This document shows, piece after piece, positions 1-64,000 of a stretch of 64,000 nucleotides of DNA. Both the position numbers and the translations under genes were made by a program. The DNA comes from Gimesia benthica (GTDB taxonomy: Bacteria; Planctomycetota; Planctomycetia; Planctomycetales; Planctomycetaceae), in NCBI RefSeq assembly GCF_009720525.1, contig NZ_CP043930.1:496001-560000 (forward strand). Direction: 5' to 3'. Every line of letters starts with the position of its first letter. Positions within the stretch are counted from its first letter, which is position 1. The notes below the pieces were generated by a model. That model worked only from the letters and a program-made list of their open reading frames with translations. It did not search any database and was not told where the DNA came from.

Positions 1-1
1 A

Positions 2-802
2 GAAGCGGTCACCGCCAGTGCGGACTGGCAAACCTTTTATGTCCGCGTGGAAGGGGCTCAATTCCAGGCTTCACTCAACGGAAAAGAGGTTCTTAATTTC
101 AAAGACACTTCTGAGAATCAGCGCGACATCGGTTTCATCGGTCTGCAAAAGAATGAAGGAGCCGTCGAATTCCGGAATATCTATCTAAAACCGCTCCGGA
201 TGATGACACTCTTCAACGGCGTCGATCTGGCAGGCTGGCAGGTCGTCCCCGGTTCTCAGAGCAAATTTGAAGTCGTCGACAAAACCATTCACGTGACCGC
301 CGAGAAACAGGGCTATCTGGAAACTGAAGACACATTCGACAATTTCCTCTTTCAGGCCTCAGCCAAATCGAACGGAGAAGCACTTAACAGCGGTTATTTC
401 TTTCGTGCCATCAAGGGTACCGAATCCGGAATGGCTAACGGCTACGAAGTTCAGATCCACAATGGATTCAAAGACAAGGATCGTACCAAACCCGAAAATG
501 CAGGGACCGGTGCCATCTTCCGGAGAACGGAGGCCCGTCGTGTCGTTTCCAACGATCACGAGTGGTTCACCACCACTCTCAATGCTTACGGCTCTCACAT
601 CGCCGTCTGGATCGACGGCTATCAGGTCACCGACTGGGAAGACACCCGCAAACCGGATGAAAATCCGCGGAAGGGCCTGCGCCTCAAAGCCGGCCACATC
701 AGCCTGCAGGGACATGACCCGACGACCGACCTGAACTTCAAAGATCTGAAGCTCAGCAATCTGCCGGGGGAATCATCGCCTCCTGCAAAGTCCGGGAAAT
801 AG
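2..802 (+). CDS. DUF1080 (3-keto-disaccharide hydrolase-like) protein, 5' end cut by window edge
   Basis: The reading frame is open from base 2, so the gene begins before the window; 266 residues are visible. The first ~65 residues look like the end of one concanavalin-like DUF1080 domain, finishing in EFRNIYLKPL. A second domain then opens with TLFNGVDLAGWQ, the usual start of DUF1080 (L-F-N-G-x-D-L-x-G-W), and ends in LNFKDLKL. The gene is therefore a tandem DUF1080 protein. Planctomycetes carry many copies, usually exported and linked to sugar or glycan breakdown; some members hydrolyse 3-keto-disaccharides. The catalytic role here is inferred from family only. A GTG at 47 could be mistaken for the start, but codons before it continue the domain. 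The last 50 bases overlap the convergent gene that follows. Confidence 0.85.
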   Translation, partial: EAVTASADWQTFYVRVEGAQFQASLNGKEVLNFKDTSENQRDIGFIGLQKNEGAVEFRNIYLKPLRMMTLFNGVDLAGWQVVPGSQSKFEVVDKTIHVTAEKQGYLETEDTFDNFLFQASAKSNGEALNSGYFFRAIKGTESGMANGYEVQIHNGFKDKDRTKPENAGTGAIFRRTEARRVVSNDHEWFTTTLNAYGSHIAVWIDGYQVTDWEDTRKPDENPRKGLRLKAGHISLQGHDPTTDLNFKDLKLSNLPGESSPPAKSGK

Positions 803-1568
803 TCTGAAACAACTCCTGCTCCGGGGCAACTTTACAGACGACAGCGTCTACTCCCAGCAGACGTGCTGCTGTGATGGTCTCAGGATGCGCCAGCCCCATC
901 ATGCCGATGCAAACCGGATGTTCTCCCAGCAACATCAGTCGGGACTGCACGATGTCCCAGGGATCGAGGTCATACAGCCAGAGATCTGCCTGGGCCCGTC
1001 GAGCAGCAGACGCGATCAATGCGCCGCGAGACTGCACCAGCGCTTCCAGCATCCTGCGGTACACCGGGTCCCCGGATATCACTCCAACCCGTTTTCCCGC
1101 CAGACAATCATCCTCCGTATCTGATCCCGAAGCTGCCTGATAGTGAAATATTTCATCGCGGCCCGTAGTCAGGGGGTAAGCGGGCGCAGTTCCTCTGATG
1201 ATCTCTGCCTCCTGCCGAATCCGAAACTCGGCAGCGCGGGCCGGAACCCGAATACTGACGGGCCAGAAATTCCGTGTTCTTCCATCGGCTTCACACCAGA
1301 CACCGTAACAGCAGAGAAACCGACTGACCGGAAATCTCCTGACCAGTTCTGTCAGGATTCGCCCCGCGAACTCATCAGGCCAGTTTTGACAGATCACGAC
1401 CAGTTCAGGCTGGACGGACTCTGTTTTCAGTTCAGAGAGACGGGGCAGGCATACCAGTTCCGCCGCGCCGAACACCTCCTGGAGGGAATGCATCACACCA
1501 CGCATTTCTTCGGTCTGGGAATTCCCCAGAATCAACACACATTCCCGTTGAGCGTCGCTCTGCCGCAT
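753..1568 (-). CDS. Protein with two receiver-like (pseudo-receiver) domains
   Basis: This 271-residue protein opens with CVLILGNSQTEEMRG and has a second similar unit from about residue 155 (GKRVGVISGDPVYRRMLEAL). Both have the alternating strand and helix pattern of CheY-like receivers. In the first unit the phosphoacceptor strand reads LVVICQNW, so no aspartate is present. In the second it reads LWLYDLDPWD, which keeps aspartates. The unit closes with GVDAVVCKVAP, where the lysine could be the conserved receiver lysine. There is no DNA-binding or enzymatic output domain. I read it as a stand-alone pseudo-receiver of unknown role, with moderate confidence. It is convergent with the DUF1080 gene (50-bp tail overlap) and divergent from the kinase gene at 1764, leaving 195 bp for both promoters. 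A 127-residue pseudo-receiver at 44459 is of similar kind. Confidence 0.6.
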   Translation of the reverse strand: MRQSDAQRECVLILGNSQTEEMRGVMHSLQEVFGAAELVCLPRLSELKTESVQPELVVICQNWPDEFAGRILTELVRRFPVSRFLCCYGVWCEADGRTRNFWPVSIRVPARAAEFRIRQEAEIIRGTAPAYPLTTGRDEIFHYQAASGSDTEDDCLAGKRVGVISGDPVYRRMLEALVQSRGALIASAARRAQADLWLYDLDPWDIVQSRLMLLGEHPVCIGMMGLAHPETITAARLLGVDAVVCKVAPEQELFQTISRTLQEAMIPPADC

Positions 1569-1763
1569 CCGCCTCTTCTCCTAAAGGCCATATCTTTCGT
1601 AGTTTCAGATAACTTATAACGCAAAACGCCAATTCAGGGGAAGGGCACTCTCTCTGCTCAGAAGTTGTCAGTTCCTGCGAATCGGTCTTGCGAAAATCCC
1701 GTTATTTTGTCATAAATCGTTATCTAATAAGCTGATCGGATTTGATCTCGCCAGTGGCTCAGG

Positions 1764-4112
1764 ATGCCCGACACATTGGTGAGGAAAAGGATTTCTCAAA
1801 CGTTGATCGAACCGCCTTCACAAGAGTTGATTCATCGCCTGACCAGCCTCAAGCTCTGTACAGCCGCTGATCTGAGACGATGCCGACGACGAGTCAGAAA
1901 ATTAGCCCGGGGAATCCCGGCTTTCGACTCGGTCTGGATCGATGCGCTGGTTCAAGCCCAGAAAATATCTCCCTTCCAGGCCAAAGCACTGGAAGCAGGG
2001 CACCCCGAACAGCTGACCGTTGGCCCTTACTTGCTGATCTCTGAACTGGGACACAGTCATAAATCTCGTACTTTTATTGCACGACCTTCTGAAAGTGCTG
2101 ATCGCTGCGCCCTGAAACTGACACAACCTCAGTCAGAGTACGGTAACCAGCTGCAGCAGGATTTCCACACATTGCTGCAGCAACTGCAGGGTCTGCATCA
2201 CCCCTCTTTAATTCTGCCCCGCGTTGTCAAACCGGTAGGTCAGCAGTTTGTGGTGATCAGTCATTACCTGCCGTCATCCACAGTCTCCGAATTGTTGATC
2301 CGACGCGGACGCTTTCCCGTTCCCGTTGTACTGTCTCTTGGAGCTCAACTGCTCGACGCCCTGGTCGCCCTCGAAAAACGGAGGGTGATTCATGGTGACA
2401 TTCGTCCCTGGAACGTACGGCTGACTCCCAGCGGAATCGCCGCCCTGGTCGATACGGGTCTGGAACCGATCCTGTCACCGGAACTGACTATTCACTCATC
2501 CTTACCGCCGCGCTGCTACGACGGAATTGCACCGGAACTGATAGGGACCGGGCGTCATCCCAATGCCCAGAGTGACCTCTACGCACTGGGCTGTCTGCTC
2601 TGGGAGTTACTCGCAGGCCGACCTCCGTTTACGACGGGAGACCCTCTGGCAAAACTGGCCTGTCATCAGACAAAGACCATTCCTGATATTCGCAGATGGG
2701 CCCCCGAAACACCGGCTCCCCTGGCTGAAATGCTCTTGAAACTGACCGCATCACAACCCAATCAACGACCAACAAGCATGCAGGCCGCTCAACAGCAATG
2801 GCCGGTTTCTCAGCAAGGCTCCCGGAAAACACTGGCCCGCTTCCATGCATCATTTCAACACCAGACGACCCGCAGCCAGAGCGAAACAGGCACCAGCCGA
2901 CCAGGCCGACTCCCTCTGATTGCAGCCACGATATTCGTCCTTTCCGGACTCTCTTACACACTGCTGGATGAAGGAGCCCGCAATCACCTGCTGGAAATCA
3001 CATCGCGTGTTTCCTTCACTCAATCCAGCACAAACTCATCCCCAGCTGAGACAACCACCGAGTCTTCTTCTAATCAAAAAGCCGAGACTGCTGCCCAACG
3101 ACTATTACTTCCCGTCCCTGACGGAAACGGCGTGATTCTGCTGGATTCAGCCGAACCATACGTATCCACACAAATCTCAACGGTCGGCGGATTGTCCATC
3201 AAGGGCACTGCCGAAAACCCGGCGATCATTGAAATCGAAGAGACTCCCTGCCGCATCGTTGCCGCCAGTCTCAGTCTCGAAAATGTGATTTTTGTCAACC
3301 GCTCCCAAAGTCCCTCTCCACAAAAACAGTCAGCGTCAGCAGGCACTTCCACGGCTTTACTGCACGTAACCGCCCAGAGCTTGAAGATCAAAGGCTGCTG
3401 TTTTACTCAACTCGATTCAGAAAGATCAGACACCTCAGCCCTCGAAAGGGAAGCCATTTACTGGAGTCCCCTCGATCCGCAACAACGGAACAGCAGCCAG
3501 GTCCTCATTCAGGACACTTTGTTTGCAGTTCCCCAACATGCACTACACCTGACACATACGCCTCAAGTCCTGACGCTCACAAACAGCTTGAATGTCACGT
3601 CTCATTCTACGCTTTACCTCGAACGTGCCCCGGAGATTGACCAACAGTTCAATTTGAAACTGCAGCACCTGACGCTCCGAGAAGCAGGCCCGCTGGTCCT
3701 GTTAAACTGGACCGATCCCACATTAATTCCCGGCACTATTCAAATCGAGGCCCGTGATTGCGTGTTTGACCTGAATCAGGCAGCTCTGATCCAGGTCAGA
3801 GGGCAGAAACCACCGGAAAACTGGCTCTCTTCGGTCAGCCTGCTCGGCGAGGGCTCCGTTGCCTCTGCAGAAATTCAGATCGCAGGCTGGCAAGCCTCAG
3901 CCACAGAGCCACTCCAGGAACTGAGCACGCTTAACATGGACATCGAAGGCCTCTCGACTGGTAAATTCGAATACGCAGCACCACTGAGTCTGCACGCGGA
4001 AGACTCAGTCATTACCGCCGCCCAGGTCCCACGAACTTCATCGCTGCCACCGGGCATTCAGGTAAAACTGTTCCCCGCATTCCTGGCACGCCTGATGTCT
4101 CTCGAAAACTGA
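1764..4112 (+). CDS. Ser/Thr protein kinase-like membrane protein with degenerate motifs
   Basis: The 782-residue product has a kinase-type domain (about residues 90-350), one membrane segment (about 383-401) and a ~380-residue extracytoplasmic region. Kept features are the ATP-site lysine in CALKLTQ (K118), the aspartate and asparagine in HGDIRPWNV (D212), and an APE motif followed by a normal helix F region (SDLYALGCLLWELLAGRPPF). Odd features are a glycine-poor P-loop (LGHSHKSRTF), HRDLKPxN changed to HGDIRPWN, and DFG changed to DTG (D230). It may be weakly active or a pseudokinase. The C-terminal part has recurring short strands (LSLENVIFVN, LKIKGCCF, LIQDTLFAV) suggesting a right-handed beta-helix. 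Planctomycete kinases often have this layout with variable sensor regions. The substrate is unknown. The N-terminal ~80 residues precede the fold and are common in planctomycete kinases. Confidence 0.85.
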   Translation: MPDTLVRKRISQTLIEPPSQELIHRLTSLKLCTAADLRRCRRRVRKLARGIPAFDSVWIDALVQAQKISPFQAKALEAGHPEQLTVGPYLLISELGHSHKSRTFIARPSESADRCALKLTQPQSEYGNQLQQDFHTLLQQLQGLHHPSLILPRVVKPVGQQFVVISHYLPSSTVSELLIRRGRFPVPVVLSLGAQLLDALVALEKRRVIHGDIRPWNVRLTPSGIAALVDTGLEPILSPELTIHSSLPPRCYDGIAPELIGTGRHPNAQSDLYALGCLLWELLAGRPPFTTGDPLAKLACHQTKTIPDIRRWAPETPAPLAEMLLKLTASQPNQRPTSMQAAQQQWPVSQQGSRKTLARFHASFQHQTTRSQSETGTSRPGRLPLIAATIFVLSGLSYTLLDEGARNHLLEITSRVSFTQSSTNSSPAETTTESSSNQKAETAAQRLLLPVPDGNGVILLDSAEPYVSTQISTVGGLSIKGTAENPAIIEIEETPCRIVAASLSLENVIFVNRSQSPSPQKQSASAGTSTALLHVTAQSLKIKGCCFTQLDSERSDTSALEREAIYWSPLDPQQRNSSQVLIQDTLFAVPQHALHLTHTPQVLTLTNSLNVTSHSTLYLERAPEIDQQFNLKLQHLTLREAGPLVLLNWTDPTLIPGTIQIEARDCVFDLNQAALIQVRGQKPPENWLSSVSLLGEGSVASAEIQIAGWQASATEPLQELSTLNMDIEGLSTGKFEYAAPLSLHAEDSVITAAQVPRTSSLPPGIQVKLFPAFLARLMSLEN

Positions 4113-4266
4113 GAACCGCGGCCAAATATCTCCAACCACGCTCCTTGAAGGGAGGACAGAGGGTTGGTAACATCTCTTCCAGTCCTGTGAAAAACGACCT
4201 CCGTCGGCCGGCAGCACACGGGCGGCTCCGCCAGTTGACGAACGCACACACTTATCTGATGTGACT

Positions 4267-5247
4267 ATGAATATCGACCATGAGTATCGAACCGACATCT
4301 CCCGTGGCTGGAACCGGAAACACATTTTAGGACTGCAGGACCTCTCCCGGGATGAGCTGAACATCATCCTGAATCAGGCAGCCGAATTTAAGCGGCTCGC
4401 AAATATTGGAGAAACCAAACTCACCCCGCTGGCAGGCACCGTGGTCGCGAATCTGTTCTTCGAACCTTCCACACGCACCCGTATCAGCTTCGGTCTCGCA
4501 GCCAAACGACTCAGTGCCGACACAGTTGATTTCACCGCCTCCGGCAGCAGCCTTTCCAAAGGGGAAAGCTTTGTCGACACAGCCAAGACCATCGAGGCCA
4601 TGGGAGTCTCCTACGTAGTTGTCCGACACAAAACCCCCGGTGCCCCGCAGCTTCTGGCACAACACCTGGATGCCAACATTCTCAACGCCGGCGATGGAAC
4701 ACACGAGCATCCAACCCAGGCTCTACTGGACATCTTCACCATCCGCGAGCATTTCGGGAAAATTGAAGGACTGACTGTCACCCTCGTCGGAGATATCCTC
4801 CATAGCCGTGTCGCACGGTCGAATATCTGGGGTCTGAAAAAACTGGGGGCCCACGTCATCGTCTGCGGTCCCACCACACTAATCCCTACCGATATTGAGC
4901 AGCTGGGTGTCGAAGTTTCCAACAGCCTGGACGACGTGATCGATCGCACCGACTGCCTGAACCTGCTGCGGATTCAATTCGAACGCCAACGCGGACATTA
5001 CTTCCCGTCGATTCGCGAATACGCCCACCTGTTCGGCATGAATAAACAGCGCATCAATAAAGCCAAAGAAGATGTACTGATTCTGGCTCCCGGACCAATC
5101 AACCGTGGTGTAGAAATTACTCCCGACGTAGCCGACGGCCCGCACTCTGTCATCCTCGGACAGGTCAGTAACGGGCTGATTATCCGCATGGCTTGCCTCT
5201 ACCTGCTTCACTTACAACGTATTGCCTCCCAGGGAACATCTGGATGA
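4267..5247 (+). CDS. pyrB: Aspartate carbamoyltransferase, catalytic subunit
   Basis: PyrB joins carbamoyl phosphate and L-aspartate to carbamoyl aspartate in the cytoplasm, the committed step of pyrimidine synthesis. The protein has the carbamoyl-phosphate motif FFEPSTRTR near residue 60 and [11 protein letters not shown] near 145, with the expected two-domain length (about 326 residues). The start could be ATG 4267 or GTG 4261, two codons earlier; neither has a clear ribosome binding site. The TGA stop overlaps the ATG of the next gene (ATGA), so the two are translationally coupled. No pyrI regulatory chain is present nearby. In organisms such as Pseudomonas a non-catalytic dihydroorotase-like chain is required for activity, and the neighbour here looks like that type. 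Confidence 0.97.
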
Positions 5248-6524
5248 AATCTCTCCTTATCAAAAACGGGCACATTATCGATCCTTCGCAAGATCTGGAT
5301 GTGCAGGGCAACCTGCTCGTCGAAGGAGGAAAGATTACAGGACTCTGCGATGACGATGTCACAGCAGACGAAGTGATCGATGCCACAGGATTGATTGTCA
5401 GCCCCGGGTTCATTGACCTGCACGTCTCTCTGTGCGAGCCAGGTTTCGAAGAAGACGAAACCATTGAAACCGGTACGGCTGCGGCATTGGCCGGTGGTGT
5501 GACTTCGCTGGGTTGCCTGCCGAATACCGCTCCAGTTGTCGACGACCGATCTTCCGCAGAGTTCATCCTGCTGCAGGCCGAGCGGGCATCTAACTGTCAC
5601 GTCTTTCCCCTGGGAGCAGTCACCAAAAACAACGAGGGGAAAGAGCTCGCTGAAATCGGGCAGCTGGTCGCCGGCCAGGCGGTCGGTTTCACCGATGCCG
5701 ACAAACCTATCGAGAGTGCTGAAATCATGCGGTGTGCCCTGGAGTACACCCGGATGTTTGGCCGCCCGATTTTAAATCGTCCGCAAGTCGCGGAACTGAC
5801 CGAGAAAGGACAGATGCACGAAGGGTTTCACTCAACCGTATTGGGTTTGAAGGGCATTCCCGCAGCGGCTGAAGAGATCATGGTCAATCGGGATATCGCA
5901 CTGGCCGAACTGACACGGGGACGCATCCACCTGATGTGTATTTCCACTCAAAACAGTGTCGCCCAGATCAGACGTGCCAAGGCGTCTGGAATCCAGGTCT
6001 CCGCCGACGTTACTCCCCATCATCTCACTCTGACGGACCAGATGCTGGAAACTTATGATCCCAATTACAAAGTTCTGCCTCCGCTCCGCTCTCAGGAACA
6101 TATTGACGCCCTGATCGAAGGCCTCAAAGATGGCACGATTGAAGTGATCTGCTCGGACCATACTCCGCATGCTGCTGAGAAGAAGACAGATGAAATCCTG
6201 GGTGCTGACTTTGGCATCATTGGTCTGGAAACTCTGCTGCCAGTCTGCCTGCAAACCCTGATCACACCGGGACATTTAACCTGGTCGGAATTGATCAGCA
6301 AACTCACTATTGGTCCGGCCCGCATTCTGGGGCTCGCCAAGGGAACACTCGCTGCGGGAGCAGATGCTGATATCACCCTCATCAATCCTGAGGTCCGCTA
6401 TGTTCTTCAGCGGGAAAATTTGAAATCTTCCAGTCACAACAGCCCGTTTCTGGGTAAAGAACTGCAGGGCAGGGCAGAAGTCGTGGTTGTCTCCGGTGAA
6501 ATCCGCTATCGGGCCGATCATTAA
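5244..6524 (+). CDS. pyrC: Dihydroorotase-like protein, probably non-catalytic (PyrC' / PyrX type)
   Basis: The true start is ATG 5244, overlapping the pyrB stop, which gives 426 residues. The fold is clearly type I dihydroorotase ([38 protein letters not shown]). Key metal or substrate residues are missing. The HxH-x-R signature is [10 protein letters not shown], so the second histidine is Ser and the arginine is Cys. The HAED histidine position reads LNRP. The HVST histidine position reads MCIST. The final aspartate (SDH) remains. Enzymes need these ligands, so this copy should be inactive. In Pseudomonas an inactive PyrC' is co-encoded with PyrB and forms the structural core of ATCase. The coupling seen here argues for the same role (inference). 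A working dihydroorotase would then be encoded elsewhere. Database annotation will probably call it an active PyrC. Confidence 0.9.
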
Positions 6525-6790
6525 AAACTTCTGCACACAAAATGATCGAAGTTGACGTTCCCCTCTGTATCATCAACAATATCAATAAGTTGATCCGATC
6601 AGATCAGCGTGAACATCAGAGAAAGAACGAATTTCGATAATTTAAATCAAGTCACCCGATCGGGATCAAGTTTTTCTGTTCACCATCAGATAGGAACTTC
6701 AGACAGCAGGCACTAAACCACTCCCGTTGTAGAGTCGATAATACATATACCGCTCCCAACCCTTTATCAGAATGGGGCTTGTGATTAATT

Positions 6791-7621
6791 ATGAAAATCA
6801 GCTTCCTGTCTTGTCTCCTGCTTAAGCGAAACATGAGCCTGCCCGTTCTGCTTTGCCTGAATCTGGCGATTCTGTGCTCTGGTTGTGGCGCAGAGACGTA
6901 CGAGCAGCGACTCAACGAAACGGAGCAGTATTTCTCATATCTGCATGAGCGGAATCAGGCACTCGCTGGTACCTGGAGTGCTCCTCCGATTCACTTCCGC
7001 CCCCCCCTCGATTTTCAGGAAATTTCCGCTGCCGCACCAGCAGCAGTTCCGGCAGGTGAGAATGGAGAAGCGGAACCAGCGGAGCCGACACAGACGATTG
7101 ACCCTCGACAGCCGGATTTTGCCGATCTCAAACTCCCCGGTCTCGAAGGCGCCTGGCGAACGGAAGTCCCCGTCGATCTGGAAAATGAAACTGTGGATCG
7201 CCCAGCCTATCTGTATGTGCTGTGCAATTACTCGCTGCTGCAGAACGAGGAGCAGGAAGCTGCTGCCAATTTTTTAAACGAAGTCAACAACCAGCTCTCC
7301 ACCACTTTTAACAAGTATTTGAATACGGAAGACTTTGTTAACGAACGCTTTCCCCGTAAGCGGGGTTACACCAATCCCAAAGAGTTTACCTTCAATTCCT
7401 TTACTCCTGAAATGCCCATCGATGGCGCCCCTTATGAAATACAGATCTACCTGACTGAATCGGGTGAGTATCAGGCTGCCATCCTGGCTTTCATCCCCCA
7501 GAATATGGTCCGAAAATCCAAATTGCAGGAACAGATCGATTTCAGCCTCGAGACATTCGATCTACAGCCCCCGCAACGCGGAAACGGCGGCGGAGAATCA
7601 CGCCCCAGCACACAGTTTTAG
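6791..7621 (+). CDS. Predicted lipoprotein of unknown function
   Basis: This 276-residue protein begins with a hydrophobic signal ending in a lipobox-like ILCSGC, which predicts lipid attachment at Cys32 (or Cys18 if ATG 6833 is the start). The mature part has an N-terminal helical stretch (YEQRLNETEQYFSYL), a Pro/Ala/Glu-rich linker, then a folded region of about 170 residues including two likely strands (EIQIYLTESGEYQAAILAFIP). I do not recognise the family. It lies 86 bp before a BatA/VWA gene on the same strand and may be the first gene of that transcription unit. The 266 bp upstream, after pyrC, contain no gene I can support; they hold only an AT-rich stretch and a short CCCGATCGGG palindrome. 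Confidence 0.7.
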   Translation: MKISFLSCLLLKRNMSLPVLLCLNLAILCSGCGAETYEQRLNETEQYFSYLHERNQALAGTWSAPPIHFRPPLDFQEISAAAPAAVPAGENGEAEPAEPTQTIDPRQPDFADLKLPGLEGAWRTEVPVDLENETVDRPAYLYVLCNYSLLQNEEQEAAANFLNEVNNQLSTTFNKYLNTEDFVNERFPRKRGYTNPKEFTFNSFTPEMPIDGAPYEIQIYLTESGEYQAAILAFIPQNMVRKSKLQEQIDFSLETFDLQPPQRGNGGGESRPSTQF

Positions 7622-7707
7622 TTGACTCAATGAGCGGAATAGAAAAGAGATCACAAAACGTAACGATCTGAATCGCCAATCAGACTCTCCAATAGACACA
7701 TCAATCT

Positions 7708-10202
7708 ATGTCACTCATTCACCCTGGTTTATTACTTGGAATTCTGCTGGCAACAATCCCGGTGATTCTCCACTTTCTGCTTCGTTCCAAACCAAAAAAA
7801 CTGATCTTCCCTGCCTTAGCGCTATTGCAGCGACGTAAGATTCAAAACTCGCAACGCCTGAAACTGCGACACATCTGGCTCCTGCTCCTGCGAATTCTGA
7901 TCATAGTCGCCATTGTCCTGGCACTGACACGTCCCTCACTCCCGCCAGCCAATTATAGCTTTTCGACGTACGAGCTGGTCATGTTCTGTTCCATCATCGT
8001 CTTGGCGGTGCTGGCCTACCTGGGATTGATGAGACATTATCAGAAACAGAGAATCTCCCAGCAGTCTTTGAATACACGACGCACTTTTCTAAGGGGAGGC
8101 ATCGGAGGCGCCGCGTTCCTGCTGATAGCACTCCTGGTTCTCTGGCCTTACCAAAGGAGAGTCTTTGCGGAAATTTCTGCCCCCTTACCGGCCGTTTCTG
8201 AAAACATTCCGGTCACGGCGATTTTCCTGTTTGACACCAGTCTGAGCATGGACTACCGCCAGGAAAACCAGTCACGACTGGAACAGGCCCAGTCCATCGC
8301 CGAAGAACACTTGAGTAATCTCCCCGCGCAGAGCAGGGTCTCAATTCTGAACAGCAGCAGCGAAGATATCTCCCCATTTCAGTCAGACCTCACCGCGGTG
8401 AAATCCCGGCTCAAGTCCCTCAAAACATCCGCCTGGTCCCTCTACCTGGATGATCGCCTCCGCACTGCCATCAATCGTCAGGAAGATGACTTCAAACGCA
8501 GCCAGAACGAACGCCAGTCCTCAGGTTCACAGTCAGCCGGCTCCGATCAGTTTGTGCGGGAAATCTATATCTATACCGATCTGGCCCGCACCGCCTGGCG
8601 CAGCCAACCTTCCCAGTTAATTCAACAGCAGCTGGAAAAGCTCAAATGGCTGGGAATCTACGTGATTGATGTCGGAGTGACCAGTCCACAAAACATCGGG
8701 ATTTCCCACCTGGATCTTTCACGCGAATCGATCACGCTGGGCAATTCCGTCTCCATCAAAGCAGAAATCACGTCCACCGGCATCACGGCCAGTGACACGT
8801 TTCTGGAGTTATACACACAAAACGAGAAAGGACAGTTGATCAAACGGGATCAACGCCCGCTTTCCACGGTCGCATCTCCAGACGATGCTCCCGCAACAGA
8901 GAATGTGACCACCGGAGCAAAACCGGGCCCCCAGCTGGAAATGAGCCTGCCGAATGTCGACCAGCCGGTCACACAGGGGGAACTGCGGATCACCTCTTCT
9001 GATCCCTATCTGCCCGATGATGTCCGTTATTTTACCATCACCGCCCGGCCTCCACCCAAGATTCTGATTGTCAGCCCCGACGCCAGCTCTGCCCGCCTGT
9101 GGAATGATGCCCTGGCACCCAGACCTTTGGTCGCCCTTAAAAGAACCGCTATCAGTGTGAGATCGCCCCCCTCAACCAGATCGAAACACTCCCTCTGGAA
9201 GAATATGCCGCCATCTACCTGATCAACATCACCAGCCTGCCTGACAGCCTGTGGCAGCAGTTTACAGACTATGTCAAACAGGGGGGAGGCCTGGGAGTAC
9301 TGATGGGCAGCGACGGCGATGCGCCGGAATCGACAATCGTTTCATTCAACTCCCGGCCGGCCCAAGAACTCCTGCCGGTGGAACTGTTAGGCTCACTCAA
9401 GTTCATCCCGCCGGAATTCCTGGACCTGGAACACAATGAACACGCACTATTCTCTTATTTTCAGGATCTGGGAGGGACCGGAGAACTCTCAAACATGGAA
9501 GTCAACCGCTACTGGCGTGTGGAACCGGAAAATCCGGACCAGGTCATCGCCCGCTATACTGATGCGCGCCATTCACCCGCCATCATCGAACGTAATCTCG
9601 GCAGGGGAAAGGTCGTCGTCTTGACCACAGGTATCGACGCTCAGGGCTGGAGCCAGCTCCTGTATGCCCGCTGGTCCTATCTCGCGTTTGCCGACCAGTT
9701 GACCCGCTACCTGATCCGTACACGCGCCAATCGGACCAACTATCTGGCTGGCGAAGTTGCCATCTATCAGTGGCCGGCAACCGCCACCACACCGGAATCC
9801 TTCCTGCTCAGAACCCCCGATTTGAAACAGCTGCCCATTGAAGTCAAACAGGGAGCGCATCAGGTCTCTATTCCGGATACCCGGATCGTCGGCCATTACG
9901 AGCTTATCGATAACTCTAGTAACATCACTCGATCCTCGAGCGGATTCAGCATGAATGTCAATCCGGCCGAAAGCAATTTCCGCCCCATCAGCAATCAGGA
10001 ACTGGATCAGATCCTGGGAGCAGAACGTTACAGTATGACCCGCGATATGGAAGGACTGAAGCGCACCATTCGAACGGGGAGACTTGGTGTCGAAATCTTT
10101 CCGATCCTGGTCACTCTTCTGCTGGCCGTCTTCTGTCTGGAACATTTTACTGCAAACTATTTTTACGAAATCGATCAACCTTCAGAAGAATCCACATCCT
10201 GA
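7708..10202 (+). CDS. BatA-like VWA membrane protein, interrupted by one -1 frameshift
   Basis: The N-terminus (HPGLLLGILLATIPVILHFLLRSKP) is the BatA / aerotolerance-regulator N-terminal domain, with further membrane helices near residues 50-70, 90-108 and 135-150. A VWA domain follows, with MIDAS motif DTSLS at about residue 176. The first frame runs to 9222 but loses similarity after ...PRPLVALK. From about 9141 the next frame continues naturally (KNRYQCEIAPLNQIE, then GGGLGVLMGSDG) to 10202. One extra A in the AAAA run at 9139-9142 restores a single 831-residue protein; slippage at the C6 run near 9164-9170 is less likely. Such proteins usually work with MoxR ATPases and DUF58 proteins, which are not in this window. 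A transmembrane segment near the C-terminus (EIFPILVTLLLAVFCLEHF) is typical of the family. Confidence 0.8.
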
Positions 10203-10247
10203 ACGACAACCCAGACAAGTACTGTCTGACGTGAAACTGACTCTCTC

Positions 10248-12526
10248 ATGAAACCAATCTTTGAACCAATCTGGTCCTGGCCCACGATGATCCTGCTCAT
10301 CATCGCGCTATTCGCATTGGTTCTCACCACCTATCCCGGGCGCGTCACGCATTTTTCCCGTCCGATCAGGCGAACATTGATCGGTCTGCGACTGCTGATC
10401 GTCCTGCTGCTGGCTTTCATGATGCTGCGTCCCGCGATCGAACTGACCGACAAAACAGTCCGTCAGTCCTGGTTGTACATCCTGGCTGATTCCAGTCGCA
10501 GCATGCAGACTCAGGACGGCCCCGCGAGCACCACCCGCCGCAATGAACTGCTCAAAACACTGGAAGCTGCCCAGCCTGCATTCAAGGAGATGGATAAGAA
10601 TATCAAAATCAGGCGGTTTGATTTCGCACAGGACCTGACACCTGTCGAAACATTCTCCGATCAGGCGAAAGGACAGCAGACGGCCATCGGTTACGCATTG
10701 GAAATGCTCTCAGGCGAACTGCAACAGGAACAACTGGTCGGCATCCTGCTGCTTTCTGATGGAGCGGAACGTTCGCTCCCTCCCTATGATGTCGATATCA
10801 GATCACAGGCCAGCTATTTCGGCGATGCCGGCATCCCCATCTACACGCTCGGCTTTGGTTCTTCCACGTTGCAGGACACCACCCTGGATCTGGTCATGGA
10901 AAATCTGGTGATTGATCCGCTGGTTTTTGAAAAGAAAACCACGCCGATTACCGTCAAGGTGCGCAGCCTGGGTGCCTCCGGGAAAGATGTTACTGTCCGA
11001 CTTCTGGTTGAAGATCGAGCGGGGAAAAAAATCGGTGAAGCCGGTCTGATGCTTCCTGCGGCTCCTTATAACAACTCCCGGGTCGCGACCCAGATTCATC
11101 CCACCCAGAATAACGAGCTCGACACCGTCGAACTCTTCTGGACTCCGGAAGTGCCGGGAGAATACAAAATTGCCGTCGAAGCGGTTCCCCTCGATGGAGA
11201 AATCAAGCAGACAAACAACCGCCTGGAAACGATTGTCACCGTCCAGAAAGGGGGCGTGCAGGTCGCCTATTTCGATGCGCTCCGACCGGAACAGAAATTC
11301 ATCCGCTCCATGAATGACCCTAAAATTCAGCTCGACTATATTCCCATGGGCAGCGGTTTCTCCGGGGGCAGAAAACCGACCAGCCCCGATCTGAATGATG
11401 TTTCCAAGTACGATGTATTTATCATCGGTGATATCCCCGCGGATCTCCTGGGCCCCACGCTGCTGCGTAAGATCGCCGCCCAGGTGGATCAGGGTTCCGG
11501 CCTGTTGATGACTGGTGGTTATCACAGTTTTGGCCCCGGAGGTTACGCAAACACGCCGCTGGACAACTTTATTCCGGTCGAAATGCGGAGCAGTGAAAAA
11601 CAGACGGGAAATGGGATCGCAAAAGACCTGCATCATTTTGAAGATCTGAAAATGATACCCACATCACTGGGCCTGCAGCGTTATGTCATGCAACTCGATA
11701 GTTCGTCAGACCGCAATCGCCAACTCTGGAATGAACTGGCCCCCCTGAAAGGAGCCAATAAGCTCCGTAAGAAGTATGAGACGGTCGAAGTCCTGGCCCA
11801 ATCCGCAGGGAACGGTGCCATACCGCTGCTGTTTGCCTCCGATGTGGGAGGAGCCCGTGTCATGGCGTTTGCCGGCGATACGACCTTCCAGTGGTTTCTC
11901 TCCGGACACCGTAAGGAACACGAGCGTTTCTGGCGACAGATGATCCTCTGGCTGGCCCACAAAGAGAATGACTCAGATCAGAGCGTCTGGACCCGGGTTG
12001 AACCTCGAAACGTCGCTCCCGGCAGCCAGGTCCCCATCCTGTTTGGTGCCCGGGGCCCGGAAGGGAAACCGTTAAGCGATGTGAAGTTTACCGTACAGGT
12101 AGCTGGTCCCTCTGGTAAGACGTCGCAAGTCGAAGTCGTGGGAACGGGAGAAACATCCCGCACCACTTTTTCTCAAACGACGGAGCCCGGAGATTACTGG
12201 GTGACCGTGCATGCAGAACAGAACGGCGTTTCTCTGGGTTTTGATGCCACCACACGTTTCATCGTCGATCCCCGGGATCTGGAACTGGATAATCCCGCAG
12301 CCGACTACTCGCTGCTCGAAACGATCGCCTCACTCTCGGGGGAATAGCAGTCCCTCCTGAAGAGCTGGGCAGCTTCCTCAACCGGATGAACAAGGACAAA
12401 TCCTGGAACAACGACCTGACCCGATACAGGCGAATATCACTCTGGGACAACTGGTATTTTCTGCTCCTGTTTGTGCTGCTGATCTCCCTGGAATGGTTCC
12501 TGCGTAAGAAAAAAGGCCTGGTATAA
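10248..12526 (+). CDS. VWA / glutamine-amidotransferase-like membrane protein, -1 frameshift near 3' end
   Basis: Two N-terminal membrane helices precede a VWA domain with MIDAS DSSRS at about residue 81. A CARDB/Ig-like segment follows, then an amidotransferase-like Rossmann region (KYDVFIIGDIPADLLG, GSGLLMTGGYHSFGPGGY). The open frame stops at 12347 right after LETIASLSGE. One extra G in the G5 run 12338-12342 gives ...SLSGGIAVPPEELGSFL and continues for ~60 residues to the stop at 12526. That stretch includes a membrane helix and the ending WFLRKKKGLV, which is what this planctomycete family normally has. The intact product would be 759 residues. The catalytic Cys-His-Glu of true amidotransferases is not evident, so the fold is probably structural. 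The gene sits 45 bp after the BatA-like gene, on the same strand. Confidence 0.8.
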
Positions 12527-12686
12527 CGATTGTCCGGGTATTTGTCTGATAATCTTCTGAAAAACTGCCGAAAACGGAAACTCCCTGAAAAAACAGGAAC
12601 ATTATTTCCATCGCAGGCGTCGATCATTCTATAATAAGAACGTAAGGACAGTTCTTTTATGGATTTCAGACTGACACAGGTTCTCC

Positions 12687-15600
12687 ATGTCTACAGCTTC
12701 CAATTCGACCCCATCGACAGAAAATCGGAACGGGCAATACGCCAAATTCGATGAATATGTGGACTATCAGGTCTCCCGCACCGGTTCTCACATCAAGGCG
12801 AATGATCTGCTCACGACAGCAGTGGGTATCTCCACAATTTTCCTGGGTTACCTGTTGCTCTTCATTCTCTGTGATCACTGGCTGATCAAGGGGGCTTCGG
12901 TCATCTCTCACGGTTGATCATGCTCGCCGGGGTGATTCTGGCCAGTATTGGCTGGGCTGTCTGGAAACTGGTTTTACCCTACTTCAAAAAAGTGACGCGG
13001 CTCTACTCCGCCCGTGCGTTGGAACAGACCTCCGATGATATGCACGGCGCGCTGTTGAATCTGGTAGACCTCCAGCGATCCAACCGTAAAGTCAATCCGG
13101 ATATCATCAGTTCGCTCGAAAAGCGGGCTGCACTGACGCTTTCCCAGACCGATACCGAACAGGCGGTGGATCGACGCCCGTTGATGCGGCTTTCTTACTG
13201 CCTGTTGTTTGTCGTCGCCATTCTCTGTTTCTACGCACTCTTTTCACCTAAGCAGATCTGGCCCTCACTCTCGGCTGCGATCTCATTTTCCTCCCAGCGC
13301 GAGTTTGCCACCCAGACTCAGATCAGTTCCGTCACTCCCGGAAACACAGAAGTTCTGGCAGGCAGCCAGTTGGAAGTGATTGTCGATCTCCGAGGTGAAG
13401 TGCCGGAAGACGTCACACTGTTCTACACATCCAGCGACCAGGGGCGCGTCGATGAGCCGATCAAACTCCGAGCCATGGATGAAACCCTCAAACGCTTCCA
13501 GGGTCTGATTGTTGGCGTCAATGGCCGCGGAATTCGCCAGAATCTGAGTTACCATATCGAAGCCGGAGATGCAGTTTCCGAGGAATACCAGGTCAACGTC
13601 ATTCAGCCCCCCTCAGCGACTGTGCATTCCGTCCGCTACGATTATCCATCCTACATGGAACTGGCAGCAGTAGAACAGCCCGGCGGCGCTATCGATGCCT
13701 ATGAAGGCACCAAAGTAACCGTAGATGCTACGACCAACATGCCCATTACATCGTTTGAAGTTCTCTTTTCTGACGAAGAAGACTCGGCCTCTTTGCTGGA
13801 AGAGTTCCAGGTCAAAAAAACGATCGACAAGAATACCATCTCCGCCTCCTGGAAACTGAAGCTGAGATCTGATGGAACTTTCCCGAAATTCTATCAGATC
13901 AAATGCAGGAACGAAGCAGGGCAGGTGACACTCTCACCGACCGTTTACCCACTGATGATCCGTCGTGATGTACCGCCCGAAATCAGCCTGCTCTCACCCA
14001 AACAGGATCTGAAACTCCCGTCCAACGGCACGGTCCCGATTTCAGTGATCGCGGAAGATCCGGATTTCAAACTCCGCTATCTCAATCTGCGGGTTGAAAA
14101 ACAGCAGATTCGCATTCTTGATAAAACCCTGTTCGAAGGGGATCGCAAAAGCGTAGGGATCAATTACGATCTCGCCCTGGAACCTCTCCGATTGAATCCG
14201 GGTGACACAATTTACTTCTGGGTCGAAGCTCGCGACAACAAGCACCCGTCGGGAAACCGCAAGAACACACCCAAGATCAAAATCGAAATCCAGGAACCGG
14301 TCTCACCCGAAGAAGCCAAAAAACAACTGCAAGAACAAAAGCAAAAGGCCGCGGAAGAGAAGAAGCAACAGAATCCTGATCAGCAGAAACAGCCCGGCCA
14401 GCAGAAAGGTCAGGAAAAACAACCCGGTCAGCAGCCAGGTGACGGCGACCAGCCTATGCCCGATCAGAAAGAGCAGGGGGATTCCAAATCCGATTCTGGT
14501 AAACAATCCGGCGACCAGAAACAGCCGGGCAACGAAGATCAAAAACAGTCTGAGCAGCGTGGACAGAAGAAATCAGATTCCCCTGAATCAGGAGCAGAGC
14601 CAAACCCGGAACCGGGTAAAAGCCAAACCCAGTCCAAGCCAGAGAAAAAAGAAGGTCTGGACAGCGATGGCAGTGACGACCAGGCAGCACTCAAGAAAAT
14701 TCTAGAGAAGCTGAAAAAAGAGGGCCAGGAACCAGACTCGGATCAAAAACAGCCAGGAAACGAAAAACAGGGTTCTGAGAAACAGGACTCCGAACGCCCA
14801 GGCTCTGATAAGCAGATGCAGGAACCGGAATCGAATGGAGCCGATTCCAAATCCAGCGAATCCTCTTCCAGTCAGGATAAAAACTCTCAAGGCACACCCG
14901 GTCAGGGCCAGAACCAGGACAAAAACCAGAAACCCCAGCCCTCTTCTAAGGCAAATGAAAATAATCCTGATCAGAAATCAGCAGACCAGAAATCCCCGCC
15001 TCAAAAAGGCCGGGTAGAGGATGGTACGAAAGAGCCTTCTGACTCGAAAGAAGCGGATCGCAAAATGAAAACCGAAGGAGATCCCAAAGGGAAGGCCAGA
15101 CCGGACAATGATCCCGACGCTGATCCCAAGCGGAACAACAGCGACGTGAAGCGGGATCCGAATGAGAAACCGGCGATGCGACCGGGAGATAAAAAATCTC
15201 CGAATGCCAATCCGCAGGAGAAACCGGAGCAGTCCTCTTCCAAGCAGGGACAGCAGAATGATCAGCCCGATCAGAAACCGGGTTCTGAAATGCGAAAACC
15301 ACAACAGTCGAACGACAATCCCTCCTCCCCTAAACAGCAACAGGCTGCCGAGGGGAAGAAGTCGCAGCAGAAACAGGATCAGCCTGACGGTTCTAACCAG
15401 CCACCGGGGGGTAAACCTGAAACCAATGATCAAAAATCCAAACGCCCCCAGGACGGAGAGAACGGCAATAGTTCCCAAAATGACCAGGGACAGAAAGGGA
15501 GTCAGCAGCCCGGCAAAGGTGATTCCACCGGACAAAAAGGGAACCAGGAGCAAGGCAACAAAGGAAATCCCTCCGGCTCCAGTAAATCAATGGAGCAGAA

Positions 15601-16300
15601 CCAGTCCCCTCAGAAACAGGGACAGGATCAAAACCAGCAGAACAAAAATCAGAATCAGAAAGGCAATCAGTCTGGCGGACAAAAAGGAGATCAAGCTGGT
15701 GGTCAGAAGGGAGGCCAAAAAGGAGGGCAGGGCTCATCCGAAGGCAAAGGTCAATCCCAGAAGAGCAACAGCCAGACTGCAGGCTCCAGTAAAGGTTCCA
15801 ACTCCAGCGATCCTCAAGGTTCCAGTTCGACGACCGGAGGCACCGCTCCTGGTGACAGTGAATCAGGGGGCCCCGGTTCCAGTCCAGCGCTACCCGACGC
15901 AGATGAAGCCAACCTCGAATATGGAAAAGAAGCCGCCAACCTCGTTCTGAAACGCATCAAAGACGAACTCAAACGCGAGGAAGTCGATCCGGAACTATTG
16001 AAGGAACTGGGCTGGTCGAAAGAGGAAATGAAACAGTTTTCCGAACGGCTGCAGAAACAGCTGCAAATGCAGGACAATAACCAGCAGTCTCCTGAATCTC
16101 TGGCCCGTAAGCGGCAATTTGAAGAGATGCTAAAATCACTCAAACCTGCTCCCCGGGCGGCACGCCGAAACCGGAACAGTACCAGAGAACAAACCAGCGA
16201 CAGCCTGGGACCACGTCGATTGCCGGTTCCGGAAGAATACCGCGAAGCCTACGAAGCCTTCACACGTGGTCTGGCCAATCAGAAACCGGCTGACAAATAA
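12687..16300 (+). CDS. DUF4175-like membrane protein with very long Gln/Lys/Ser-rich tail, -1 frameshift near 5' end
   Basis: The gene starts at ATG 12687, and its first frame stops at 12917 just after a membrane helix (TIFLGYLLLFILCDHWLIKG). One extra G in the G5 run at 12890-12894 joins it to the long frame as LIKGGFGHLSRLIMLAGVILASIGWAV, a second membrane helix. The intact protein would be 1204 residues. A third helix lies near 13195-13250 (LLFVVAILCFYALF). An extracytoplasmic region of Ig-like strands follows to about 14290. Then come ~530 residues of low-complexity sequence and a C-terminal helical segment (ANLVLKRIKDELKREEVDPELLKELGW). The layout resembles DUF4175 proteins (fair confidence). 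It closes the VWA gene row and probably acts in the same envelope-associated complex; the function is unknown. Confidence 0.75.
14300..15890 (+). repeat. 1.6-kb low-complexity coding stretch (Gln/Lys/Pro/Gly/Ser/Asp)
   Basis: The stretch encodes imperfect, drifting short units built around DQKQPG, GQKG, SQKQ, KQGQ and similar. The coding strand is strongly purine-rich (runs of cag, aaa, gga). No exact unit length is kept, so it is a degenerate low-complexity region rather than a clean tandem array. It should be disordered and highly hydrophilic on the extracytoplasmic side. Open frames of 190-260 codons on both strands here (for example 14978-15553 minus and 15162-15950 plus) are by-products of the biased composition. 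Confidence 0.9.
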
Positions 16301-16351
16301 GTCACTCAGATTAACTGCTGGAAGACATCACTCGCACTGCTGATTCCCTTG

Positions 16352-19300
16352 TTAAGAGAGCAGCAGTTCGAGATCTTCGCTGGACAGGTTCTTGAGGACG
16401 CTCTGGTTTTCTTCCAGAATCGCATCGGCCAGTTCGCGTTTCTGCTGCTGTAACTCAGTGATCTTCTCTTCCACCGTATTGCGACAGATCAGCTTGTAGG
16501 CAAATACCCGTTTGGTCTGCCCGACACGGTGTGCCCGGTCGATCGCCTGCGTCTCCACAGCCGGGTTCCACCAGGGATCCAGAATGAAGACGTAATCCGC
16601 AGCGGTCAGGTTGAGTCCTAAACCACCAGCCTTGAGACTGATCAGGAACACGCCACAATCTTTATCGGTCTGGAATCGATCGACGCGTTCTTTACGATCG
16701 CGCGTCTGTCCATCCAGGTATTCGTAGACGATCTCTTTCTGATCCAGGTGTTCCTGCACAATCGACAACATGCTGGTGAACTGTGAAAAGACAAGAGCCT
16801 TGTGACCTTCTTCGATCAGTTCTTCCAGGTGTGGAATCAACACATCCATCTTGGCCGAAGCATCCAGTGCGCGTCCCCGTTCCAGCAGAGCAGGGTGGCA
16901 GGCTGCCTGTCGCAGCCGGAGCAGTGCTTCCAGCACATGGATTTTGGTTTTCCCCAGCCCCTTGGATTCGACCATCCCCAGGATTGAGTCCCGGTAATGC
17001 TGTCGGAGTTCGTCGTAAAGACGGGTCTGATCTTTGCCCATATCGCAGTAGAGCGTCTGCTCAACTTTGTCAGGCAGTTCGTTAGCCACCTGTTCCTTGG
17101 TTCGCCGCAGGATAAACGGCCGCAACGCATTCCCCAGGAGGAGCCGGGCATTCTTATCTTCGATGTCGTTGGTATAAGCTTTGAACACCGAACTGCGTCC
17201 CAGCATTCCGGGATTGAGAAACTCGAAGATCGACCACAGATCTCCCAGATGGTTCTCCACCGGGGTACCACTCAATGCGATTCGATGTTTTGCCTGCAGC
17301 AGCCGCGATGCCTTCGCAACCTGCGACCCTGAGTTCTTAATCATCTGGGCTTCATCCAGCACAGCATAATCGAACTGGATATCTTTGATCTGAGTAATAT
17401 CGCGACGCATCGTGCCATAGGTCGTTAAAACCAGATCGTACTCTTCCAGCGAATCGATCAGTTTGCCTCGATCCCCGCCCGCGTACTCGACAACTTTCAA
17501 CTCAGGCGTAAATTTGGCGGCTTCCTGCATCCAGTTGAACATCAGCGACTTGGGAACGACAGCCAGTGAAGGCAGATGTCCTTCCCGGCCCTTCTTACGA
17601 CGTAACAACAGGGCCAGCAGCTGTACCGTTTTACCCAGCCCCATGTCATCAGCCAGACACCCACCAAAGTGGAAGTCCTGCAGGAACTGCAGCCAGCCTA
17701 AACCTTCGAGCTGATACTTACGCAAGCCCCCTTCGAATCCGGCTGGTTCTTTATCCAGGGCAATCCCTGAAAAGTTCCGGATCTTATCCCGCATTTCATC
17801 GAATTTGGCGTCTGTCTCAACAAATTCCTGTGAACTCAGCAGAGCGTCCAGCAGTGCTACCTGATTGGGAGCAAACCGAAGATGCTCTTCATCAGTGACC
17901 GCCAATCCGGCCAGAATGCCGTACTGTTCGATCCACTCTTCCGGCAGGATTCCCAGTGAGCCATCGTCGAGTCGAATCGACGAATCACCGCGGGCCAGTG
18001 CTGATAACAGCTCTGGAAACTTAACCGTCTGGCCTTCAAAATCGATATCTGCATGCAGTTCGAACCAGTCAATTCCAGACTGGACCTTGAACATCATATT
18101 GGAAGGCTGATGGACCTGTTTACCATCGGCGCGAACCACCCAGCCGGCATTGATCATTTCGCGAACAGCCCCCCCCAGGTCACGGGCAGCAATTTCCACA
18201 TCGCGCCCCTGAACCCGGCGGTCCAACAGGCGACGGAAACCACTATCCTGCAGTAGTGTCCAGGCTTGGGATTCTTTTTCACGGTCTCTAAGAATGCAGC
18301 GTTTTTCCTGGCGATCCACAATCGCCCACTGGGTACTGCTTCCCGAAACCAGATGATCGAGATAATTAAAATGAATCTCGCCGAACAGGCGATCCTGCTG
18401 CCAGCGTTTCTTCTGCGGAGAATGAATCAGTAACTCCGGACTGGGCTCGCAGGTAATCTCTTCCAGATGCAGTTCTTCAGGCAGTTCCAGTCGGGGCAGG
18501 ACAGGCATGTCCAGCAGGCGGTCAACCAATTCCTGCTGCTCGCCTTCATCGACTTCAATTGTCTCATTCATCTGAATCATTTTGATCCAGGGAAATGCAT
18601 CGTAATCTTCCAGAGGCGTGATTTTATCGCGGGTCAGTACCAGTCCTCCCGCGACAATCAGACGGGCATCAGAGATTTCCAGCGTATCGTTTTCTCGCTT
18701 CAGATGACCATTCAGTTTCCATGTCGATTCTTTGCGGTCATGCTCAACTCCCATCCGGAATTCCCAGGCATGCTCGCCGTCCCAGACCAGGGAATCGACG
18801 TCATCAGGCTGTCGATCCAGGTAGCGCACGTGTCCTGTACCGCACATCAGCGGAAGAATCAGCTCACAAAGCTCATACGGAACCCGATAGCGGAACGCAG
18901 CCATTTGTGTTTCGGTCTGCTGGGCTCGCCAGTTGGTCCGCTCAGGTGTCCCGCCGGAGAGGTACGCCAGAATCCGGCGATCATCTTCATGTTCGACTTC
19001 CTGCAGCTGGCCGACTTTTAGCTTGAGTGGCTTCAGCTTGCCCCACTGGCCGTTAGCTCTTCGCTGACGCTGTGAAGTCTGCACGACCAGTTGTCCAGAT
19101 TCCTGACTCTCTTCTACATCAATCTCGTAGAAGATCTCACGTTCCTGTTGCGTGGTTTTAGACAGAACCGGCGTGAGGGCGAAATCATTTTTCAGTTCAA
19201 CCAGTTTCGTTTCCCACTCGCGCAGTCGCGGACGCGAAGTCACTGCCGTCGACTGTTCCCCACTCGACTTTGACTTGCGAGACCGACCACTGCCCAGCTC

Positions 19301-19678
19301 GAAATCGGAGGGCATTGAGAAATCGTAGTCGTCATCTTCTTCATCGAAGGCAATCGGCGTATTTTCGATGATGAAGGGAGGAATGTAACCAGGCTTGACC
19401 GAACCGGTCAGGTAGCCCGCCACATCTACCGCCAGGATAGAAGCCCAGAGATGTTTACAGACGTTGAACTTCTGAAACTGATCGCAGGTGCAATACGTCT
19501 TCAGATTGCCGTCATCGCGGGACAGCTGAGTCTGATACTCTACACCATCTCTGACCACCGCAAACACATGGTCTGCGGTCACGCGAGTCAGTTCAACCCG
19601 TTCGGCTTCAATGTAAGCCGCTCCACGGAAACGAATGTCCGCACGAAATTGATTTTCCAGTAATTCTGCTAACGTCAT
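16352..19678 (-). CDS. SWIM zinc-finger SNF2-family helicase
   Basis: The 1108-residue protein combines a SWIM zinc finger (CTCDQFQKFNVCKH, about residues 64-77) with a C-terminal SNF2 ATPase. Helicase motifs are complete: LADDMGLGKTVQ (I, ~680), DEAQ (II, ~776), LSGTPVENHLGDLW (III), a DGQTRDRKERVDRFQ stretch, KAGGLGLNLTAADYV (V) and QAIDRAHRVGQTK (VI). SNF2 proteins move along double-stranded DNA and remodel protein-DNA complexes; bacterial SWIM-SNF2 (HepA/RapA-like group) proteins are linked to transcription or repair. The start is ATG 19678 rather than one eight codons earlier, because AGGAGG sits 6 bases before it. It is convergent with the DUF4175-like gene with a 51-bp gap, and its 3' partner is unrelated. 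Confidence 0.95.
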   Translation of the reverse strand: MTLAELLENQFRADIRFRGAAYIEAERVELTRVTADHVFAVVRDGVEYQTQLSRDDGNLKTYCTCDQFQKFNVCKHLWASILAVDVAGYLTGSVKPGYIPPFIIENTPIAFDEEDDDYDFSMPSDFELGSGRSRKSKSSGEQSTAVTSRPRLREWETKLVELKNDFALTPVLSKTTQQEREIFYEIDVEESQESGQLVVQTSQRQRRANGQWGKLKPLKLKVGQLQEVEHEDDRRILAYLSGGTPERTNWRAQQTETQMAAFRYRVPYELCELILPLMCGTGHVRYLDRQPDDVDSLVWDGEHAWEFRMGVEHDRKESTWKLNGHLKRENDTLEISDARLIVAGGLVLTRDKITPLEDYDAFPWIKMIQMNETIEVDEGEQQELVDRLLDMPVLPRLELPEELHLEEITCEPSPELLIHSPQKKRWQQDRLFGEIHFNYLDHLVSGSSTQWAIVDRQEKRCILRDREKESQAWTLLQDSGFRRLLDRRVQGRDVEIAARDLGGAVREMINAGWVVRADGKQVHQPSNMMFKVQSGIDWFELHADIDFEGQTVKFPELLSALARGDSSIRLDDGSLGILPEEWIEQYGILAGLAVTDEEHLRFAPNQVALLDALLSSQEFVETDAKFDEMRDKIRNFSGIALDKEPAGFEGGLRKYQLEGLGWLQFLQDFHFGGCLADDMGLGKTVQLLALLLRRKKGREGHLPSLAVVPKSLMFNWMQEAAKFTPELKVVEYAGGDRGKLIDSLEEYDLVLTTYGTMRRDITQIKDIQFDYAVLDEAQMIKNSGSQVAKASRLLQAKHRIALSGTPVENHLGDLWSIFEFLNPGMLGRSSVFKAYTNDIEDKNARLLLGNALRPFILRRTKEQVANELPDKVEQTLYCDMGKDQTRLYDELRQHYRDSILGMVESKGLGKTKIHVLEALLRLRQAACHPALLERGRALDASAKMDVLIPHLEELIEEGHKALVFSQFTSMLSIVQEHLDQKEIVYEYLDGQTRDRKERVDRFQTDKDCGVFLISLKAGGLGLNLTAADYVFILDPWWNPAVETQAIDRAHRVGQTKRVFAYKLICRNTVEEKITELQQQKRELADAILEENQSVLKNLSSEDLELLLS

Positions 19679-19684
19679 GGACGG

Positions 19685-19690
19685 CCTCCT
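19685..19690 (-). promoter_or_regulatory. Consensus ribosome binding site for the SNF2 gene
   Basis: On the minus strand this reads AGGAGG, six bases before the ATG at 19678. It decides the start codon, because the frame stays open eight codons further upstream. Confidence 0.85.
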
Positions 19691-20181
19691 GCCTGATCCC
19701 AAAACGCAACTCGCATTATTGAGACACTCCCAGTTATCTGCATAAGTCAGTCCTGAATGGCTCCTGGACCAACGCTAGTATCGGTCGGAACTTATAATGT
19801 TAGGTTCGCTCAGCCAGATCGTTTCACACTGAACCAGCCCGGGTGGGTTATTGAAGTTTTACCCTCAACTCCCGTGCAGAGCGCATCTTACGAGGTTACT
19901 AGATCCACGCCGCATTTGACCAGTCTATCTGGAGGGTTTTCTTATGAATTTTTGACTTCCATTTAAAAATTGATTCTGAGCATTCCATTATATTCAAGAG
20001 TCTCTGAAGTTCAGCCCCCTCAGACTGGTCGAACGGGAAAAAGTGTGATATACGACTCCCACAAGTCCTTCGCTCGATTTCCTTTTTTCGAAAATGGATT
20101 ATATAATAAGTTTTTTGCTGTCAGCCCCTGCAGTAAAGCGAATCAGAGACCAGTGGGCTCCCCTGAAAGCAATTGCGACTA
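19691..20181. other. Divergent intergenic region between SNF2 and larA-like genes
   Basis: About 490 bp without a credible gene. It is AT-rich towards the right end. Exact TATAAT hexamers occur at 19793-19798 and 20102-20107 on the plus strand, but neither has a good TTGACA partner at 16-18 bases. The second is the more likely promoter for the downstream gene. A 69-codon frame at 19757-19966 has no ribosome binding site and uses rare codons, so I do not call it. Confidence 0.5.
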
Positions 20182-21426
20182 ATGGAACAACCTCACCAGA
20201 CCCTCACCGAACAGGAAGTCATTCAATGGTTCGAAGAGAACCTTCCCGTTGAAGACTATCGCAATAAACGTATTCTGCTCATTGTCCCGGATGCGACCCG
20301 CACCGCACCTCTGCCTCTCTTGTTTGCAACATTCCATCGCCTGTTAAACCCTGTTGCCAAACAGATTGATGTGCTGGTTGCCCTGGGCACGCATCCCCCC
20401 ATGCCCGAGAAAGACATCTGCCGCCTGCTGGGAATTTCAGAAGCGGCCCGTCAGGCGGAATACAAAGACGTAGGGCTATATAACCACGAATGGGACAACC
20501 CCGAACGTCTGACTGAGATTGGTACGCTGACGAAAGAAGATACCAAAGCCATTTCCGAAGGCCTGCTGGAAATGGAAGTCCCTGTGACGATCAATTCCCG
20601 CATCAGGGATTACGATATGCTCCAGATTATGGGGCCCGTCTTCCCGCATGAAGTCGTCGGTTTCTCCGGTGGCAGCAAATATTTCTTCCCGGGAATCTCC
20701 GGTCCGGACCTGTTGAACTTCTTCCACTGGCTGGGCGCCCTGATTACCAACGTGGGAATTATTGGCGTCAAACATACGCCGGTACGCGAAGTCGTAAACC
20801 GTTCTGCAGCAATGATCCCTAACGAGAAACGCTGTATCACCTTCGTCGTCGCTCCGGACAGTTCGCTCTACGGCTTGTTTTATGGAACCCCGGAATCGGC
20901 CTGGGAATCAGCCGCCAACCTCTCCGGCCAGATTCACATCAAACGCAAGCCGAAACCATTCAAGCAGGTACTCTCCTGTGCGCCCCTGATGTACGATGAA
21001 CTCTGGGTAGCCGGCAAATGTATGTACAAGCTGGAACCAGTCGTAGCTGATGGTGGTGAACTGATCATTTACGCTCCGCACATGAAGGAAATTTCGGTCA
21101 CTCATGGCAAGCTGATTTCCGAAGTTGGTTACCATGTCCGCGACTATTTCACCAAACAGTGGGACCAGTTTAAGGACTACCCCTGGGGCATCCTCGCCCA
21201 TTCGACTCATGTGCGTGGTACAGGAACATTCGAAGACGGCATCGAACGGCCCCGGGTGCAGGTGACTCTGGCTTCCCAGATTCATCCCGAACTCTGCGAG
21301 AAAATCAATCTCGGCTATCGTGATCCCGATACGATCGATGTCGAATCATTCGCAGACCGGGAAGATGAAGGCATCCTCCTGGTGAGGAAAGCAGGGGAGC
21401 ATCTTTACCGTCTGGAAAATGAATAA
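20182..21426 (+). CDS. LarA-family (DUF2088) nickel-pincer racemase homologue
   Basis: LarA enzymes racemise or epimerise 2-hydroxy acids using a nickel-pincer nucleotide bound to a lysine. This 414-residue protein has the N-terminal motif DATRTAP (about residue 38), GTHPPMP (a histidine for acid-base catalysis), and HEVVGFSGGSKYFFPGI. In the last motif both the histidine and the cofactor-binding lysine of lactate racemase (GFSGGRK-type) are kept. That predicts an active enzyme rather than a relic. The natural substrate is unknown; the family is diverse and lactate is only one option. No larB, larC or larE cofactor genes are in the window. The start is ATG 20182; a TTG three codons upstream is possible. 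An inositol-phosphatase-family gene follows 82 bp downstream. Confidence 0.85.
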   Translation: MEQPHQTLTEQEVIQWFEENLPVEDYRNKRILLIVPDATRTAPLPLLFATFHRLLNPVAKQIDVLVALGTHPPMPEKDICRLLGISEAARQAEYKDVGLYNHEWDNPERLTEIGTLTKEDTKAISEGLLEMEVPVTINSRIRDYDMLQIMGPVFPHEVVGFSGGSKYFFPGISGPDLLNFFHWLGALITNVGIIGVKHTPVREVVNRSAAMIPNEKRCITFVVAPDSSLYGLFYGTPESAWESAANLSGQIHIKRKPKPFKQVLSCAPLMYDELWVAGKCMYKLEPVVADGGELIIYAPHMKEISVTHGKLISEVGYHVRDYFTKQWDQFKDYPWGILAHSTHVRGTGTFEDGIERPRVQVTLASQIHPELCEKINLGYRDPDTIDVESFADREDEGILLVRKAGEHLYRLENE

Positions 21427-21508
21427 TTCAACCTAAGTGACAGCGACTCGCTGATCATTCAATATTGCTGATAACTTCTGACCATCCTCAGGAAACGATT
21501 TTCTTATC

Positions 21509-22315
21509 ATGACTATTCACTCAGAACAATTTGAACTGAAAGCCCGCCTGGAACTTGCTTTGACCGCCTCTGAAAAGGCCAGCGAGCTCATCCTCAAATA
21601 CTATCAGTCCCCCGAACTGAAGGTAGATCGCAAGTCAGACGACTCACCGGTCACGATCGCCGACCGTGGGGCAGAGGAATTGTTGCGGGAAGAAATCACC
21701 ATGGCGTTTCCTGACGACAGCATCATGGGTGAGGAATTACCGCCAGTCGAAGGTTCAAACGCATTCAAGTGGATTCTGGATCCAATTGACGGCACCAAAC
21801 CGTTCACACAAGGCGTGCCCCTCTTCGGAACCCTGCTGGGTCTGGAAGAAAACGGTAAGCTCGTCATGGGCGTCTGCCGTTTCCCCGCTCTGGACGAAGT
21901 CGTCTATGCGATCAAAGGAGATGGGGCCTGGTGGAAAATCCGTGACCAGGAACCACGTCGCGCCCGGGTTTCAGAGAAATCCCAACTCTCTGATGCCGTG
22001 TTCTGTACGACCACTATGACTCGCTGGGAAACCATCGGCAAGCAGAAGGCGTATGAGAACCTCTGTCGCAATTCCTACCTCGCCCGAGGCTGGGGCGACT
22101 GCTATGGCCACATGCTGGTAGCCACTGGTCGTGCGGAAGTGATGGTGGATCCCGTGTTAAGCCCCTGGGATGCTGCTGCTTTGCTGCCCATCCTGGAAGA
22201 AGCCGGCGGTCACTGGATTGACTTTGATGGCAAGCCTTCAATTTATACAGGCAACGGAATGGCCGTTAACGACGCACTCAAAGACGAGGTCCTGCAGATT
22301 ATTGCCCAGAACTAG
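21509..22315 (+). CDS. Inositol-monophosphatase family enzyme, probably histidinol-phosphatase type
   Basis: The 268-residue protein carries the Li-sensitive, Mg-dependent phosphatase motifs: DDSPVTIADRGAEE, MGEELPP (metal-binding glutamates), ILDPIDGTKPF (metal site 1) and SPWDAAALLPILEEAGG near the end. The DGTKPF variant (rather than DGTxNF) is typical of the histidinol-phosphatase (HisN) branch. Substrates in this family overlap (histidinol phosphate, inositol phosphate, PAP, FBP), so the exact reaction is uncertain. The length fits the family. It stands alone on the plus strand between the LarA-like and YdjM-like genes, with no his genes nearby. Confidence 0.88.
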   Translation: MTIHSEQFELKARLELALTASEKASELILKYYQSPELKVDRKSDDSPVTIADRGAEELLREEITMAFPDDSIMGEELPPVEGSNAFKWILDPIDGTKPFTQGVPLFGTLLGLEENGKLVMGVCRFPALDEVVYAIKGDGAWWKIRDQEPRRARVSEKSQLSDAVFCTTTMTRWETIGKQKAYENLCRNSYLARGWGDCYGHMLVATGRAEVMVDPVLSPWDAAALLPILEEAGGHWIDFDGKPSIYTGNGMAVNDALKDEVLQIIAQN

Positions 22316-22444
22316 CCGATTTCCAGCTATAAAACAGGGTTTTGAAGTCGCATTGATTCCCGCTGCAGTTCTTTGCTAGGATCTCCTCAGGAAGGACTGA
22401 TTCGATCCATTCAGGAACAGAACGCAACTTCAGGGAAGAATTGC

Positions 22445-23167
22445 ATGGCCGGTTATACGGAGCACATCAGCGTCAGCGGGTTATTGGGAGTCGTTTACGG
22501 CTCCGTAGGCACCCTCTTATTGGGATTCACCCCGACTCAGGGTATCCTGGCAGGAGTACTGACCTGGGTGGGAGGTATGCTGCCAGACCTCGATTCTGAA
22601 ACGGGACGGCCCATCAAGGAACTGTTCAGCCTGACTGCCGCCGTTGCTTCCTTTATGGCAATGCGCTGCATGATTCGCAAAGGGGCAGATCCCGATGATG
22701 CGATCCTGATGGCGGTCGTTACCTACGCGGGAGTTCGTTACGGCGGTTCAGCGATCCTCTCGAAATTCGCAGTACACCGGGGCATGTTTCACAGCATCCC
22801 CGCCCTGATTATCACCGGAGAAGCCGTTTTCCTCTCCTATATCAGTGATTCCTTCGCCGTGAAATTTCTGATGGCCGGTGGTATTTCACTGGGCTTTCTC
22901 TCCCACCTCGTTCTGGACGAGGTTTACAGCGTGGAACGCAAAGGAGTCACCATCCGTCTGAAGAAATCTGCGGGGAGTGCACTGAAATGGTTTGGGAACG
23001 GATTGTTTGGTAACGCGGTCGCCTATGCTATCCTGCTCACCATGACCTATATCACTCTCGTCGATTCGGGTGTGTTGATCCCCCCACCGCAACAGGCAAA
23101 TCCGATTGAAAAATCAGAACCGCCAGTCCAGCAGGCTTCGCCTTTTAAAACCACCGAGCGTCTCTAA
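22445..23167 (+). CDS. YdjM/DUF457-like inner-membrane protein (predicted metal-dependent hydrolase)
   Basis: From ATG 22445 (AGGGAAG lies 7-13 bases upstream) the protein has 240 residues and about four to five membrane segments. Conserved polar motifs are GGMLPDLDSETGRP (DxD-like) and FAVHRGMFHSIPAL, matching the HRxxxHS motif of DUF457/YdjM proteins. These are proposed membrane-bound metal-dependent hydrolases; E. coli YdjM is an SOS gene. The substrate is unknown. The C-terminal 25 residues are Pro/Gln/Lys-rich and probably cytoplasmic. A longer frame beginning at 22373 is less likely, because the upstream part has no hydrophobic pattern. Confidence 0.75.
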   Translation: MAGYTEHISVSGLLGVVYGSVGTLLLGFTPTQGILAGVLTWVGGMLPDLDSETGRPIKELFSLTAAVASFMAMRCMIRKGADPDDAILMAVVTYAGVRYGGSAILSKFAVHRGMFHSIPALIITGEAVFLSYISDSFAVKFLMAGGISLGFLSHLVLDEVYSVERKGVTIRLKKSAGSALKWFGNGLFGNAVAYAILLTMTYITLVDSGVLIPPPQQANPIEKSEPPVQQASPFKTTERL

Positions 23168-23281
23168 ATCCCCGTATCCTGACCGCAGGGATGGTATCTC
23201 CTTCTTGGGTCCTTTATAATCGCACGGGTAAAAACTCAGCGAGATCAGGAATAGCCCAATCTAGAGCAGGGGAGCAACAGC

Positions 23282-24130
23282 ATGATTATAGCCGGCGTCC
23301 AGATGGATATCGCCCTGATGGAGAAAACGGAAAACCTCCATCGAATTATCGCAAAGATGCACGAAACGGCTTCTGAGGGAGCGGAACTGACTGTGTTCCC
23401 CGAGTGCGCACTGACCGGCTACTGCTTTGACAGTCTGCAGGAAGCAGTGCCACTGGCTGAAACGATTCCGGGTCCCACAACCAAAACTTTGCAGCAGGTT
23501 TGCCGCGAGTTAAAACAGACTGTTGTGATCGGTATGCTCGAGCAGGCTGCACATGGGGTCTATAACTCAGCAGTTGTAATTACACGAGAAGGTGTGCTGA
23601 GTAAATATCGAAAAATCCATTTACCTTATCTCGGTGTCGACCGGTTCGCGACGCCTGGCGACCGGGGATTCGAGGTCTTCGAACACCCATCCGCACGTAT
23701 CGGTTTGAATATCTGTTATGATAGTGCGTTTCCAGAGTCATCCCGGGTCATGACACTCCAGCAGGCTGATCTGATCATCCTGCCGACGAACTGGCCCACC
23801 GGTGCAGACTGCTTAGCCGAACATGCCATCAATACACGGGCCATGGAAAACGGAATCTTCTATTGCGCTATCAACCGGGTCGGTGAAGAGCGGGGCTTCC
23901 AGTTCATTGGCAAGAGCCGCATCTGCGGCCCCGCCGGCGAAACTTTGGCCACTTCAACCGGGAGAGATGAAGAAATTCTGTATGCCACCTTCGATCCGGA
24001 GCGAGCCCGCAACAAACGCGTTGACCGTGTCCCGGATAAACATGTGATTGATCGTCTCGCGGATCGTCGTCCTGAAATGTACGGTCTGATCGTGGAGCCC
24101 CACGGATTAAAACCTCCCCACCGTGGTTGA
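23282..24130 (+). CDS. Carbon-nitrogen hydrolase (nitrilase superfamily)
   Basis: This 282-residue enzyme has the full Glu-Lys-Cys triad of the nitrilase superfamily: FPECALTGY (about residue 39), YRKIHLPYLG (about 112) and LNICYDSAFPESSR (about 146). The motifs fit the amidase branch (omega-amidase, N-carbamoyl hydrolase, or NAD synthetase glutaminase-like) rather than true nitrilases; the substrate cannot be named. The start has GGGGAG 8 bases upstream. It is cytoplasmic, with no signal peptide. Neighbours give no pathway clue. The 255 bp that follow hold no gene I can support. Confidence 0.9.
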   Translation: MIIAGVQMDIALMEKTENLHRIIAKMHETASEGAELTVFPECALTGYCFDSLQEAVPLAETIPGPTTKTLQQVCRELKQTVVIGMLEQAAHGVYNSAVVITREGVLSKYRKIHLPYLGVDRFATPGDRGFEVFEHPSARIGLNICYDSAFPESSRVMTLQQADLIILPTNWPTGADCLAEHAINTRAMENGIFYCAINRVGEERGFQFIGKSRICGPAGETLATSTGRDEEILYATFDPERARNKRVDRVPDKHVIDRLADRRPEMYGLIVEPHGLKPPHRG

Positions 24131-24385
24131 TCTGCCGACATAATGAGCCCATAGGCATGCCGGACAACCGCTTAGTTTGGCATACACAATGCTATATGTT
24201 CTCCAACTGGCAGCATTCCCGCTTCCGTTCCCTGGATACGTACCGGGACCAGAACAGGCTGAAATTCACATAACAGCCTTTGTTCATTTACACTTACAGA
24301 GACGAATGGAGCGTTTCAGTTTCTTGACAAACCCGCTCGCCATGAAAATGCGAGTCAACTAATCAGTGATGCTGAAAAGAAACAC

Positions 24386-26800
24386 ATGAAGTCCAGACTG
24401 TTTCAAAATGTGATCGCGGCCCTGATTCTGTTAATCGTTTCAGGAGTCTGTTTTCAGGCACTCGTGAGTCACCCGGCAGATGTCCTGGTGGGTGTCCAGA
24501 ACCAGGGATATAACGACACAACCAACCAGTTCATCGGCTTCAAAGACTATCAGCGCGAGTGCATCCAGCAATTCAACCAGTTTCCTTATTGGAATCCCTG
24601 GTCATTGCTGGGCATGCCCTGGGTGGGAAATCCACAAGCGTCTCTGTTCTACCCGATCAACTGGATATTCTTTTTCCTAAATGCGGCTTCTACAATCAGC
24701 TGGGTACTGGTTCTACATCACTGGTGGGCCGGCTGGGGCGCGTATCTGCTCGGTAGAATGTATCGGTTGAATTTCTTCAGCGCACTGCTCTCAGGGATTG
24801 TTTTCCTGGCAGCTCCTTACTTTGTTGCCAAAACGGGCGAAGGGCACTTCACGTCTGTCACACAAATCGCCTGGTTCCCCTGGATCTTATACGCGTACGA
24901 ACTCCTGCGCACAGGCAGTAAAAAAGCGGTTCCCTTCCTGGTTGTTGTGATCTCTCTTGCATTTTTCTGTGGTCACGTTCAGGAACTCTACTATCTGCTG
25001 CTGTTCCTCACCGCTGCGATTGTCATTGAATCTATCCTCGAACTCTTTTTCAAAAAGAAACCAATTGAAAGTGAGCAGGGTGCCGTAACCGAACTGGAAG
25101 AAACAAGTAGACCAGGTCTCTGGATTAAAGGCTGGCTGACGGCGGGGCTGTTAACAGCAGGGCTTGTCGCCATTGATCTGATCCCGGTGTTCATCTATAC
25201 GAAACAGGCAGTCCGCTCCAGTGGAATTGACCTGGCCAGCCTCAGCGCAGGTAGCCTGAATGCAGCCAGCCTGCTGCAACTGATTGATCCGTTCGTCTGG
25301 GGAAAACCGGACCAGTATACCGGCCCCGGAACCTTTTACTGGGAAGCGATCTGCTCGTTTGGATGTCTCCCTCTGCTACTGGCTATTGTGGGAGTTTTAA
25401 GTTCCTTTCACCAACGAATCGTCATCCGGCTGACACTGATTGGACTGATCGCATTTCTGCTGGCATTCGGCCCCGAACTTCCATTTTATAAGTTGTTTTA
25501 TCAACTGATTCCCGGGGCATCGATGTTTCGAATTCCTGGTCGTCAGCTATGGATCTGCACCCTGGTCGTCGCAATGCTGGCCGGGTTTGGATCTCAGTGG
25601 ATTTCGCTGTTGTATCAGAACTCAAAAGGTCGAACCATGCGGCTGCTTGCAGGAATCGCTGTTGTTGCAGCTCTACCAATCCTGATCTATCTGATATTTA
25701 AGTCTGCAGGGAGTCTTAAAGTCAGTCTGGCTCCAGACAAGTTGTTCAACATCCAGGCAGGCTACCTGCTGACAGCCCTGCTAGGCATCTCGATTGCTAT
25801 TTTTCTCACCAGCCTCTCACGAAAAGCCGCTTTCGGAGGACTCGTGATCCTCTGCCTGATCTGTACCGGAGAACTCTCGATCTATTCAAACCACATCCTG
25901 TGCACGATCCCCCAATCATCCATCCGGGGAGAGACAGAAATTGTCCAATTCCTGAAGAATAACCTGGGGGAACACCGTGTTCTGGCTGACCAGCACCTGC
26001 TGAGTGATCGTGAGGCCTGGAAAAATCAACTCTTAAAAGTTCAAGGTTATGAACCAGTGCCCCTCGTACGACTCGGGCTCCTGGCAGCCGCCACGTTCGA
26101 CCAACCCAATGCAGCCAGGATGATGGCAGGATTCGACTCGCCACAACTTGAAACAGCGGAGCCACAGCTACTTGACCTGATGAGTATCAAATATGCCGTA
26201 TTGAGAACCAGCGAGCCCGTTAAGCTGGAAGGTTGGAAGACGGTTTTACAGGGTCAGGTGCCTGCGGAATATACTCTCAGGGGATCAAAGCCACGCCAGA
26301 TTCCATTCCAGATTATCGAAAACCAAAACCCGCTTCCCCGCGCTTACCTGGTCGGACAAACCCGTGCTCTTCAGGACGAGGAGTCCAGTAAGAAAATCGT
26401 AGCAGTCATTTCGAAAGTCAAACCACGTGATGAGGTTTTACTGAGACAGGATGTCCTCCCCAAGGGAGACAGACAGGCATTTCAACCGGCTTCCATCCTG
26501 GAAAACAGCCCCAATTCACTGAGTCTTCAAGCGGATCTTGACGCGCCAGGCTACCTGGTCCTGTCCGACATTTATTACCCCGGCTGGACTGCCAGACTCG
26601 GTCAGCAGGAACTACCAGTCTTGCCCGCGGATTTCTCTTTGAGAGCGATTCCTCTGCCTCCTGGCCAGCATCAGGTTCAACTGAGCTTCGTTCCGCCCGG
26701 CTTTCAGATTGGTCGTGTTATTTCTCTCACCGCCCTGGCAATATTATGCATTCTGCTGGTAAAAGCATTCCGTTCAGACTCTAAACCGCAAGCCGAATAA
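24386..26800 (+). CDS. YfhO-like GT-C family membrane protein
   Basis: The 804-residue protein has about 12 predicted membrane helices. Its first loop contains NDTTNQFIGFKDYQREC and FPYWNPWSLLGMPWVGNPQ, the usual YfhO-type loop with acidic and aromatic residues. The C-terminal ~200 residues are soluble, include the motif DIYYPGWTARL, and end in one last helix. That YPGW-type motif is typical of YfhO proteins. YfhO-type GT-C proteins are thought to move a sugar from a polyprenyl-phosphate carrier to an envelope polymer outside the membrane. A GT2 of the type that makes such carriers is encoded at 29523, so the two may act together (inference). The final hexapeptide KPQAE suggests a short cytoplasmic end. 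Confidence 0.8.
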   Translation: MKSRLFQNVIAALILLIVSGVCFQALVSHPADVLVGVQNQGYNDTTNQFIGFKDYQRECIQQFNQFPYWNPWSLLGMPWVGNPQASLFYPINWIFFFLNAASTISWVLVLHHWWAGWGAYLLGRMYRLNFFSALLSGIVFLAAPYFVAKTGEGHFTSVTQIAWFPWILYAYELLRTGSKKAVPFLVVVISLAFFCGHVQELYYLLLFLTAAIVIESILELFFKKKPIESEQGAVTELEETSRPGLWIKGWLTAGLLTAGLVAIDLIPVFIYTKQAVRSSGIDLASLSAGSLNAASLLQLIDPFVWGKPDQYTGPGTFYWEAICSFGCLPLLLAIVGVLSSFHQRIVIRLTLIGLIAFLLAFGPELPFYKLFYQLIPGASMFRIPGRQLWICTLVVAMLAGFGSQWISLLYQNSKGRTMRLLAGIAVVAALPILIYLIFKSAGSLKVSLAPDKLFNIQAGYLLTALLGISIAIFLTSLSRKAAFGGLVILCLICTGELSIYSNHILCTIPQSSIRGETEIVQFLKNNLGEHRVLADQHLLSDREAWKNQLLKVQGYEPVPLVRLGLLAAATFDQPNAARMMAGFDSPQLETAEPQLLDLMSIKYAVLRTSEPVKLEGWKTVLQGQVPAEYTLRGSKPRQIPFQIIENQNPLPRAYLVGQTRALQDEESSKKIVAVISKVKPRDEVLLRQDVLPKGDRQAFQPASILENSPNSLSLQADLDAPGYLVLSDIYYPGWTARLGQQELPVLPADFSLRAIPLPPGQHQVQLSFVPPGFQIGRVISLTALAILCILLVKAFRSDSKPQAE

Positions 26801-26823
26801 GACTTGGTATAGACGAGGATCGA

Positions 26824-28590
26824 TCAATCATTCTTTCGATCGTTGTTCTCTGATGTACTCTCTTTTTGTCGCTGCAGGAATTTTTGCACTTCCGTTTCTG
26901 TCGGTACAAAACCACCGCCGATGAATTTCCCCAGGGGACGTTCTACCCGATGTACCAGATAGCGTCCCGATCGAAACACGACGGGTTGAGACCAGGGATA
27001 GGCTCCCTTGAGACTGACGGGGTACTGAGGCGGCACATTCTTTTCTGGACTTTCCGCAGTTGCGAGTGCTGTTTCCCTGTTAAACCCGCTCTCGATCAAA
27101 TCGGTCACGATGAATTTCTGCGGGCTGTCTTGAATCGCCTGGTGAAGATCACCGCGGTGCTTGCGACAGAAGACCAGTACCGAATCGAAAAAGCCAAAGC
27201 GGGTCGCTGGCTGCAACCCTAATTCCGGATAGAGATAAATTAAAGTACTGTTGTAACAATGCAACTCGCGGTCTTTGAGCTGCTGCTCCGCCAGAAACTC
27301 ACGTACGGCTGCGAGATCTTCCCAGTCGACCTGGACCAGTAATGCCAGCTTCGATTTTAATTCTGCATCGCTGGATTGCAGCAGACAGGTCTTCCACAAG
27401 CGGACTCGATCAGGCTTAAACGCAGGAAAAGTAAGCACCACCAGCAGTAAAAACAGGGCCATTCCTGACTTCCAGCCCCAACCTAAAGCATGTTGACTGT
27501 AACGACTGCCCAGATAGCCGCCGATCACCGCGATCGCCAGCAGATGAGCAGGGGGATGGACATAATCAAACAGATGCTGAAATGCCATCGACTGAAACAA
27601 CCAACCCAGGTACATCAGGGCCAGTAGACTTTGATCTCTTGAATCAGGACTGGAAACATCCTCTGGTTCAGCCTTGCGACGTGCTTTCCAGCCGTCTTTC
27701 AACATGATCAGCGCCAGAGGAATTGCAATCAGATTCAGTAGAAACCAGGGATAAAATCGATACAGAAACTGCGCAAACCGCATCACAGTCCAGCCAGATT
27801 TCCGCGCTGCTACATATTCCGGGTTCCACTCTAGAAACGTTTCCAGAAACCAGGGCCAGGCACCGGTCTGCCATAACCAGGCAATGCCGGCTGCTCCCAG
27901 AAACAGTCCCCCTGACAATAATCCTGTCAGGTCAAGTAGAGAACGCCGCCACTGTCCCAGCAGCCAGACAGATCCCAGCCAGACGCATAACGCGGGAACC
28001 GCGACAAAAGGTTTGATCCAGAATGCAGTTGCCCAGAGCAAACCTTCCAGAAATGCCCAGCCCCAGATCGAAGCGACTCTGATTTGTTTGTCTGCGAGCA
28101 GGCGATCGAGCTGTTTTCGCCTCATCCAGAGTGCTCCCATTGATGGAAGCAGAATGATGGTATCTCGCTGGAAGTGACACCACTCCGAGAGAGAGAAATA
28201 AAAGGCATAGAGTGCAATGGCGATCCAGAGCATGCCCGTAATGGAGAGCTGGCTTCTTCGACTCCAGAAGGCCAACAAGGTCACCGATCCGGTAAAAAAC
28301 AGCAGATCGACACACCGCAGGGCATCAGAACTCATGCCGATGATCGGTCGAATCAGCATGTGCAACCAGACAATGCCCGGCAGATTGGTTTCAAACATGT
28401 GCTGATACAGCGTCCCGCCATCCAGCACCGTCTCTGCTTGAACATCGTAAAGCACGACATCTGTTGCCAGCGGCATTCTGATAAACAGGGGGACACACAG
28501 TATGACCAGAAATAACAAAATTATACTGGCAAACCAGGCCCCCAGGGAAAACTGTCTGTCTGGCTGGTCAATCACCCAATAACTCCACAT
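26824..28590 (-). CDS. Polytopic GT-C (GT39/RgtA-like) glycosyltransferase
   Basis: From ATG 28590 the product has about 588 residues (a TTG seven codons earlier is possible). It has around 10 membrane helices and a soluble C-terminal part. The first loop contains DVVLYDVQAETVLDGGTLYQHMFETNLPG with acidic residues in the position of the catalytic Asp of GT39/ArnT enzymes; the xETNxPG motif is typical of this superfamily. Such enzymes take a sugar from polyprenyl phosphate and transfer it on the outer face of the cytoplasmic membrane. The gene lies tail to tail with the YfhO-like gene (23-bp gap) and divergently from the methyltransferase gene. The acceptor is unknown. The C-terminal end is Glu/Lys/Asp-rich. 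Confidence 0.75.
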   Translation of the reverse strand: MWSYWVIDQPDRQFSLGAWFASIILLFLVILCVPLFIRMPLATDVVLYDVQAETVLDGGTLYQHMFETNLPGIVWLHMLIRPIIGMSSDALRCVDLLFFTGSVTLLAFWSRRSQLSITGMLWIAIALYAFYFSLSEWCHFQRDTIILLPSMGALWMRRKQLDRLLADKQIRVASIWGWAFLEGLLWATAFWIKPFVAVPALCVWLGSVWLLGQWRRSLLDLTGLLSGGLFLGAAGIAWLWQTGAWPWFLETFLEWNPEYVAARKSGWTVMRFAQFLYRFYPWFLLNLIAIPLALIMLKDGWKARRKAEPEDVSSPDSRDQSLLALMYLGWLFQSMAFQHLFDYVHPPAHLLAIAVIGGYLGSRYSQHALGWGWKSGMALFLLLVVLTFPAFKPDRVRLWKTCLLQSSDAELKSKLALLVQVDWEDLAAVREFLAEQQLKDRELHCYNSTLIYLYPELGLQPATRFGFFDSVLVFCRKHRGDLHQAIQDSPQKFIVTDLIESGFNRETALATAESPEKNVPPQYPVSLKGAYPWSQPVVFRSGRYLVHRVERPLGKFIGGGFVPTETEVQKFLQRQKESTSENNDRKND

Positions 28591-28794
28591 AATTACAGTA
28601 CTTTTGTGCAATTACACATCACCAGACAACACTATAGACAGCATAAGCACTATAGTTAAAATATATATTTTGTATCCAATACAAAAAACAGACATTTCAT
28701 ATGGAAACTGTCTAGTTCTACTGATTACCCTGACTTGGCTCAGAGTTATCTAAACTTATGACATCAACGTTATTTCGTATTGAGATCTGATCAC

Positions 28795-29526
28795 GTGGAC
28801 CCGGCACATCTGACTGAATTAATTGAGCTTGAGGACAACTACTGGTGGCATGTTTCCAAGCGGAAACTGGTTACCGAGATCCTGACCAGAGAGTTCCCCG
28901 CCCCCGGGCTGCTGATTGAGGGGGGGATCGGTTCAGCACGAAATCTGCTTGAATTCAATCGCATGGGATATGATGTCATTGGATTTGACCTCATGGAAGC
29001 AGCTGTGGAATATGGTCGTTCCCGAGGACTGGATCAGCTGCACGTGCATGAATTGAGCCAGCCCTGGCCCGTTGATCCAGGATCTGCGAAAGCGGTCCTC
29101 TTACTGGATGTCATGGAGCATGTGGAAGATCCGGTGCAACTCCTCACCAATGCAGCCGAAACGCTGGAACCGGGCGGAGGCATCATCATTACCGTTCCTG
29201 CTTACCCCTGGCTCTACTCCGACTGGGATCGCAAGCTGGGGCACTTTTGTCGCTATACAAAATCCCGATTTCGGGATAACGCCAGGCAGGCAGGTTTAAA
29301 AGTGAAATGGGTGACTCACTGGAACTCCTTTACACTGGCTCCCGCAATTTTGGCTCGTGGCAGGGACCGCTTGTTGAATAAAAGAGATGACTCGCCCCCC
29401 CGTTTCAACCGTGTCTCTCGCTTCACAAATTCCTGTCTCATGTCATGCGCAAGGCTTGAACGCACACTGATTCATTCGACGGGGGTTCCTTTTGGACTGT
29501 CCCTGGTAGGAGTTCTGATCAAATGA
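28795..29526 (+). CDS. Class I SAM-dependent methyltransferase
   Basis: A methyltransferase of about 243 residues (GTG 28795; TTG 28780 adds five). It has a Rossmann core: LLIEGGIGSARNLLEF (motif I), DVIGFDLME (motif II with acidic residue), VLLLDVMEHVEDPV (motif IV), and LEPGGGIIITVPAYPWL (post-IV). The sequence resembles the small methyltransferases beside polyprenyl-linked glycosyltransferases (Methyltransf_11/23 group). The final TGA overlaps the ATG of the GT2 gene (ATGA), so the two are coupled and probably work on one envelope glycan or lipid. The upstream 189-bp divergent region is AT-rich and includes the 14-base palindrome AAAATATATATTTT at 28658-28671. Confidence 0.85.
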   Translation: MDPAHLTELIELEDNYWWHVSKRKLVTEILTREFPAPGLLIEGGIGSARNLLEFNRMGYDVIGFDLMEAAVEYGRSRGLDQLHVHELSQPWPVDPGSAKAVLLLDVMEHVEDPVQLLTNAAETLEPGGGIIITVPAYPWLYSDWDRKLGHFCRYTKSRFRDNARQAGLKVKWVTHWNSFTLAPAILARGRDRLLNKRDDSPPRFNRVSRFTNSCLMSCARLERTLIHSTGVPFGLSLVGVLIK

Positions 29527-30608
29527 GCGCAGCCAGTGATATCCAGACCACAAAAGATTCTGCTCGCAAACCGGTTACTGATGTACTCATTTCAGTAGTA
29601 CTTCCTGTGTTCAATGAAGAAAGCGTCCTCACGGAACTCCAGCAGGCAGTTGAGGAGGCTCTGCAAACCGTAGGAAGTCAATATGAAATCATCTTCGTCA
29701 ATGACGGTTCCTCAGATAAAAGTGGACTGATACTCGATGAGTTGGCTGAGCTCAACCCACGAGTAAGGGTATTACACTTTGCGAAAAATTTTGGTCATCA
29801 GGCAGCAGTGCAGGCGGGACTGCTGCATGCGATCGGCGATGCCATCGTGATCATGGACTCCGATATGCAGGACAGCCCGACTGCGATCGTGGATTTCGTG
29901 GAAACCTGGCAGGCTGGTTATGACGTCGTTTACGCCATTAGAACCAAGCGTAAAGAAAACAGTCTCAAACGCTGGGCATTTCAGACTTTTCATAAAATAC
30001 TGAATCAGATCTCCCATACGCCCATTCCCCGTGATGCCGGCAATTTTGGTTTAATTGATCGCAAAGTTGCCATTCAAATCGCACAACTCAATGACCGTGA
30101 CCGGTATTTCCCTGGTCTGCGTTCGTGGGTTGGATATCGACAGACCGGAATCCAGGTTGAGCGAATGGCACGGTACGATGACAACCCCCGTGTTTCTTTC
30201 GTACAACTCTGTCGACTGGCCAAGACGGCAATTTTCTCATTCTCATTCCTGCCTCTGACCATCTTCTACCTGATTGCTGCCCTTTCCACTCTGGTATGTC
30301 TCGCTCTGATCTCATTTGTGCTGTACCACAAACTGTTCACCGGGTTGGCGATTCCAGGCTGGGCATCAACCACGATTACCGCCTCTTTCTTTGGTGCCCT
30401 GAATGCACTGGGAATCGGTATCCTGGGCGAATATGTGACACGCATCTATGACCAGGTTCGGGCACGACCCATGTATATCGTCGGTTCCAAGACGAATTTT
30501 ACAAACCCGGAAATTGAAGCTCCATTGCTGGCCAGGCAGAAACAATCGGAGCCAGAACCGACACCTGTTTCACGGGATTTGGATCCAGAATACTCCAGAC
30601 AGCGTTGA
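29523..30608 (+). CDS. Family 2 glycosyltransferase, polyprenyl-phosphate type (DPM1/ArnC/CsbB-like)
   Basis: The 361-residue protein has a GT-A catalytic domain: SVVLPVFNEES, IIFVNDGSSDKS, DxD-type DSDMQDSP, and the late DAGNFGLIDRKV and RYFPGLRSWVGYRQ motifs. Two C-terminal membrane helices follow (FLPLTIFYLIAALSTLVCL; TITASFFGALNALGIGIL). This is the layout of enzymes that load a sugar onto undecaprenyl or dolichyl phosphate on the inner face (DPM1, ArnC, CsbB). The carrier-linked sugar would be used by GT-C proteins such as those at 24386 and 26824. A flippase of the GtcA/GtrA type is not in this window. The C-terminal ~35 residues are Glu/Pro-rich. Confidence 0.9.
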   Translation: MSAASDIQTTKDSARKPVTDVLISVVLPVFNEESVLTELQQAVEEALQTVGSQYEIIFVNDGSSDKSGLILDELAELNPRVRVLHFAKNFGHQAAVQAGLLHAIGDAIVIMDSDMQDSPTAIVDFVETWQAGYDVVYAIRTKRKENSLKRWAFQTFHKILNQISHTPIPRDAGNFGLIDRKVAIQIAQLNDRDRYFPGLRSWVGYRQTGIQVERMARYDDNPRVSFVQLCRLAKTAIFSFSFLPLTIFYLIAALSTLVCLALISFVLYHKLFTGLAIPGWASTTITASFFGALNALGIGILGEYVTRIYDQVRARPMYIVGSKTNFTNPEIEAPLLARQKQSEPEPTPVSRDLDPEYSRQR

Positions 30609-30615
30609 GAACAGG

Positions 30616-31938
30616 CTACTGCGAAGTGTGCTTCGCAATACTGACCGAATCCTGGAAGCGTGAGCTCGGCTTTTCGCCGGACTGCTGATTGCGATCCACT
30701 TCATAATTCTGCGTCGTATGCAACAGACGCGGTCGGAAGACGACCATCAGCAGCATCGGCAGATACCAAAGCAGATAGACACTTCCTTGCTGCGGATACC
30801 AGAGCAGGGTGGCAATGATGATCGCCGTCGTGTGTGACATTAAATGTCCCAGGTTTTTACGGCGGGGCCAGATCGTCAGACAGGTGATCAAAAGCACAAA
30901 AATCACAAATACGGGGATGCGATACGCCGAATCGTACGTGCTCCAGAAGCCCGGCATATGCTGGCCTCCTTCGAACTTCAGCACGGACCAGTTGATCGAA
31001 CCGATCGTCTGTTGCGTGAAAGAGAACCGATCAACTGATGTCAGAATCAGGCTGCCCAGCAGGACCACAGCCACCAGAGTTCCGGAAAGTACAAATCGCT
31101 TGAGCCCGTTTTTCCAGTAGAAACTGGCCCAGAGAGGCAGCAGGAAGACAGGGAAGAACATCGCCCCACAGGCCAGACCCATGAAAATCCCGGACAAAAT
31201 TGGCTTCTGATACGTTACGAATGCCCAGACCAGCAGTGCCGCTGGCAACACATGGTTGGCTTTACTGACGTCATAAGCGGTACAGGGGAGCAGCAGATAG
31301 AGCAGGGCCATCGCGAGCCCCACTTGCGTGTCTGCAAAATGGACCTTCCCCATGATAATCAGTCCCACAACCACAAACGCGTGCGCCAGAATCGCCATGA
31401 TTCGAGCAGCCAGAGTCGCGTGATCCAGGGTCCCGGTAACGACTGCATTGGAGAAGGGAACCACTGGAGCAGCCAGCAGTCGCGCGGTAGGACCAGCTTC
31501 AGCAGGCTGAGCTTTTGAGGCATTACCGGCATCCTGCATACTTAGCAGACTGTCAGCCTGTTTAACTGTTTGGATCGTATCTGGTGCTGGGTTTTCAGTG
31601 AACACGCGCACGACAAAAAACGCAAAGATCGAGACACAGAGAAACGCCATTCCGAAGCTGTTTAAATTCTGTTCGCCGCGAGGACGCCGCTGAAAGAGAC
31701 AGTCGATGCTCATCCGGATTACAAACAGCCCCGTCCCGACAAACAGCCAGAAATTACCAACCACGGGGTAGTCACCCAGGAATAAAAGACCCGGCGAAAT
31801 TAAGAGGAGCAGAATCAGGTCCAGATTGCGCAGCGAAAAGATCCGGTCAAATCGGAAAAAGACCGCCAGCGTCAGCAACAGGGAAAGATAAAACCATGTT
31901 GCTTCACTCACATAATAATCAGGTAAGATGTGATTCAT
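30616..31938 (-). CDS. Polytopic membrane protein of unknown function
   Basis: The 440-residue protein has about ten hydrophobic segments (first two: FYLSLLLTLAVFF, LDLILLLLISPGLLFLG) and a ~50-residue Ala/Pro/Gln-rich extramembrane insert after the fourth. The pattern is similar to DUF2029-type mannosyltransferases of the GT-C superfamily, but I cannot place a catalytic motif with confidence. It is convergent with the GT2 gene (7-bp gap) and could be another member of the glycan locus. The C-terminus is a soluble tail of about 25 residues. Confidence 0.65.
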   Translation of the reverse strand: MNHILPDYYVSEATWFYLSLLLTLAVFFRFDRIFSLRNLDLILLLLISPGLLFLGDYPVVGNFWLFVGTGLFVIRMSIDCLFQRRPRGEQNLNSFGMAFLCVSIFAFFVVRVFTENPAPDTIQTVKQADSLLSMQDAGNASKAQPAEAGPTARLLAAPVVPFSNAVVTGTLDHATLAARIMAILAHAFVVVGLIIMGKVHFADTQVGLAMALLYLLLPCTAYDVSKANHVLPAALLVWAFVTYQKPILSGIFMGLACGAMFFPVFLLPLWASFYWKNGLKRFVLSGTLVAVVLLGSLILTSVDRFSFTQQTIGSINWSVLKFEGGQHMPGFWSTYDSAYRIPVFVIFVLLITCLTIWPRRKNLGHLMSHTTAIIIATLLWYPQQGSVYLLWYLPMLLMVVFRPRLLHTTQNYEVDRNQQSGEKPSSRFQDSVSIAKHTSQ

Positions 31939-32409
31939 ACAAGAATACCGCCAGTGACCTGAAATAAAATCACCAGTCGTCAGGGCTTAAGTTTCGAACA
32001 GGTCCCCTTGTTCAGCTTAAACCGATGCACTCCGACTCAGCCAGATCACGTTTGACCCAGACCTGACTGGGGAGCAGATTTGGCTTCATTGTTCACAGAA
32101 TTTACATTTTAACCAGCCGATAATTCCAATTTTCTCAAGATCGCGGCGATTTTACCCGGAAAAATAACCATATGTCCACATAAACAGCGATCAGATCAGC
32201 CGGAATTGATCTGATCGCACTGTTTTGCAACCAGTTCAATTTCTAAATCGAAAGTAAGAACTCAGACAAAAACATCAGATTATTCAGGATTCTCTTTGAA
32301 TATCTGATTTCTTACAGACATGATAAAGCCAGCAGACAGCCTCCCCAAAGCTGGCTGAGACGACAACTTGTTTCCCCGGAAATCCATGCCTGATCAATGG
32401 AGATTTCAG
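31939..32409. other. Divergent intergenic region with one strong palindrome
   Basis: About 470 bp without a credible gene, AT-rich in its right half. It should carry the promoters for the membrane protein gene (minus) and the PQQ-propeller gene (plus). The only clear structure is the 12-bp inverted repeat listed separately. I see no convincing -35/-10 pair. Confidence 0.5.
32187..32218. repeat. Perfect 12-bp inverted repeat, 8-nt loop
   Basis: Left arm GCGATCAGATCA (32187-32198), right arm TGATCTGATCGC (32207-32218), loop GCCGGAAT. The arms pair perfectly. There is no U-tract on either side, so it is not a classical terminator. It lies about 190 bp before the start of the propeller gene and could be an operator or a structured leader. 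Confidence 0.7.
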
Positions 32410-35400
32410 ATGAAGAAATACTGGACTTCAAGTTTCCTGTTCCTCTTTCTGATGTTGATCGGAGTATCGTCTCCCACTTTTTCGAAAGAACCTGCTGTTA
32501 GCGGGCAAGAGAGTTCATCATTCCTGGAAGCCTGCCTCCCCAAATTGAACACGAAACAGGGTATCTGCGTTGTATTGGGACCGCTCCCGGATCAACAGGT
32601 ATCTGAGATCAATCGACTCATTGAGCAAACTCAATTTCAGATCTATTTCCAGTCTTCTGATGCAGCGCAACTGGCTGAACTCCGCATGCTGGCAGATCAA
32701 CGGGGTTTTCTGGGAAGTCGTCTGTTTGCTGATGCGGGTACCAATAATTCAATTGCTCTCGCCAGTAATTTAGCCGATGTCGTACTGGTACCAGGCCCCC
32801 TTAAGAATGATCAGACTCGTGCAGAAATTCTCCGGGTCCTGCGTCCTCAGGGAACCGCTTATCATTCTGAGGGAGAACTCACCAAACCGATTCCAACCGG
32901 CAACGATGACTGGACGCATCCCTATCATCGTCCCGACAATAATCCTCAGTCAGAAGATCAGAATGCGCGGGCTCCCTACCGCACTCAGTTTCTGGCCGAT
33001 CCTAAATTTTCCCCCATGCCCGAAGTTTCGGTGGCAGCGGGGGGGAAAGTCTTCAAAGCCTTCGGGCATATCGCACACAAACAGAATCAGAATGCAATCC
33101 TGAATACCTTAATGTGTATCAATGCCTTTAACGGCACGATCCTCTGGAAACGTCCTCTGCCTGAGGGATTCATGATTCACCGTAACACGATGATTGGCAC
33201 TCCCGATGCCCTTTACATGGCCGATGATAAGTCCTGCAAAATTATCGATAGTGAAACCGGTAAGATCAGAGACGAAATCGTGATCGATCAGAAGTTTTCT
33301 GATGGACCGGTCTGGAAATGGATGGGAATGCAGGATGGCGTGCTGTATGCACTGGTCGGAAATAAAGAGGTCAAAGTTGATACCCAGAAATCTGCACGGC
33401 GTGGACTGGGGCACTGGCCCTGGGACATGTGGAAGGGCCATGATTATTCCGATCCGAAAAATGCATTCGGCTTCGGCAGAACTTTCGTGGCAATCGATAT
33501 CAGCAACAAACAGATCCTCTGGCACTTCAAAGACCAGGACTATATCGACAGTCGGGGCGTCTGTATGAAAAACGGACGCATTTTCTACTACTGCCCAGAT
33601 AAATTCCTGGCATGCCTGGAGACGAAAAAGGGCAAACAACTGTGGAAAAACAACGATCCCAAGCTTCTGGCTTCTATCGGATCCAACCAGCGTGCTCAAC
33701 ACTATGTAACAGGATACGCTACCACCACCTATCTGAAATGCAGCGATGACTACCTGTTTTTTGCTGGTCCACAACGGCTGCATCTGGTATCCGCCTCTGC
33801 GGCCGATGGCTACCTGATGTGGGAAAAAGAGCATGGAAATCTGCAACTGGTGCTCAGAAAGGATGGCATCTATGCAGCCGGCCCCAAAGAGACAGGCATG
33901 AAGCTGGACTACGCAACGGGTGATGTCCTCGCGGCACTCCCCACCCGCCGTGCCTGTACCCGGGCGACCGGCAGCGTCGACAGCATCTTTTTCCGCACCA
34001 GAGGCGGTACTGTGCGACTGGAAACGGCCACCGATTCAGCACAACATATCGCTCCGATGCGGCCTCCCTGTCAGGATGGCGTGATTGTCTCGAACGGACT
34101 ACTGTACTGGGGCCCCTGGATGTGTGGTTGCGAACTTTCGCTGTATGGTCACATCAGTCTGGGCCCGGAAGAGAATTCGTCTACTCCCGCCGCACAAACG
34201 CCCCCGCGCCTAACCCGATACACGGATCAGTTGGAAACAGTTGAGCCACTTTCAGCGAATGAACAGGACTGGACCGCTTTTCGTGGTGATGCCTGGCAAT
34301 CTTCCAGTACCGACGTCGTAATCCCTCTTAAAACAAAACAGGCCTGGACCACGAAAGTTGTCAGTAATGCTCTCCCTACAGCCCCGGTTGTGGCAGGGGA
34401 CCTGATTTTTGTCGGAGACCGCAATGGGGCAATCTCTGCTTTCGACCTGGAGGGGAAACCGGTCTGGAAACGCTATACCGGCGGAGCGATCTACTATCCT
34501 CCCACAATCGCACAGGACCGCCTGTTTGTGGGCTCAGCTGATGGACGCGTCTATGCGTATGCGGCCAGAACAGGCGAACCGCTCTGGTCATTTCGCGTGG
34601 CTCCCGCAGTCCGCTGGATCCCGGTATACGGTAAGCTGATCTCGACTTGGCCCGTTTCCGGAGGAGTCGTCGTCCACGGTAACACCTTGTACGCAGCAGC
34701 GGGGATCGCCCACTTTGACGGCACACACCTGGTTGCCCTGGATCCTGTTTCAGGAGAACTCAAGCAGGAAAATAATACCTCGGGAGTTCTGTCCCCCACA
34801 GTCAACAGTGGCATTAGCCTGCAGGGAAGCCTGTATGTAGCTGACGATGAACTCCGTTTCCTGGCCGGAGGCGTGTATGAGGTTGCCCGTTATGACCTCA
34901 ATACTCTTAAGTGCCTCAACACGCCGCGTTCCGAGGTCACCTCTCAATACCGTACCGCCTTTTATCCCTACTATCCTGAATATGGCAAATACCTGTCGAT
35001 CGAACATACTCTCGCCGACCGCAGGGAACTCGTGCATGATGCCAGTTACGAAGGCAGCGTATTCACCAACCTGACGCTCAAGGAAGCGTTGCCTCCCGGA
35101 GCTCCTAAAGAGAAAAAAGAGGTTGCCCGCTGGCTGAGTATGCGGGCACGCAGAACCGGACAGGCAATCAAACGCAAAAACCTTTGGGAAGATCAGCATC
35201 AGCGGCGTTTCACCAGTTTCATTGTGTCTCCCCAGACACTGCTGACAGCCGGACACCCCGACCAACAACCAGAGAAGCCGTTCCTCACCGCCATCGACAT
35301 CGGAAAGGGCACCGATCACTGGTCACATCCTCTACCAGCACTAGCAGTGAAAGGGGGGACCGCCATCGATTCCCATGGCCGCATTTTCGTCACACTGGAG

Positions 35401-35433
35401 AATGGCCAGCTCTGCTGTTTCACGCCGGAATAA
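32410..35433 (+). CDS. Secreted PQQ-like beta-propeller repeat protein
   Basis: From ATG 32410 (GGAG 9-12 bases upstream) the protein has 1007 residues and a clear signal peptide (MKKYWTSSFLFLFLMLIGVSSPTFS). The first ~120 mature residues resemble a vestigial Rossmann unit that often precedes these domains in planctomycetes (FADAGTNNSIALASNLADVVLV). A long stretch with PQQ-type repeats follows: recurring W-motifs such as FNGTILWKRPLP, ISNKQILWHFKDQ, KGKQLWKNNDPK, LEGKPVWKRYTG and ARTGEPLWSFRVA. Such repeats close into a beta-propeller. No methanol-dehydrogenase calcium or disulphide signature is evident, so a quinoprotein role is not supported; a structural or binding role is more likely. Upstream starts at 32368 and 32386 lack ribosome sites. 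Confidence 0.85.
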   Translation: MKKYWTSSFLFLFLMLIGVSSPTFSKEPAVSGQESSSFLEACLPKLNTKQGICVVLGPLPDQQVSEINRLIEQTQFQIYFQSSDAAQLAELRMLADQRGFLGSRLFADAGTNNSIALASNLADVVLVPGPLKNDQTRAEILRVLRPQGTAYHSEGELTKPIPTGNDDWTHPYHRPDNNPQSEDQNARAPYRTQFLADPKFSPMPEVSVAAGGKVFKAFGHIAHKQNQNAILNTLMCINAFNGTILWKRPLPEGFMIHRNTMIGTPDALYMADDKSCKIIDSETGKIRDEIVIDQKFSDGPVWKWMGMQDGVLYALVGNKEVKVDTQKSARRGLGHWPWDMWKGHDYSDPKNAFGFGRTFVAIDISNKQILWHFKDQDYIDSRGVCMKNGRIFYYCPDKFLACLETKKGKQLWKNNDPKLLASIGSNQRAQHYVTGYATTTYLKCSDDYLFFAGPQRLHLVSASAADGYLMWEKEHGNLQLVLRKDGIYAAGPKETGMKLDYATGDVLAALPTRRACTRATGSVDSIFFRTRGGTVRLETATDSAQHIAPMRPPCQDGVIVSNGLLYWGPWMCGCELSLYGHISLGPEENSSTPAAQTPPRLTRYTDQLETVEPLSANEQDWTAFRGDAWQSSSTDVVIPLKTKQAWTTKVVSNALPTAPVVAGDLIFVGDRNGAISAFDLEGKPVWKRYTGGAIYYPPTIAQDRLFVGSADGRVYAYAARTGEPLWSFRVAPAVRWIPVYGKLISTWPVSGGVVVHGNTLYAAAGIAHFDGTHLVALDPVSGELKQENNTSGVLSPTVNSGISLQGSLYVADDELRFLAGGVYEVARYDLNTLKCLNTPRSEVTSQYRTAFYPYYPEYGKYLSIEHTLADRRELVHDASYEGSVFTNLTLKEALPPGAPKEKKEVARWLSMRARRTGQAIKRKNLWEDQHQRRFTSFIVSPQTLLTAGHPDQQPEKPFLTAIDIGKGTDHWSHPLPALAVKGGTAIDSHGRIFVTLENGQLCCFTPE

Positions 35434-35532
35434 GCCAGCTCATAAAGTCTTGTATTGACTTTCAGTGCAGGAGAAAATCCGTTAGGGTAAGGCTGTCGAA
35501 CGATCTGAATTAACCCGTAAAAGTGAATCCCC

Positions 35533-36585
35533 ATGGCAGCCACGATCCAGCTTTTTCTACCGCAGCAATACTCAGCAACAATTCCAGTGCCCCCGGAAGG
35601 ATCCGCACTCAAAGTTGGAGCCTTTCCTCAGAATCAGACTTGTGATCTGTCAGCGGCAGACATCACCGGACTCTGTGAGCAGACAGCAGCTGATTTTGTG
35701 GGATTTCTGGATTTTCCTATTTCAGTCTCCGGCTTGCCGGATCCACTTGTATCGGGGCAACTGGAAACTCCTCAAAACAGTCTGAGCGTGTGCCCTTTCA
35801 ACGAAGCGACGCTCTTTAGTCAGGCGTGGGACACACTGACACCCACTGCTGCAGCCCTGGCCTTGAATCCCCTGGAACATGCATTGGTCCTCTTCAGAAA
35901 TGCGGACTTACAGAACCTGCAGAATCTGACCGCCAACAGCCATCTGCTCTGGCAGGCATTCATTCAACTGATTCAGGCTGAAGCGAACTGCCAGATACTT
36001 GATGCCGTGATCGACGTCGACGACTATCATGGATTCCCCCGACATTTACCGGAGCTGGCTCCTCACGAACCTGGCTCGGAATGCGAGTGGCTTTTTTCAC
36101 TCCTGCAGGCATATCAGCCAGAGAAGGATCTGCCCAATTTCAGCTCCCGCCCGGATGCGAAAGCCGTGAAAGCTGGCCTGCTTTGCATCCATGATTACCT
36201 CGAGGAAAGCCATCAATATTCGCAGTCGGTGCAACATGACGGCAGACATCGTGCAGGTGACTACTGGCATCACATCATGCACCGCCGTGAGCCCGACTAT
36301 TCAAACGCCAAATACTGGAGCAGGGCAGTCGGCCATCACCCGCTGCTCAATGAACTCCCGGACGTCATCGCCCCTTTATTTGCACAGTTTGAGGACAGCC
36401 AAGTTCTAGATTGGCAGACCCCACTGGTGTCCAGTGGCAGATGGTCGCTGAACGAGTTCGTCGACTGCTGTGCAGAGTCAGCAGCCTCAGGGAATGCCTC
36501 CCTGGATACCTTTGCCAGGCAAAGTCAGTGGATCGAAATGCAGCTTTTACTCCAACGGACATCCCTTGATGCGACAACAGGTTAA
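35533..36585 (+). CDS. Conserved hypothetical protein with HR-x-PDYSNAKYW motif
   Basis: A 350-residue cytoplasmic protein of unknown function. The most striking part is near residues 240-270: DGRHRAGDYWHHIMHRREPDYSNAKYWSR followed by VGHHPLL. It is dense in His, Arg, Tyr and Trp, and I recall similar strings in other planctomycete proteins, so it may be an active or binding site. The N-terminal half is hydrophobic-patterned and ordinary, with no signal peptide. It begins 100 bp after the propeller gene, without a strong ribosome site. I make no functional claim. Confidence 0.65.
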   Translation: MAATIQLFLPQQYSATIPVPPEGSALKVGAFPQNQTCDLSAADITGLCEQTAADFVGFLDFPISVSGLPDPLVSGQLETPQNSLSVCPFNEATLFSQAWDTLTPTAAALALNPLEHALVLFRNADLQNLQNLTANSHLLWQAFIQLIQAEANCQILDAVIDVDDYHGFPRHLPELAPHEPGSECEWLFSLLQAYQPEKDLPNFSSRPDAKAVKAGLLCIHDYLEESHQYSQSVQHDGRHRAGDYWHHIMHRREPDYSNAKYWSRAVGHHPLLNELPDVIAPLFAQFEDSQVLDWQTPLVSSGRWSLNEFVDCCAESAASGNASLDTFARQSQWIEMQLLLQRTSLDATTG

Positions 36586-36699
36586 GAACAGGGGATAATT
36601 TCCGCTATACGGAGGATCTCCGGAGTCGGTTACGACCCGCAGGATTCTTATTTTTAAATACGGAATAGAAATTCAGCAGAAATGAGCCCTTAAATTCTG

Positions 36700-36727
36700 T
36701 TGACAGCCGCGTTTGGGCGGTTATGAT
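36700..36727 (+). promoter_or_regulatory. Near-consensus housekeeping-sigma promoter
   Basis: TTGACA (36700-36705), a 16-base spacer and TATGAT (36722-36727). Transcription would start near 36734, about 290 bases before the first tatA-like gene, so the leader is long. A 48-codon frame lies within it. It is the clearest promoter I see in the window. Confidence 0.7.
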
Positions 36728-36777
36728 TTAATTACTTACCGCTCAATCCTCCTGCGACTCTCCTGCGGGCAAACCGA

Positions 36778-36924
36778 GTGGATATCCATCACTGGGATTT
36801 CCTTCGAGATATCGTTTCGCAGGGCCATCATGCGGGAATTAGATTTCCTCCTGATCTCTCCCTGCCGCCGGCAGAGCATACCCGATTGGAACATCCCGAC
36901 TATGCTGGTGTTCATTTTCGGTGA
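36778..36924 (+). CDS. Possible 48-residue His-rich small protein (low confidence)
   Basis: GTG 36778 opens a frame ending at TGA 36922-36924. It reads VDIHHWDFLRDIVSQGHHAG, then RFPPDLSLPPAEHTRLEH and PDYAGVHFR. Seven of the 48 residues are His, with Pro-rich and aromatic residues, which looks more protein-like than the overlapping frames. It sits about 45 bases after the promoter's predicted start site. Against it: GTG start, no clear ribosome binding site, and no known family. The same frame is open a little upstream (to a stop near 36726), so an earlier non-standard start is possible. It could instead be untranslated leader for the tat genes. Confidence 0.3.
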   Translation: MDIHHWDFLRDIVSQGHHAGIRFPPDLSLPPAEHTRLEHPDYAGVHFR

Positions 36925-37023
36925 AGCTTCCATCTGATACCATTTCACTGAAAGAACCGGATTACAGAGATTCACGGAATCGTCTACCTCGACCGATTCA
37001 TAGAAGTTAACGGGACCGTTAGT

Positions 37024-37221
37024 ATGTTTGGCTTTCCTGGCTGGATTGAAGTCGTCATTATTCTCGGAATTGTTCTCCTGCTGTTTGGCAAACGTCTGCC
37101 CGGCGTGATGAATTCCCTCGGTAGAAGCATTGTCGAATTCAAAAAAGGAGCGAAGGAAGGGGAGGAATCCGATGACGATTCCTCAAAGTTCTCTTCGCAG
37201 GATTCCTCCAAAGACAGCTAG
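37024..37221 (+). CDS. tatA: TatA/E-family twin-arginine translocase subunit
   Basis: A 65-residue protein with the TatA layout: a short N-terminal stretch, one membrane helix (WIEVVIILGIVLLLFGKRLP), the conserved F-G-K-R-L-P hinge, an amphipathic helix (GVMNSLGRSIVEFKKG) and an acidic tail (SDDDSSKF). TatA oligomers form the pore-like element for export of folded proteins. The phenylalanine and glycine of FG and the -LP- are kept. The second paralogue begins 127 bp downstream on the same strand. No tatC or tatB is visible nearby. It is preceded by the long leader from the promoter at 36700. Confidence 0.93.
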   Translation: MFGFPGWIEVVIILGIVLLLFGKRLPGVMNSLGRSIVEFKKGAKEGEESDDDSSKFSSQDSSKDS

Positions 37222-37348
37222 TCAGGCTGACGAACCGCGACTGCGCGAATCAGAGGTTGAATTCAGTTTCCAATCGCCACAAGGTGCACAGTGCTTTCCA
37301 ATTTGCGGAACACCTTCATCACCTTCATGATAATTGAGAGGTTAAAAC

Positions 37349-37672
37349 ATGTTCCAGACCATCACACACATCAATGCCGTCCCCGCCTTTCTGGGTATGC
37401 CTGGCGGTTATGAAATGATCATTGTCGGCATTATTGCCCTGCTGCTGTTTGGCAAACGATTGCCAGAAGTCGCCCGCAGCCTGGGTAAGGGGATTGTCGA
37501 ATTCAAAAAGGGAGTGAGTGGTATCGAGGACGAAGTCAATCAGGCTTCTTACTCACATTCTCAGCCTGAAACACCACGCCCCAAACCGGAAGAACGTTCG
37601 GAAGAATTCACTGCTCCGAAATTCGAAGTTCCCAGTTCCGAACCCAAAGAAGAAAAATCAGAGCAGGCTTAG
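37349..37672 (+). CDS. Second TatA/B-family subunit with longer tail
   Basis: A 107-residue paralogue with membrane helix YEMIIVGIIALLLFGKRLP, hinge FGKRLP and amphipathic helix EVARSLGKGIVEFKKGVSG. The longer tail of about 45 residues is rich in Pro, Glu and Lys (PRPKPEERSEEF). The 22-residue N-terminal extension is longer than usual. With the first gene it forms a tandem pair, and the two might build mixed TatA complexes or serve as TatA and TatB-like partners (inference). GAGAGG lies 9 bases upstream of the ATG. The last 4 bases overlap the convergent gene that follows. Confidence 0.9.
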   Translation: MFQTITHINAVPAFLGMPGGYEMIIVGIIALLLFGKRLPEVARSLGKGIVEFKKGVSGIEDEVNQASYSHSQPETPRPKPEERSEEFTAPKFEVPSSEPKEEKSEQA

Positions 37673-39306
37673 TAAGAAGGCTTTCTGCTCAGAACTTCCA
37701 CATCCACGATCCGACCTGACGGTTTCGTCAGGTCGACTACGATCGGCTGAGGTGTCACTTGTTGAGAGATGTTGCCGGCGGCATCTCTCGCAACAACCTG
37801 CAGATAAAATTTGGAAGGATTCCCGGGGCGAACCGACCAGGTAAACCGCCCCTGGTCTTCCTGCCACTCCACAATCGGCTCCCAGGGACCACCTGGCTGG
37901 GTCGAGTAATTGATGGCGATTGGCTTTTCTGCAGGGTTAGGCTCGCTGATATTCCAGGAAATCGTGACTTTATTCGCTTCCCCTCCCACTCCCTGAACCA
38001 CTGGGTCCAGTTGAATCACCGGTGCCTGACGATCCACCACAACGACCACATCAGGCTTTTCGCCTGACCTGGGCAGGGCATCGGCCAACCCCGCACCACT
38101 GCGAACCCGCAGGGTAAATCCGTAAATTCCATCGTTGGGAACTTCGACCTGGAAGGGACTCTGTTTATCGGGGTCTTCACCGTATTTATACCATTTTTGG
38201 CCATTGTCTTCTGTAATATAAAGCTCGACAGCTCCCACTCCCGAAGGTCCAACCTCGTCGACCTGGAAACCGATCTGGAACTGAGTCCCGTTCAATACCT
38301 GTTTCCGATCAGCCGACCAGTTTTGAGCAGGCATCGGATACCGGTTTTTCGCATATGCAGGCCGTTTTTCGGGATCGTCGGCAACGTACTGTCCTTTGAC
38401 CGAATCCTGGACGGGAGCCCCCGCTGGTGGAGCGGGATCAAATTGTCCCTCTCGGGGAAAGACCCCGGGCATCTGACGATTCGCCAGCGGAGTAGATGGT
38501 TCAAGCGCACCAGGCTGTTCCGGCTGACCGGGTTGCTTCAGACTGGAATAAGGAGCCGGTGAACCCGGATCGTTCTGTGTTAGACTCTGATCGGGAAGAG
38601 CCCCTTGCGCGATCGGTTGATTGAAATCTGGCAGATCCTGCTTCGGCTTGGGTAATGTGCGGCTGGCTGCCGCCACGACACGAATCTGTTTCTGACTGCT
38701 CCCCACGTTGTTCGCCCGGTCTTTGATCATACCTCGTACTGAAACAACGCCCCCCTGGGAAATTGACCAGGTCGTCTGACCTCGGCTGTTAGGGGCAACA
38801 ATCACACGTTGCCAGTCCTGGCTCCCATTCTGGGCATATTCCAGGACCAGTTTAGTGGGGTCCAGATATTTGTCCTCAGCGTTCCAGATCAGCTGAACTT
38901 TTCCCGGAGAAACCTGTTTCAGATCCAGATCGAGCTGGGGAGGGGTGGTATCGATGACCACACGCAGACCAGGTTCGAAAACGCGCCCTGAGGGGTGCAG
39001 TTGATTATTGGCATCAAGTGTCCGGACCGAGAACCAGTATTCGCCATCCTGGGTCGCCGTGAAAGGAAATTTCCGCGTCGAAGGAGATACCGATTGCTGA
39101 TGATTCCAGCTGACTCCGCGATCGGTCGAGACATAGAGGCGGATCTCCCGGGCCCCCAGACGATCAATTTCCGCCTGATCGTAGTGATAAGGAATCCGGA
39201 ACTGCGTTTTACTGGTAAAGACAGGCGATGCCGTAGCTGCAGAAACAGAAGTTGCAGCGCCACTCCAGATACAGCAACTGATTACCAGTAGTGAAAATAG
39301 TCTCAT
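37669..39306 (-). CDS. Secreted Ig/fibronectin-like protein of unknown function
   Basis: The 545-residue protein has a signal peptide (MRLFSLLVISCCIWSGAATSVSA) and GGAGGTG about 8 bases before its ATG. Three beta-sandwich-type segments are visible. Two share REIRLYVSTDRGVSWNHQQ-like and VELYITEDNGQKWYKYGED phrases, where the strand-turn (x-G-x-x-W) recurs. The other contains TTPPQLDLDLKQ and RQAPVIQLDPVV before the Ig-like unit. A Pro/Gly/Gln-rich linker (about residues 235-330) joins the halves. The fold suggests adhesion or scaffolding, but no ligand or enzyme motif appears. The gene ends inside the last 4 bases of the second tat gene. It could share transcripts with the eda gene upstream on the same strand, across a 357-bp gap with a hairpin. 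Confidence 0.7.
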   Translation of the reverse strand: MRLFSLLVISCCIWSGAATSVSAATASPVFTSKTQFRIPYHYDQAEIDRLGAREIRLYVSTDRGVSWNHQQSVSPSTRKFPFTATQDGEYWFSVRTLDANNQLHPSGRVFEPGLRVVIDTTPPQLDLDLKQVSPGKVQLIWNAEDKYLDPTKLVLEYAQNGSQDWQRVIVAPNSRGQTTWSISQGGVVSVRGMIKDRANNVGSSQKQIRVVAAASRTLPKPKQDLPDFNQPIAQGALPDQSLTQNDPGSPAPYSSLKQPGQPEQPGALEPSTPLANRQMPGVFPREGQFDPAPPAGAPVQDSVKGQYVADDPEKRPAYAKNRYPMPAQNWSADRKQVLNGTQFQIGFQVDEVGPSGVGAVELYITEDNGQKWYKYGEDPDKQSPFQVEVPNDGIYGFTLRVRSGAGLADALPRSGEKPDVVVVVDRQAPVIQLDPVVQGVGGEANKVTISWNISEPNPAEKPIAINYSTQPGGPWEPIVEWQEDQGRFTWSVRPGNPSKFYLQVVARDAAGNISQQVTPQPIVVDLTKPSGRIVDVEVLSRKPSY

Positions 39307-39663
39307 GCCAATGCACCTCCATGGCTGGATGACAATAGAATCAGGCCATCCTGCCCTGGAGCCCCTCCTGCGATTATGGTAACTGATCCAACAGCCATGA
39401 CGTACGGGGATACTAGTGATGGATCGAACTCTGGCATGACAAGCAGCCTGAAATGGGCCGTACGCTCGCCTGGCGTCGCTTGAACCGTCAATTCAGAATC
39501 GACGGACCACTAGTAGACCGAATGCCGACTATCGGAAAATATCGTCCATTCGGATCTTACGACTTGAGACGATCTTTCGGGTTGAAACAGTCGTATCAGT
39601 ACTGTTTCAACCCGTCAGACTTAAATGGTCAGACTGGCCAGTTATTTATAAAGCCTTGTTGAA
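39307..39663. other. 357-bp gap, structured, no gene
   Basis: It lies between the eda stop (39664, minus strand) and the start of the secreted-protein gene (39306, minus). It holds the 14-bp hairpin listed separately. It also holds a second weaker stem, CCGAATG (39518-39524) with CATTCGG (39547-39553), and a competing pairing, TACGAC (39558-39563) with GTCGTA (39590-39595). No frame looks coding. This density of stems suggests a structured RNA or a regulatory leader, but none has been recognised. Confidence 0.5.
39578..39614. repeat. Perfect 14-bp hairpin downstream of eda
   Basis: CGGGTTGAAACAGT (39578-39591) pairs perfectly with ACTGTTTCAACCCG (39601-39614); the loop CGTATCAGT is 9 bases. 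Read on the minus strand it follows the eda stop by about 50 bases, the position of a terminator, but no U-tract follows. It may act with Rho or stabilise the 3' end. Confidence 0.7.
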
Positions 39664-40311
39664 TCAGGCTTTGCGAAGCTCGGCAATTTTGGCCATGTAT
39701 TCAGCGGTCAACTTCTGGATCCCTTCCAGATCGCCATCAGCGACCATCTGTTTCGTCACTAGCGAACTACCCAGACCGACGGCACAGGCACCTGCTTTCA
39801 TATAGGCAGGCAGCGTTTCCAGATCGACTCCGCCGGTAGGCATGAGCGGGATCTGGGGCAGGGGACCGTGCAGGGCTTTGAGATATTCGGGACCACCTAC
39901 AAAAGCCGGGAAGACCTTAATAATGTCCGACCCAGATTCCCAGGCAGTCAGCACCTCGGTGGGTGTAAACGCGCCCGTCATGATCAGTTTATCATAACGG
40001 TTACAGAGCTCGATCACGTCTGGATTCACAGTCGGAGTCACAATAAATTCCGCCCCGGCCAGAATCGCAGCCCGCGCTGATTCCGGGTCGAGAACGGTCC
40101 CGGCCCCCAAGAGGATCTTGTCGCCGATCTCCCGTTTCACCTGAGCCAGAATATCCAGAACATTGGGGACGGTAAATGTGACTTCAATCACATCCAGGCC
40201 CCCGGCATAGATGGCTTTGGAAACATCGACCAGTAATTCACTGGAGGGAGCGCGAATAATCGCCACTGCACCACGATCCATAACCTGTGAGAAATCCGCG
40301 TGACGACTCAT
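39664..40311 (-). CDS. eda: KDPG / KHG aldolase
   Basis: This class I aldolase splits 2-keto-3-deoxy-6-phosphogluconate to pyruvate and glyceraldehyde 3-phosphate (Entner-Doudoroff or uronate breakdown). Over 215 residues it shows the expected motifs: glutamate in DVIEVTFTVPN, GAGTVLDPESA, TPTVNPDVIEL, and Schiff-base lysine in DIIKVFPA, with a phosphate-binding GGVDLETLPAYMKAG near the end. The Ala/Gly-rich end GLGSSL is typical. No edd or kdgK gene is in the window, so the pathway branch is uncertain; the enzyme may serve sugar-acid breakdown in general. It is preceded by a small unknown gene on the same strand with a 60-bp gap. Confidence 0.93.
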   Translation of the reverse strand: MSRHADFSQVMDRGAVAIIRAPSSELLVDVSKAIYAGGLDVIEVTFTVPNVLDILAQVKREIGDKILLGAGTVLDPESARAAILAGAEFIVTPTVNPDVIELCNRYDKLIMTGAFTPTEVLTAWESGSDIIKVFPAFVGGPEYLKALHGPLPQIPLMPTGGVDLETLPAYMKAGACAVGLGSSLVTKQMVADGDLEGIQKLTAEYMAKIAELRKA

Positions 40312-40371
40312 CTGCTGTTACCTCTGTTTCTCTGATATCTTGATCAAGCTGATAGGAATAGAATTCGTTTA

Positions 40372-40854
40372 TTACGACTGAAAAGAGAACTGTTCGGCAA
40401 ATTCCAGGATCCACAAGTCCATGAGGTCCTGAAAAGACTGAATGTCAGCCTCTGCAATAAACTGATAATGCGAGCGGTTAAAGGTCTCTTTATTGCGAAT
40501 GGTTGCTTTAGCAACCAGTTCAATAATATGTGTCTCTGTAAACGGCCTGACAATCATTTCCAGCCGACTGTACAGTGTCTGTGCCTTGCCACGTGACAGA
40601 TTGACATCATCGCGGGTAATGCGGGATCCCCAGCCCTCTTCACCCATGACTGTATTAAACTGAAAACCGGGGAAGTGATCGGCCAGTTTCTTCAGACAGT
40701 TATCAATGTGATCAGTCAGTTCGAGTCGGTACTTCAGATGAAGATTACGAAACTCCTCCTCGGACATCTTCTTACCGACTTCCTGCCGGGTTTCTTCATC
40801 TTTGGCCGCACGCCCCTTATTGATCGCGTGCTTAAGACGCTTTTCAAAGTCCAT
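40372..40854 (-). CDS. Small hypothetical protein, probably cytoplasmic
   Basis: From ATG 40854 (an AGGGA lies 8-12 bases upstream) the protein has 160 residues. A highly charged N-terminal helix (LKHAINKGRAAKDEETRQEVGKK) is followed by a folded region with LYSRLEMIVRPFTETHIIELVAKATIRN and an aromatic end. There is no signal or membrane segment. I do not recognise the family. It precedes eda on the same strand. An earlier in-frame ATG 16 codons upstream is less likely, as no ribosome site lies before it. Confidence 0.65.
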   Translation of the reverse strand: MDFEKRLKHAINKGRAAKDEETRQEVGKKMSEEEFRNLHLKYRLELTDHIDNCLKKLADHFPGFQFNTVMGEEGWGSRITRDDVNLSRGKAQTLYSRLEMIVRPFTETHIIELVAKATIRNKETFNRSHYQFIAEADIQSFQDLMDLWILEFAEQFSFQS

Positions 40855-41480
40855 TCGTAATCCCTGAAATTCAAAACCGGTCGTTATTAAGTCATAAATC
40901 AAAATTCGCTGCCGAGCAGGCAGACCTCTATTATACGTAGTTACTGGCAGAACAGATCATAAAAGTGATGAGTCTGGTATGCAATGCAAGGCACACCCGT
41001 GAGCAGCAGATCTCTGGTGATTCGTTACCTCCCAAATAATGATTCTCGTTCAACTTAAGGTAATATCGACAATGTAAGTCTTACCAGAACCCCAGGTACT
41101 GTGAGTGCTCTCTCTGTTCGGTTGTACCCAATCCCTGCTGTGGCCCGGGTTCCCTTACAGGCGTCTGGAAAAACCCGATCACCCCTGTATTTAAAGCGGT
41201 TTATTCCAAAACGCCACAATTATGCGATTCACCACAGAACACCTGTTTTGATTTCCCACCGTATTTTGCTCGACTTTGGCGCATGATATGCAACTTCATT
41301 TAAACCACAGCCACGGCACTCAGACTCAACAGGGCTTGCCTGAATTATGGTTCTTTCCAATAATGAAGAAAAGCTCAGCAGCGTTCAGATGGACGTCACG
41401 TCCAAAGGACTCGCTCGAGGTGACTGTCGCAGGTTTAAACTAGGAAAGGCAGAACGAGATTTCCTTCTGCTGATTTTAAA
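40855..41480. other. 626-bp intergenic region, no supported gene
   Basis: It separates the eda-side gene (minus) from the small membrane gene at 41481 (plus). A 61-codon frame at 41101-41286 has a GTG start, no ribosome site and an arginine-rich, unpatterned product, so I leave it out. The sequence is moderately AT-rich with no clear promoter pair, repeats or long hairpins. Confidence 0.5.
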
Positions 41481-41834
41481 GTGACTCAGAATTATTTATT
41501 ACAGGGAAATCAGGCGGCTAAGCAGAAGCTGTTTAAGGAACTCTTTGACGGACACGCCGTTGAGTGGGGTCTGGCAGTTTTACTAATCATTTTTTTGATT
41601 TGGGTAATAGTATGGATCGTAGGACGTTTTAGGGAAAATGAAGATCGTCATGTCGATGCGCGTGAATTACTGCTCCAGTTCGCAGAAATGCAACGAGAAG
41701 GTGACCTTACCGACGACGAATTCCGATCCATCAAAAAACGGCTTGTTGATTCATCCGATAACAATCCGGAACGAGAGAAGAAAGACGAGTTGTCCGATTC
41801 TCCAGATGTGAGTGACCAACAACTTCCCGGTTGA
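41481..41834 (+). CDS. Small membrane protein with SHOCT-like C-terminal helix
   Basis: This 117-residue protein has one membrane helix (LAVLLIIFLIWVIVWIVGRF, about residues 33-52) and a cytoplasmic tail with ELLLQFAEMQREGDLTDDEFRSIKKRLVD. That string resembles the SHOCT (short C-terminal) motif, where an L-x-x-G-x-L-T-x-x-E-F core is typical. The end is Asp/Ser-rich. The start is GTG 41481. It lies about 200 bp before clpX on the same strand. The role is unknown. Confidence 0.7.
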   Translation: MTQNYLLQGNQAAKQKLFKELFDGHAVEWGLAVLLIIFLIWVIVWIVGRFRENEDRHVDARELLLQFAEMQREGDLTDDEFRSIKKRLVDSSDNNPEREKKDELSDSPDVSDQQLPG

Positions 41835-42032
41835 AGGTCAGCTGTGCTTCATCGAGTTCCTGTTTGGAAACGACTGTATCACCCGATTGATTGCCTCTGA
41901 TAATTATTTCTGATTCTAAATGAGGAACTCATTTCACAAGTTATACCTATCGAGTGATTTGCAGGGAGGCAGAATCAAAACTCACTGGACGTTGAACGCC
42001 ATAATATTAGTTGACACCGTTGAAGGGAAGCT

Positions 42033-43316
42033 ATGCCCACCGGACGAGATATCACCTCTGGAAAACGTAATTCTTCTGGTAAGAAAAATGCGAACTGCTC
42101 TTTCTGTAGAAAAAGTTATCGCGAAGTCGGCCCTCTGGTAGAGGGGCCCGATAATGCCTATATCTGTGGAGAATGTATAGAAGTCTGCCAGTCGATTCTG
42201 GAACAGGAGCATCGTCGTCGTGGAACGACTAAAAAACTGTTCAAGAATGTTCCAACTCCCCGGGAAATTGTCACACACCTGAATGACTACGTCATCGGCC
42301 AGGAACGTGCCAAGAAAGTCATGGCGGTTGCTGTCCACAACCACTATAAGCGACTGATGCACGCCGAGGAAGCCAGTTCAGATCTAGAACTGGATAAATC
42401 AAACATCCTGTTGATCGGCCCCACTGGTTCCGGTAAGACCCTGCTCGCCAAGAGTCTGGCTCGCTATCTGCAGGTACCTTTCGCCATCGGTGATGCGACA
42501 ACCCTCACAGAAGCCGGTTACGTCGGTGAAGACGTTGAAAACCTGCTCCTCAAACTGCTGCATGCTGCTGATTTCGATGTAGAAGCTGCCCAGCGAGGAA
42601 TTCTGTTCATCGACGAGATCGATAAGATCGGCAAAACCAGCCAGAACGTTTCGATCACACGCGACGTTTCTGGAGAAGGGGTACAGCAGGCACTGCTTAA
42701 GATGCTGGAAGGCACCGTTGCCAACGTGCCTCCTCAGGGTGGTCGCAAGCATCCCGAGCAACAGTACATCCAGCTTGATACCAGCAACATTCTGTTTATC
42801 TGCGGTGGTACTTTTGTGGGACTCGAAGACATTGTCGGTAAGCGACTCGGTCGCAAGACTATCGGCTTCGGACAATCCCATCAGAAGAAAGACCAGGAAA
42901 AGTCCAAGAACGACCTGCTGGCTCAGGCCTCAGTCGATGATGTACTTGAATTTGGCCTGATTCCTGAACTGCTCGGACGACTCCCCGTTCTCTCCACACT
43001 CAGTCAGTTGGAAGAAAACGATCTGGTTCGCGTCCTGCAGGAACCAAAGAATTCTCTGGTTCGCCAGTTTCAGAAGTTCTTCGAAATGGAAAACGCCGAA
43101 CTGGAATTCACAGATGCAGCCCTGCACGAAATTGCCTGTATTGCCCAGAAAAAGAACACCGGAGCTCGTGGTTTACGTAGCGTGATCGAACAGGCCATGT
43201 TCGACATCATGTACGAACTGCCCGAGCAGGAAGCCGGCAAGAAATACGTGGTCACTCCGGAAATCATCCGGGGCACTGAACATCTTTTCCCCAAAGATGA
43301 CTCAGCAGCCGCATAG
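42033..43316 (+). CDS. clpX: ATP-dependent Clp protease ATP-binding subunit ClpX
   Basis: ClpX unfolds tagged proteins and feeds them to ClpP. The 427-residue protein has an N-terminal C4 zinc domain (CSFCRKS ... CGECIEVC, residues 22-50), Walker A GPTGSGKT (about 129), Walker B LFIDEID (about 191), pore-type GYVGED (about 160) and the C-terminal [15 protein letters not shown] sensor-2 and RxxR region. The start is supported by GAAGGGAAG 5-13 bases upstream. No clpP is adjacent, so the pair is split, as often seen in planctomycetes. A good terminator follows, 46 bp after the stop. Confidence 0.98.
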
Positions 43317-43362
43317 ACTTGCCCCTGGGCAGAATCTATAATGAACTTGAAATGAACAATTT

Positions 43363-43393
43363 CCCGCCGGAGCAGCCCTCCGGCGGGTTTTCT
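43363..43393 (+). terminator. Rho-independent terminator after clpX
   Basis: Left arm CCCGCCGGA (43363-43371), loop GCAGCCC, right arm TCCGGCGGG (43379-43387), then TTTTCTT. It is a perfect 9-bp GC-rich stem plus T-tract, 46 bases after the clpX stop. The FHA gene starts only ~25 bases after the stem. Confidence 0.9.
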
Positions 43394-43411
43394 TATGTGT
43401 GGTCAATCGTT

Positions 43412-43968
43412 ATGAAAATTCGTCTGAGCCTTCAAAATGGTTCTAAAAAACTGAAGTCGATGACACTCACGAAAACGACTTTGGTAGGCCGATCAGCCGA
43501 CTGCGACTTAAAGCTCAAGTCCGATCTGGTAAGCCGTCATCACTGCAGGATTGTGCTGACTGAGTCAGTAGCGCTGGTACATGACCTGGGTAGTTCCAAC
43601 GGCACCTTCATCGATGGGAACAGGGTAACTCCCAAACGGGATACCAAGCTGCTGCCGGGCTGTGTGCTTTCCATTGCTGATGTCAGCTTTCGTATCGATT
43701 ACGACCCACAGGCCTTTGTGGACGTAGGCTCCACAATCAACCTCAAAAGCGTGGGGAACTACTGCCGGAGCTTCCTTTTGCCTCCGCTTCAGACGATGTA
43801 ATTCCCGTCGCAGTGGATCTGCCGGAGAACCAGGATAAATCATCCGGGAAAAAGTCCAGCGAAACGGTCACCATCGACGAATACAATCCAGATGCGGAAA
43901 CTTCAGAAAATAAAAAGACAATTCAATTTCCAGAAATTGAATTAACGGATAAGATGAGGCAGAGTTAA
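43412..43968 (+). CDS. FHA-domain protein, interrupted by a -1 frameshift
   Basis: ATG 43412 opens a forkhead-associated domain that binds phosphothreonine peptides: TLVGRSADCDLKL, DLVSRHHCRIV and DLGSSNGTFIDG hold all core residues (Gly-Arg, Ser-x-x-His, Ser-Asn-Gly). The first frame stops at 43801 after a run of unlikely residues. If one G is added to the G4 run at 43753-43756, the frame continues as VGELLPELPFASADDVIPVAV and on to TAA 43966-43968, an acidic Ser/Glu/Lys tail. The intact protein would have 185 residues. The clpX terminator lies just upstream, leaving almost no room for a promoter. Downstream lie the CaMKII-hub homologue (31-bp gap) and a pseudo-receiver, hinting at a phosphothreonine signalling group (inference). 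Confidence 0.8.
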
Positions 43969-43999
43969 ATCTTCTTTGTCACCAGAGCAGGATCCGCAG

Positions 44000-44386
44000 A
44001 TGTCAGACAACGATGTACAAGACCTCCTGAAGTTAAGCAAGCAGCTCCTCGACGCCATTGATCACAAAGACTGGAACACCTACACCAGTCTCTGCGATGA
44101 AGAGCTGACCTGTTTCGAACCAGAAGCCCGGGGGCATCTCGTAACCGGGATGGATTTTCATCGCTTCTACTTCGATATGAACCCGACAGGTCGCCCGCGG
44201 CAGTCTACTATCAGTTCCCCCATGGTTTCCATCATGGGAGAAGTTGCTCTGGTCACCTACATTCGCGTGGTACAGTCGATTGACGAGCATGGCCACGATC
44301 ACAGTACTGCCTGCGAAGAATCCCGCATCTGGCAGAAACAGGACGGAGAATGGCAGCACGTCCATTTTCATCGTTCCACCATCTGA
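44000..44386 (+). CDS. CaMKII association-domain (hub) homologue
   Basis: From ATG 44000 (AGGA about 9 bases before; TTG 43976 also possible) the protein has 128 residues. It belongs to the SnoaL/NTF2-like fold, and its closest pattern is the association domain of animal calcium/calmodulin-dependent kinase II: FEPEARGHLVTGMDFHRFYF and the end EWQHVHFHRS match my memory of the kinase's hub in position and order. Animal hubs form 12- or 14-mer rings. Bacterial proteins with this domain are known, but their roles are mostly undefined. Here it is a lone domain without a kinase, next to an FHA gene. Whether it assembles into a ring cannot be seen from sequence. Confidence 0.85.
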   Translation: MSDNDVQDLLKLSKQLLDAIDHKDWNTYTSLCDEELTCFEPEARGHLVTGMDFHRFYFDMNPTGRPRQSTISSPMVSIMGEVALVTYIRVVQSIDEHGHDHSTACEESRIWQKQDGEWQHVHFHRSTI

Positions 44387-44458
44387 AATACCAACCGCGC
44401 CAGGCCTGCCCAGTCTAATCATGTTCGCTCAGGCCTGAACAACCATGATTGAGTTAGT

Positions 44459-44842
44459 ATGACCAGCGAAACAGAACCCCGATCCCAAATCGTGATTCTC
44501 TGCGCCGATCTGATGTTTCAAAGTCAGATCACCGGTGCCGCCCGTCTCAATGGTTTCTCTTTTACCTGCGTCCTGAGTCTGGCTCAGGCGTTGGGAGAGC
44601 TGACAAACGAGCTCCCTCAACTGCTGATCATTGATTTAAATCAGCCGGAAATTGACTGGGAACTACTGACCAGGACGATGCAGCAATTTCCACAATTGAC
44701 CAGCATCGCTTATGGACCGCACGTTGATACAGAAACACTTCAGCAGGCCAGGGATGCAGGCTGTGACCAGGTTCTACCACGTAGCCAGTTCTCCGCGAAT
44801 CTCCCGCGATTACTGCAGACAGCACTCTCGACAGACGATTAG
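44459..44842 (+). CDS. Single-domain pseudo-receiver protein
   Basis: The 127-residue protein has the five-strand receiver pattern: [13 protein letters not shown] (strand 1), [12 protein letters not shown] (strand 3 with a possible phosphoacceptor aspartate), [10 protein letters not shown] (strand 4), and [12 protein letters not shown] (strand 5). The conserved Lys of strand 5 is Arg-Ser here, and the acidic pair of strand 1 is reduced to one Asp, so phosphorylation is doubtful. It is like the two-domain pseudo-receiver at 753-1568. There is no output domain. It follows the hub gene by 72 bp on the same strand and ends convergently with lysC, overlapping by 4 bp. Confidence 0.65.
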
Positions 44843-46635
44843 CTCAGACCAAACTTTTTCAGCAGGCCCTGGTAGGCTTTTTCGCCATCTTCCAGAGCGA
44901 CGACGGCGCTGATCCGGGTTTCACTGGTGTTGATCATCTGAATGTTGATCTCCGCTTCCGCCAGGGCGCTGAACATTGACTGCCCGACTCCCGTATGGCT
45001 GCGAAGTCCAATCCCAACTACTGACAACTTGGCAATCTCTGCCTCATGGCTCAGTTCGGCGTCTCCCCACTCCGAGAGCAGCGGCTCGACCAGTTTCAGG
45101 CTTTTCTCCAGCGAAGTGCGCGGCACGGTGAACGAAAGATGTGCCTGTTCCTCTTCGCCCATGTTTTGCACAATCATGTCCACGGAAACACCGCCTTCTG
45201 CGACGACGGAAAACAGACGTGAGCAAATGCCCGGATTGTCCGGCAGATTTCTGACAGTAACTCGGGACTGACTCTGATCCAATAGAACTTCGCTGACCAC
45301 GATGTCTTCCATATGAGAGAGTTGATCGACGATCTCCTGCTCCAGTTCTGCTGTTTTCTGCTGAGACTCATCAGGCTGTCCCTCTCCGGCCTGAATCTGA
45401 TTCGACGCAAAATCGTAGCTGGTCAAACGGTCCAACTCAAAACCGTTGTGGATCACGCGGACTGCTTCATCGCATTGATCCCGGTCGACGAGTACCGTCA
45501 CCTTGATTTCGCTGGTAGTAATCATACCCACATTGATATCAGCGTCTGCCAGGATTGAGAACATCCGACTGGCAACACCGTAATTGTTCCGCATGCCACT
45601 GCCGACGATGGAAACCTTGGACAGATTGGTTCCATGCTGAATCTTACCGGCGCCGATATCTTCAATTGCCTCGCCAGCTGCGGTCAACGTCTCGGCAAGG
45701 TCTGACTGAGGCACGGTAAAGGACACCCGTGCCAGGCCCCCCGTCCCCACATCCTGAACGATCATATCCAGGGTAATTTTACGTTCTGCCATCCGGGCAA
45801 AAATACTGCTCATGATGCCTGGCTCGTCCGGAATATCGGTCAGGCTCACCCGAACCTCATCCCTCACAAAGGCCACACCGGTCACTACCGGAGCCGCATC
45901 CAGCGCCTGTGCCGCGATCAAGGTGCCTTCACCATCCGAAAAAGAGGGACGCACCTTCAGGGGAACTCTGTATTTTTTGGCAAATTCAATAGAACGCGAA
46001 TGCATCACGCCCGCTCCCAGGCTGGCCAGCTCCAGCATTTCATCGTAAGAGATGCTGGCCATCTGATGGGCCTCGGGAACCACACGGGGATCGGTGGTGA
46101 AGACCCCTTCCACGTCGGTATAAATCTCGCACATGTCGGCTTCGAGAACAGCTGCCAGCGCGGTCGCCGTTGTATCACTTCCCCCACGTCCCAGGGTGGT
46201 AATATTCCAGTCTTTGTCCCGCCCCTGAAAGCCGGCAGCAATGACGATCTTGCCTTCATTCAAAGCCGCTTTCATCCGCTCAGTCGAGATTGAGATGATA
46301 CGAGCTTTCGTATGCGAGGAATCAGTCACTACGCCGATCTGAGAACCCGTCAGACTGATCGCCTCGACGCCCAGTTTATGAATCGCCATCGCCATCAATG
46401 CCACTGATTCCTGCTCGCCGGTAGAGAGCAACATGTCCATTTCGCGGGGAGTCGGACGATCGGTGATTTCAGCAGCCAGGCCGACCAGTTCATCCGTTTT
46501 TTTGCCGCGGGCGCTGACAACCATCACGACCTGGTGCCCCGCCTGATGCATGGCGGTCGCGCGACGGGCAGCAGCCTGAATCTTACTGGTATCAGCGACA
46601 CTCGTTCCACCGAACTTCTGGACTATGAGCGACAC
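44839..46635 (-). CDS. lysC: Aspartate kinase with two pairs of ACT domains
   Basis: It phosphorylates aspartate, opening the pathway to lysine, threonine, methionine and meso-diaminopimelate for cell-wall synthesis. The 598-residue protein has the kinase motif KFGGTSVAD at the start, the ATP region [22 protein letters not shown], and then four ACT-type units ([72 protein letters not shown]). Two such pairs make it ~190 residues longer than single-pair enzymes, an arrangement also known in cyanobacteria. The ACT units suggest feedback control by lysine and/or threonine. The start is GTG 46635, with GGAG a few bases upstream. It shares the strand with murG but leaves a 260-bp gap, so a separate promoter is likely. 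Confidence 0.95.
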
Positions 46636-46895
46636 GTCTCGTCTCCAATTTCTAAACTTCTGATGCTAAAGAACTTGAGTAGGGTAATCTCGACTGGCAG
46701 AACAAAACGGCTCCATTCCTGCTGCCCAAGTGCTAGAAAGGTAACAAATCCCCTGTGATTCGTGAATCAACAGGCTGGGGGGATTCCGTAAAACCTGGAA
46801 AAGCACGGAAAACTGACAGGTTCTACCAGTTCAGCCACCACAGTCCCCGGAAATCAGTAGCTGGAACCCCAGGCAATGGCATATTGTACACCACC

Positions 46896-48032
46896 TCAAT
46901 GGGCTATAAGAGCCATGATTTCATCCGCCACCTTCCGGGAAGCCTCGGGCAGGGCCAGCTTCTGCATGGCCACAGACAATGAATTCCGTTTCGTAGAATC
47001 ATGCAATAATTCGACCACAGCAGTCTGTAGATTGCGCGCGGTCACTTCGGCATCAGCCATCTGCTCTACCAGTACCGCAGCTCCTTCTGCCTCATAGAAT
47101 TGAGCATTAATCAGTTGATGATCACCGATCGAATTTGGGTAGGGAATCAATAGCGTCGGACACCCCGTACAGGCCAGCTCTGCCAGAGTCGTAGCTCCCG
47201 CCCGCGAAATCACCAGATCGGCCTTTGAATACCATTCCGCCAGATCATCAATAAAGGGTTCAACGGTTACGCGCAATTCGGAATCGTGTTCCTGAAGATT
47301 CTGATATTCCTGCACCGCATACTTCCAGTCTGTCTCACCTGTCTGATGCACGACATGCAGTCTGCGAGGCAGGGCATCTCGCCCTCGTTCTAACAAAGCG
47401 AGTACCGCCTGATTCACCGCTCGTGCCCCCTGGCTGCCACCTAGAACCAGCAACAATATCTCTGATGGTTCACTCTTTTGGTTGGTCTCAAAATGCGTCA
47501 TCTGCTCACGCACTGGATTACCAGTAAAAGCAATCAAAGGCTTTCCAGAGCGAGGCTTGGGAAGACGGGTTTCGGCAAACGAAGTACAGATAACATTGGC
47601 GCGAGAGAACAGAAACCGGTTGGCTCGACCGGGAATGATGTTCTGCTCTAACAATACAATCGGAATATTAAGCCAGCTGGCAGCCAGAATCACAGGCACA
47701 CTGGCAAACCCGCCCAGTCCAATCACCGCAACCGGTCGTTCCGCACGCAAAATCCGCCGCGCCTGCAGACAGGCACGTCCGTTATTCCAGAAGAATCTCC
47801 ACGGAGCGCTTTTCAACTCATTACTGGGAGAAGAAGCCAGTCCGAGATGCTGATACCCCGAACGTTCTATAATCTGCTGCTCGACCGGTCGATTGGAACC
47901 AATAAATGTAATCGAAAAGTCGTCCATTAAGGCGAGTTGTTCTGACACCGCAATTCCGGGAAGCAGATGACCGCCAGTGCCACCGCCGGCAAAAATAAGA
48001 GATCGTTTCTTAAGACGGGATTCGGTCATCAT
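46896..48032 (-). CDS. murG: UDP-GlcNAc:lipid I transferase MurG
   Basis: MurG turns lipid I into lipid II at the inner face of the cytoplasmic membrane. The 378-residue protein has the donor/acceptor motifs of the family: AGGGTGGHLLPGIAVSEQL near the N-terminus, LGGSQGARAVNQ in the middle, and SRAGATTLAELACTGCPTLLIPYPNS followed by GDHQLINAQFYE. The length is normal. It is the last gene of the murein cluster, 76 bases after the ftsW stop. Planctomycetes were long thought to lack peptidoglycan; later work showed it in several members, and an intact MurG fits that view. Confidence 0.97.
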   Translation of the reverse strand: MMTESRLKKRSLIFAGGGTGGHLLPGIAVSEQLALMDDFSITFIGSNRPVEQQIIERSGYQHLGLASSPSNELKSAPWRFFWNNGRACLQARRILRAERPVAVIGLGGFASVPVILAASWLNIPIVLLEQNIIPGRANRFLFSRANVICTSFAETRLPKPRSGKPLIAFTGNPVREQMTHFETNQKSEPSEILLLVLGGSQGARAVNQAVLALLERGRDALPRRLHVVHQTGETDWKYAVQEYQNLQEHDSELRVTVEPFIDDLAEWYSKADLVISRAGATTLAELACTGCPTLLIPYPNSIGDHQLINAQFYEAEGAAVLVEQMADAEVTARNLQTAVVELLHDSTKRNSLSVAMQKLALPEASRKVADEIMALIAH

Positions 48033-48108
48033 TGTGGACGCTACTGGACAAGGATTTCAAACTGAGATCAGACAGCTCAGCATAGAACATGTCATAGGAA
48101 AATCCCAG

Positions 48109-49542
48109 TCACTCTTTTTCCAGCTCTTCATCCTCATACTCTTCATCCTCGTACTCTTCATCCTCGCACTCTTCATCCTCGCACTCTTCATCCTCGCACT
48201 CTTCATCCTCGCACTCTTCATCCTCGCACTCTTCATCCTCGCACTCTTCATCCTCGCACTCTTCATCCTCGCACTCTTCATCCTCGCACTCTTCATCCTC
48301 GAATGCTTCATCCTCGAATGCTTCATCCTCGAATGCTTCGTCAATTGGAAGATAGGACACTGACTGATCAATGGCAGGTTCAGGATCACCTGACTGATCC
48401 AGGGCAGGATCGATCTGCAGACTTTCATCTGTTCCCGCGCGTGTTAAGCTGACAATAATCCCCAATGAAAGTAGACTGACCATCAGGTTCGTTCCGCCAT
48501 AACTAATCAGAGGGTGCGAAATCCCCTTGGGTGGAACCATAGCTGTGACGACGGCCACATTGATAATTGCCTGCAACACCAGCTGCAGCAAAAGTGTAAA
48601 ACCCGCAACATAGGCAAAAGACTTCTGATTCTGGGAACGCAGAATATTGAACCCGGCCAGGAACAGCCCGATCCAGAGACCTGCAATTCCCAAGGTACCA
48701 ATCAACCCCAGCTCTTCACCGGCAACAGAAAAGACAAAGTCAGTATTCGCTTCGGGAAGAAAGCTGAGCTTTTGCGCTCCTTTGCCCAGACCGGAACCAC
48801 TGATTCCGCCAGCCCCCAAAGCCATGAGAGACTGTTTCAGCTGGTATGGCGCCGATTGCCAGTCAGTCCAGGTATCTACAAAACCGGTGATACGTTTCAA
48901 CTGATAAGGCCGCAATGCCACCAGCATTCCGACCGCAGGAATCGCACATAATAGACCTAACATAAAATTACGAAGAGGCCAGCCACCGAGGAACAGAGAC
49001 AACGCCACGCCCCCCACAAGAAACAGCGAGGTTCCCAGGTCAGGCTGCTTCAGCACCAGTGGAATCACGAGGAGCAGGGGAACCAGCAGCGGAATTGTGC
49101 CTTTCCACCAATGGTTTAAAAACGCCCGACGCTGGACCATCAATCGCACAGTCAGCAATGGCAAAGCGATCTTTGCCAGCTCGGAGGGCTGCAATGAAAC
49201 AGGCCCTAATCTCAGCCAGCGCTGAGCACCATTCACCCGCGTCCCGACTCCCGGAATAAGTACCAGCACCAGCAATGCTACGGTTCCCCAGAAGAGCAGG
49301 GGCGCACGCTCGTACCAGAATCGGGCTGGCAGCATGGAAGCAATTGAGGAAACTACAACCGCCAGAGCTAGAAAGGTCAGGTGTCGGGACAGGTAAACCT
49401 GCTCAAACTCGGTAGGCCAGGACGTAATACTGGCACTATGTACCATTAACACCCCGATCCCCAGCAGCGCGCAAGCCATCGAGATGAACAGGCTGCGATC
49501 ATGATCAGGCTGAGTTTGCGGCAGGAGTGAGGTAGGTTTCAT
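48109..49542 (-). CDS. ftsW: FtsW/RodA-family SEDS glycosyltransferase with repeat-encoded acidic Cys-rich tail
   Basis: SEDS proteins polymerise lipid II into glycan strands. The N-terminal ~390 residues have ten hydrophobic segments with family motifs LQPSELAKIALPLL, KQPDLGTSLFL, the catalytic-loop TDFVFSVAGEELGLIG, and PPKGISHPLISYGGTN. The final ~75 residues are unusual: EDEAF and EDEEC units (nine EDEEC in a row), then EDEEY, EDEEL and EKE. They come from a 15-bp tandem repeat in the DNA. The tail is cytoplasmic and strongly acidic with nine cysteines, and it is not part of normal FtsW. It may vary in length between strains. The gene sits between mraY and murG; no murD precedes it, though canonical clusters have murD there. 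Confidence 0.93.
   Translation of the reverse strand: MKPTSLLPQTQPDHDRSLFISMACALLGIGVLMVHSASITSWPTEFEQVYLSRHLTFLALAVVVSSIASMLPARFWYERAPLLFWGTVALLVLVLIPGVGTRVNGAQRWLRLGPVSLQPSELAKIALPLLTVRLMVQRRAFLNHWWKGTIPLLVPLLLVIPLVLKQPDLGTSLFLVGGVALSLFLGGWPLRNFMLGLLCAIPAVGMLVALRPYQLKRITGFVDTWTDWQSAPYQLKQSLMALGAGGISGSGLGKGAQKLSFLPEANTDFVFSVAGEELGLIGTLGIAGLWIGLFLAGFNILRSQNQKSFAYVAGFTLLLQLVLQAIINVAVVTAMVPPKGISHPLISYGGTNLMVSLLSLGIIVSLTRAGTDESLQIDPALDQSGDPEPAIDQSVSYLPIDEAFEDEAFEDEAFEDEECEDEECEDEECEDEECEDEECEDEECEDEECEDEECEDEECEDEEYEDEEYEDEELEKE
48121..48345 (-). repeat. 15-bp tandem repeat array within ftsW (about 15 units)
   Basis: Plus-strand units are CAGCTCTTCATCCTC (1), ATACTCTTCATCCTC and GTACTCTTCATCCTC (1 each), GCACTCTTCATCCTC (9 identical), GAATGCTTCATCCTC (2) and GAATGCTTCGTCAAT (1 degenerate). 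The nine identical units (48166-48300) are at the centre, with diverged ends, the usual sign of recent expansion. The unit length is a multiple of three, so gains and losses keep the frame. Confidence 0.95.
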
Positions 49543-49783
49543 ATTCCGATCTCGAAAATGACACAGAGTGACATCTCTGAAATCGTCTATTTTTCGGGCA
49601 CCTCACCAAAGGTAACCCCATAACCAGACCCTGATTCAGAAACATTGCCGCCCGACATGAATCAGCTGACAAAACCGTGATAACAGGCCATGGAATCGCT
49701 GCCCCCACTTCGCAGACCGCTAGAATCGACAGAACAGCCAGTGCTTTTCAAACTTACCTGAACCGAACTGATTCGACGGCAGA

Positions 49784-50890
49784 TCAGGTTGCAATTTTCA
49801 GACTGGCAACAGCAATAATCGCCAGCAAGGCGGAACAGATCCAGAAGCGAACCACAATCTTCATTTCATGTTCGCCCTTGAACAGGAAATGATTGTGCAG
49901 AGGACTACAGGCCAGAATGCGGTTTCCGGTTCGCTTATACCAGAACACCTGCAGCATCACACTCAGTGTCTCGACAACAAAAACGCCGCCGGCAATCACC
50001 AGTAAAGCCTCCTGTCGAATGACCAGCGCCGCAAACCCGAGTAGCGCTCCCAGAGGCAGGGAACCGGTATCTCCCATGAAAACCTGGGCTGGATAACAGT
50101 TGAACCAGAGAAATCCAAGCACCGCCCCCACGGCTGCTCCCAGCAGAATGCTGAGTTCACCCGCCCCGGGAATGTAGGGGATTTGTAGATATTCTGCCAT
50201 CACCTTGTGTCCCGCCAGGTACGTCAGGCCGGCGAAAGCAGATCCGGCAAACACCATACACCCACTGGCCAGTCCATCCAGCCCATCAGTCAGGTTGACA
50301 GCATTGGAACTCCCCGTCATGACCAGCATCGCCCAGGGAACGAACAGAATTCCGAGGGGAAACACCAGACGAGTGACCGGCATGATCAGATCCAGGCCCG
50401 CTGGAACCGTTGAATGACTGTAACACAGAGCAGCCCCAATCAATGCAGAAAAGATTAATTGCACAATCAGTTTTTGCCGCGGCTTCAGACCATTCTGTTT
50501 GGTACTCAGCTTCACCCAGTCATCATAAGCCCCCAGCAGCCCAAATCCCGTTGCCGTCAACAGACCGAGTTGCACGTAGCCACTGGAAAGATCCGCCCAG
50601 AGCAGACCGGAGATCAAGATTGCTCCCACGATAAAAATGCCCCCCATTGTCGGGGTTGCATTCTTGGAAGCATGAATTTCATTGAGCTTTTCCGAGGCGC
50701 TGTCGATTCGTTCCCGGAAACGTTTTTCCAGCCAGCGAATCGCAAACGGGCCGAGTAGAATCGCGATCAGAAATGAAGACAGGCTGGCCAGCGCAATGCG
50801 TGCAGTCAGAAACACACGCGAATCGCCCGTGGAGAGCACTTCCAGTTTTTCCAGCAGGGGAGAAAAATGATTCAACAGCCAAATGATCAT
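49784..50890 (-). CDS. mraY: Phospho-MurNAc-pentapeptide translocase MraY
   Basis: MraY makes lipid I from UDP-MurNAc-pentapeptide and undecaprenyl phosphate. The 368-residue membrane protein has the loop motifs of the family: [20 protein letters not shown] (active-site Asp pair), [10 protein letters not shown], and a final [11 protein letters not shown]. The last motif is normally H-H-H (as in PIHHHFE), and the middle histidine is Asn here. The helix count (about ten) is normal. It lies between murF and ftsW. Upstream (minus strand) is a 226-bp gap with a hairpin; downstream is a 241-bp gap where murD might be expected, but there is no gene. Confidence 0.97.
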
Positions 50891-50953
50891 GCAGTGTTTT
50901 TCTCGCCCGGATTCAGGGGCTCATTCATTTTTTTACCAGGTCCTGTAAAGAGA

Positions 50954-50985
50954 CCGGGCGCCGAGACCCCAATCTCGACGCCCGG
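50954..50985 (-). other. Strong hairpin between murF and mraY
   Basis: CCGGGCGCCGAGA (50954-50966) and TCTCGACGCCCGG (50973-50985) form a 13-bp stem with one mismatch on the plus strand; transcribed on the minus strand, that position is a G-U pair. The loop is CCCCAA. No U-tract follows on the minus strand. It might attenuate or process the mur transcript between murF and mraY. Confidence 0.6.
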
Positions 50986-51116
50986 AAATGATTTCACCAT
51001 GATACAGCATTGGAGTGATCGACCCAATTAATCACAAATTCCGGTGCTGATTTGTCCGCCGAAGCGAACGCGCTCTGGATTCCCGCAAACCCTAAGCACA
51101 TGGCAAAATCATTGAG

Positions 51117-52535
51117 TTAGACACATGAAATATTCTTTTCTCCCGAAGTGGACCGCTCTGAAACCTGCTGCTTGAGATATTCCAACAGCCGCTCCATCCG
51201 CATACCACGGGAACCTTTGACTAAAACGACATCTCCCGGCTCCAGACCGGAAAACACATCCGCTTGAATCTCTTCAACATCTGTCCCTTGCACGATACAT
51301 CCAGCAGGGAACTGTTCTTCGAGTGCTCCTGCCACAACGGATGCCGCCTGGGCACCACAGACATACAATCGATCGATTGTGGAACAGGCGATCTTTTTTC
51401 CAATTTCGCGATGATAACCGGGCGAGTCTGGCCCCAACTCCAGCATGTCACCCATTACCAGAATCCGCTTTCCGTGAGTTGGCCAGTCGCTCAACAACTC
51501 ACAAGCCGCTCGCATCGAAACCGGACTGGAATTGTATGCGTCATCCACCACGGTCCAGTCTCCAACCAGTTCGACATGACAGCGACCGCGAACTGGTTCA
51601 TACTCCCGCAGGCTGTCTGATAATTCCTGATTTGACAGTCCCAGCACTTTACCAACGGCAATCGCGATCAGAGCAGGGTAGACAAAATGACTGCCCATGA
51701 CTGGGATAACAAAATTTGTTCCATCGACCTTGAAGGTCAGGCCATTTTCTTCCTGACGAACCGCCACAGCTCGCAAATCATTGCCTTCTCCCAAACCAAT
51801 CCGGAACGAGGGAGCAGGGCTGCGAGAGACCAGAAAGTCCGCATAGGCATCGTCACCATTGACAATTGCCAGTCCCGAAACAGGAAGTTGCTCAAACAGT
51901 TCTGCCTTTGCTTCAGCCGTTCGCTGGAGTGTTCCAAAATGTTCCAGATGCGAAGGCCCGATTCCAGTAATGACACCGATCTCAGGACTCACCACTTCTG
52001 CCAGACTGCGAATCTCGCCCGTCTGCGAAGCCCCCAGTTCCAGTACCGCGAACTGATGCACAGACTCAAGCTGAGCAATGCTCAGGGGGACACCAAACTC
52101 ATTGTTATAGTTAGCAGGACTCTGTACCCCTTCCAGATAAGGAGCCAGGGCCGTGTAAATCATATTGCGGGTGGTTGTCTTGCCAACACTTCCCGTAACT
52201 CCGATGACAGTTGCTGACTGCTGCCGGCGATACCAGTGAGCAAACCGCGTGAGTGCCTGATTCACATCATCCACCAACAAGAGTTGTGCCGAGTTGCTTT
52301 CAGAGACGAGCTGCTGTTTCACAACACAGGCACTTGCCCCCCGTTCCAATGCCTGCTTTACAAACTCGTGACCATCAAGGCGCTGTCCCTGAATTGCAAA
52401 GAACAGATCCCCTGGTTGGACCGTGCGTGAATCAATTGAAATCCCGCTGACACCAGCTGTACCGGCAGCGGGATCGAAGTTATTCGATCTGCTGAGAAGC
52501 ACCTTACTAAGTGTTGCGAGAGATAGATGATTCAT
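51117..52535 (-). CDS. murF: UDP-MurNAc-tripeptide:D-Ala-D-Ala ligase MurF
   Basis: MurF adds D-Ala-D-Ala to the UDP-MurNAc-tripeptide in the cytoplasm. The 472-residue Mur ligase has ATP-loop GVTGSVGKTTTRNM (about residue 112), the central LELGASQTGEI and GPSHLEHFG motifs, and DDAYNSSPVSM, matching the DxYNxxP signature of the family. The N-terminal ~95 residues (GISIDSRTVQPGDLFFAIQG) bind the UMP part. The last ~20 residues are Ser/Lys-rich. It follows murE by 46 bp, so the two may be co-transcribed. Confidence 0.96.
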   Translation of the reverse strand: MNHLSLATLSKVLLSRSNNFDPAAGTAGVSGISIDSRTVQPGDLFFAIQGQRLDGHEFVKQALERGASACVVKQQLVSESNSAQLLLVDDVNQALTRFAHWYRRQQSATVIGVTGSVGKTTTRNMIYTALAPYLEGVQSPANYNNEFGVPLSIAQLESVHQFAVLELGASQTGEIRSLAEVVSPEIGVITGIGPSHLEHFGTLQRTAEAKAELFEQLPVSGLAIVNGDDAYADFLVSRSPAPSFRIGLGEGNDLRAVAVRQEENGLTFKVDGTNFVIPVMGSHFVYPALIAIAVGKVLGLSNQELSDSLREYEPVRGRCHVELVGDWTVVDDAYNSSPVSMRAACELLSDWPTHGKRILVMGDMLELGPDSPGYHREIGKKIACSTIDRLYVCGAQAASVVAGALEEQFPAGCIVQGTDVEEIQADVFSGLEPGDVVLVKGSRGMRMERLLEYLKQQVSERSTSGEKNISCV

Positions 52536-52581
52536 AACTGTCTGGCCCGTAGTTCCTTTGAATTGTGAATAATAGAATCTG

Positions 52582-54123
52582 TTAAGCGGAAACTTTCTGA
52601 GAGTCCGAAATTTTCTGCTCCGCGAAATACTGTTCTACAACCAGTCGATCGCGGAAGGGAACTTTCCTGTCACGTAAAATCTGTTCGCATTCGTGACCTT
52701 TACCGGCAATCAGCACCAGATCTCCTGCTCCGGCTTCTGACAAAGCATATTCGATCGCTGCCTTCCGATCTTCGATCAGTTCCGGCGTCACTCCCTGAGA
52801 CTGACAGCCGGCAGCAATCGCTTTCATGATCTGAAACGGATCCTCGCTCCGCGGATTATCGCTGGTGATGATCACCCGATCCGCTTCACTGCCCGCGATC
52901 CCCAGCAGTCCACGTTTCGAACTGTCGCGATCCCCGCCGGCCCCAAATACACAGAATAAACGCCGATTGCAGACCTGTCGGGCAGAGAGAATCGCATGTC
53001 GCAATGCGTCATCAGTATGGGCATAATCAATCAGCACGCTACAGGACTGGCCACAATTCACCTGTTCCATTCGACCGGGAACATTTTCCAGCGCCTGAAT
53101 TCCGGTCACGATTTCCTGGAGGCTCAGACCAAGCCCCAGGCAGACAGCTGTTGCCGCCAGGCAATTCGAAACATTATGTCTGCCAATGAGAGTCGTACTG
53201 ACTGACACAGTGTCTGCCTCGAATACAATTTCAAATTCTGTACCAGCCGCTGATTCCTGTATCCCAGTCGCCTGCAGATCTGCTTCCGACTCAAGTCCGT
53301 AAGTCAGCAGCTTTTGATCCGACTGCTTTCCGTCTGCCATCGAACGACAAACGGGATCATCGAAATTCAGCACCAGCGTCCCTTCAGGCTTGAGATGCTG
53401 AATGATTCGTGCTTTACAGGCTGCATAATTTTTCAAATTTTGATGATAGTCAAAATGATCCTGTGTGACATTCGTCACCGCCGCGACAGCCAGCTGTGTT
53501 CCCGCAAGCCGGCTCTGGTCGAGGGCATGGCTGGAGACTTCCATTACTGCATGTGTGACTTCATTCTTGACCATTGCAGATAATAACTGCGACAACTCTA
53601 ACGCATCGGGCGTCGTCAGCGAAGAAGGCCGAGACTTATTTCCATCATGGTACTCGACCGTGCCTGAGAGACCGGTTTTGTGACCGGCACTCTGTAAAAT
53701 CGACCGGACCAGCCAACTGACCGTTGTCTTTCCATTGGTTCCGGTAATCCCTACCGCCTCCAACTGCCTTGAAGGTCGGTCTGCCAGTTCCATACACAGA
53801 ATCGCGTATGCCTTACGAACGTCAGCCACAATGCATTGAGGAACTTCCAGCCCCGTCAACGGACGACCGGTCAGTACCGCCTTGGCACCGTTTTTGATTG
53901 CCTCGGGGATATACTTTTCAGCAGACTCCCTGGTCCCGGCAATCACCACAAACAGGTCTCCCGGCTGACAGCGTCGACTGTCGGACTGCAGGGAAGTCAC
54001 GCAAATGTCGGCACAATCCACAAAGCTCGCGGAAGGAAATTGCGATCTTAAACTGATGGCAATCGTTCCCGGCGACAAGCTTAACGATGAAGATGACATG
54101 GATGTGAGGTATGAACCATGCAT
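52582..54123 (-). CDS. murE: UDP-MurNAc-L-Ala-D-Glu:meso-DAP ligase MurE
   Basis: MurE adds the third amino acid to the stem peptide. The 513-residue protein has the loop GITGTNGKTTVSWLVRSIL, the motif VSSHALDQSRLAG and, decisively, DNPRSEDP. The DNPR signature marks enzymes specific for meso-diaminopimelate (lysine-type enzymes have another motif), so the wall should be of DAP type. It is the first gene of the minus-strand mur cluster. The start could be ATG 54123 or ATG 54099 eight codons later; neither has a good ribosome site. Aspartate kinase, further down the same strand, serves the DAP supply. Confidence 0.96.
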   Translation of the reverse strand: MHGSYLTSMSSSSLSLSPGTIAISLRSQFPSASFVDCADICVTSLQSDSRRCQPGDLFVVIAGTRESAEKYIPEAIKNGAKAVLTGRPLTGLEVPQCIVADVRKAYAILCMELADRPSRQLEAVGITGTNGKTTVSWLVRSILQSAGHKTGLSGTVEYHDGNKSRPSSLTTPDALELSQLLSAMVKNEVTHAVMEVSSHALDQSRLAGTQLAVAAVTNVTQDHFDYHQNLKNYAACKARIIQHLKPEGTLVLNFDDPVCRSMADGKQSDQKLLTYGLESEADLQATGIQESAAGTEFEIVFEADTVSVSTTLIGRHNVSNCLAATAVCLGLGLSLQEIVTGIQALENVPGRMEQVNCGQSCSVLIDYAHTDDALRHAILSARQVCNRRLFCVFGAGGDRDSSKRGLLGIAGSEADRVIITSDNPRSEDPFQIMKAIAAGCQSQGVTPELIEDRKAAIEYALSEAGAGDLVLIAGKGHECEQILRDRKVPFRDRLVVEQYFAEQKISDSQKVSA

Positions 54124-54792
54124 TTCAATGAAACCAATGTCTGAAAGGGGGTGGCTAGGGAATGCTTTGATCTAAAAGGCTGGTGGCAAATAATAACAGC
54201 CGGAACTGGCTGGGAGATGTGCTTGGAAGTGATTGATTTTTGATTGCGTCTTTGAAGTGGGAGCATTCTCCCGATTCTTCAAATCTGGTCAAGGCGGGTT
54301 ATGCAAAAAAATGCCGCAGCCCAAACCGCTTGTAATTTTTACACAGACAACTGCTAATTCATCCAAACTGCTCCCTATCCACAGAACCAAAAGCAATGGG
54401 AGGCAGGGCTCCTTTCGGCTGAAATTCTGCCCCCAGAATCCACCTTAACCTGCAGCTTACACCGTCAGGTTCTTAACCCCCGCTACCCCAAAAATTAAAA
54501 TTAGTATTTTTACCTATTTCATAGATAATGATATGGATTGTCTCGAAACCGGAAGGTATGCTGAGAAATTATCAGGCCCTATCCAATACATGTCCTAAAT
54601 GCCTGATATCAAAAAACCTGAAGTTATAGGTCATTTTCAAACTGCAAATTCTTGCCAGCAATCTGAACCACACTGTGGTGCGTGATTTGCTGAATATAAA
54701 ACAGAAGAAAGCTCTCTTTATGGAGAATGTATTCTTACTCTGATTTTCCCTGGATCCCATAATTCATTTCGCTGTGCCTAAGGAGAAAGAGG
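54124..54792. other. 669-bp divergent intergenic region (murE / DUF1559 gene)
   Basis: It must carry promoters for murE (minus) and the DUF1559 gene (plus). The middle third (54485-54540) is strongly AT-rich. No -35/-10 pair stands out; TAGATAATGATAT near 54523 may include a -10 element. Small open frames here lack ribosome sites. The right end has GGAGAAAGAGG ahead of the ATG at 54793, a strong ribosome site. Confidence 0.5.
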
Positions 54793-55800
54793 ATGAAACT
54801 GAACTCGCGCCTCAAAAAAGGTTTTACTCTGATTGAGTTACTCGTCGTCATTGCGATTATTGCCATCTTAATTGCACTGTTATTGCCGGCAGTCCAGCAG
54901 GCAAGAGAGGCAGCCCGTCGATCGACGTGCAAAAACAACCTCAAACAGATAGGCCTGGCGTTCCACAATTACCATGATGCACACAGCTGTTTCCCCTTTT
55001 CCTGGTTTGTAGATGCCGCCAACCCTGCAAATCCGAAAGCCAGTGTTTACAACATCATGCTTCTCCCCTACATGGATCAGGCACCACTCTACAACCAGTG
55101 GAATTCATCGTATCCTGCTTTCGATCAGTTGGCCGCCATTCCTGCTGTGCAACAAAACCTGCAGGTCATCAAGAACCCACTTCCAGTCTTCATGTGTCCT
55201 TCCACACCAGAGGCCACAACCCACACCTACGACTTAACACCTGCCGGATTTCCACTTACCTACACCGCTGCTCGAACTGACTATTGCCCGGCTTTAGGGG
55301 TTCGCGGCACTTATTCTTCAATCGCCTACACCGGCCACCCGGCAGCTAACAGTCGATCCGGAATGCTGACCAATGTAGGAGTTGACCCCAGCAATCCTTC
55401 AGGGGGAAGCAATACGATTACCAGAATTCGTGATGTAATTGACGGAACCTCTAATACAATCCTGCTCGGCGAACGGGTGGGAGGCACAAATATCTATACT
55501 GGCACAACCATTCACTCGGCGTTCACATCCGCCTATGGCTCAACTAATGGTGGCGGATGGGGAGACCTCCTGAATGGTGAGCACTGGTACTCAGGTTCTC
55601 TCAGAGATGGTACACCCGATGGCCCCTGTGCCATCAACTGCACTAATATCAGAAGTGCAGGCTTTCTGAGCTTCCACGTTGGAGGGGCTCACTTTCTGCT
55701 GGGCGATGGCGCCGTCCGTTTCATCAGCCAGAATGTTGATGCCTACACTCTGGCATCTCTCACCACTCGTGCGGGGGGAGAAGTCCTCGGCGAATTCTAA
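54793..55800 (+). CDS. DUF1559 pseudopilin-like protein
   Basis: This 335-residue protein starts with a type IV prepilin signal: [25 protein letters not shown], cleaved after the Gly by a prepilin peptidase. The DUF1559 domain follows, including [19 protein letters not shown] and the C-terminal H-x9-DG motif, [12 protein letters not shown] (about residue 300). Planctomycetes carry dozens of such genes; they resemble type II secretion pseudopilins and their cargo or function is unknown. The ribosome site is GGAGAAAGAGG. The lipoprotein gene that follows 98 bp later is a normal companion. Confidence 0.95.
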
Positions 55801-55827
55801 ACCTATCTTGCCCAAGCAACAGCAGGC

Positions 55828-55856
55828 TCAGCGTCAGATGCTACGTCTGGCGCTGA
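55828..55856 (+). other. 11-bp hairpin between DUF1559 and lipoprotein genes
   Basis: TCAGCGTCAGA (55828-55838) pairs with TCTGGCGCTGA (55846-55856) through one G-U pair; the loop is TGCTACG. There is no T-tract. It may lower read-through so that the lipoprotein is made in smaller amounts than the pilin-like protein (inference). Confidence 0.5.
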
Positions 55857-55898
55857 CAGGTTTAGCCATTCCACATCAGCCACAACCGAGAAAGCTCC

Positions 55899-56339
55899 AT
55901 GAAACGAATCAATGCCATTCCCCTGATTTTATTGTCGCTTGTATTCACAGGCTGCAACCATGTAGAGGAACCTTACACAAAAAAAACCTATCCCGTAAAA
56001 GGGAAAATCACCGTTGATGGCAAAGCCCCCGGGTCCCCGATTCAAATCAATTGCGTCAATAAGGGTGAAGTTGATACGGAACACCCTACGCTATCAAGAG
56101 GCTCAAGCGATAACGATGGCGTCTTTGAACTTTCAACTTATACAACCGGTGATGGTCTTCCTCCCGGCGAATACGCTCTGACTTTTGTCTGGAAGAAATT
56201 CGATTTGGTGAACCGTGGCTATAGCGGACCGGACAAGTTGAAAAAACGTTATGATTCACCACAGAAGTCAAAAATAGAATTTTCTGTTAAAGAGGGCGAT
56301 GAAGTTGATCTGGGTGTCATCGAACTGACCACCAAATAA
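55899..56339 (+). CDS. Small lipoprotein with carboxypeptidase-regulatory-like fold
   Basis: The 146-residue protein has a lipoprotein signal (MKRINAIPLILLSLVFTGC, Cys19) followed by a single beta-sandwich: YPVKGKITVDGKAPGSP, SDNDGVFELSTYTTGDGLPPGEYALTF and a final VDLGVIELT. This fold is typical of the small lipoproteins that follow DUF1559 genes in planctomycetes. The shared genomic position suggests the two work together at the envelope; no enzyme motif is present. Confidence 0.85.
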   Translation: MKRINAIPLILLSLVFTGCNHVEEPYTKKTYPVKGKITVDGKAPGSPIQINCVNKGEVDTEHPTLSRGSSDNDGVFELSTYTTGDGLPPGEYALTFVWKKFDLVNRGYSGPDKLKKRYDSPQKSKIEFSVKEGDEVDLGVIELTTK

Positions 56340-56440
56340 ACCTTCCCGCAATCATCTACAAAACGGTCGCACCAGAATGACTCAACCAGGCGGCCCTAAA
56401 TAGTTGCACGCCACTCCTGCTCATATACCGGAAGTAAAAC

Positions 56441-57769
56441 ATGTTGCAAAGAACCTGTATTCTCCTGTTATTTTTCAGCTTCAATTCGGTACTCCCTGCA
56501 GCGGAAAATGTAAACCTCCGCACCAGACCGGTAGACGCGAAAGAGGTTCCCGAGGCTTTCTTTAACTACATCCAGAAAGAAGAGCCTGAATACAAATGGG
56601 AAATCCATGACTCACTGTCCCACGACGGCGTGACAGCCTACCCTGTAGAGCTGACTTCACAAACGTGGCAGGGACACACCTGGAAGCACTGGCTCTACAT
56701 CTTTGAGCCCGATCAGGTTCGGATTAACAACAAGGTTCTGCTGTTCGTCACAGGGGGCAGCAACGGCTCGCGCCCCAACGAAAAAAGACTCAAACCCGCC
56801 TTCCTGCTTGCCAAAACCACGGGAGCCCGCATCGCCTTACTGACACAGGTCCCCAATCAGCCCTTGTTTGATGGCAAAAAAGAGGATGATCTGATCACCG
56901 AAACCTGGCTGCAATACCTGAAAACGGGAGACGAAAACTGGCCGTTGCTGTTTCCCATGGCCAAAAGTGCCGTCAAAGCCATGGACGCCATTCAGGAAAT
57001 TGCGCGCGAGCATCGAAGTATTGAGATTGACGGCTTCGTCATTACCGGGGCATCCAAGCGCGGCTGGACCAGCTGGCTCACACCCGTTGTCGACAAACGG
57101 ATCATCGCCACCGCACCAATCGTGATCGACACCCTGAATTTCCGCAAACAGATGAAACATCAGATTGCCACCTGGGGAAAATACAGCGTCCAGATCATTG
57201 ACTACACCAGCAAAGGCCTGATCGTTGAAGGGGTCGAATCCCCTCGGGAAAAACACCTGCGACTGATGATGGACCCTTACACCTACCGCCATCAACTCAC
57301 ACTCCCCAAACTCCTCGTCAATGGCACCAATGATCCTTATTGGGTCGTCGACGCCATGAAGTTTTACTGGTCAGATCTGGTAGGTCCGAAGTACATCCTG
57401 CAGGTCCCCAACGCAGGACATGACCTGGGGAATGGAGTCGAATACGCCCTGCAAACCATTGCAGCATTCTTCATCCATGCAGCAACGGGCCAGGAACTGC
57501 CGAACATAAGCTGGGACAACAGCAATGATTACGAACTAAAGCTGACTTGTGAGAGCAAACCGACTCGGGTCCGCATCTGGAGTGCTTACTCTGACGATAA
57601 GGATTTCCGTGACGCCCAATGGACGTCACAAGACGTTGCCTCGGAAGACAATAGCTACCTGGCTAAAATAAACAAACCAGAGAAGGGCCATGTCGCCTAC
57701 TACATGGAAGCCATCTACCACATCAATGATATCCCTTATTCACTCTGTACCATTACTACCTCGAAGTAA
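56441..57769 (+). CDS. PhoPQ-activated pathogenicity-related (PqaA-type) hydrolase
   Basis: A secreted 442-residue protein (signal peptide MLQRTCILLLFFSFNSVLPAA) of the PhoPQ-activated family. This is an alpha/beta-hydrolase-like group first described in Salmonella, whose substrate is unknown. Visible features are VLLFVTGGSNGSRPNEK after the first strand, a nucleophile-elbow-like VITGASKRGWTSWL (Ser near residue 205), LVNGTNDPYWVVDAMKF with acidic residue, and VPNAGHDLGNG with the final histidine. Together they give a plausible Ser-Asp-His triad. The C-terminal ~90 residues look like a separate beta domain. It is transcribed after the lipoprotein gene with a 101-bp gap. Confidence 0.85.
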   Translation: MLQRTCILLLFFSFNSVLPAAENVNLRTRPVDAKEVPEAFFNYIQKEEPEYKWEIHDSLSHDGVTAYPVELTSQTWQGHTWKHWLYIFEPDQVRINNKVLLFVTGGSNGSRPNEKRLKPAFLLAKTTGARIALLTQVPNQPLFDGKKEDDLITETWLQYLKTGDENWPLLFPMAKSAVKAMDAIQEIAREHRSIEIDGFVITGASKRGWTSWLTPVVDKRIIATAPIVIDTLNFRKQMKHQIATWGKYSVQIIDYTSKGLIVEGVESPREKHLRLMMDPYTYRHQLTLPKLLVNGTNDPYWVVDAMKFYWSDLVGPKYILQVPNAGHDLGNGVEYALQTIAAFFIHAATGQELPNISWDNSNDYELKLTCESKPTRVRIWSAYSDDKDFRDAQWTSQDVASEDNSYLAKINKPEKGHVAYYMEAIYHINDIPYSLCTITTSK

Positions 57770-57935
57770 CTCAGGCTGGATTCGAGAGGGGGAGGTCCTT
57801 TTTCAAATTCTTAGAAAGAAGGTTTACTTTTCATCTATCAGTTTCTTCAGTGAATGTTAAGATTGAGTCAGAGGATAGACCCAAATCCAGTATGTTGATG
57901 GAACGATTTCAACTGGTGGTGAAAGGAACAACCAC

Positions 57936-58249
57936 ATGAAAAGTAACCCCCCCCCCGCACAGCCCAACCGCTTCCCGCAAACACAGCTTCACGTATTGCT
58001 CCCCGTAATTTCGAAGCGCCACACGCACTCGAATGTGAGATCAAGCACGCGCTGGCCATCGACTCCGATGTCTGCCTGAACTCTCTGGTCGTGCGTCGCA
58101 CCAAAAATGGTGTCTGCCTGGAAGGTGTGCTCGAGTTCGATGACGAATGCCCGGATCTCAGCAAACGAATTCAGGCACTGACCGGCGTAGAAGAAGTCAT
58201 CAACCACATGGTGATGAAACGCCGCATGCCTATCCCCCCCAAAGGCTGA
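57936..58249 (+). CDS. BON-domain protein, out of frame at a C10 tract
   Basis: ATG 57936 begins MKSN, then ten Cs, after which the frame closes in about 45 codons. In the next frame, directly after the tract, an uninterrupted BON-type sequence runs to TGA 58247-58249: ALECEIKHALAIDSDVCLNS, LVVRRTKNGVCLEGVLEF and LTGVEEVINHMVMKRRMP. No in-frame start is possible because TAA 57944-57946 blocks that frame. Eleven Cs (or eight) would join the two into one 104-residue protein. BON domains bind phospholipids or other envelope partners; this protein has no signal peptide. The gene lies between the PqaA-type hydrolase and rimI. Minus-strand frames over it are shadows. Confidence 0.75.
57947..57956 (+). 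repeat. Homopolymeric C10 tract four codons after a start codon
   Basis: Ten consecutive cytosines lie inside the start of the BON gene. It is the longest homopolymer I see in the window, placed where slipped-strand changes would switch translation on or off. Confidence 0.9.
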
Positions 58250-58574
58250 TAAACCCCTGCTGCACAGAGGATTCAGAACGTCAGGTCAGAGCACTACCTG
58301 CGCAAAACGTTTCCTGCACGTCTCCGATTTCACGAAAAAATGCTGAAATTCCTCTGTGCGCCGTTTTCAAGTTCTGATAAGTTTCGCGAATCAACCTCGC
58401 TGTTTTCGGCGTCGTCAGCTTTGATTCACGTCTTCAATCATGACCATGATTATCGGCGCCCGGACAAGCCTTTACCGTCATTATTTTCGATCCAGCTGCT
58501 GCCTGATTCAGGATGAAGCAGGGCACCAGTTGCAGGAACTTATTGAAGCACTTATCAGTAGCAGGAAGGCCACT
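58250..58574. other. 325-bp gap before rimI
   Basis: No credible gene. A frame open from 58440 leads into rimI, but its first 45 codons lack the pattern of the family. I see no strong promoter or terminator here. Confidence 0.5.
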
Positions 58575-59126
58575 ATGAGTCTCAATCAACCCCCCAATCA
58601 GGACTTAATGGTTCAAATTCGCTGGCTTATCCGCAGAGATATGCCAGAGGTTCTCCGTATCGAAGAAGAAAGCTTTGAGTACACCTGGTCTGAAGAGTAC
58701 TTTCTCAGCTGCCTCCGCCAGCGGAACTGCATCGGAATGGTAGCCGAACACAACCATCAGATCGTTGGATTCATGATTTACGAACTGCATAAATCTATGA
58801 TCCAGGTACTGAATTTCGCTGTTGCCCCGGAATTTCGGCAGCAGGGAATCGGTCGCCAGATGGTACAGCGGGTGATCGACAAGCTCTCGCAGCAACGACG
58901 CCGGGAAATTGTTCTGGAAGTCCGTGAAACCAATCTTTCGGCCCAGCTGTTCTTCCGAAAAATGGATTTCCGCGCTGTCTCAGTGCTGCGGAATTATTTC
59001 GAAGACGCCGGGGAGGATGCTTATGTCCTCCAGTATCGCCTGCAGCGGACCGAACAGGAGTTTGCTCCTGGCCTATCTCCCAAGAACCGGATCACGAACT
59101 ACCTGGACGCCTCCGACGCTGCCTGA
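58575..59126 (+). CDS. rimI: Ribosomal-protein-alanine N-acetyltransferase-like GNAT
   Basis: From ATG 58575 (AGGAAGG 5-11 bases upstream) the protein has 183 residues. It is a GNAT acetyltransferase with the RimI pattern: IRRDMPEVLRIEEESFEYTW at the N-terminus, VAPEFRQQGIGRQMVQRVI (acetyl-CoA loop Q/R-x-x-G-x-G) and VRETNLSAQLFFRKMDFRAV. RimI acetylates the N-terminus of ribosomal protein S18 in E. coli; substrates in other phyla vary. An upstream ATG at 58440 would add 45 residues with no family match. It is 12 bp before the UvrA-like gene and may be co-transcribed. Confidence 0.9.
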   Translation: MSLNQPPNQDLMVQIRWLIRRDMPEVLRIEEESFEYTWSEEYFLSCLRQRNCIGMVAEHNHQIVGFMIYELHKSMIQVLNFAVAPEFRQQGIGRQMVQRVIDKLSQQRRREIVLEVRETNLSAQLFFRKMDFRAVSVLRNYFEDAGEDAYVLQYRLQRTEQEFAPGLSPKNRITNYLDASDAA

Positions 59127-59138
59127 AACTGACAGCAC

Positions 59139-61721
59139 ATGACTGAACTCTCGCACGGCGAAGCAACACAGAGTCCTGAGACGCCTGCGATTCAGCTGCG
59201 CGGAGTCCGTGTCCATAATCTCAAAAACATCGACCTGGATCTGCCTCTGCAGCAACTGGTGACAGTTTGTGGCGTCAGTGGTTCAGGCAAAACCAGCCTT
59301 GCCTTTGACACCCTCTATGCGGAAGGGCAAAGACGCTACCTCGAAACCCTCTCGCCGGCAGCACGTCAGTTCATTCATCAGTTGCCCAAGCCGGACGCTG
59401 ACCGGATTACCCGGATCCCCCCTACGGTCGCTCTCAAACAGAACGCCGGACGACGCGCTGCTACAGGTAAAACACTGGAACCGAACGTCGGCATTGAATC
59501 CGGGATTCAGAATTACTTCCGCCTGCTGTTCAGCACCCTGGGAGAGGTTATCTGCTCAAACTGCCAGATCCCCGTCAAACCACAATCCCCAGAATCGGTC
59601 CTCACTTTCATACACAGCCTGCCTGAACAGACACGTTTCCAGATCTGCTTTCCTTTGGGATCTGTTTCTGATCGACCGACCGACAAACTGCTGGCCGAAC
59701 TGATTCAGCAGGGCCTGACGCGCGCGATCATTGATCACCACTCCTGCAAGCTCGACGAATTGGGCACCAACAGCTCGATCACGAATAACTGCCTGATCGT
59801 ACTCGATCGCCTCAGCACTCGTAAAGCAGATGATCAGCGTATCCTTGAAAGCCTGGAGCTGGCATTTACCGAATCTGCTGGTACAGCAACATTACTGGTA
59901 GAGCAGCTACCAGCAAGCCAACCGAAGGACACACCATTCATTGTTGATGAACAGGAATGGTACCGCTGTGATTTCTTCTCCAGCCTCACCTGCACGCGAT
60001 GCCAGGAGAGCTACCTGAAGCCTGAGCCACAGCTCTTTAATTTCTTCAGCCAGATGGGTGCCTGCCCAGTCTGTCGGGGTACAGGTACTGCTCCTCAGTC
60101 AGGCGAACTCTCCTGTCGTTCATGCCAGGGAAGTCGCCTTAACTCCGCGGCTCGTGCCGTCCGGATAGCAGATTTGAACATTGATGAGTTGGGGGCACAA
60201 GCGATACCACAGATCAATTCCTGGCTGAGTCACCTCGATTCAACACCCGCGGCAACTTCGCTGGTCAGGGAGATCACTAATCGACTGCAGACATTGGAAG
60301 ACCTGGGCATCGGCTACCTGTCCCTCAATCGCCGTCGTTCCACGCTTTCCAGCGGAGAGCAGCAACGAATCGCACTCACTGCCGTTCTCAGCTCGAACCT
60401 CGTCAACACACTTTATATTCTGGACGAACCCTCTTCGGGCCTGCATCCAACTGACAGCCAGCGTGTGATTTCGATACTGCAGCAGTTACGAGACCTCAAT
60501 AACAGCCTGGTTGTCGTGGAACATGACCCGGAATTCATTCGTGCCTCAAACCACATTATCGAACTCGGCCCCGGTGCCGGTAGAGTTGGGGGAGAACTCG
60601 TTTTCCAGGGTTCAATTCTCGAAATGCAAGATGCGACTGACTCGCCAACCAGCCGTTTTCTCAACTCAACTCATTCCAATGACTTTGGATCCCTATCCGG
60701 AAAACAAGCGAGTGGATCGATCACCCTCACAGGCTGCACCACAAACAATCTGCAGAACATTTCAGTTACTTTTCCGCTGGGGCAACTCTGTATCGTTACC
60801 GGTATCAGTGGAAGCGGTAAAAGCAGCCTGGTGGAACAGACCCTGTTCCCCAGCCTCACCAGCGCACTAGCTGAAGAGCCCATATCAGCCCTGGAAGCAG
60901 GTTATGAGTCAATCTCCGGAACAGATCAGATCGACGAGGTTATTCTGCTGGATCAATCACTGATCGGCCAGACTCCCCGCAGCATCCCCGCGACCTACCT
61001 GAATCTGTTTGATGAAATCCGCAGCATCTTTGCCCAGACCGCTGACGCGAGACTGCGAAACCTGACAGCCAAAGACTTCAGCTTCAACAGTAAAAATGGG
61101 GGACGTTGTCCTGAATGCAAAGGAACCGGCTTCATCGAAATCGACCTGCAGTTCCTGGCAGATCTGACCATGGAGTGCCAGTCCTGCCACGGAGAACGCT
61201 ATCAACGCGAACTTCTGGAGATAAAATATCGCAAACTGAGCATCGCAGATGTTCTGAAAATGACCGTCGATGAGGCATTCCCCTTTTTCCGGGGACAAGC
61301 GTCACTGCAGAAAAAACTAAAGCAACTCAAAGATGTGGGACTGGGTTATATCCCCCTGGGTCAGCCACTCCCATCCCTTTCTGGTGGAGAATGTCAGCGA
61401 CTCAAACTGGCAGCTTACCTCACGACCAGCAGTCGTAAACGCACACTGTTCCTGATGAATGAACCAAGCCGAGGCCTCCATCCCCTGGACATACAATACC
61501 TGCTCAATTGCTTTGAATACCTGCTCACGGCGGGACACTCCCTGATTTTGATCGAACACAACCTGCAACTCATTCGGATTGCCGATCATATCATTGACCT
61601 GGGACCAGCCGCAGGAGAGCAGGGGGGCCAGATCGTAGTCACCGGCACACCCACCGAAGTGGCACAGCACCCCGACTCCCTCACGGGTGCAGCACTCCAG
61701 AAGCTGAACTCTGGTTTTTAG
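59139..61721 (+). CDS. UvrA-like excision-repair ATPase, shortened
   Basis: A UvrA-type ABC ATPase of 860 residues, about 80 shorter than typical UvrA (~940). NBD1 shows [20 protein letters not shown] (about 45), zinc-finger C-x-x-C pairs, [11 protein letters not shown] (about 405) and [15 protein letters not shown]2 shows [11 protein letters not shown] (about 554), another C-x-x-C pair, [11 protein letters not shown] (about 747) and [12 protein letters not shown]. The missing length is largely the insertion that normally lies between CPVC and CxxCxGxRL; here these are only ~20 residues apart. The Walker B aspartate of NBD2 is Asn (N774). A second, canonical uvrA would be expected elsewhere. 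The gene is convergent with uvrB, 13 bp away. Confidence 0.85.
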
Positions 61722-61734
61722 CAATCACACTGAA

Positions 61735-63783
61735 TCAACGTCTGCGGCGTTGACGCTTCCCTTTTTTACCGCCCCTGCCGGATGATTTTCCTGACGCTGA
61801 CTTGGTTGCTTTGCCTCCCGACTTTTTCAGATCGTCAATTCGGTCTCGCAGGAGTGCCGCCCGCTCGAACTCCAGTTTCTCCGCTGCTTCAAGCATTTCA
61901 CTTTCCAGTTCATTGAGAAACTCCTGGGTAATGTATTCTGACTCGTCCGAAAAGCCGACTGACTCCCGCACAAACTGACGCGCCTCGATTTCGTCTTCAA
62001 TCCCCCGCTTAATCGCTTTGCGAATCGTTTCCGGAGTGATGTTGTGCTCGCGGTTATACTCTTCCTGAATCGCGCGGCGGCGTTCCGTTTCCTCAATCGC
62101 ACTCTGCATACTGGGAGTCACTCGATCTGCATAGAGAATCACCTCAGCATTCACATGTCGTGCCGAACGCCCGATTGTCTGAATCAGACTTGTTTCACTT
62201 CGCAGAAAACCTTCCTTATCTGCATCCAGAATGGCGACCAGTGACACTTCCGGAATATCCAGTCCTTCGCGCAACAGGTTAATCCCCACAACCACATCAT
62301 ACTTCTGCTCGCGGAGCCCCCGCAGAATTTCAACCCGCTCAAAGGCATCAAGTTCAGAATGCAGCCATGCGCAGCGAATGCCTTCTTCCTGAAAATAAGA
62401 CGACAGATCCTCCGCCAGCCGCTTGGTCAGGGTCGTTACCAGCACACGCTCATTTACCTCCACCCGCTTGAGAATTTCTTCCTTCAGATGAGGCACCTGA
62501 CCGCGAGCCGGGACAATGCGTATCGCAGGATCAATCAACCCCGTGGGTCGAATGACCTGTTCAACAACTTCCCCCTCAACGCGTTCCAGCTCCCAGTCGC
62601 CTGGTGTCGCGGAAACGAAAACAGTCTGCTTACGGCGTTCGTTCCATTCTTCGAAGGTGAGAGGCCGGTTATCGAGAGCCATTGGCAACCGGAATCCATG
62701 ATCGACCAGGTTTGTCTTACGCGAACGATCCCCGGCAAACATGGCTCGAATCTGAGAGACTGTTACGTGCGATTCATCTACGAACAACAGGAAATCATCA
62801 GGAAAGAAGTCCAGCAGTGTATCCGGTGGGGAACCTGGTTTTCTGCCCGCCAGAGCACGGCTGTAATTCTCGATACCCGGGCAAAAGCCAACCTCCTCCA
62901 GCAGTTCCATATCGTAGCGGGTCCGGGCACTGAGCCGCTGAGATTCCAGCAACTTCCCTTCGCTCTGTAACACCTGCAGCCGCTCATCCAATTCTGTCTG
63001 AATCTCTTTGATCGCTGATTCAATCCGTTCCTGCGGAAGAACAAAGTGCTTGGCAGGGTAAATGTAGGCCTCGTTGACCGTTCGTAATACCTCGCCCGTC
63101 AAAGGATCAATGATCGCCAGGTTTTCGATTTCGTCTCCCCAGAACTCGATCCGATAGGCGAACTCTTCATATGCTGGCCAGCATTCAACTACGTCTCCAC
63201 GTACGCGAAACCGGGCTCGCGCCAGTTCAACGTTGTTGCGATCATACTGAATATCTACCAGTCTGCGGAGCATATCATCCCGGTCAATCTCCTCTCCCAC
63301 ACGCAGGGGAATCATCATCTCCAGGTAGTCTTTGGGTGACCCTAAACCATAGATACAACTCACGCTGGCAACCACGATCACGTCCCGCCGACTGACGAGT
63401 GCACTGGTCGCAAGAAGCCGGAGTCGATCAATCTCATCATTGATCGAAGCGTCTTTCTCAATATAAATATCGCGCTGCGGGATATAGGCTTCCGGCTGAT
63501 AGTAGTCGTAATAACTTACGAAATAAGTGACCGCATTATTCGGAAAGAACTCTTTGAATTCAGAATACAATTGCGCTGCCAGAGTTTTATTGTGTGAAAG
63601 TATCAGAGCAGGACGTCCCAGTTCTGCGATCACATTGGCCATTGTGAACGTTTTACCAGATCCGGTCACCCCCAGCAGAACCTGGTCAGACTTGCCTTCT
63701 TTGATGCCTTTCACCAGTCCATCGATGGCACGGGGCTGATCCCCCGAAGGTTGAAAGTCACTCTGTAACTGAAACACGGACAT
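61735..63783 (-). CDS. uvrB: Excinuclease ABC subunit B (UvrB)
   Basis: UvrB verifies damage and loads UvrC in nucleotide excision repair. The 682-residue protein is complete: [13 protein letters not shown], Walker A GVTGSGKT (about 38), the damage-probing beta-hairpin [31 protein letters not shown], helicase motifs such as [28 protein letters not shown] and [17 protein letters not shown], and a C-terminal UVR domain ([24 protein letters not shown]) that contacts UvrC. A basic Lys/Arg/Gly tail follows. It converges on the UvrA-like gene; no uvrC is in the window. The 217 bp after its start to the window edge contain no gene I can support. Confidence 0.98.
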
Positions 63784-64000
63784 GGTTGCTCTACTCTCTG
63801 CGTCTGGTCAGCGCACCGGTTCACCTCTGACCGGAACGGGGAAATGCATCTCTTCTATGTCAGATATTGTAGAGCATCCTGGTGTCGCGAATAAAGGGAG
63901 CCACTGATTCCCGGCAGAGAACTAATAATCCCAGCCCGGACACCTAAAAAATGACTATGCTTCCGGATGGAGTGAGTCCGGATCGGTGTCGTCACTTAGA

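Follow-up and report, generated by a model that had tools for sequence, protein, structure and literature searches.

A coding minisatellite of variable length gives FtsW of Gimesia a strongly acidic, predicted disordered tail

What does a homologue of the SEDS glycosyltransferases do with a long acidic C-terminal tail, and which property of that tail is kept while its length changes? The question is raised by the ftsW gene of Gimesia benthica, which lies in the 64-kb stretch of DNA that was analysed as a whole (hereafter, the window). The gene and its neighbours are as follows.

46896 to 48032, minus strand: murG, 76 bp downstream of ftsW (open reading frame; PF04101 and PF03033)
48109 to 49542, minus strand: ftsW, encoding a 477-aa SEDS glycosyltransferase homologue with an acidic C-terminal tail (open reading frame; PF01098; AlphaFold2 model)
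49784 to 50890, minus strand: mraY, the upstream neighbour of ftsW in a dcw-type cluster (open reading frame; PF00953 and PF10555)

Residues 19-368 of the product match PF01098 (FtsW/RodA/SpoVE family; E = 1.2e-86, profile positions 4-352 of 356), and this match, together with the place of the gene between mraY and murG, identifies it as ftsW. The gene order mraY - ftsW - murG is a dcw-type neighbourhood that sets ftsW apart from RodA, and a RodA-like paralogue (33% identity, with a 15-aa non-acidic tail) is encoded by a separate gene. Within the motif PEANTDF of an extracellular loop, D268 is invariant across 34 alignment rows, and we take it to be the catalytic aspartate, as in E. coli FtsW. 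Its putative role would be that of a glycosyltransferase acting with a cognate PBP. All 15 RodA-like paralogues that were read have the same short, 15-aa non-acidic end, and on these loci we reject a paralogue that shares the acidic tail.

The tail is produced by a tandem array of 15-bp units, which the initial annotation had described as an in-frame repeat able to expand, its core identical and its edges diverged. This description agrees with the sequence: the interval is filled without remainder by 15 units, each of 15 bp, that keep the reading frame of ftsW on the minus strand. In the order of translation, the array and the end of the gene read as follows.

48121 to 48345, minus strand: the whole 15-bp in-frame tandem array, 15 units, namely one IDEAF, two EDEAF, nine EDEEC, two EDEEY and one EDEEL (sequence and Tandem Repeats Finder)
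48331 to 48345, minus strand: IDEAF, the first unit of the array (sequence)
48301 to 48330, minus strand: two EDEAF units (sequence)
48166 to 48300, minus strand: nine identical GAGGATGAAGAGTGC units, encoding EDEEC (exact matches)
48136 to 48165, minus strand: two EDEEY units (sequence)
48121 to 48135, minus strand: EDEEL, the last unit (sequence)
48112 to 48120, minus strand: EKE, the end of the tail after EDEEL; the ending EDEELEKE is common to the nearest relatives
48109 to 48111, minus strand: stop codon of ftsW (sequence)

The nine EDEEC units are identical at the level of DNA: an exact search for GAGGATGAAGAGTGC gives 9 hits in the window and none in each of 100 shuffles. The flanking EDEAF and EDEEY units that had been annotated on either side of this core are both present, but the first unit of the array is IDEAF and the last is EDEEL. 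Tandem Repeats Finder gives the array a period of 15, 13.9 copies, 97% matches and a score of 353, and the single other row that it reports in the 64-kb window has a score of 42. In another frame, from 48057 to 48428 on the minus strand, the array reads as an open basic repeat, (MKSAR)n, which arises because the acidic units dictate it.

The composition of the tail is extreme. After residue 368 there are 109 aa, among which 65 are D/E, 1 is K/R and 9 are Cys. The net acidity of the last 40 residues is 30, while the next gene reaches 12 and the median is 0, as measured over 312 genes called in 464 kb of the G. benthica genome (the window plus 20 sampled stretches). An AlphaFold2 model, made with 34 orthologues, is helical to about residue 367; residues 381-477 have pLDDT below 50 and almost no secondary structure. 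We describe the tail as a disordered polyanion, strongly negative in its composition and with no fold in the predicted model. By analogy with the SEDS family, it probably lies on the cytoplasmic side of FtsW. Elsewhere in the window, a UvrB-like ORF (61735 to 63783, minus strand; named by eye) has a strongly basic tail end.

The array is a constant feature of the Gimesia group. Among the 17 genomes searched, a 15-bp acidic array was present in all 14 whose ftsW tail is readable. It is complete in 12 of them, where the unit number ranges from 4 to 27; in L013 and L015 a contig end cuts it. No ftsW orthologue was found in the three remaining genomes (G011, G013 and G015), which are drafts of 590-1020 contigs. 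In G016, the second half of the broken ftsW array sits on another contig, suggesting that draft assemblies break at the array. G015, one of the drafts without a detectable ftsW orthologue, has a divergent SEDS copy (L016, 29% identity); its matched stretch contains an in-frame TAG, and its ending is HVE.

Outside the genus, FtsW of other Planctomycetaceae resembles that of Gimesia in its core, with 40-64% identity, and differs from it in its end. FtsW was matched in 99 family genomes outside the genus, and 64 of their tails were read: all of these lack an array, extend 4-73 aa beyond the last helix and contain no more than 13 acidic residues. This supports the premise of the initial annotation that FtsW usually ends soon after its last helix. 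Likewise, no array was found in the 77 non-genus loci among 80 loci from named records. In the FtsW tails of L046, L047 and L138-L141, a motif resembling GHV-N(V/L)P occurs twice, another possible short repeat. As the Gimesia genus forms a single clade with a support of 100/100, the array most simply arose on the stem of the genus.

A run of three units was matched in 17 of 397 genomes of the class, of which 13 belong to the Gimesia genus and 4 do not. Every three-unit match in Gimesia falls at ftsW (the extra match of G016 is the other half of its ftsW array), which speaks against a mobile or genome-wide element, and we reject that possibility. A plasmid search gave no match to the array, with a low-complexity filter that may hide such DNA. 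The four non-genus matches are in an FtsK (G413), a ferritin-like protein, a short acidic protein and a 2-oxoacid dehydrogenase E2-like protein; these names were read by eye, with only FtsK backed by a profile (gamma domain, PF09397).

The number of units changes between close relatives. At 98.2% identity of the ftsW core DNA, one pair of genomes differs in unit number (22 vs 25); a second pair, at 96.9%, has 14 and 9, and a third, at 96.2%, has 14 units in both genomes, with the variants in a differing order. Copy number moves faster than the ftsW gene itself, and the variation in copy number that had been suggested for strains is seen here among relatives, with no sign of a fixed number in the range of 4 to 27. 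The unit variants are grouped in runs, forming locally homogenised patterns, which is what slippage or unequal exchange would give. The array is a coding minisatellite, restricted within the family to this genus, whose unit number varies among related genomes, each species being represented by one genome.

The units themselves vary in a biased manner. Positions 1-4 of the 162 interior units comprise 648 residues, of which 643 are D/E, a count that is favoured by the rule of accepting a unit only when three or more of these positions are acidic; the same rule leaves out the IDEAF unit of the window (14 units counted vs 15 in the sequence), and the interior-unit analysis also dropped two edge units per array. 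Codons 1-4 of the interior units display 11 synonymous vs 5 nonsynonymous variant types (p about 5e-6), and with edge units included the figures are 19 and 20 (p about 4e-6), the expected synonymous share being 17% at kappa 2 (transition weight 2); both p-values are optimistic, that is, too small, because the arrays share ancestry. Homogenisation alone would spread synonymous and nonsynonymous variants alike, and the excess of synonymous variants argues against it.

This excess bears on the main alternative, in which the repeat undergoes near-neutral drift: FtsW would be dispensable, its disordered end would tolerate insertions, and a slippage-prone 15-mer would persist under weak selection against harmful (e.g., hydrophobic or basic) sequence. 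The unfixed copy number is consistent with such drift, as is the local homogenisation of units, which unequal exchange predicts. Moreover, ftsW of Planctopirus limnophila was deleted without a growth defect, according to the available parts of two reports (PMC6952346, PMC10632474), and a dispensable FtsW suggests that its tail may matter little. Drift accounts less well for two observations: every one of the 14 orthologues that could be read has the array, in a genus whose ftsW core DNA identity goes down to about 80%, and the acidic codons show a synonymous excess. We consider drift possible but rather unlikely.

Our preferred reading, to which we give about an even chance, is that the tail is a disordered cytoplasmic polyanion that changes its length by whole repeat units, is selected for charge, and acts electrostatically in a cell without FtsZ. 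Repeat gain and loss, through replication slippage or unequal recombination, would proceed in steps of exactly five codons, lengthening and shortening the disordered and strongly negative cytoplasmic tail. Selection would hold the four acidic residues of each unit, with looser constraint on unit number and on the residue at position 5. The flexible polyanion might then dock FtsW on charged partners, or keep it off them, through weak and multivalent contacts within a division and shape apparatus that works without FtsZ. Since the tail ranges from 4 to 27 units, a precise length cannot be needed.

The setting of this proposal is given by the gene content of the genus. A search with TIGR00065 detected FtsZ in none of the 17 Gimesia genomes and in 13 of 14 control genomes. 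The mechanism by which planctomycetes divide in the absence of FtsZ is an open question, as stated in the available part of a study of P. limnophila (PMC6952346). An acidic contact in the divisome has a precedent in M. tuberculosis, where C-terminal acidic residues (aspartates) of FtsZ are needed for the contact between FtsZ and FtsW, according to the portion available of one report (PMC3989709). The two cases are alike in having acidic residues at a C-terminus, placed in M. tuberculosis in a divisome contact; they differ in that the acid is on FtsZ in M. tuberculosis and on FtsW in Gimesia, where FtsZ was not found. In a cell that lacks FtsZ, an acidic FtsW either has some other partner or has no partner at all. 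MurG was considered as a basic partner and rejected: its net charge is -6 to +9 in 13 Gimesia, vs a median of +4 in 44 others, and a MurG that is not more basic in Gimesia is not a favoured partner.

FtsK, too, has an acidic end in Gimesia. In all 17 genomes (L214-L230), a conserved tail after the gamma domain has 9-10 D/E among its 20-21 residues and typically ends in EEEYEEEFV; its net acidity is 8-9, vs at most 6 in all 93 loci of other family genera. From an FtsK search that matched 59 genomes, 29 new loci were read, with one tail per locus. In genus g110 (family f5), to which G413 belongs, an acidic FtsK tail of 38-161 aa is present in all 22 loci from 21 genomes (L231-L252), and the FtsK of G413 itself carries EDEEYEDEEYEDEEY, very like the FtsW units. 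PF01098 was found in only 1 of the 22 genomes of this genus, one with 8% contamination, and FtsK in 21; the genus appears to lack SEDS proteins. These FtsK tails resemble the FtsW tail as acidic, aromatic-containing ends of a membrane division protein, and differ from it in being on FtsK and in being mostly without regular repeats. The acidic tail of FtsK may use the same kind of contact as that of FtsW.

An FtsW with a comparable charge was found in a distant planctomycete family (L422, from G490). It has a hyperacidic C-terminal extension of ~500 residues (D+E minus K+R = 227 over 520 aa) and is the one such case among 37 loci beyond the family that were read, 20 of them picked for long frames, from a phylum search with 119 matching genomes. 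The extension is non-repetitive save for short patches, without a regular 15-bp array, and its sequence is unrelated to the Gimesia tail; in keeping with the initial annotation, no distant SEDS protein was found to share the Gimesia tail. Acidic tails are seen on other proteins as well, as 3 of the 4 non-genus matches to the array are not division proteins (read by eye). Furthermore, the FtsW and FtsK tails of Gimesia do not together constitute independent statistical support, because the origin of the genus is a single event. The acidic tails of FtsK and of the distant FtsW are leads, not proof. Literature searches covering titles and abstract openings returned no paper on acidic or repeat FtsW tails in planctomycetes, and none on acidic FtsK tails in this setting.

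There are two further hypotheses. In the first, charge acts by repulsion, with an acidic brush that would hold FtsW off the polyanionic nucleoid or ribosomes and bias wall synthesis to the bud, standing in crudely for nucleoid occlusion where FtsZ is absent. The extreme negative charge, variable length and predicted disorder of the tail would suit a brush, and FtsK, a DNA handler at the division site, likewise ends acidic; the anionic inner leaflet, however, would repel the tail equally, and repulsion gives no positional information by itself. We regard it as improbable. The second, on which we would place little weight, is that planctomycetes dividing without FtsZ have repeatedly used acidic C-terminal tails as a tethering tag, with separate origins on Gimesia FtsW, Gimesia FtsK, the FtsK of the genus that appears to lack SEDS proteins and the FtsW of the distant family, all of them binding a single basic scaffold that takes over the organising role of FtsZ.

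The fifth residue of the unit bears on the function originally suggested for the tail, in which its nine spaced cysteines would bind metal, crosslink or sense redox. Cysteine is present in 10 of the 14 arrays, with up to 18 copies in G001, yet 4 of the 14 (L009, L010, L012 and L013), from two separate parts of the tree, are free of it. Position 5 of the 162 interior units is C in 73, Y in 42, S in 36, F in 5, P in 5 and H in 1, and since the fifth codon is mostly T-N-C, a single base change converts Cys, Tyr, Ser and Phe into one another. With the position interchangeable and no cysteine conserved across the arrays, we reject a cysteine function, which we now think very improbable. The Cys-free arrays, the interchangeable fifth position and the acidic positions 1-4 indicate that charge is kept, not thiols. 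Selection acts on charge rather than on Cys, and sensing of metal or redox state is a less likely role for the tail than action via its charge. A role at the level of DNA or mRNA, for instance in murG translation or as a recombination site, could draw on the array ending about 90 bp before the start of murG and on the GAGGATG string within each complete GAGGAT unit, but it is hardly credible given the variation at synonymous sites (GAG/GAA, GAT/GAC), both inside single arrays and from one array to another, and given that 4 to 27 copies always give an acidic reading.

For the disordered polyanion that we favour, electrostatic action is the most likely function, and we infer both this mechanism and any link to FtsK. 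In P. limnophila, the available part of a published study reports that ftsW can be deleted with a shape change only, giving rounder cells, and that ftsK appears essential (PMC6952346); an effect of the tail is thus likelier on shape or on the placement of wall synthesis than on viability. The selected, charged tail of FtsW and the acidic end of FtsK would offer two baits for the missing cytoplasmic organiser of these cells, and the arrays of 4-27 units provide a natural length series in which the effect of tail length may be followed.
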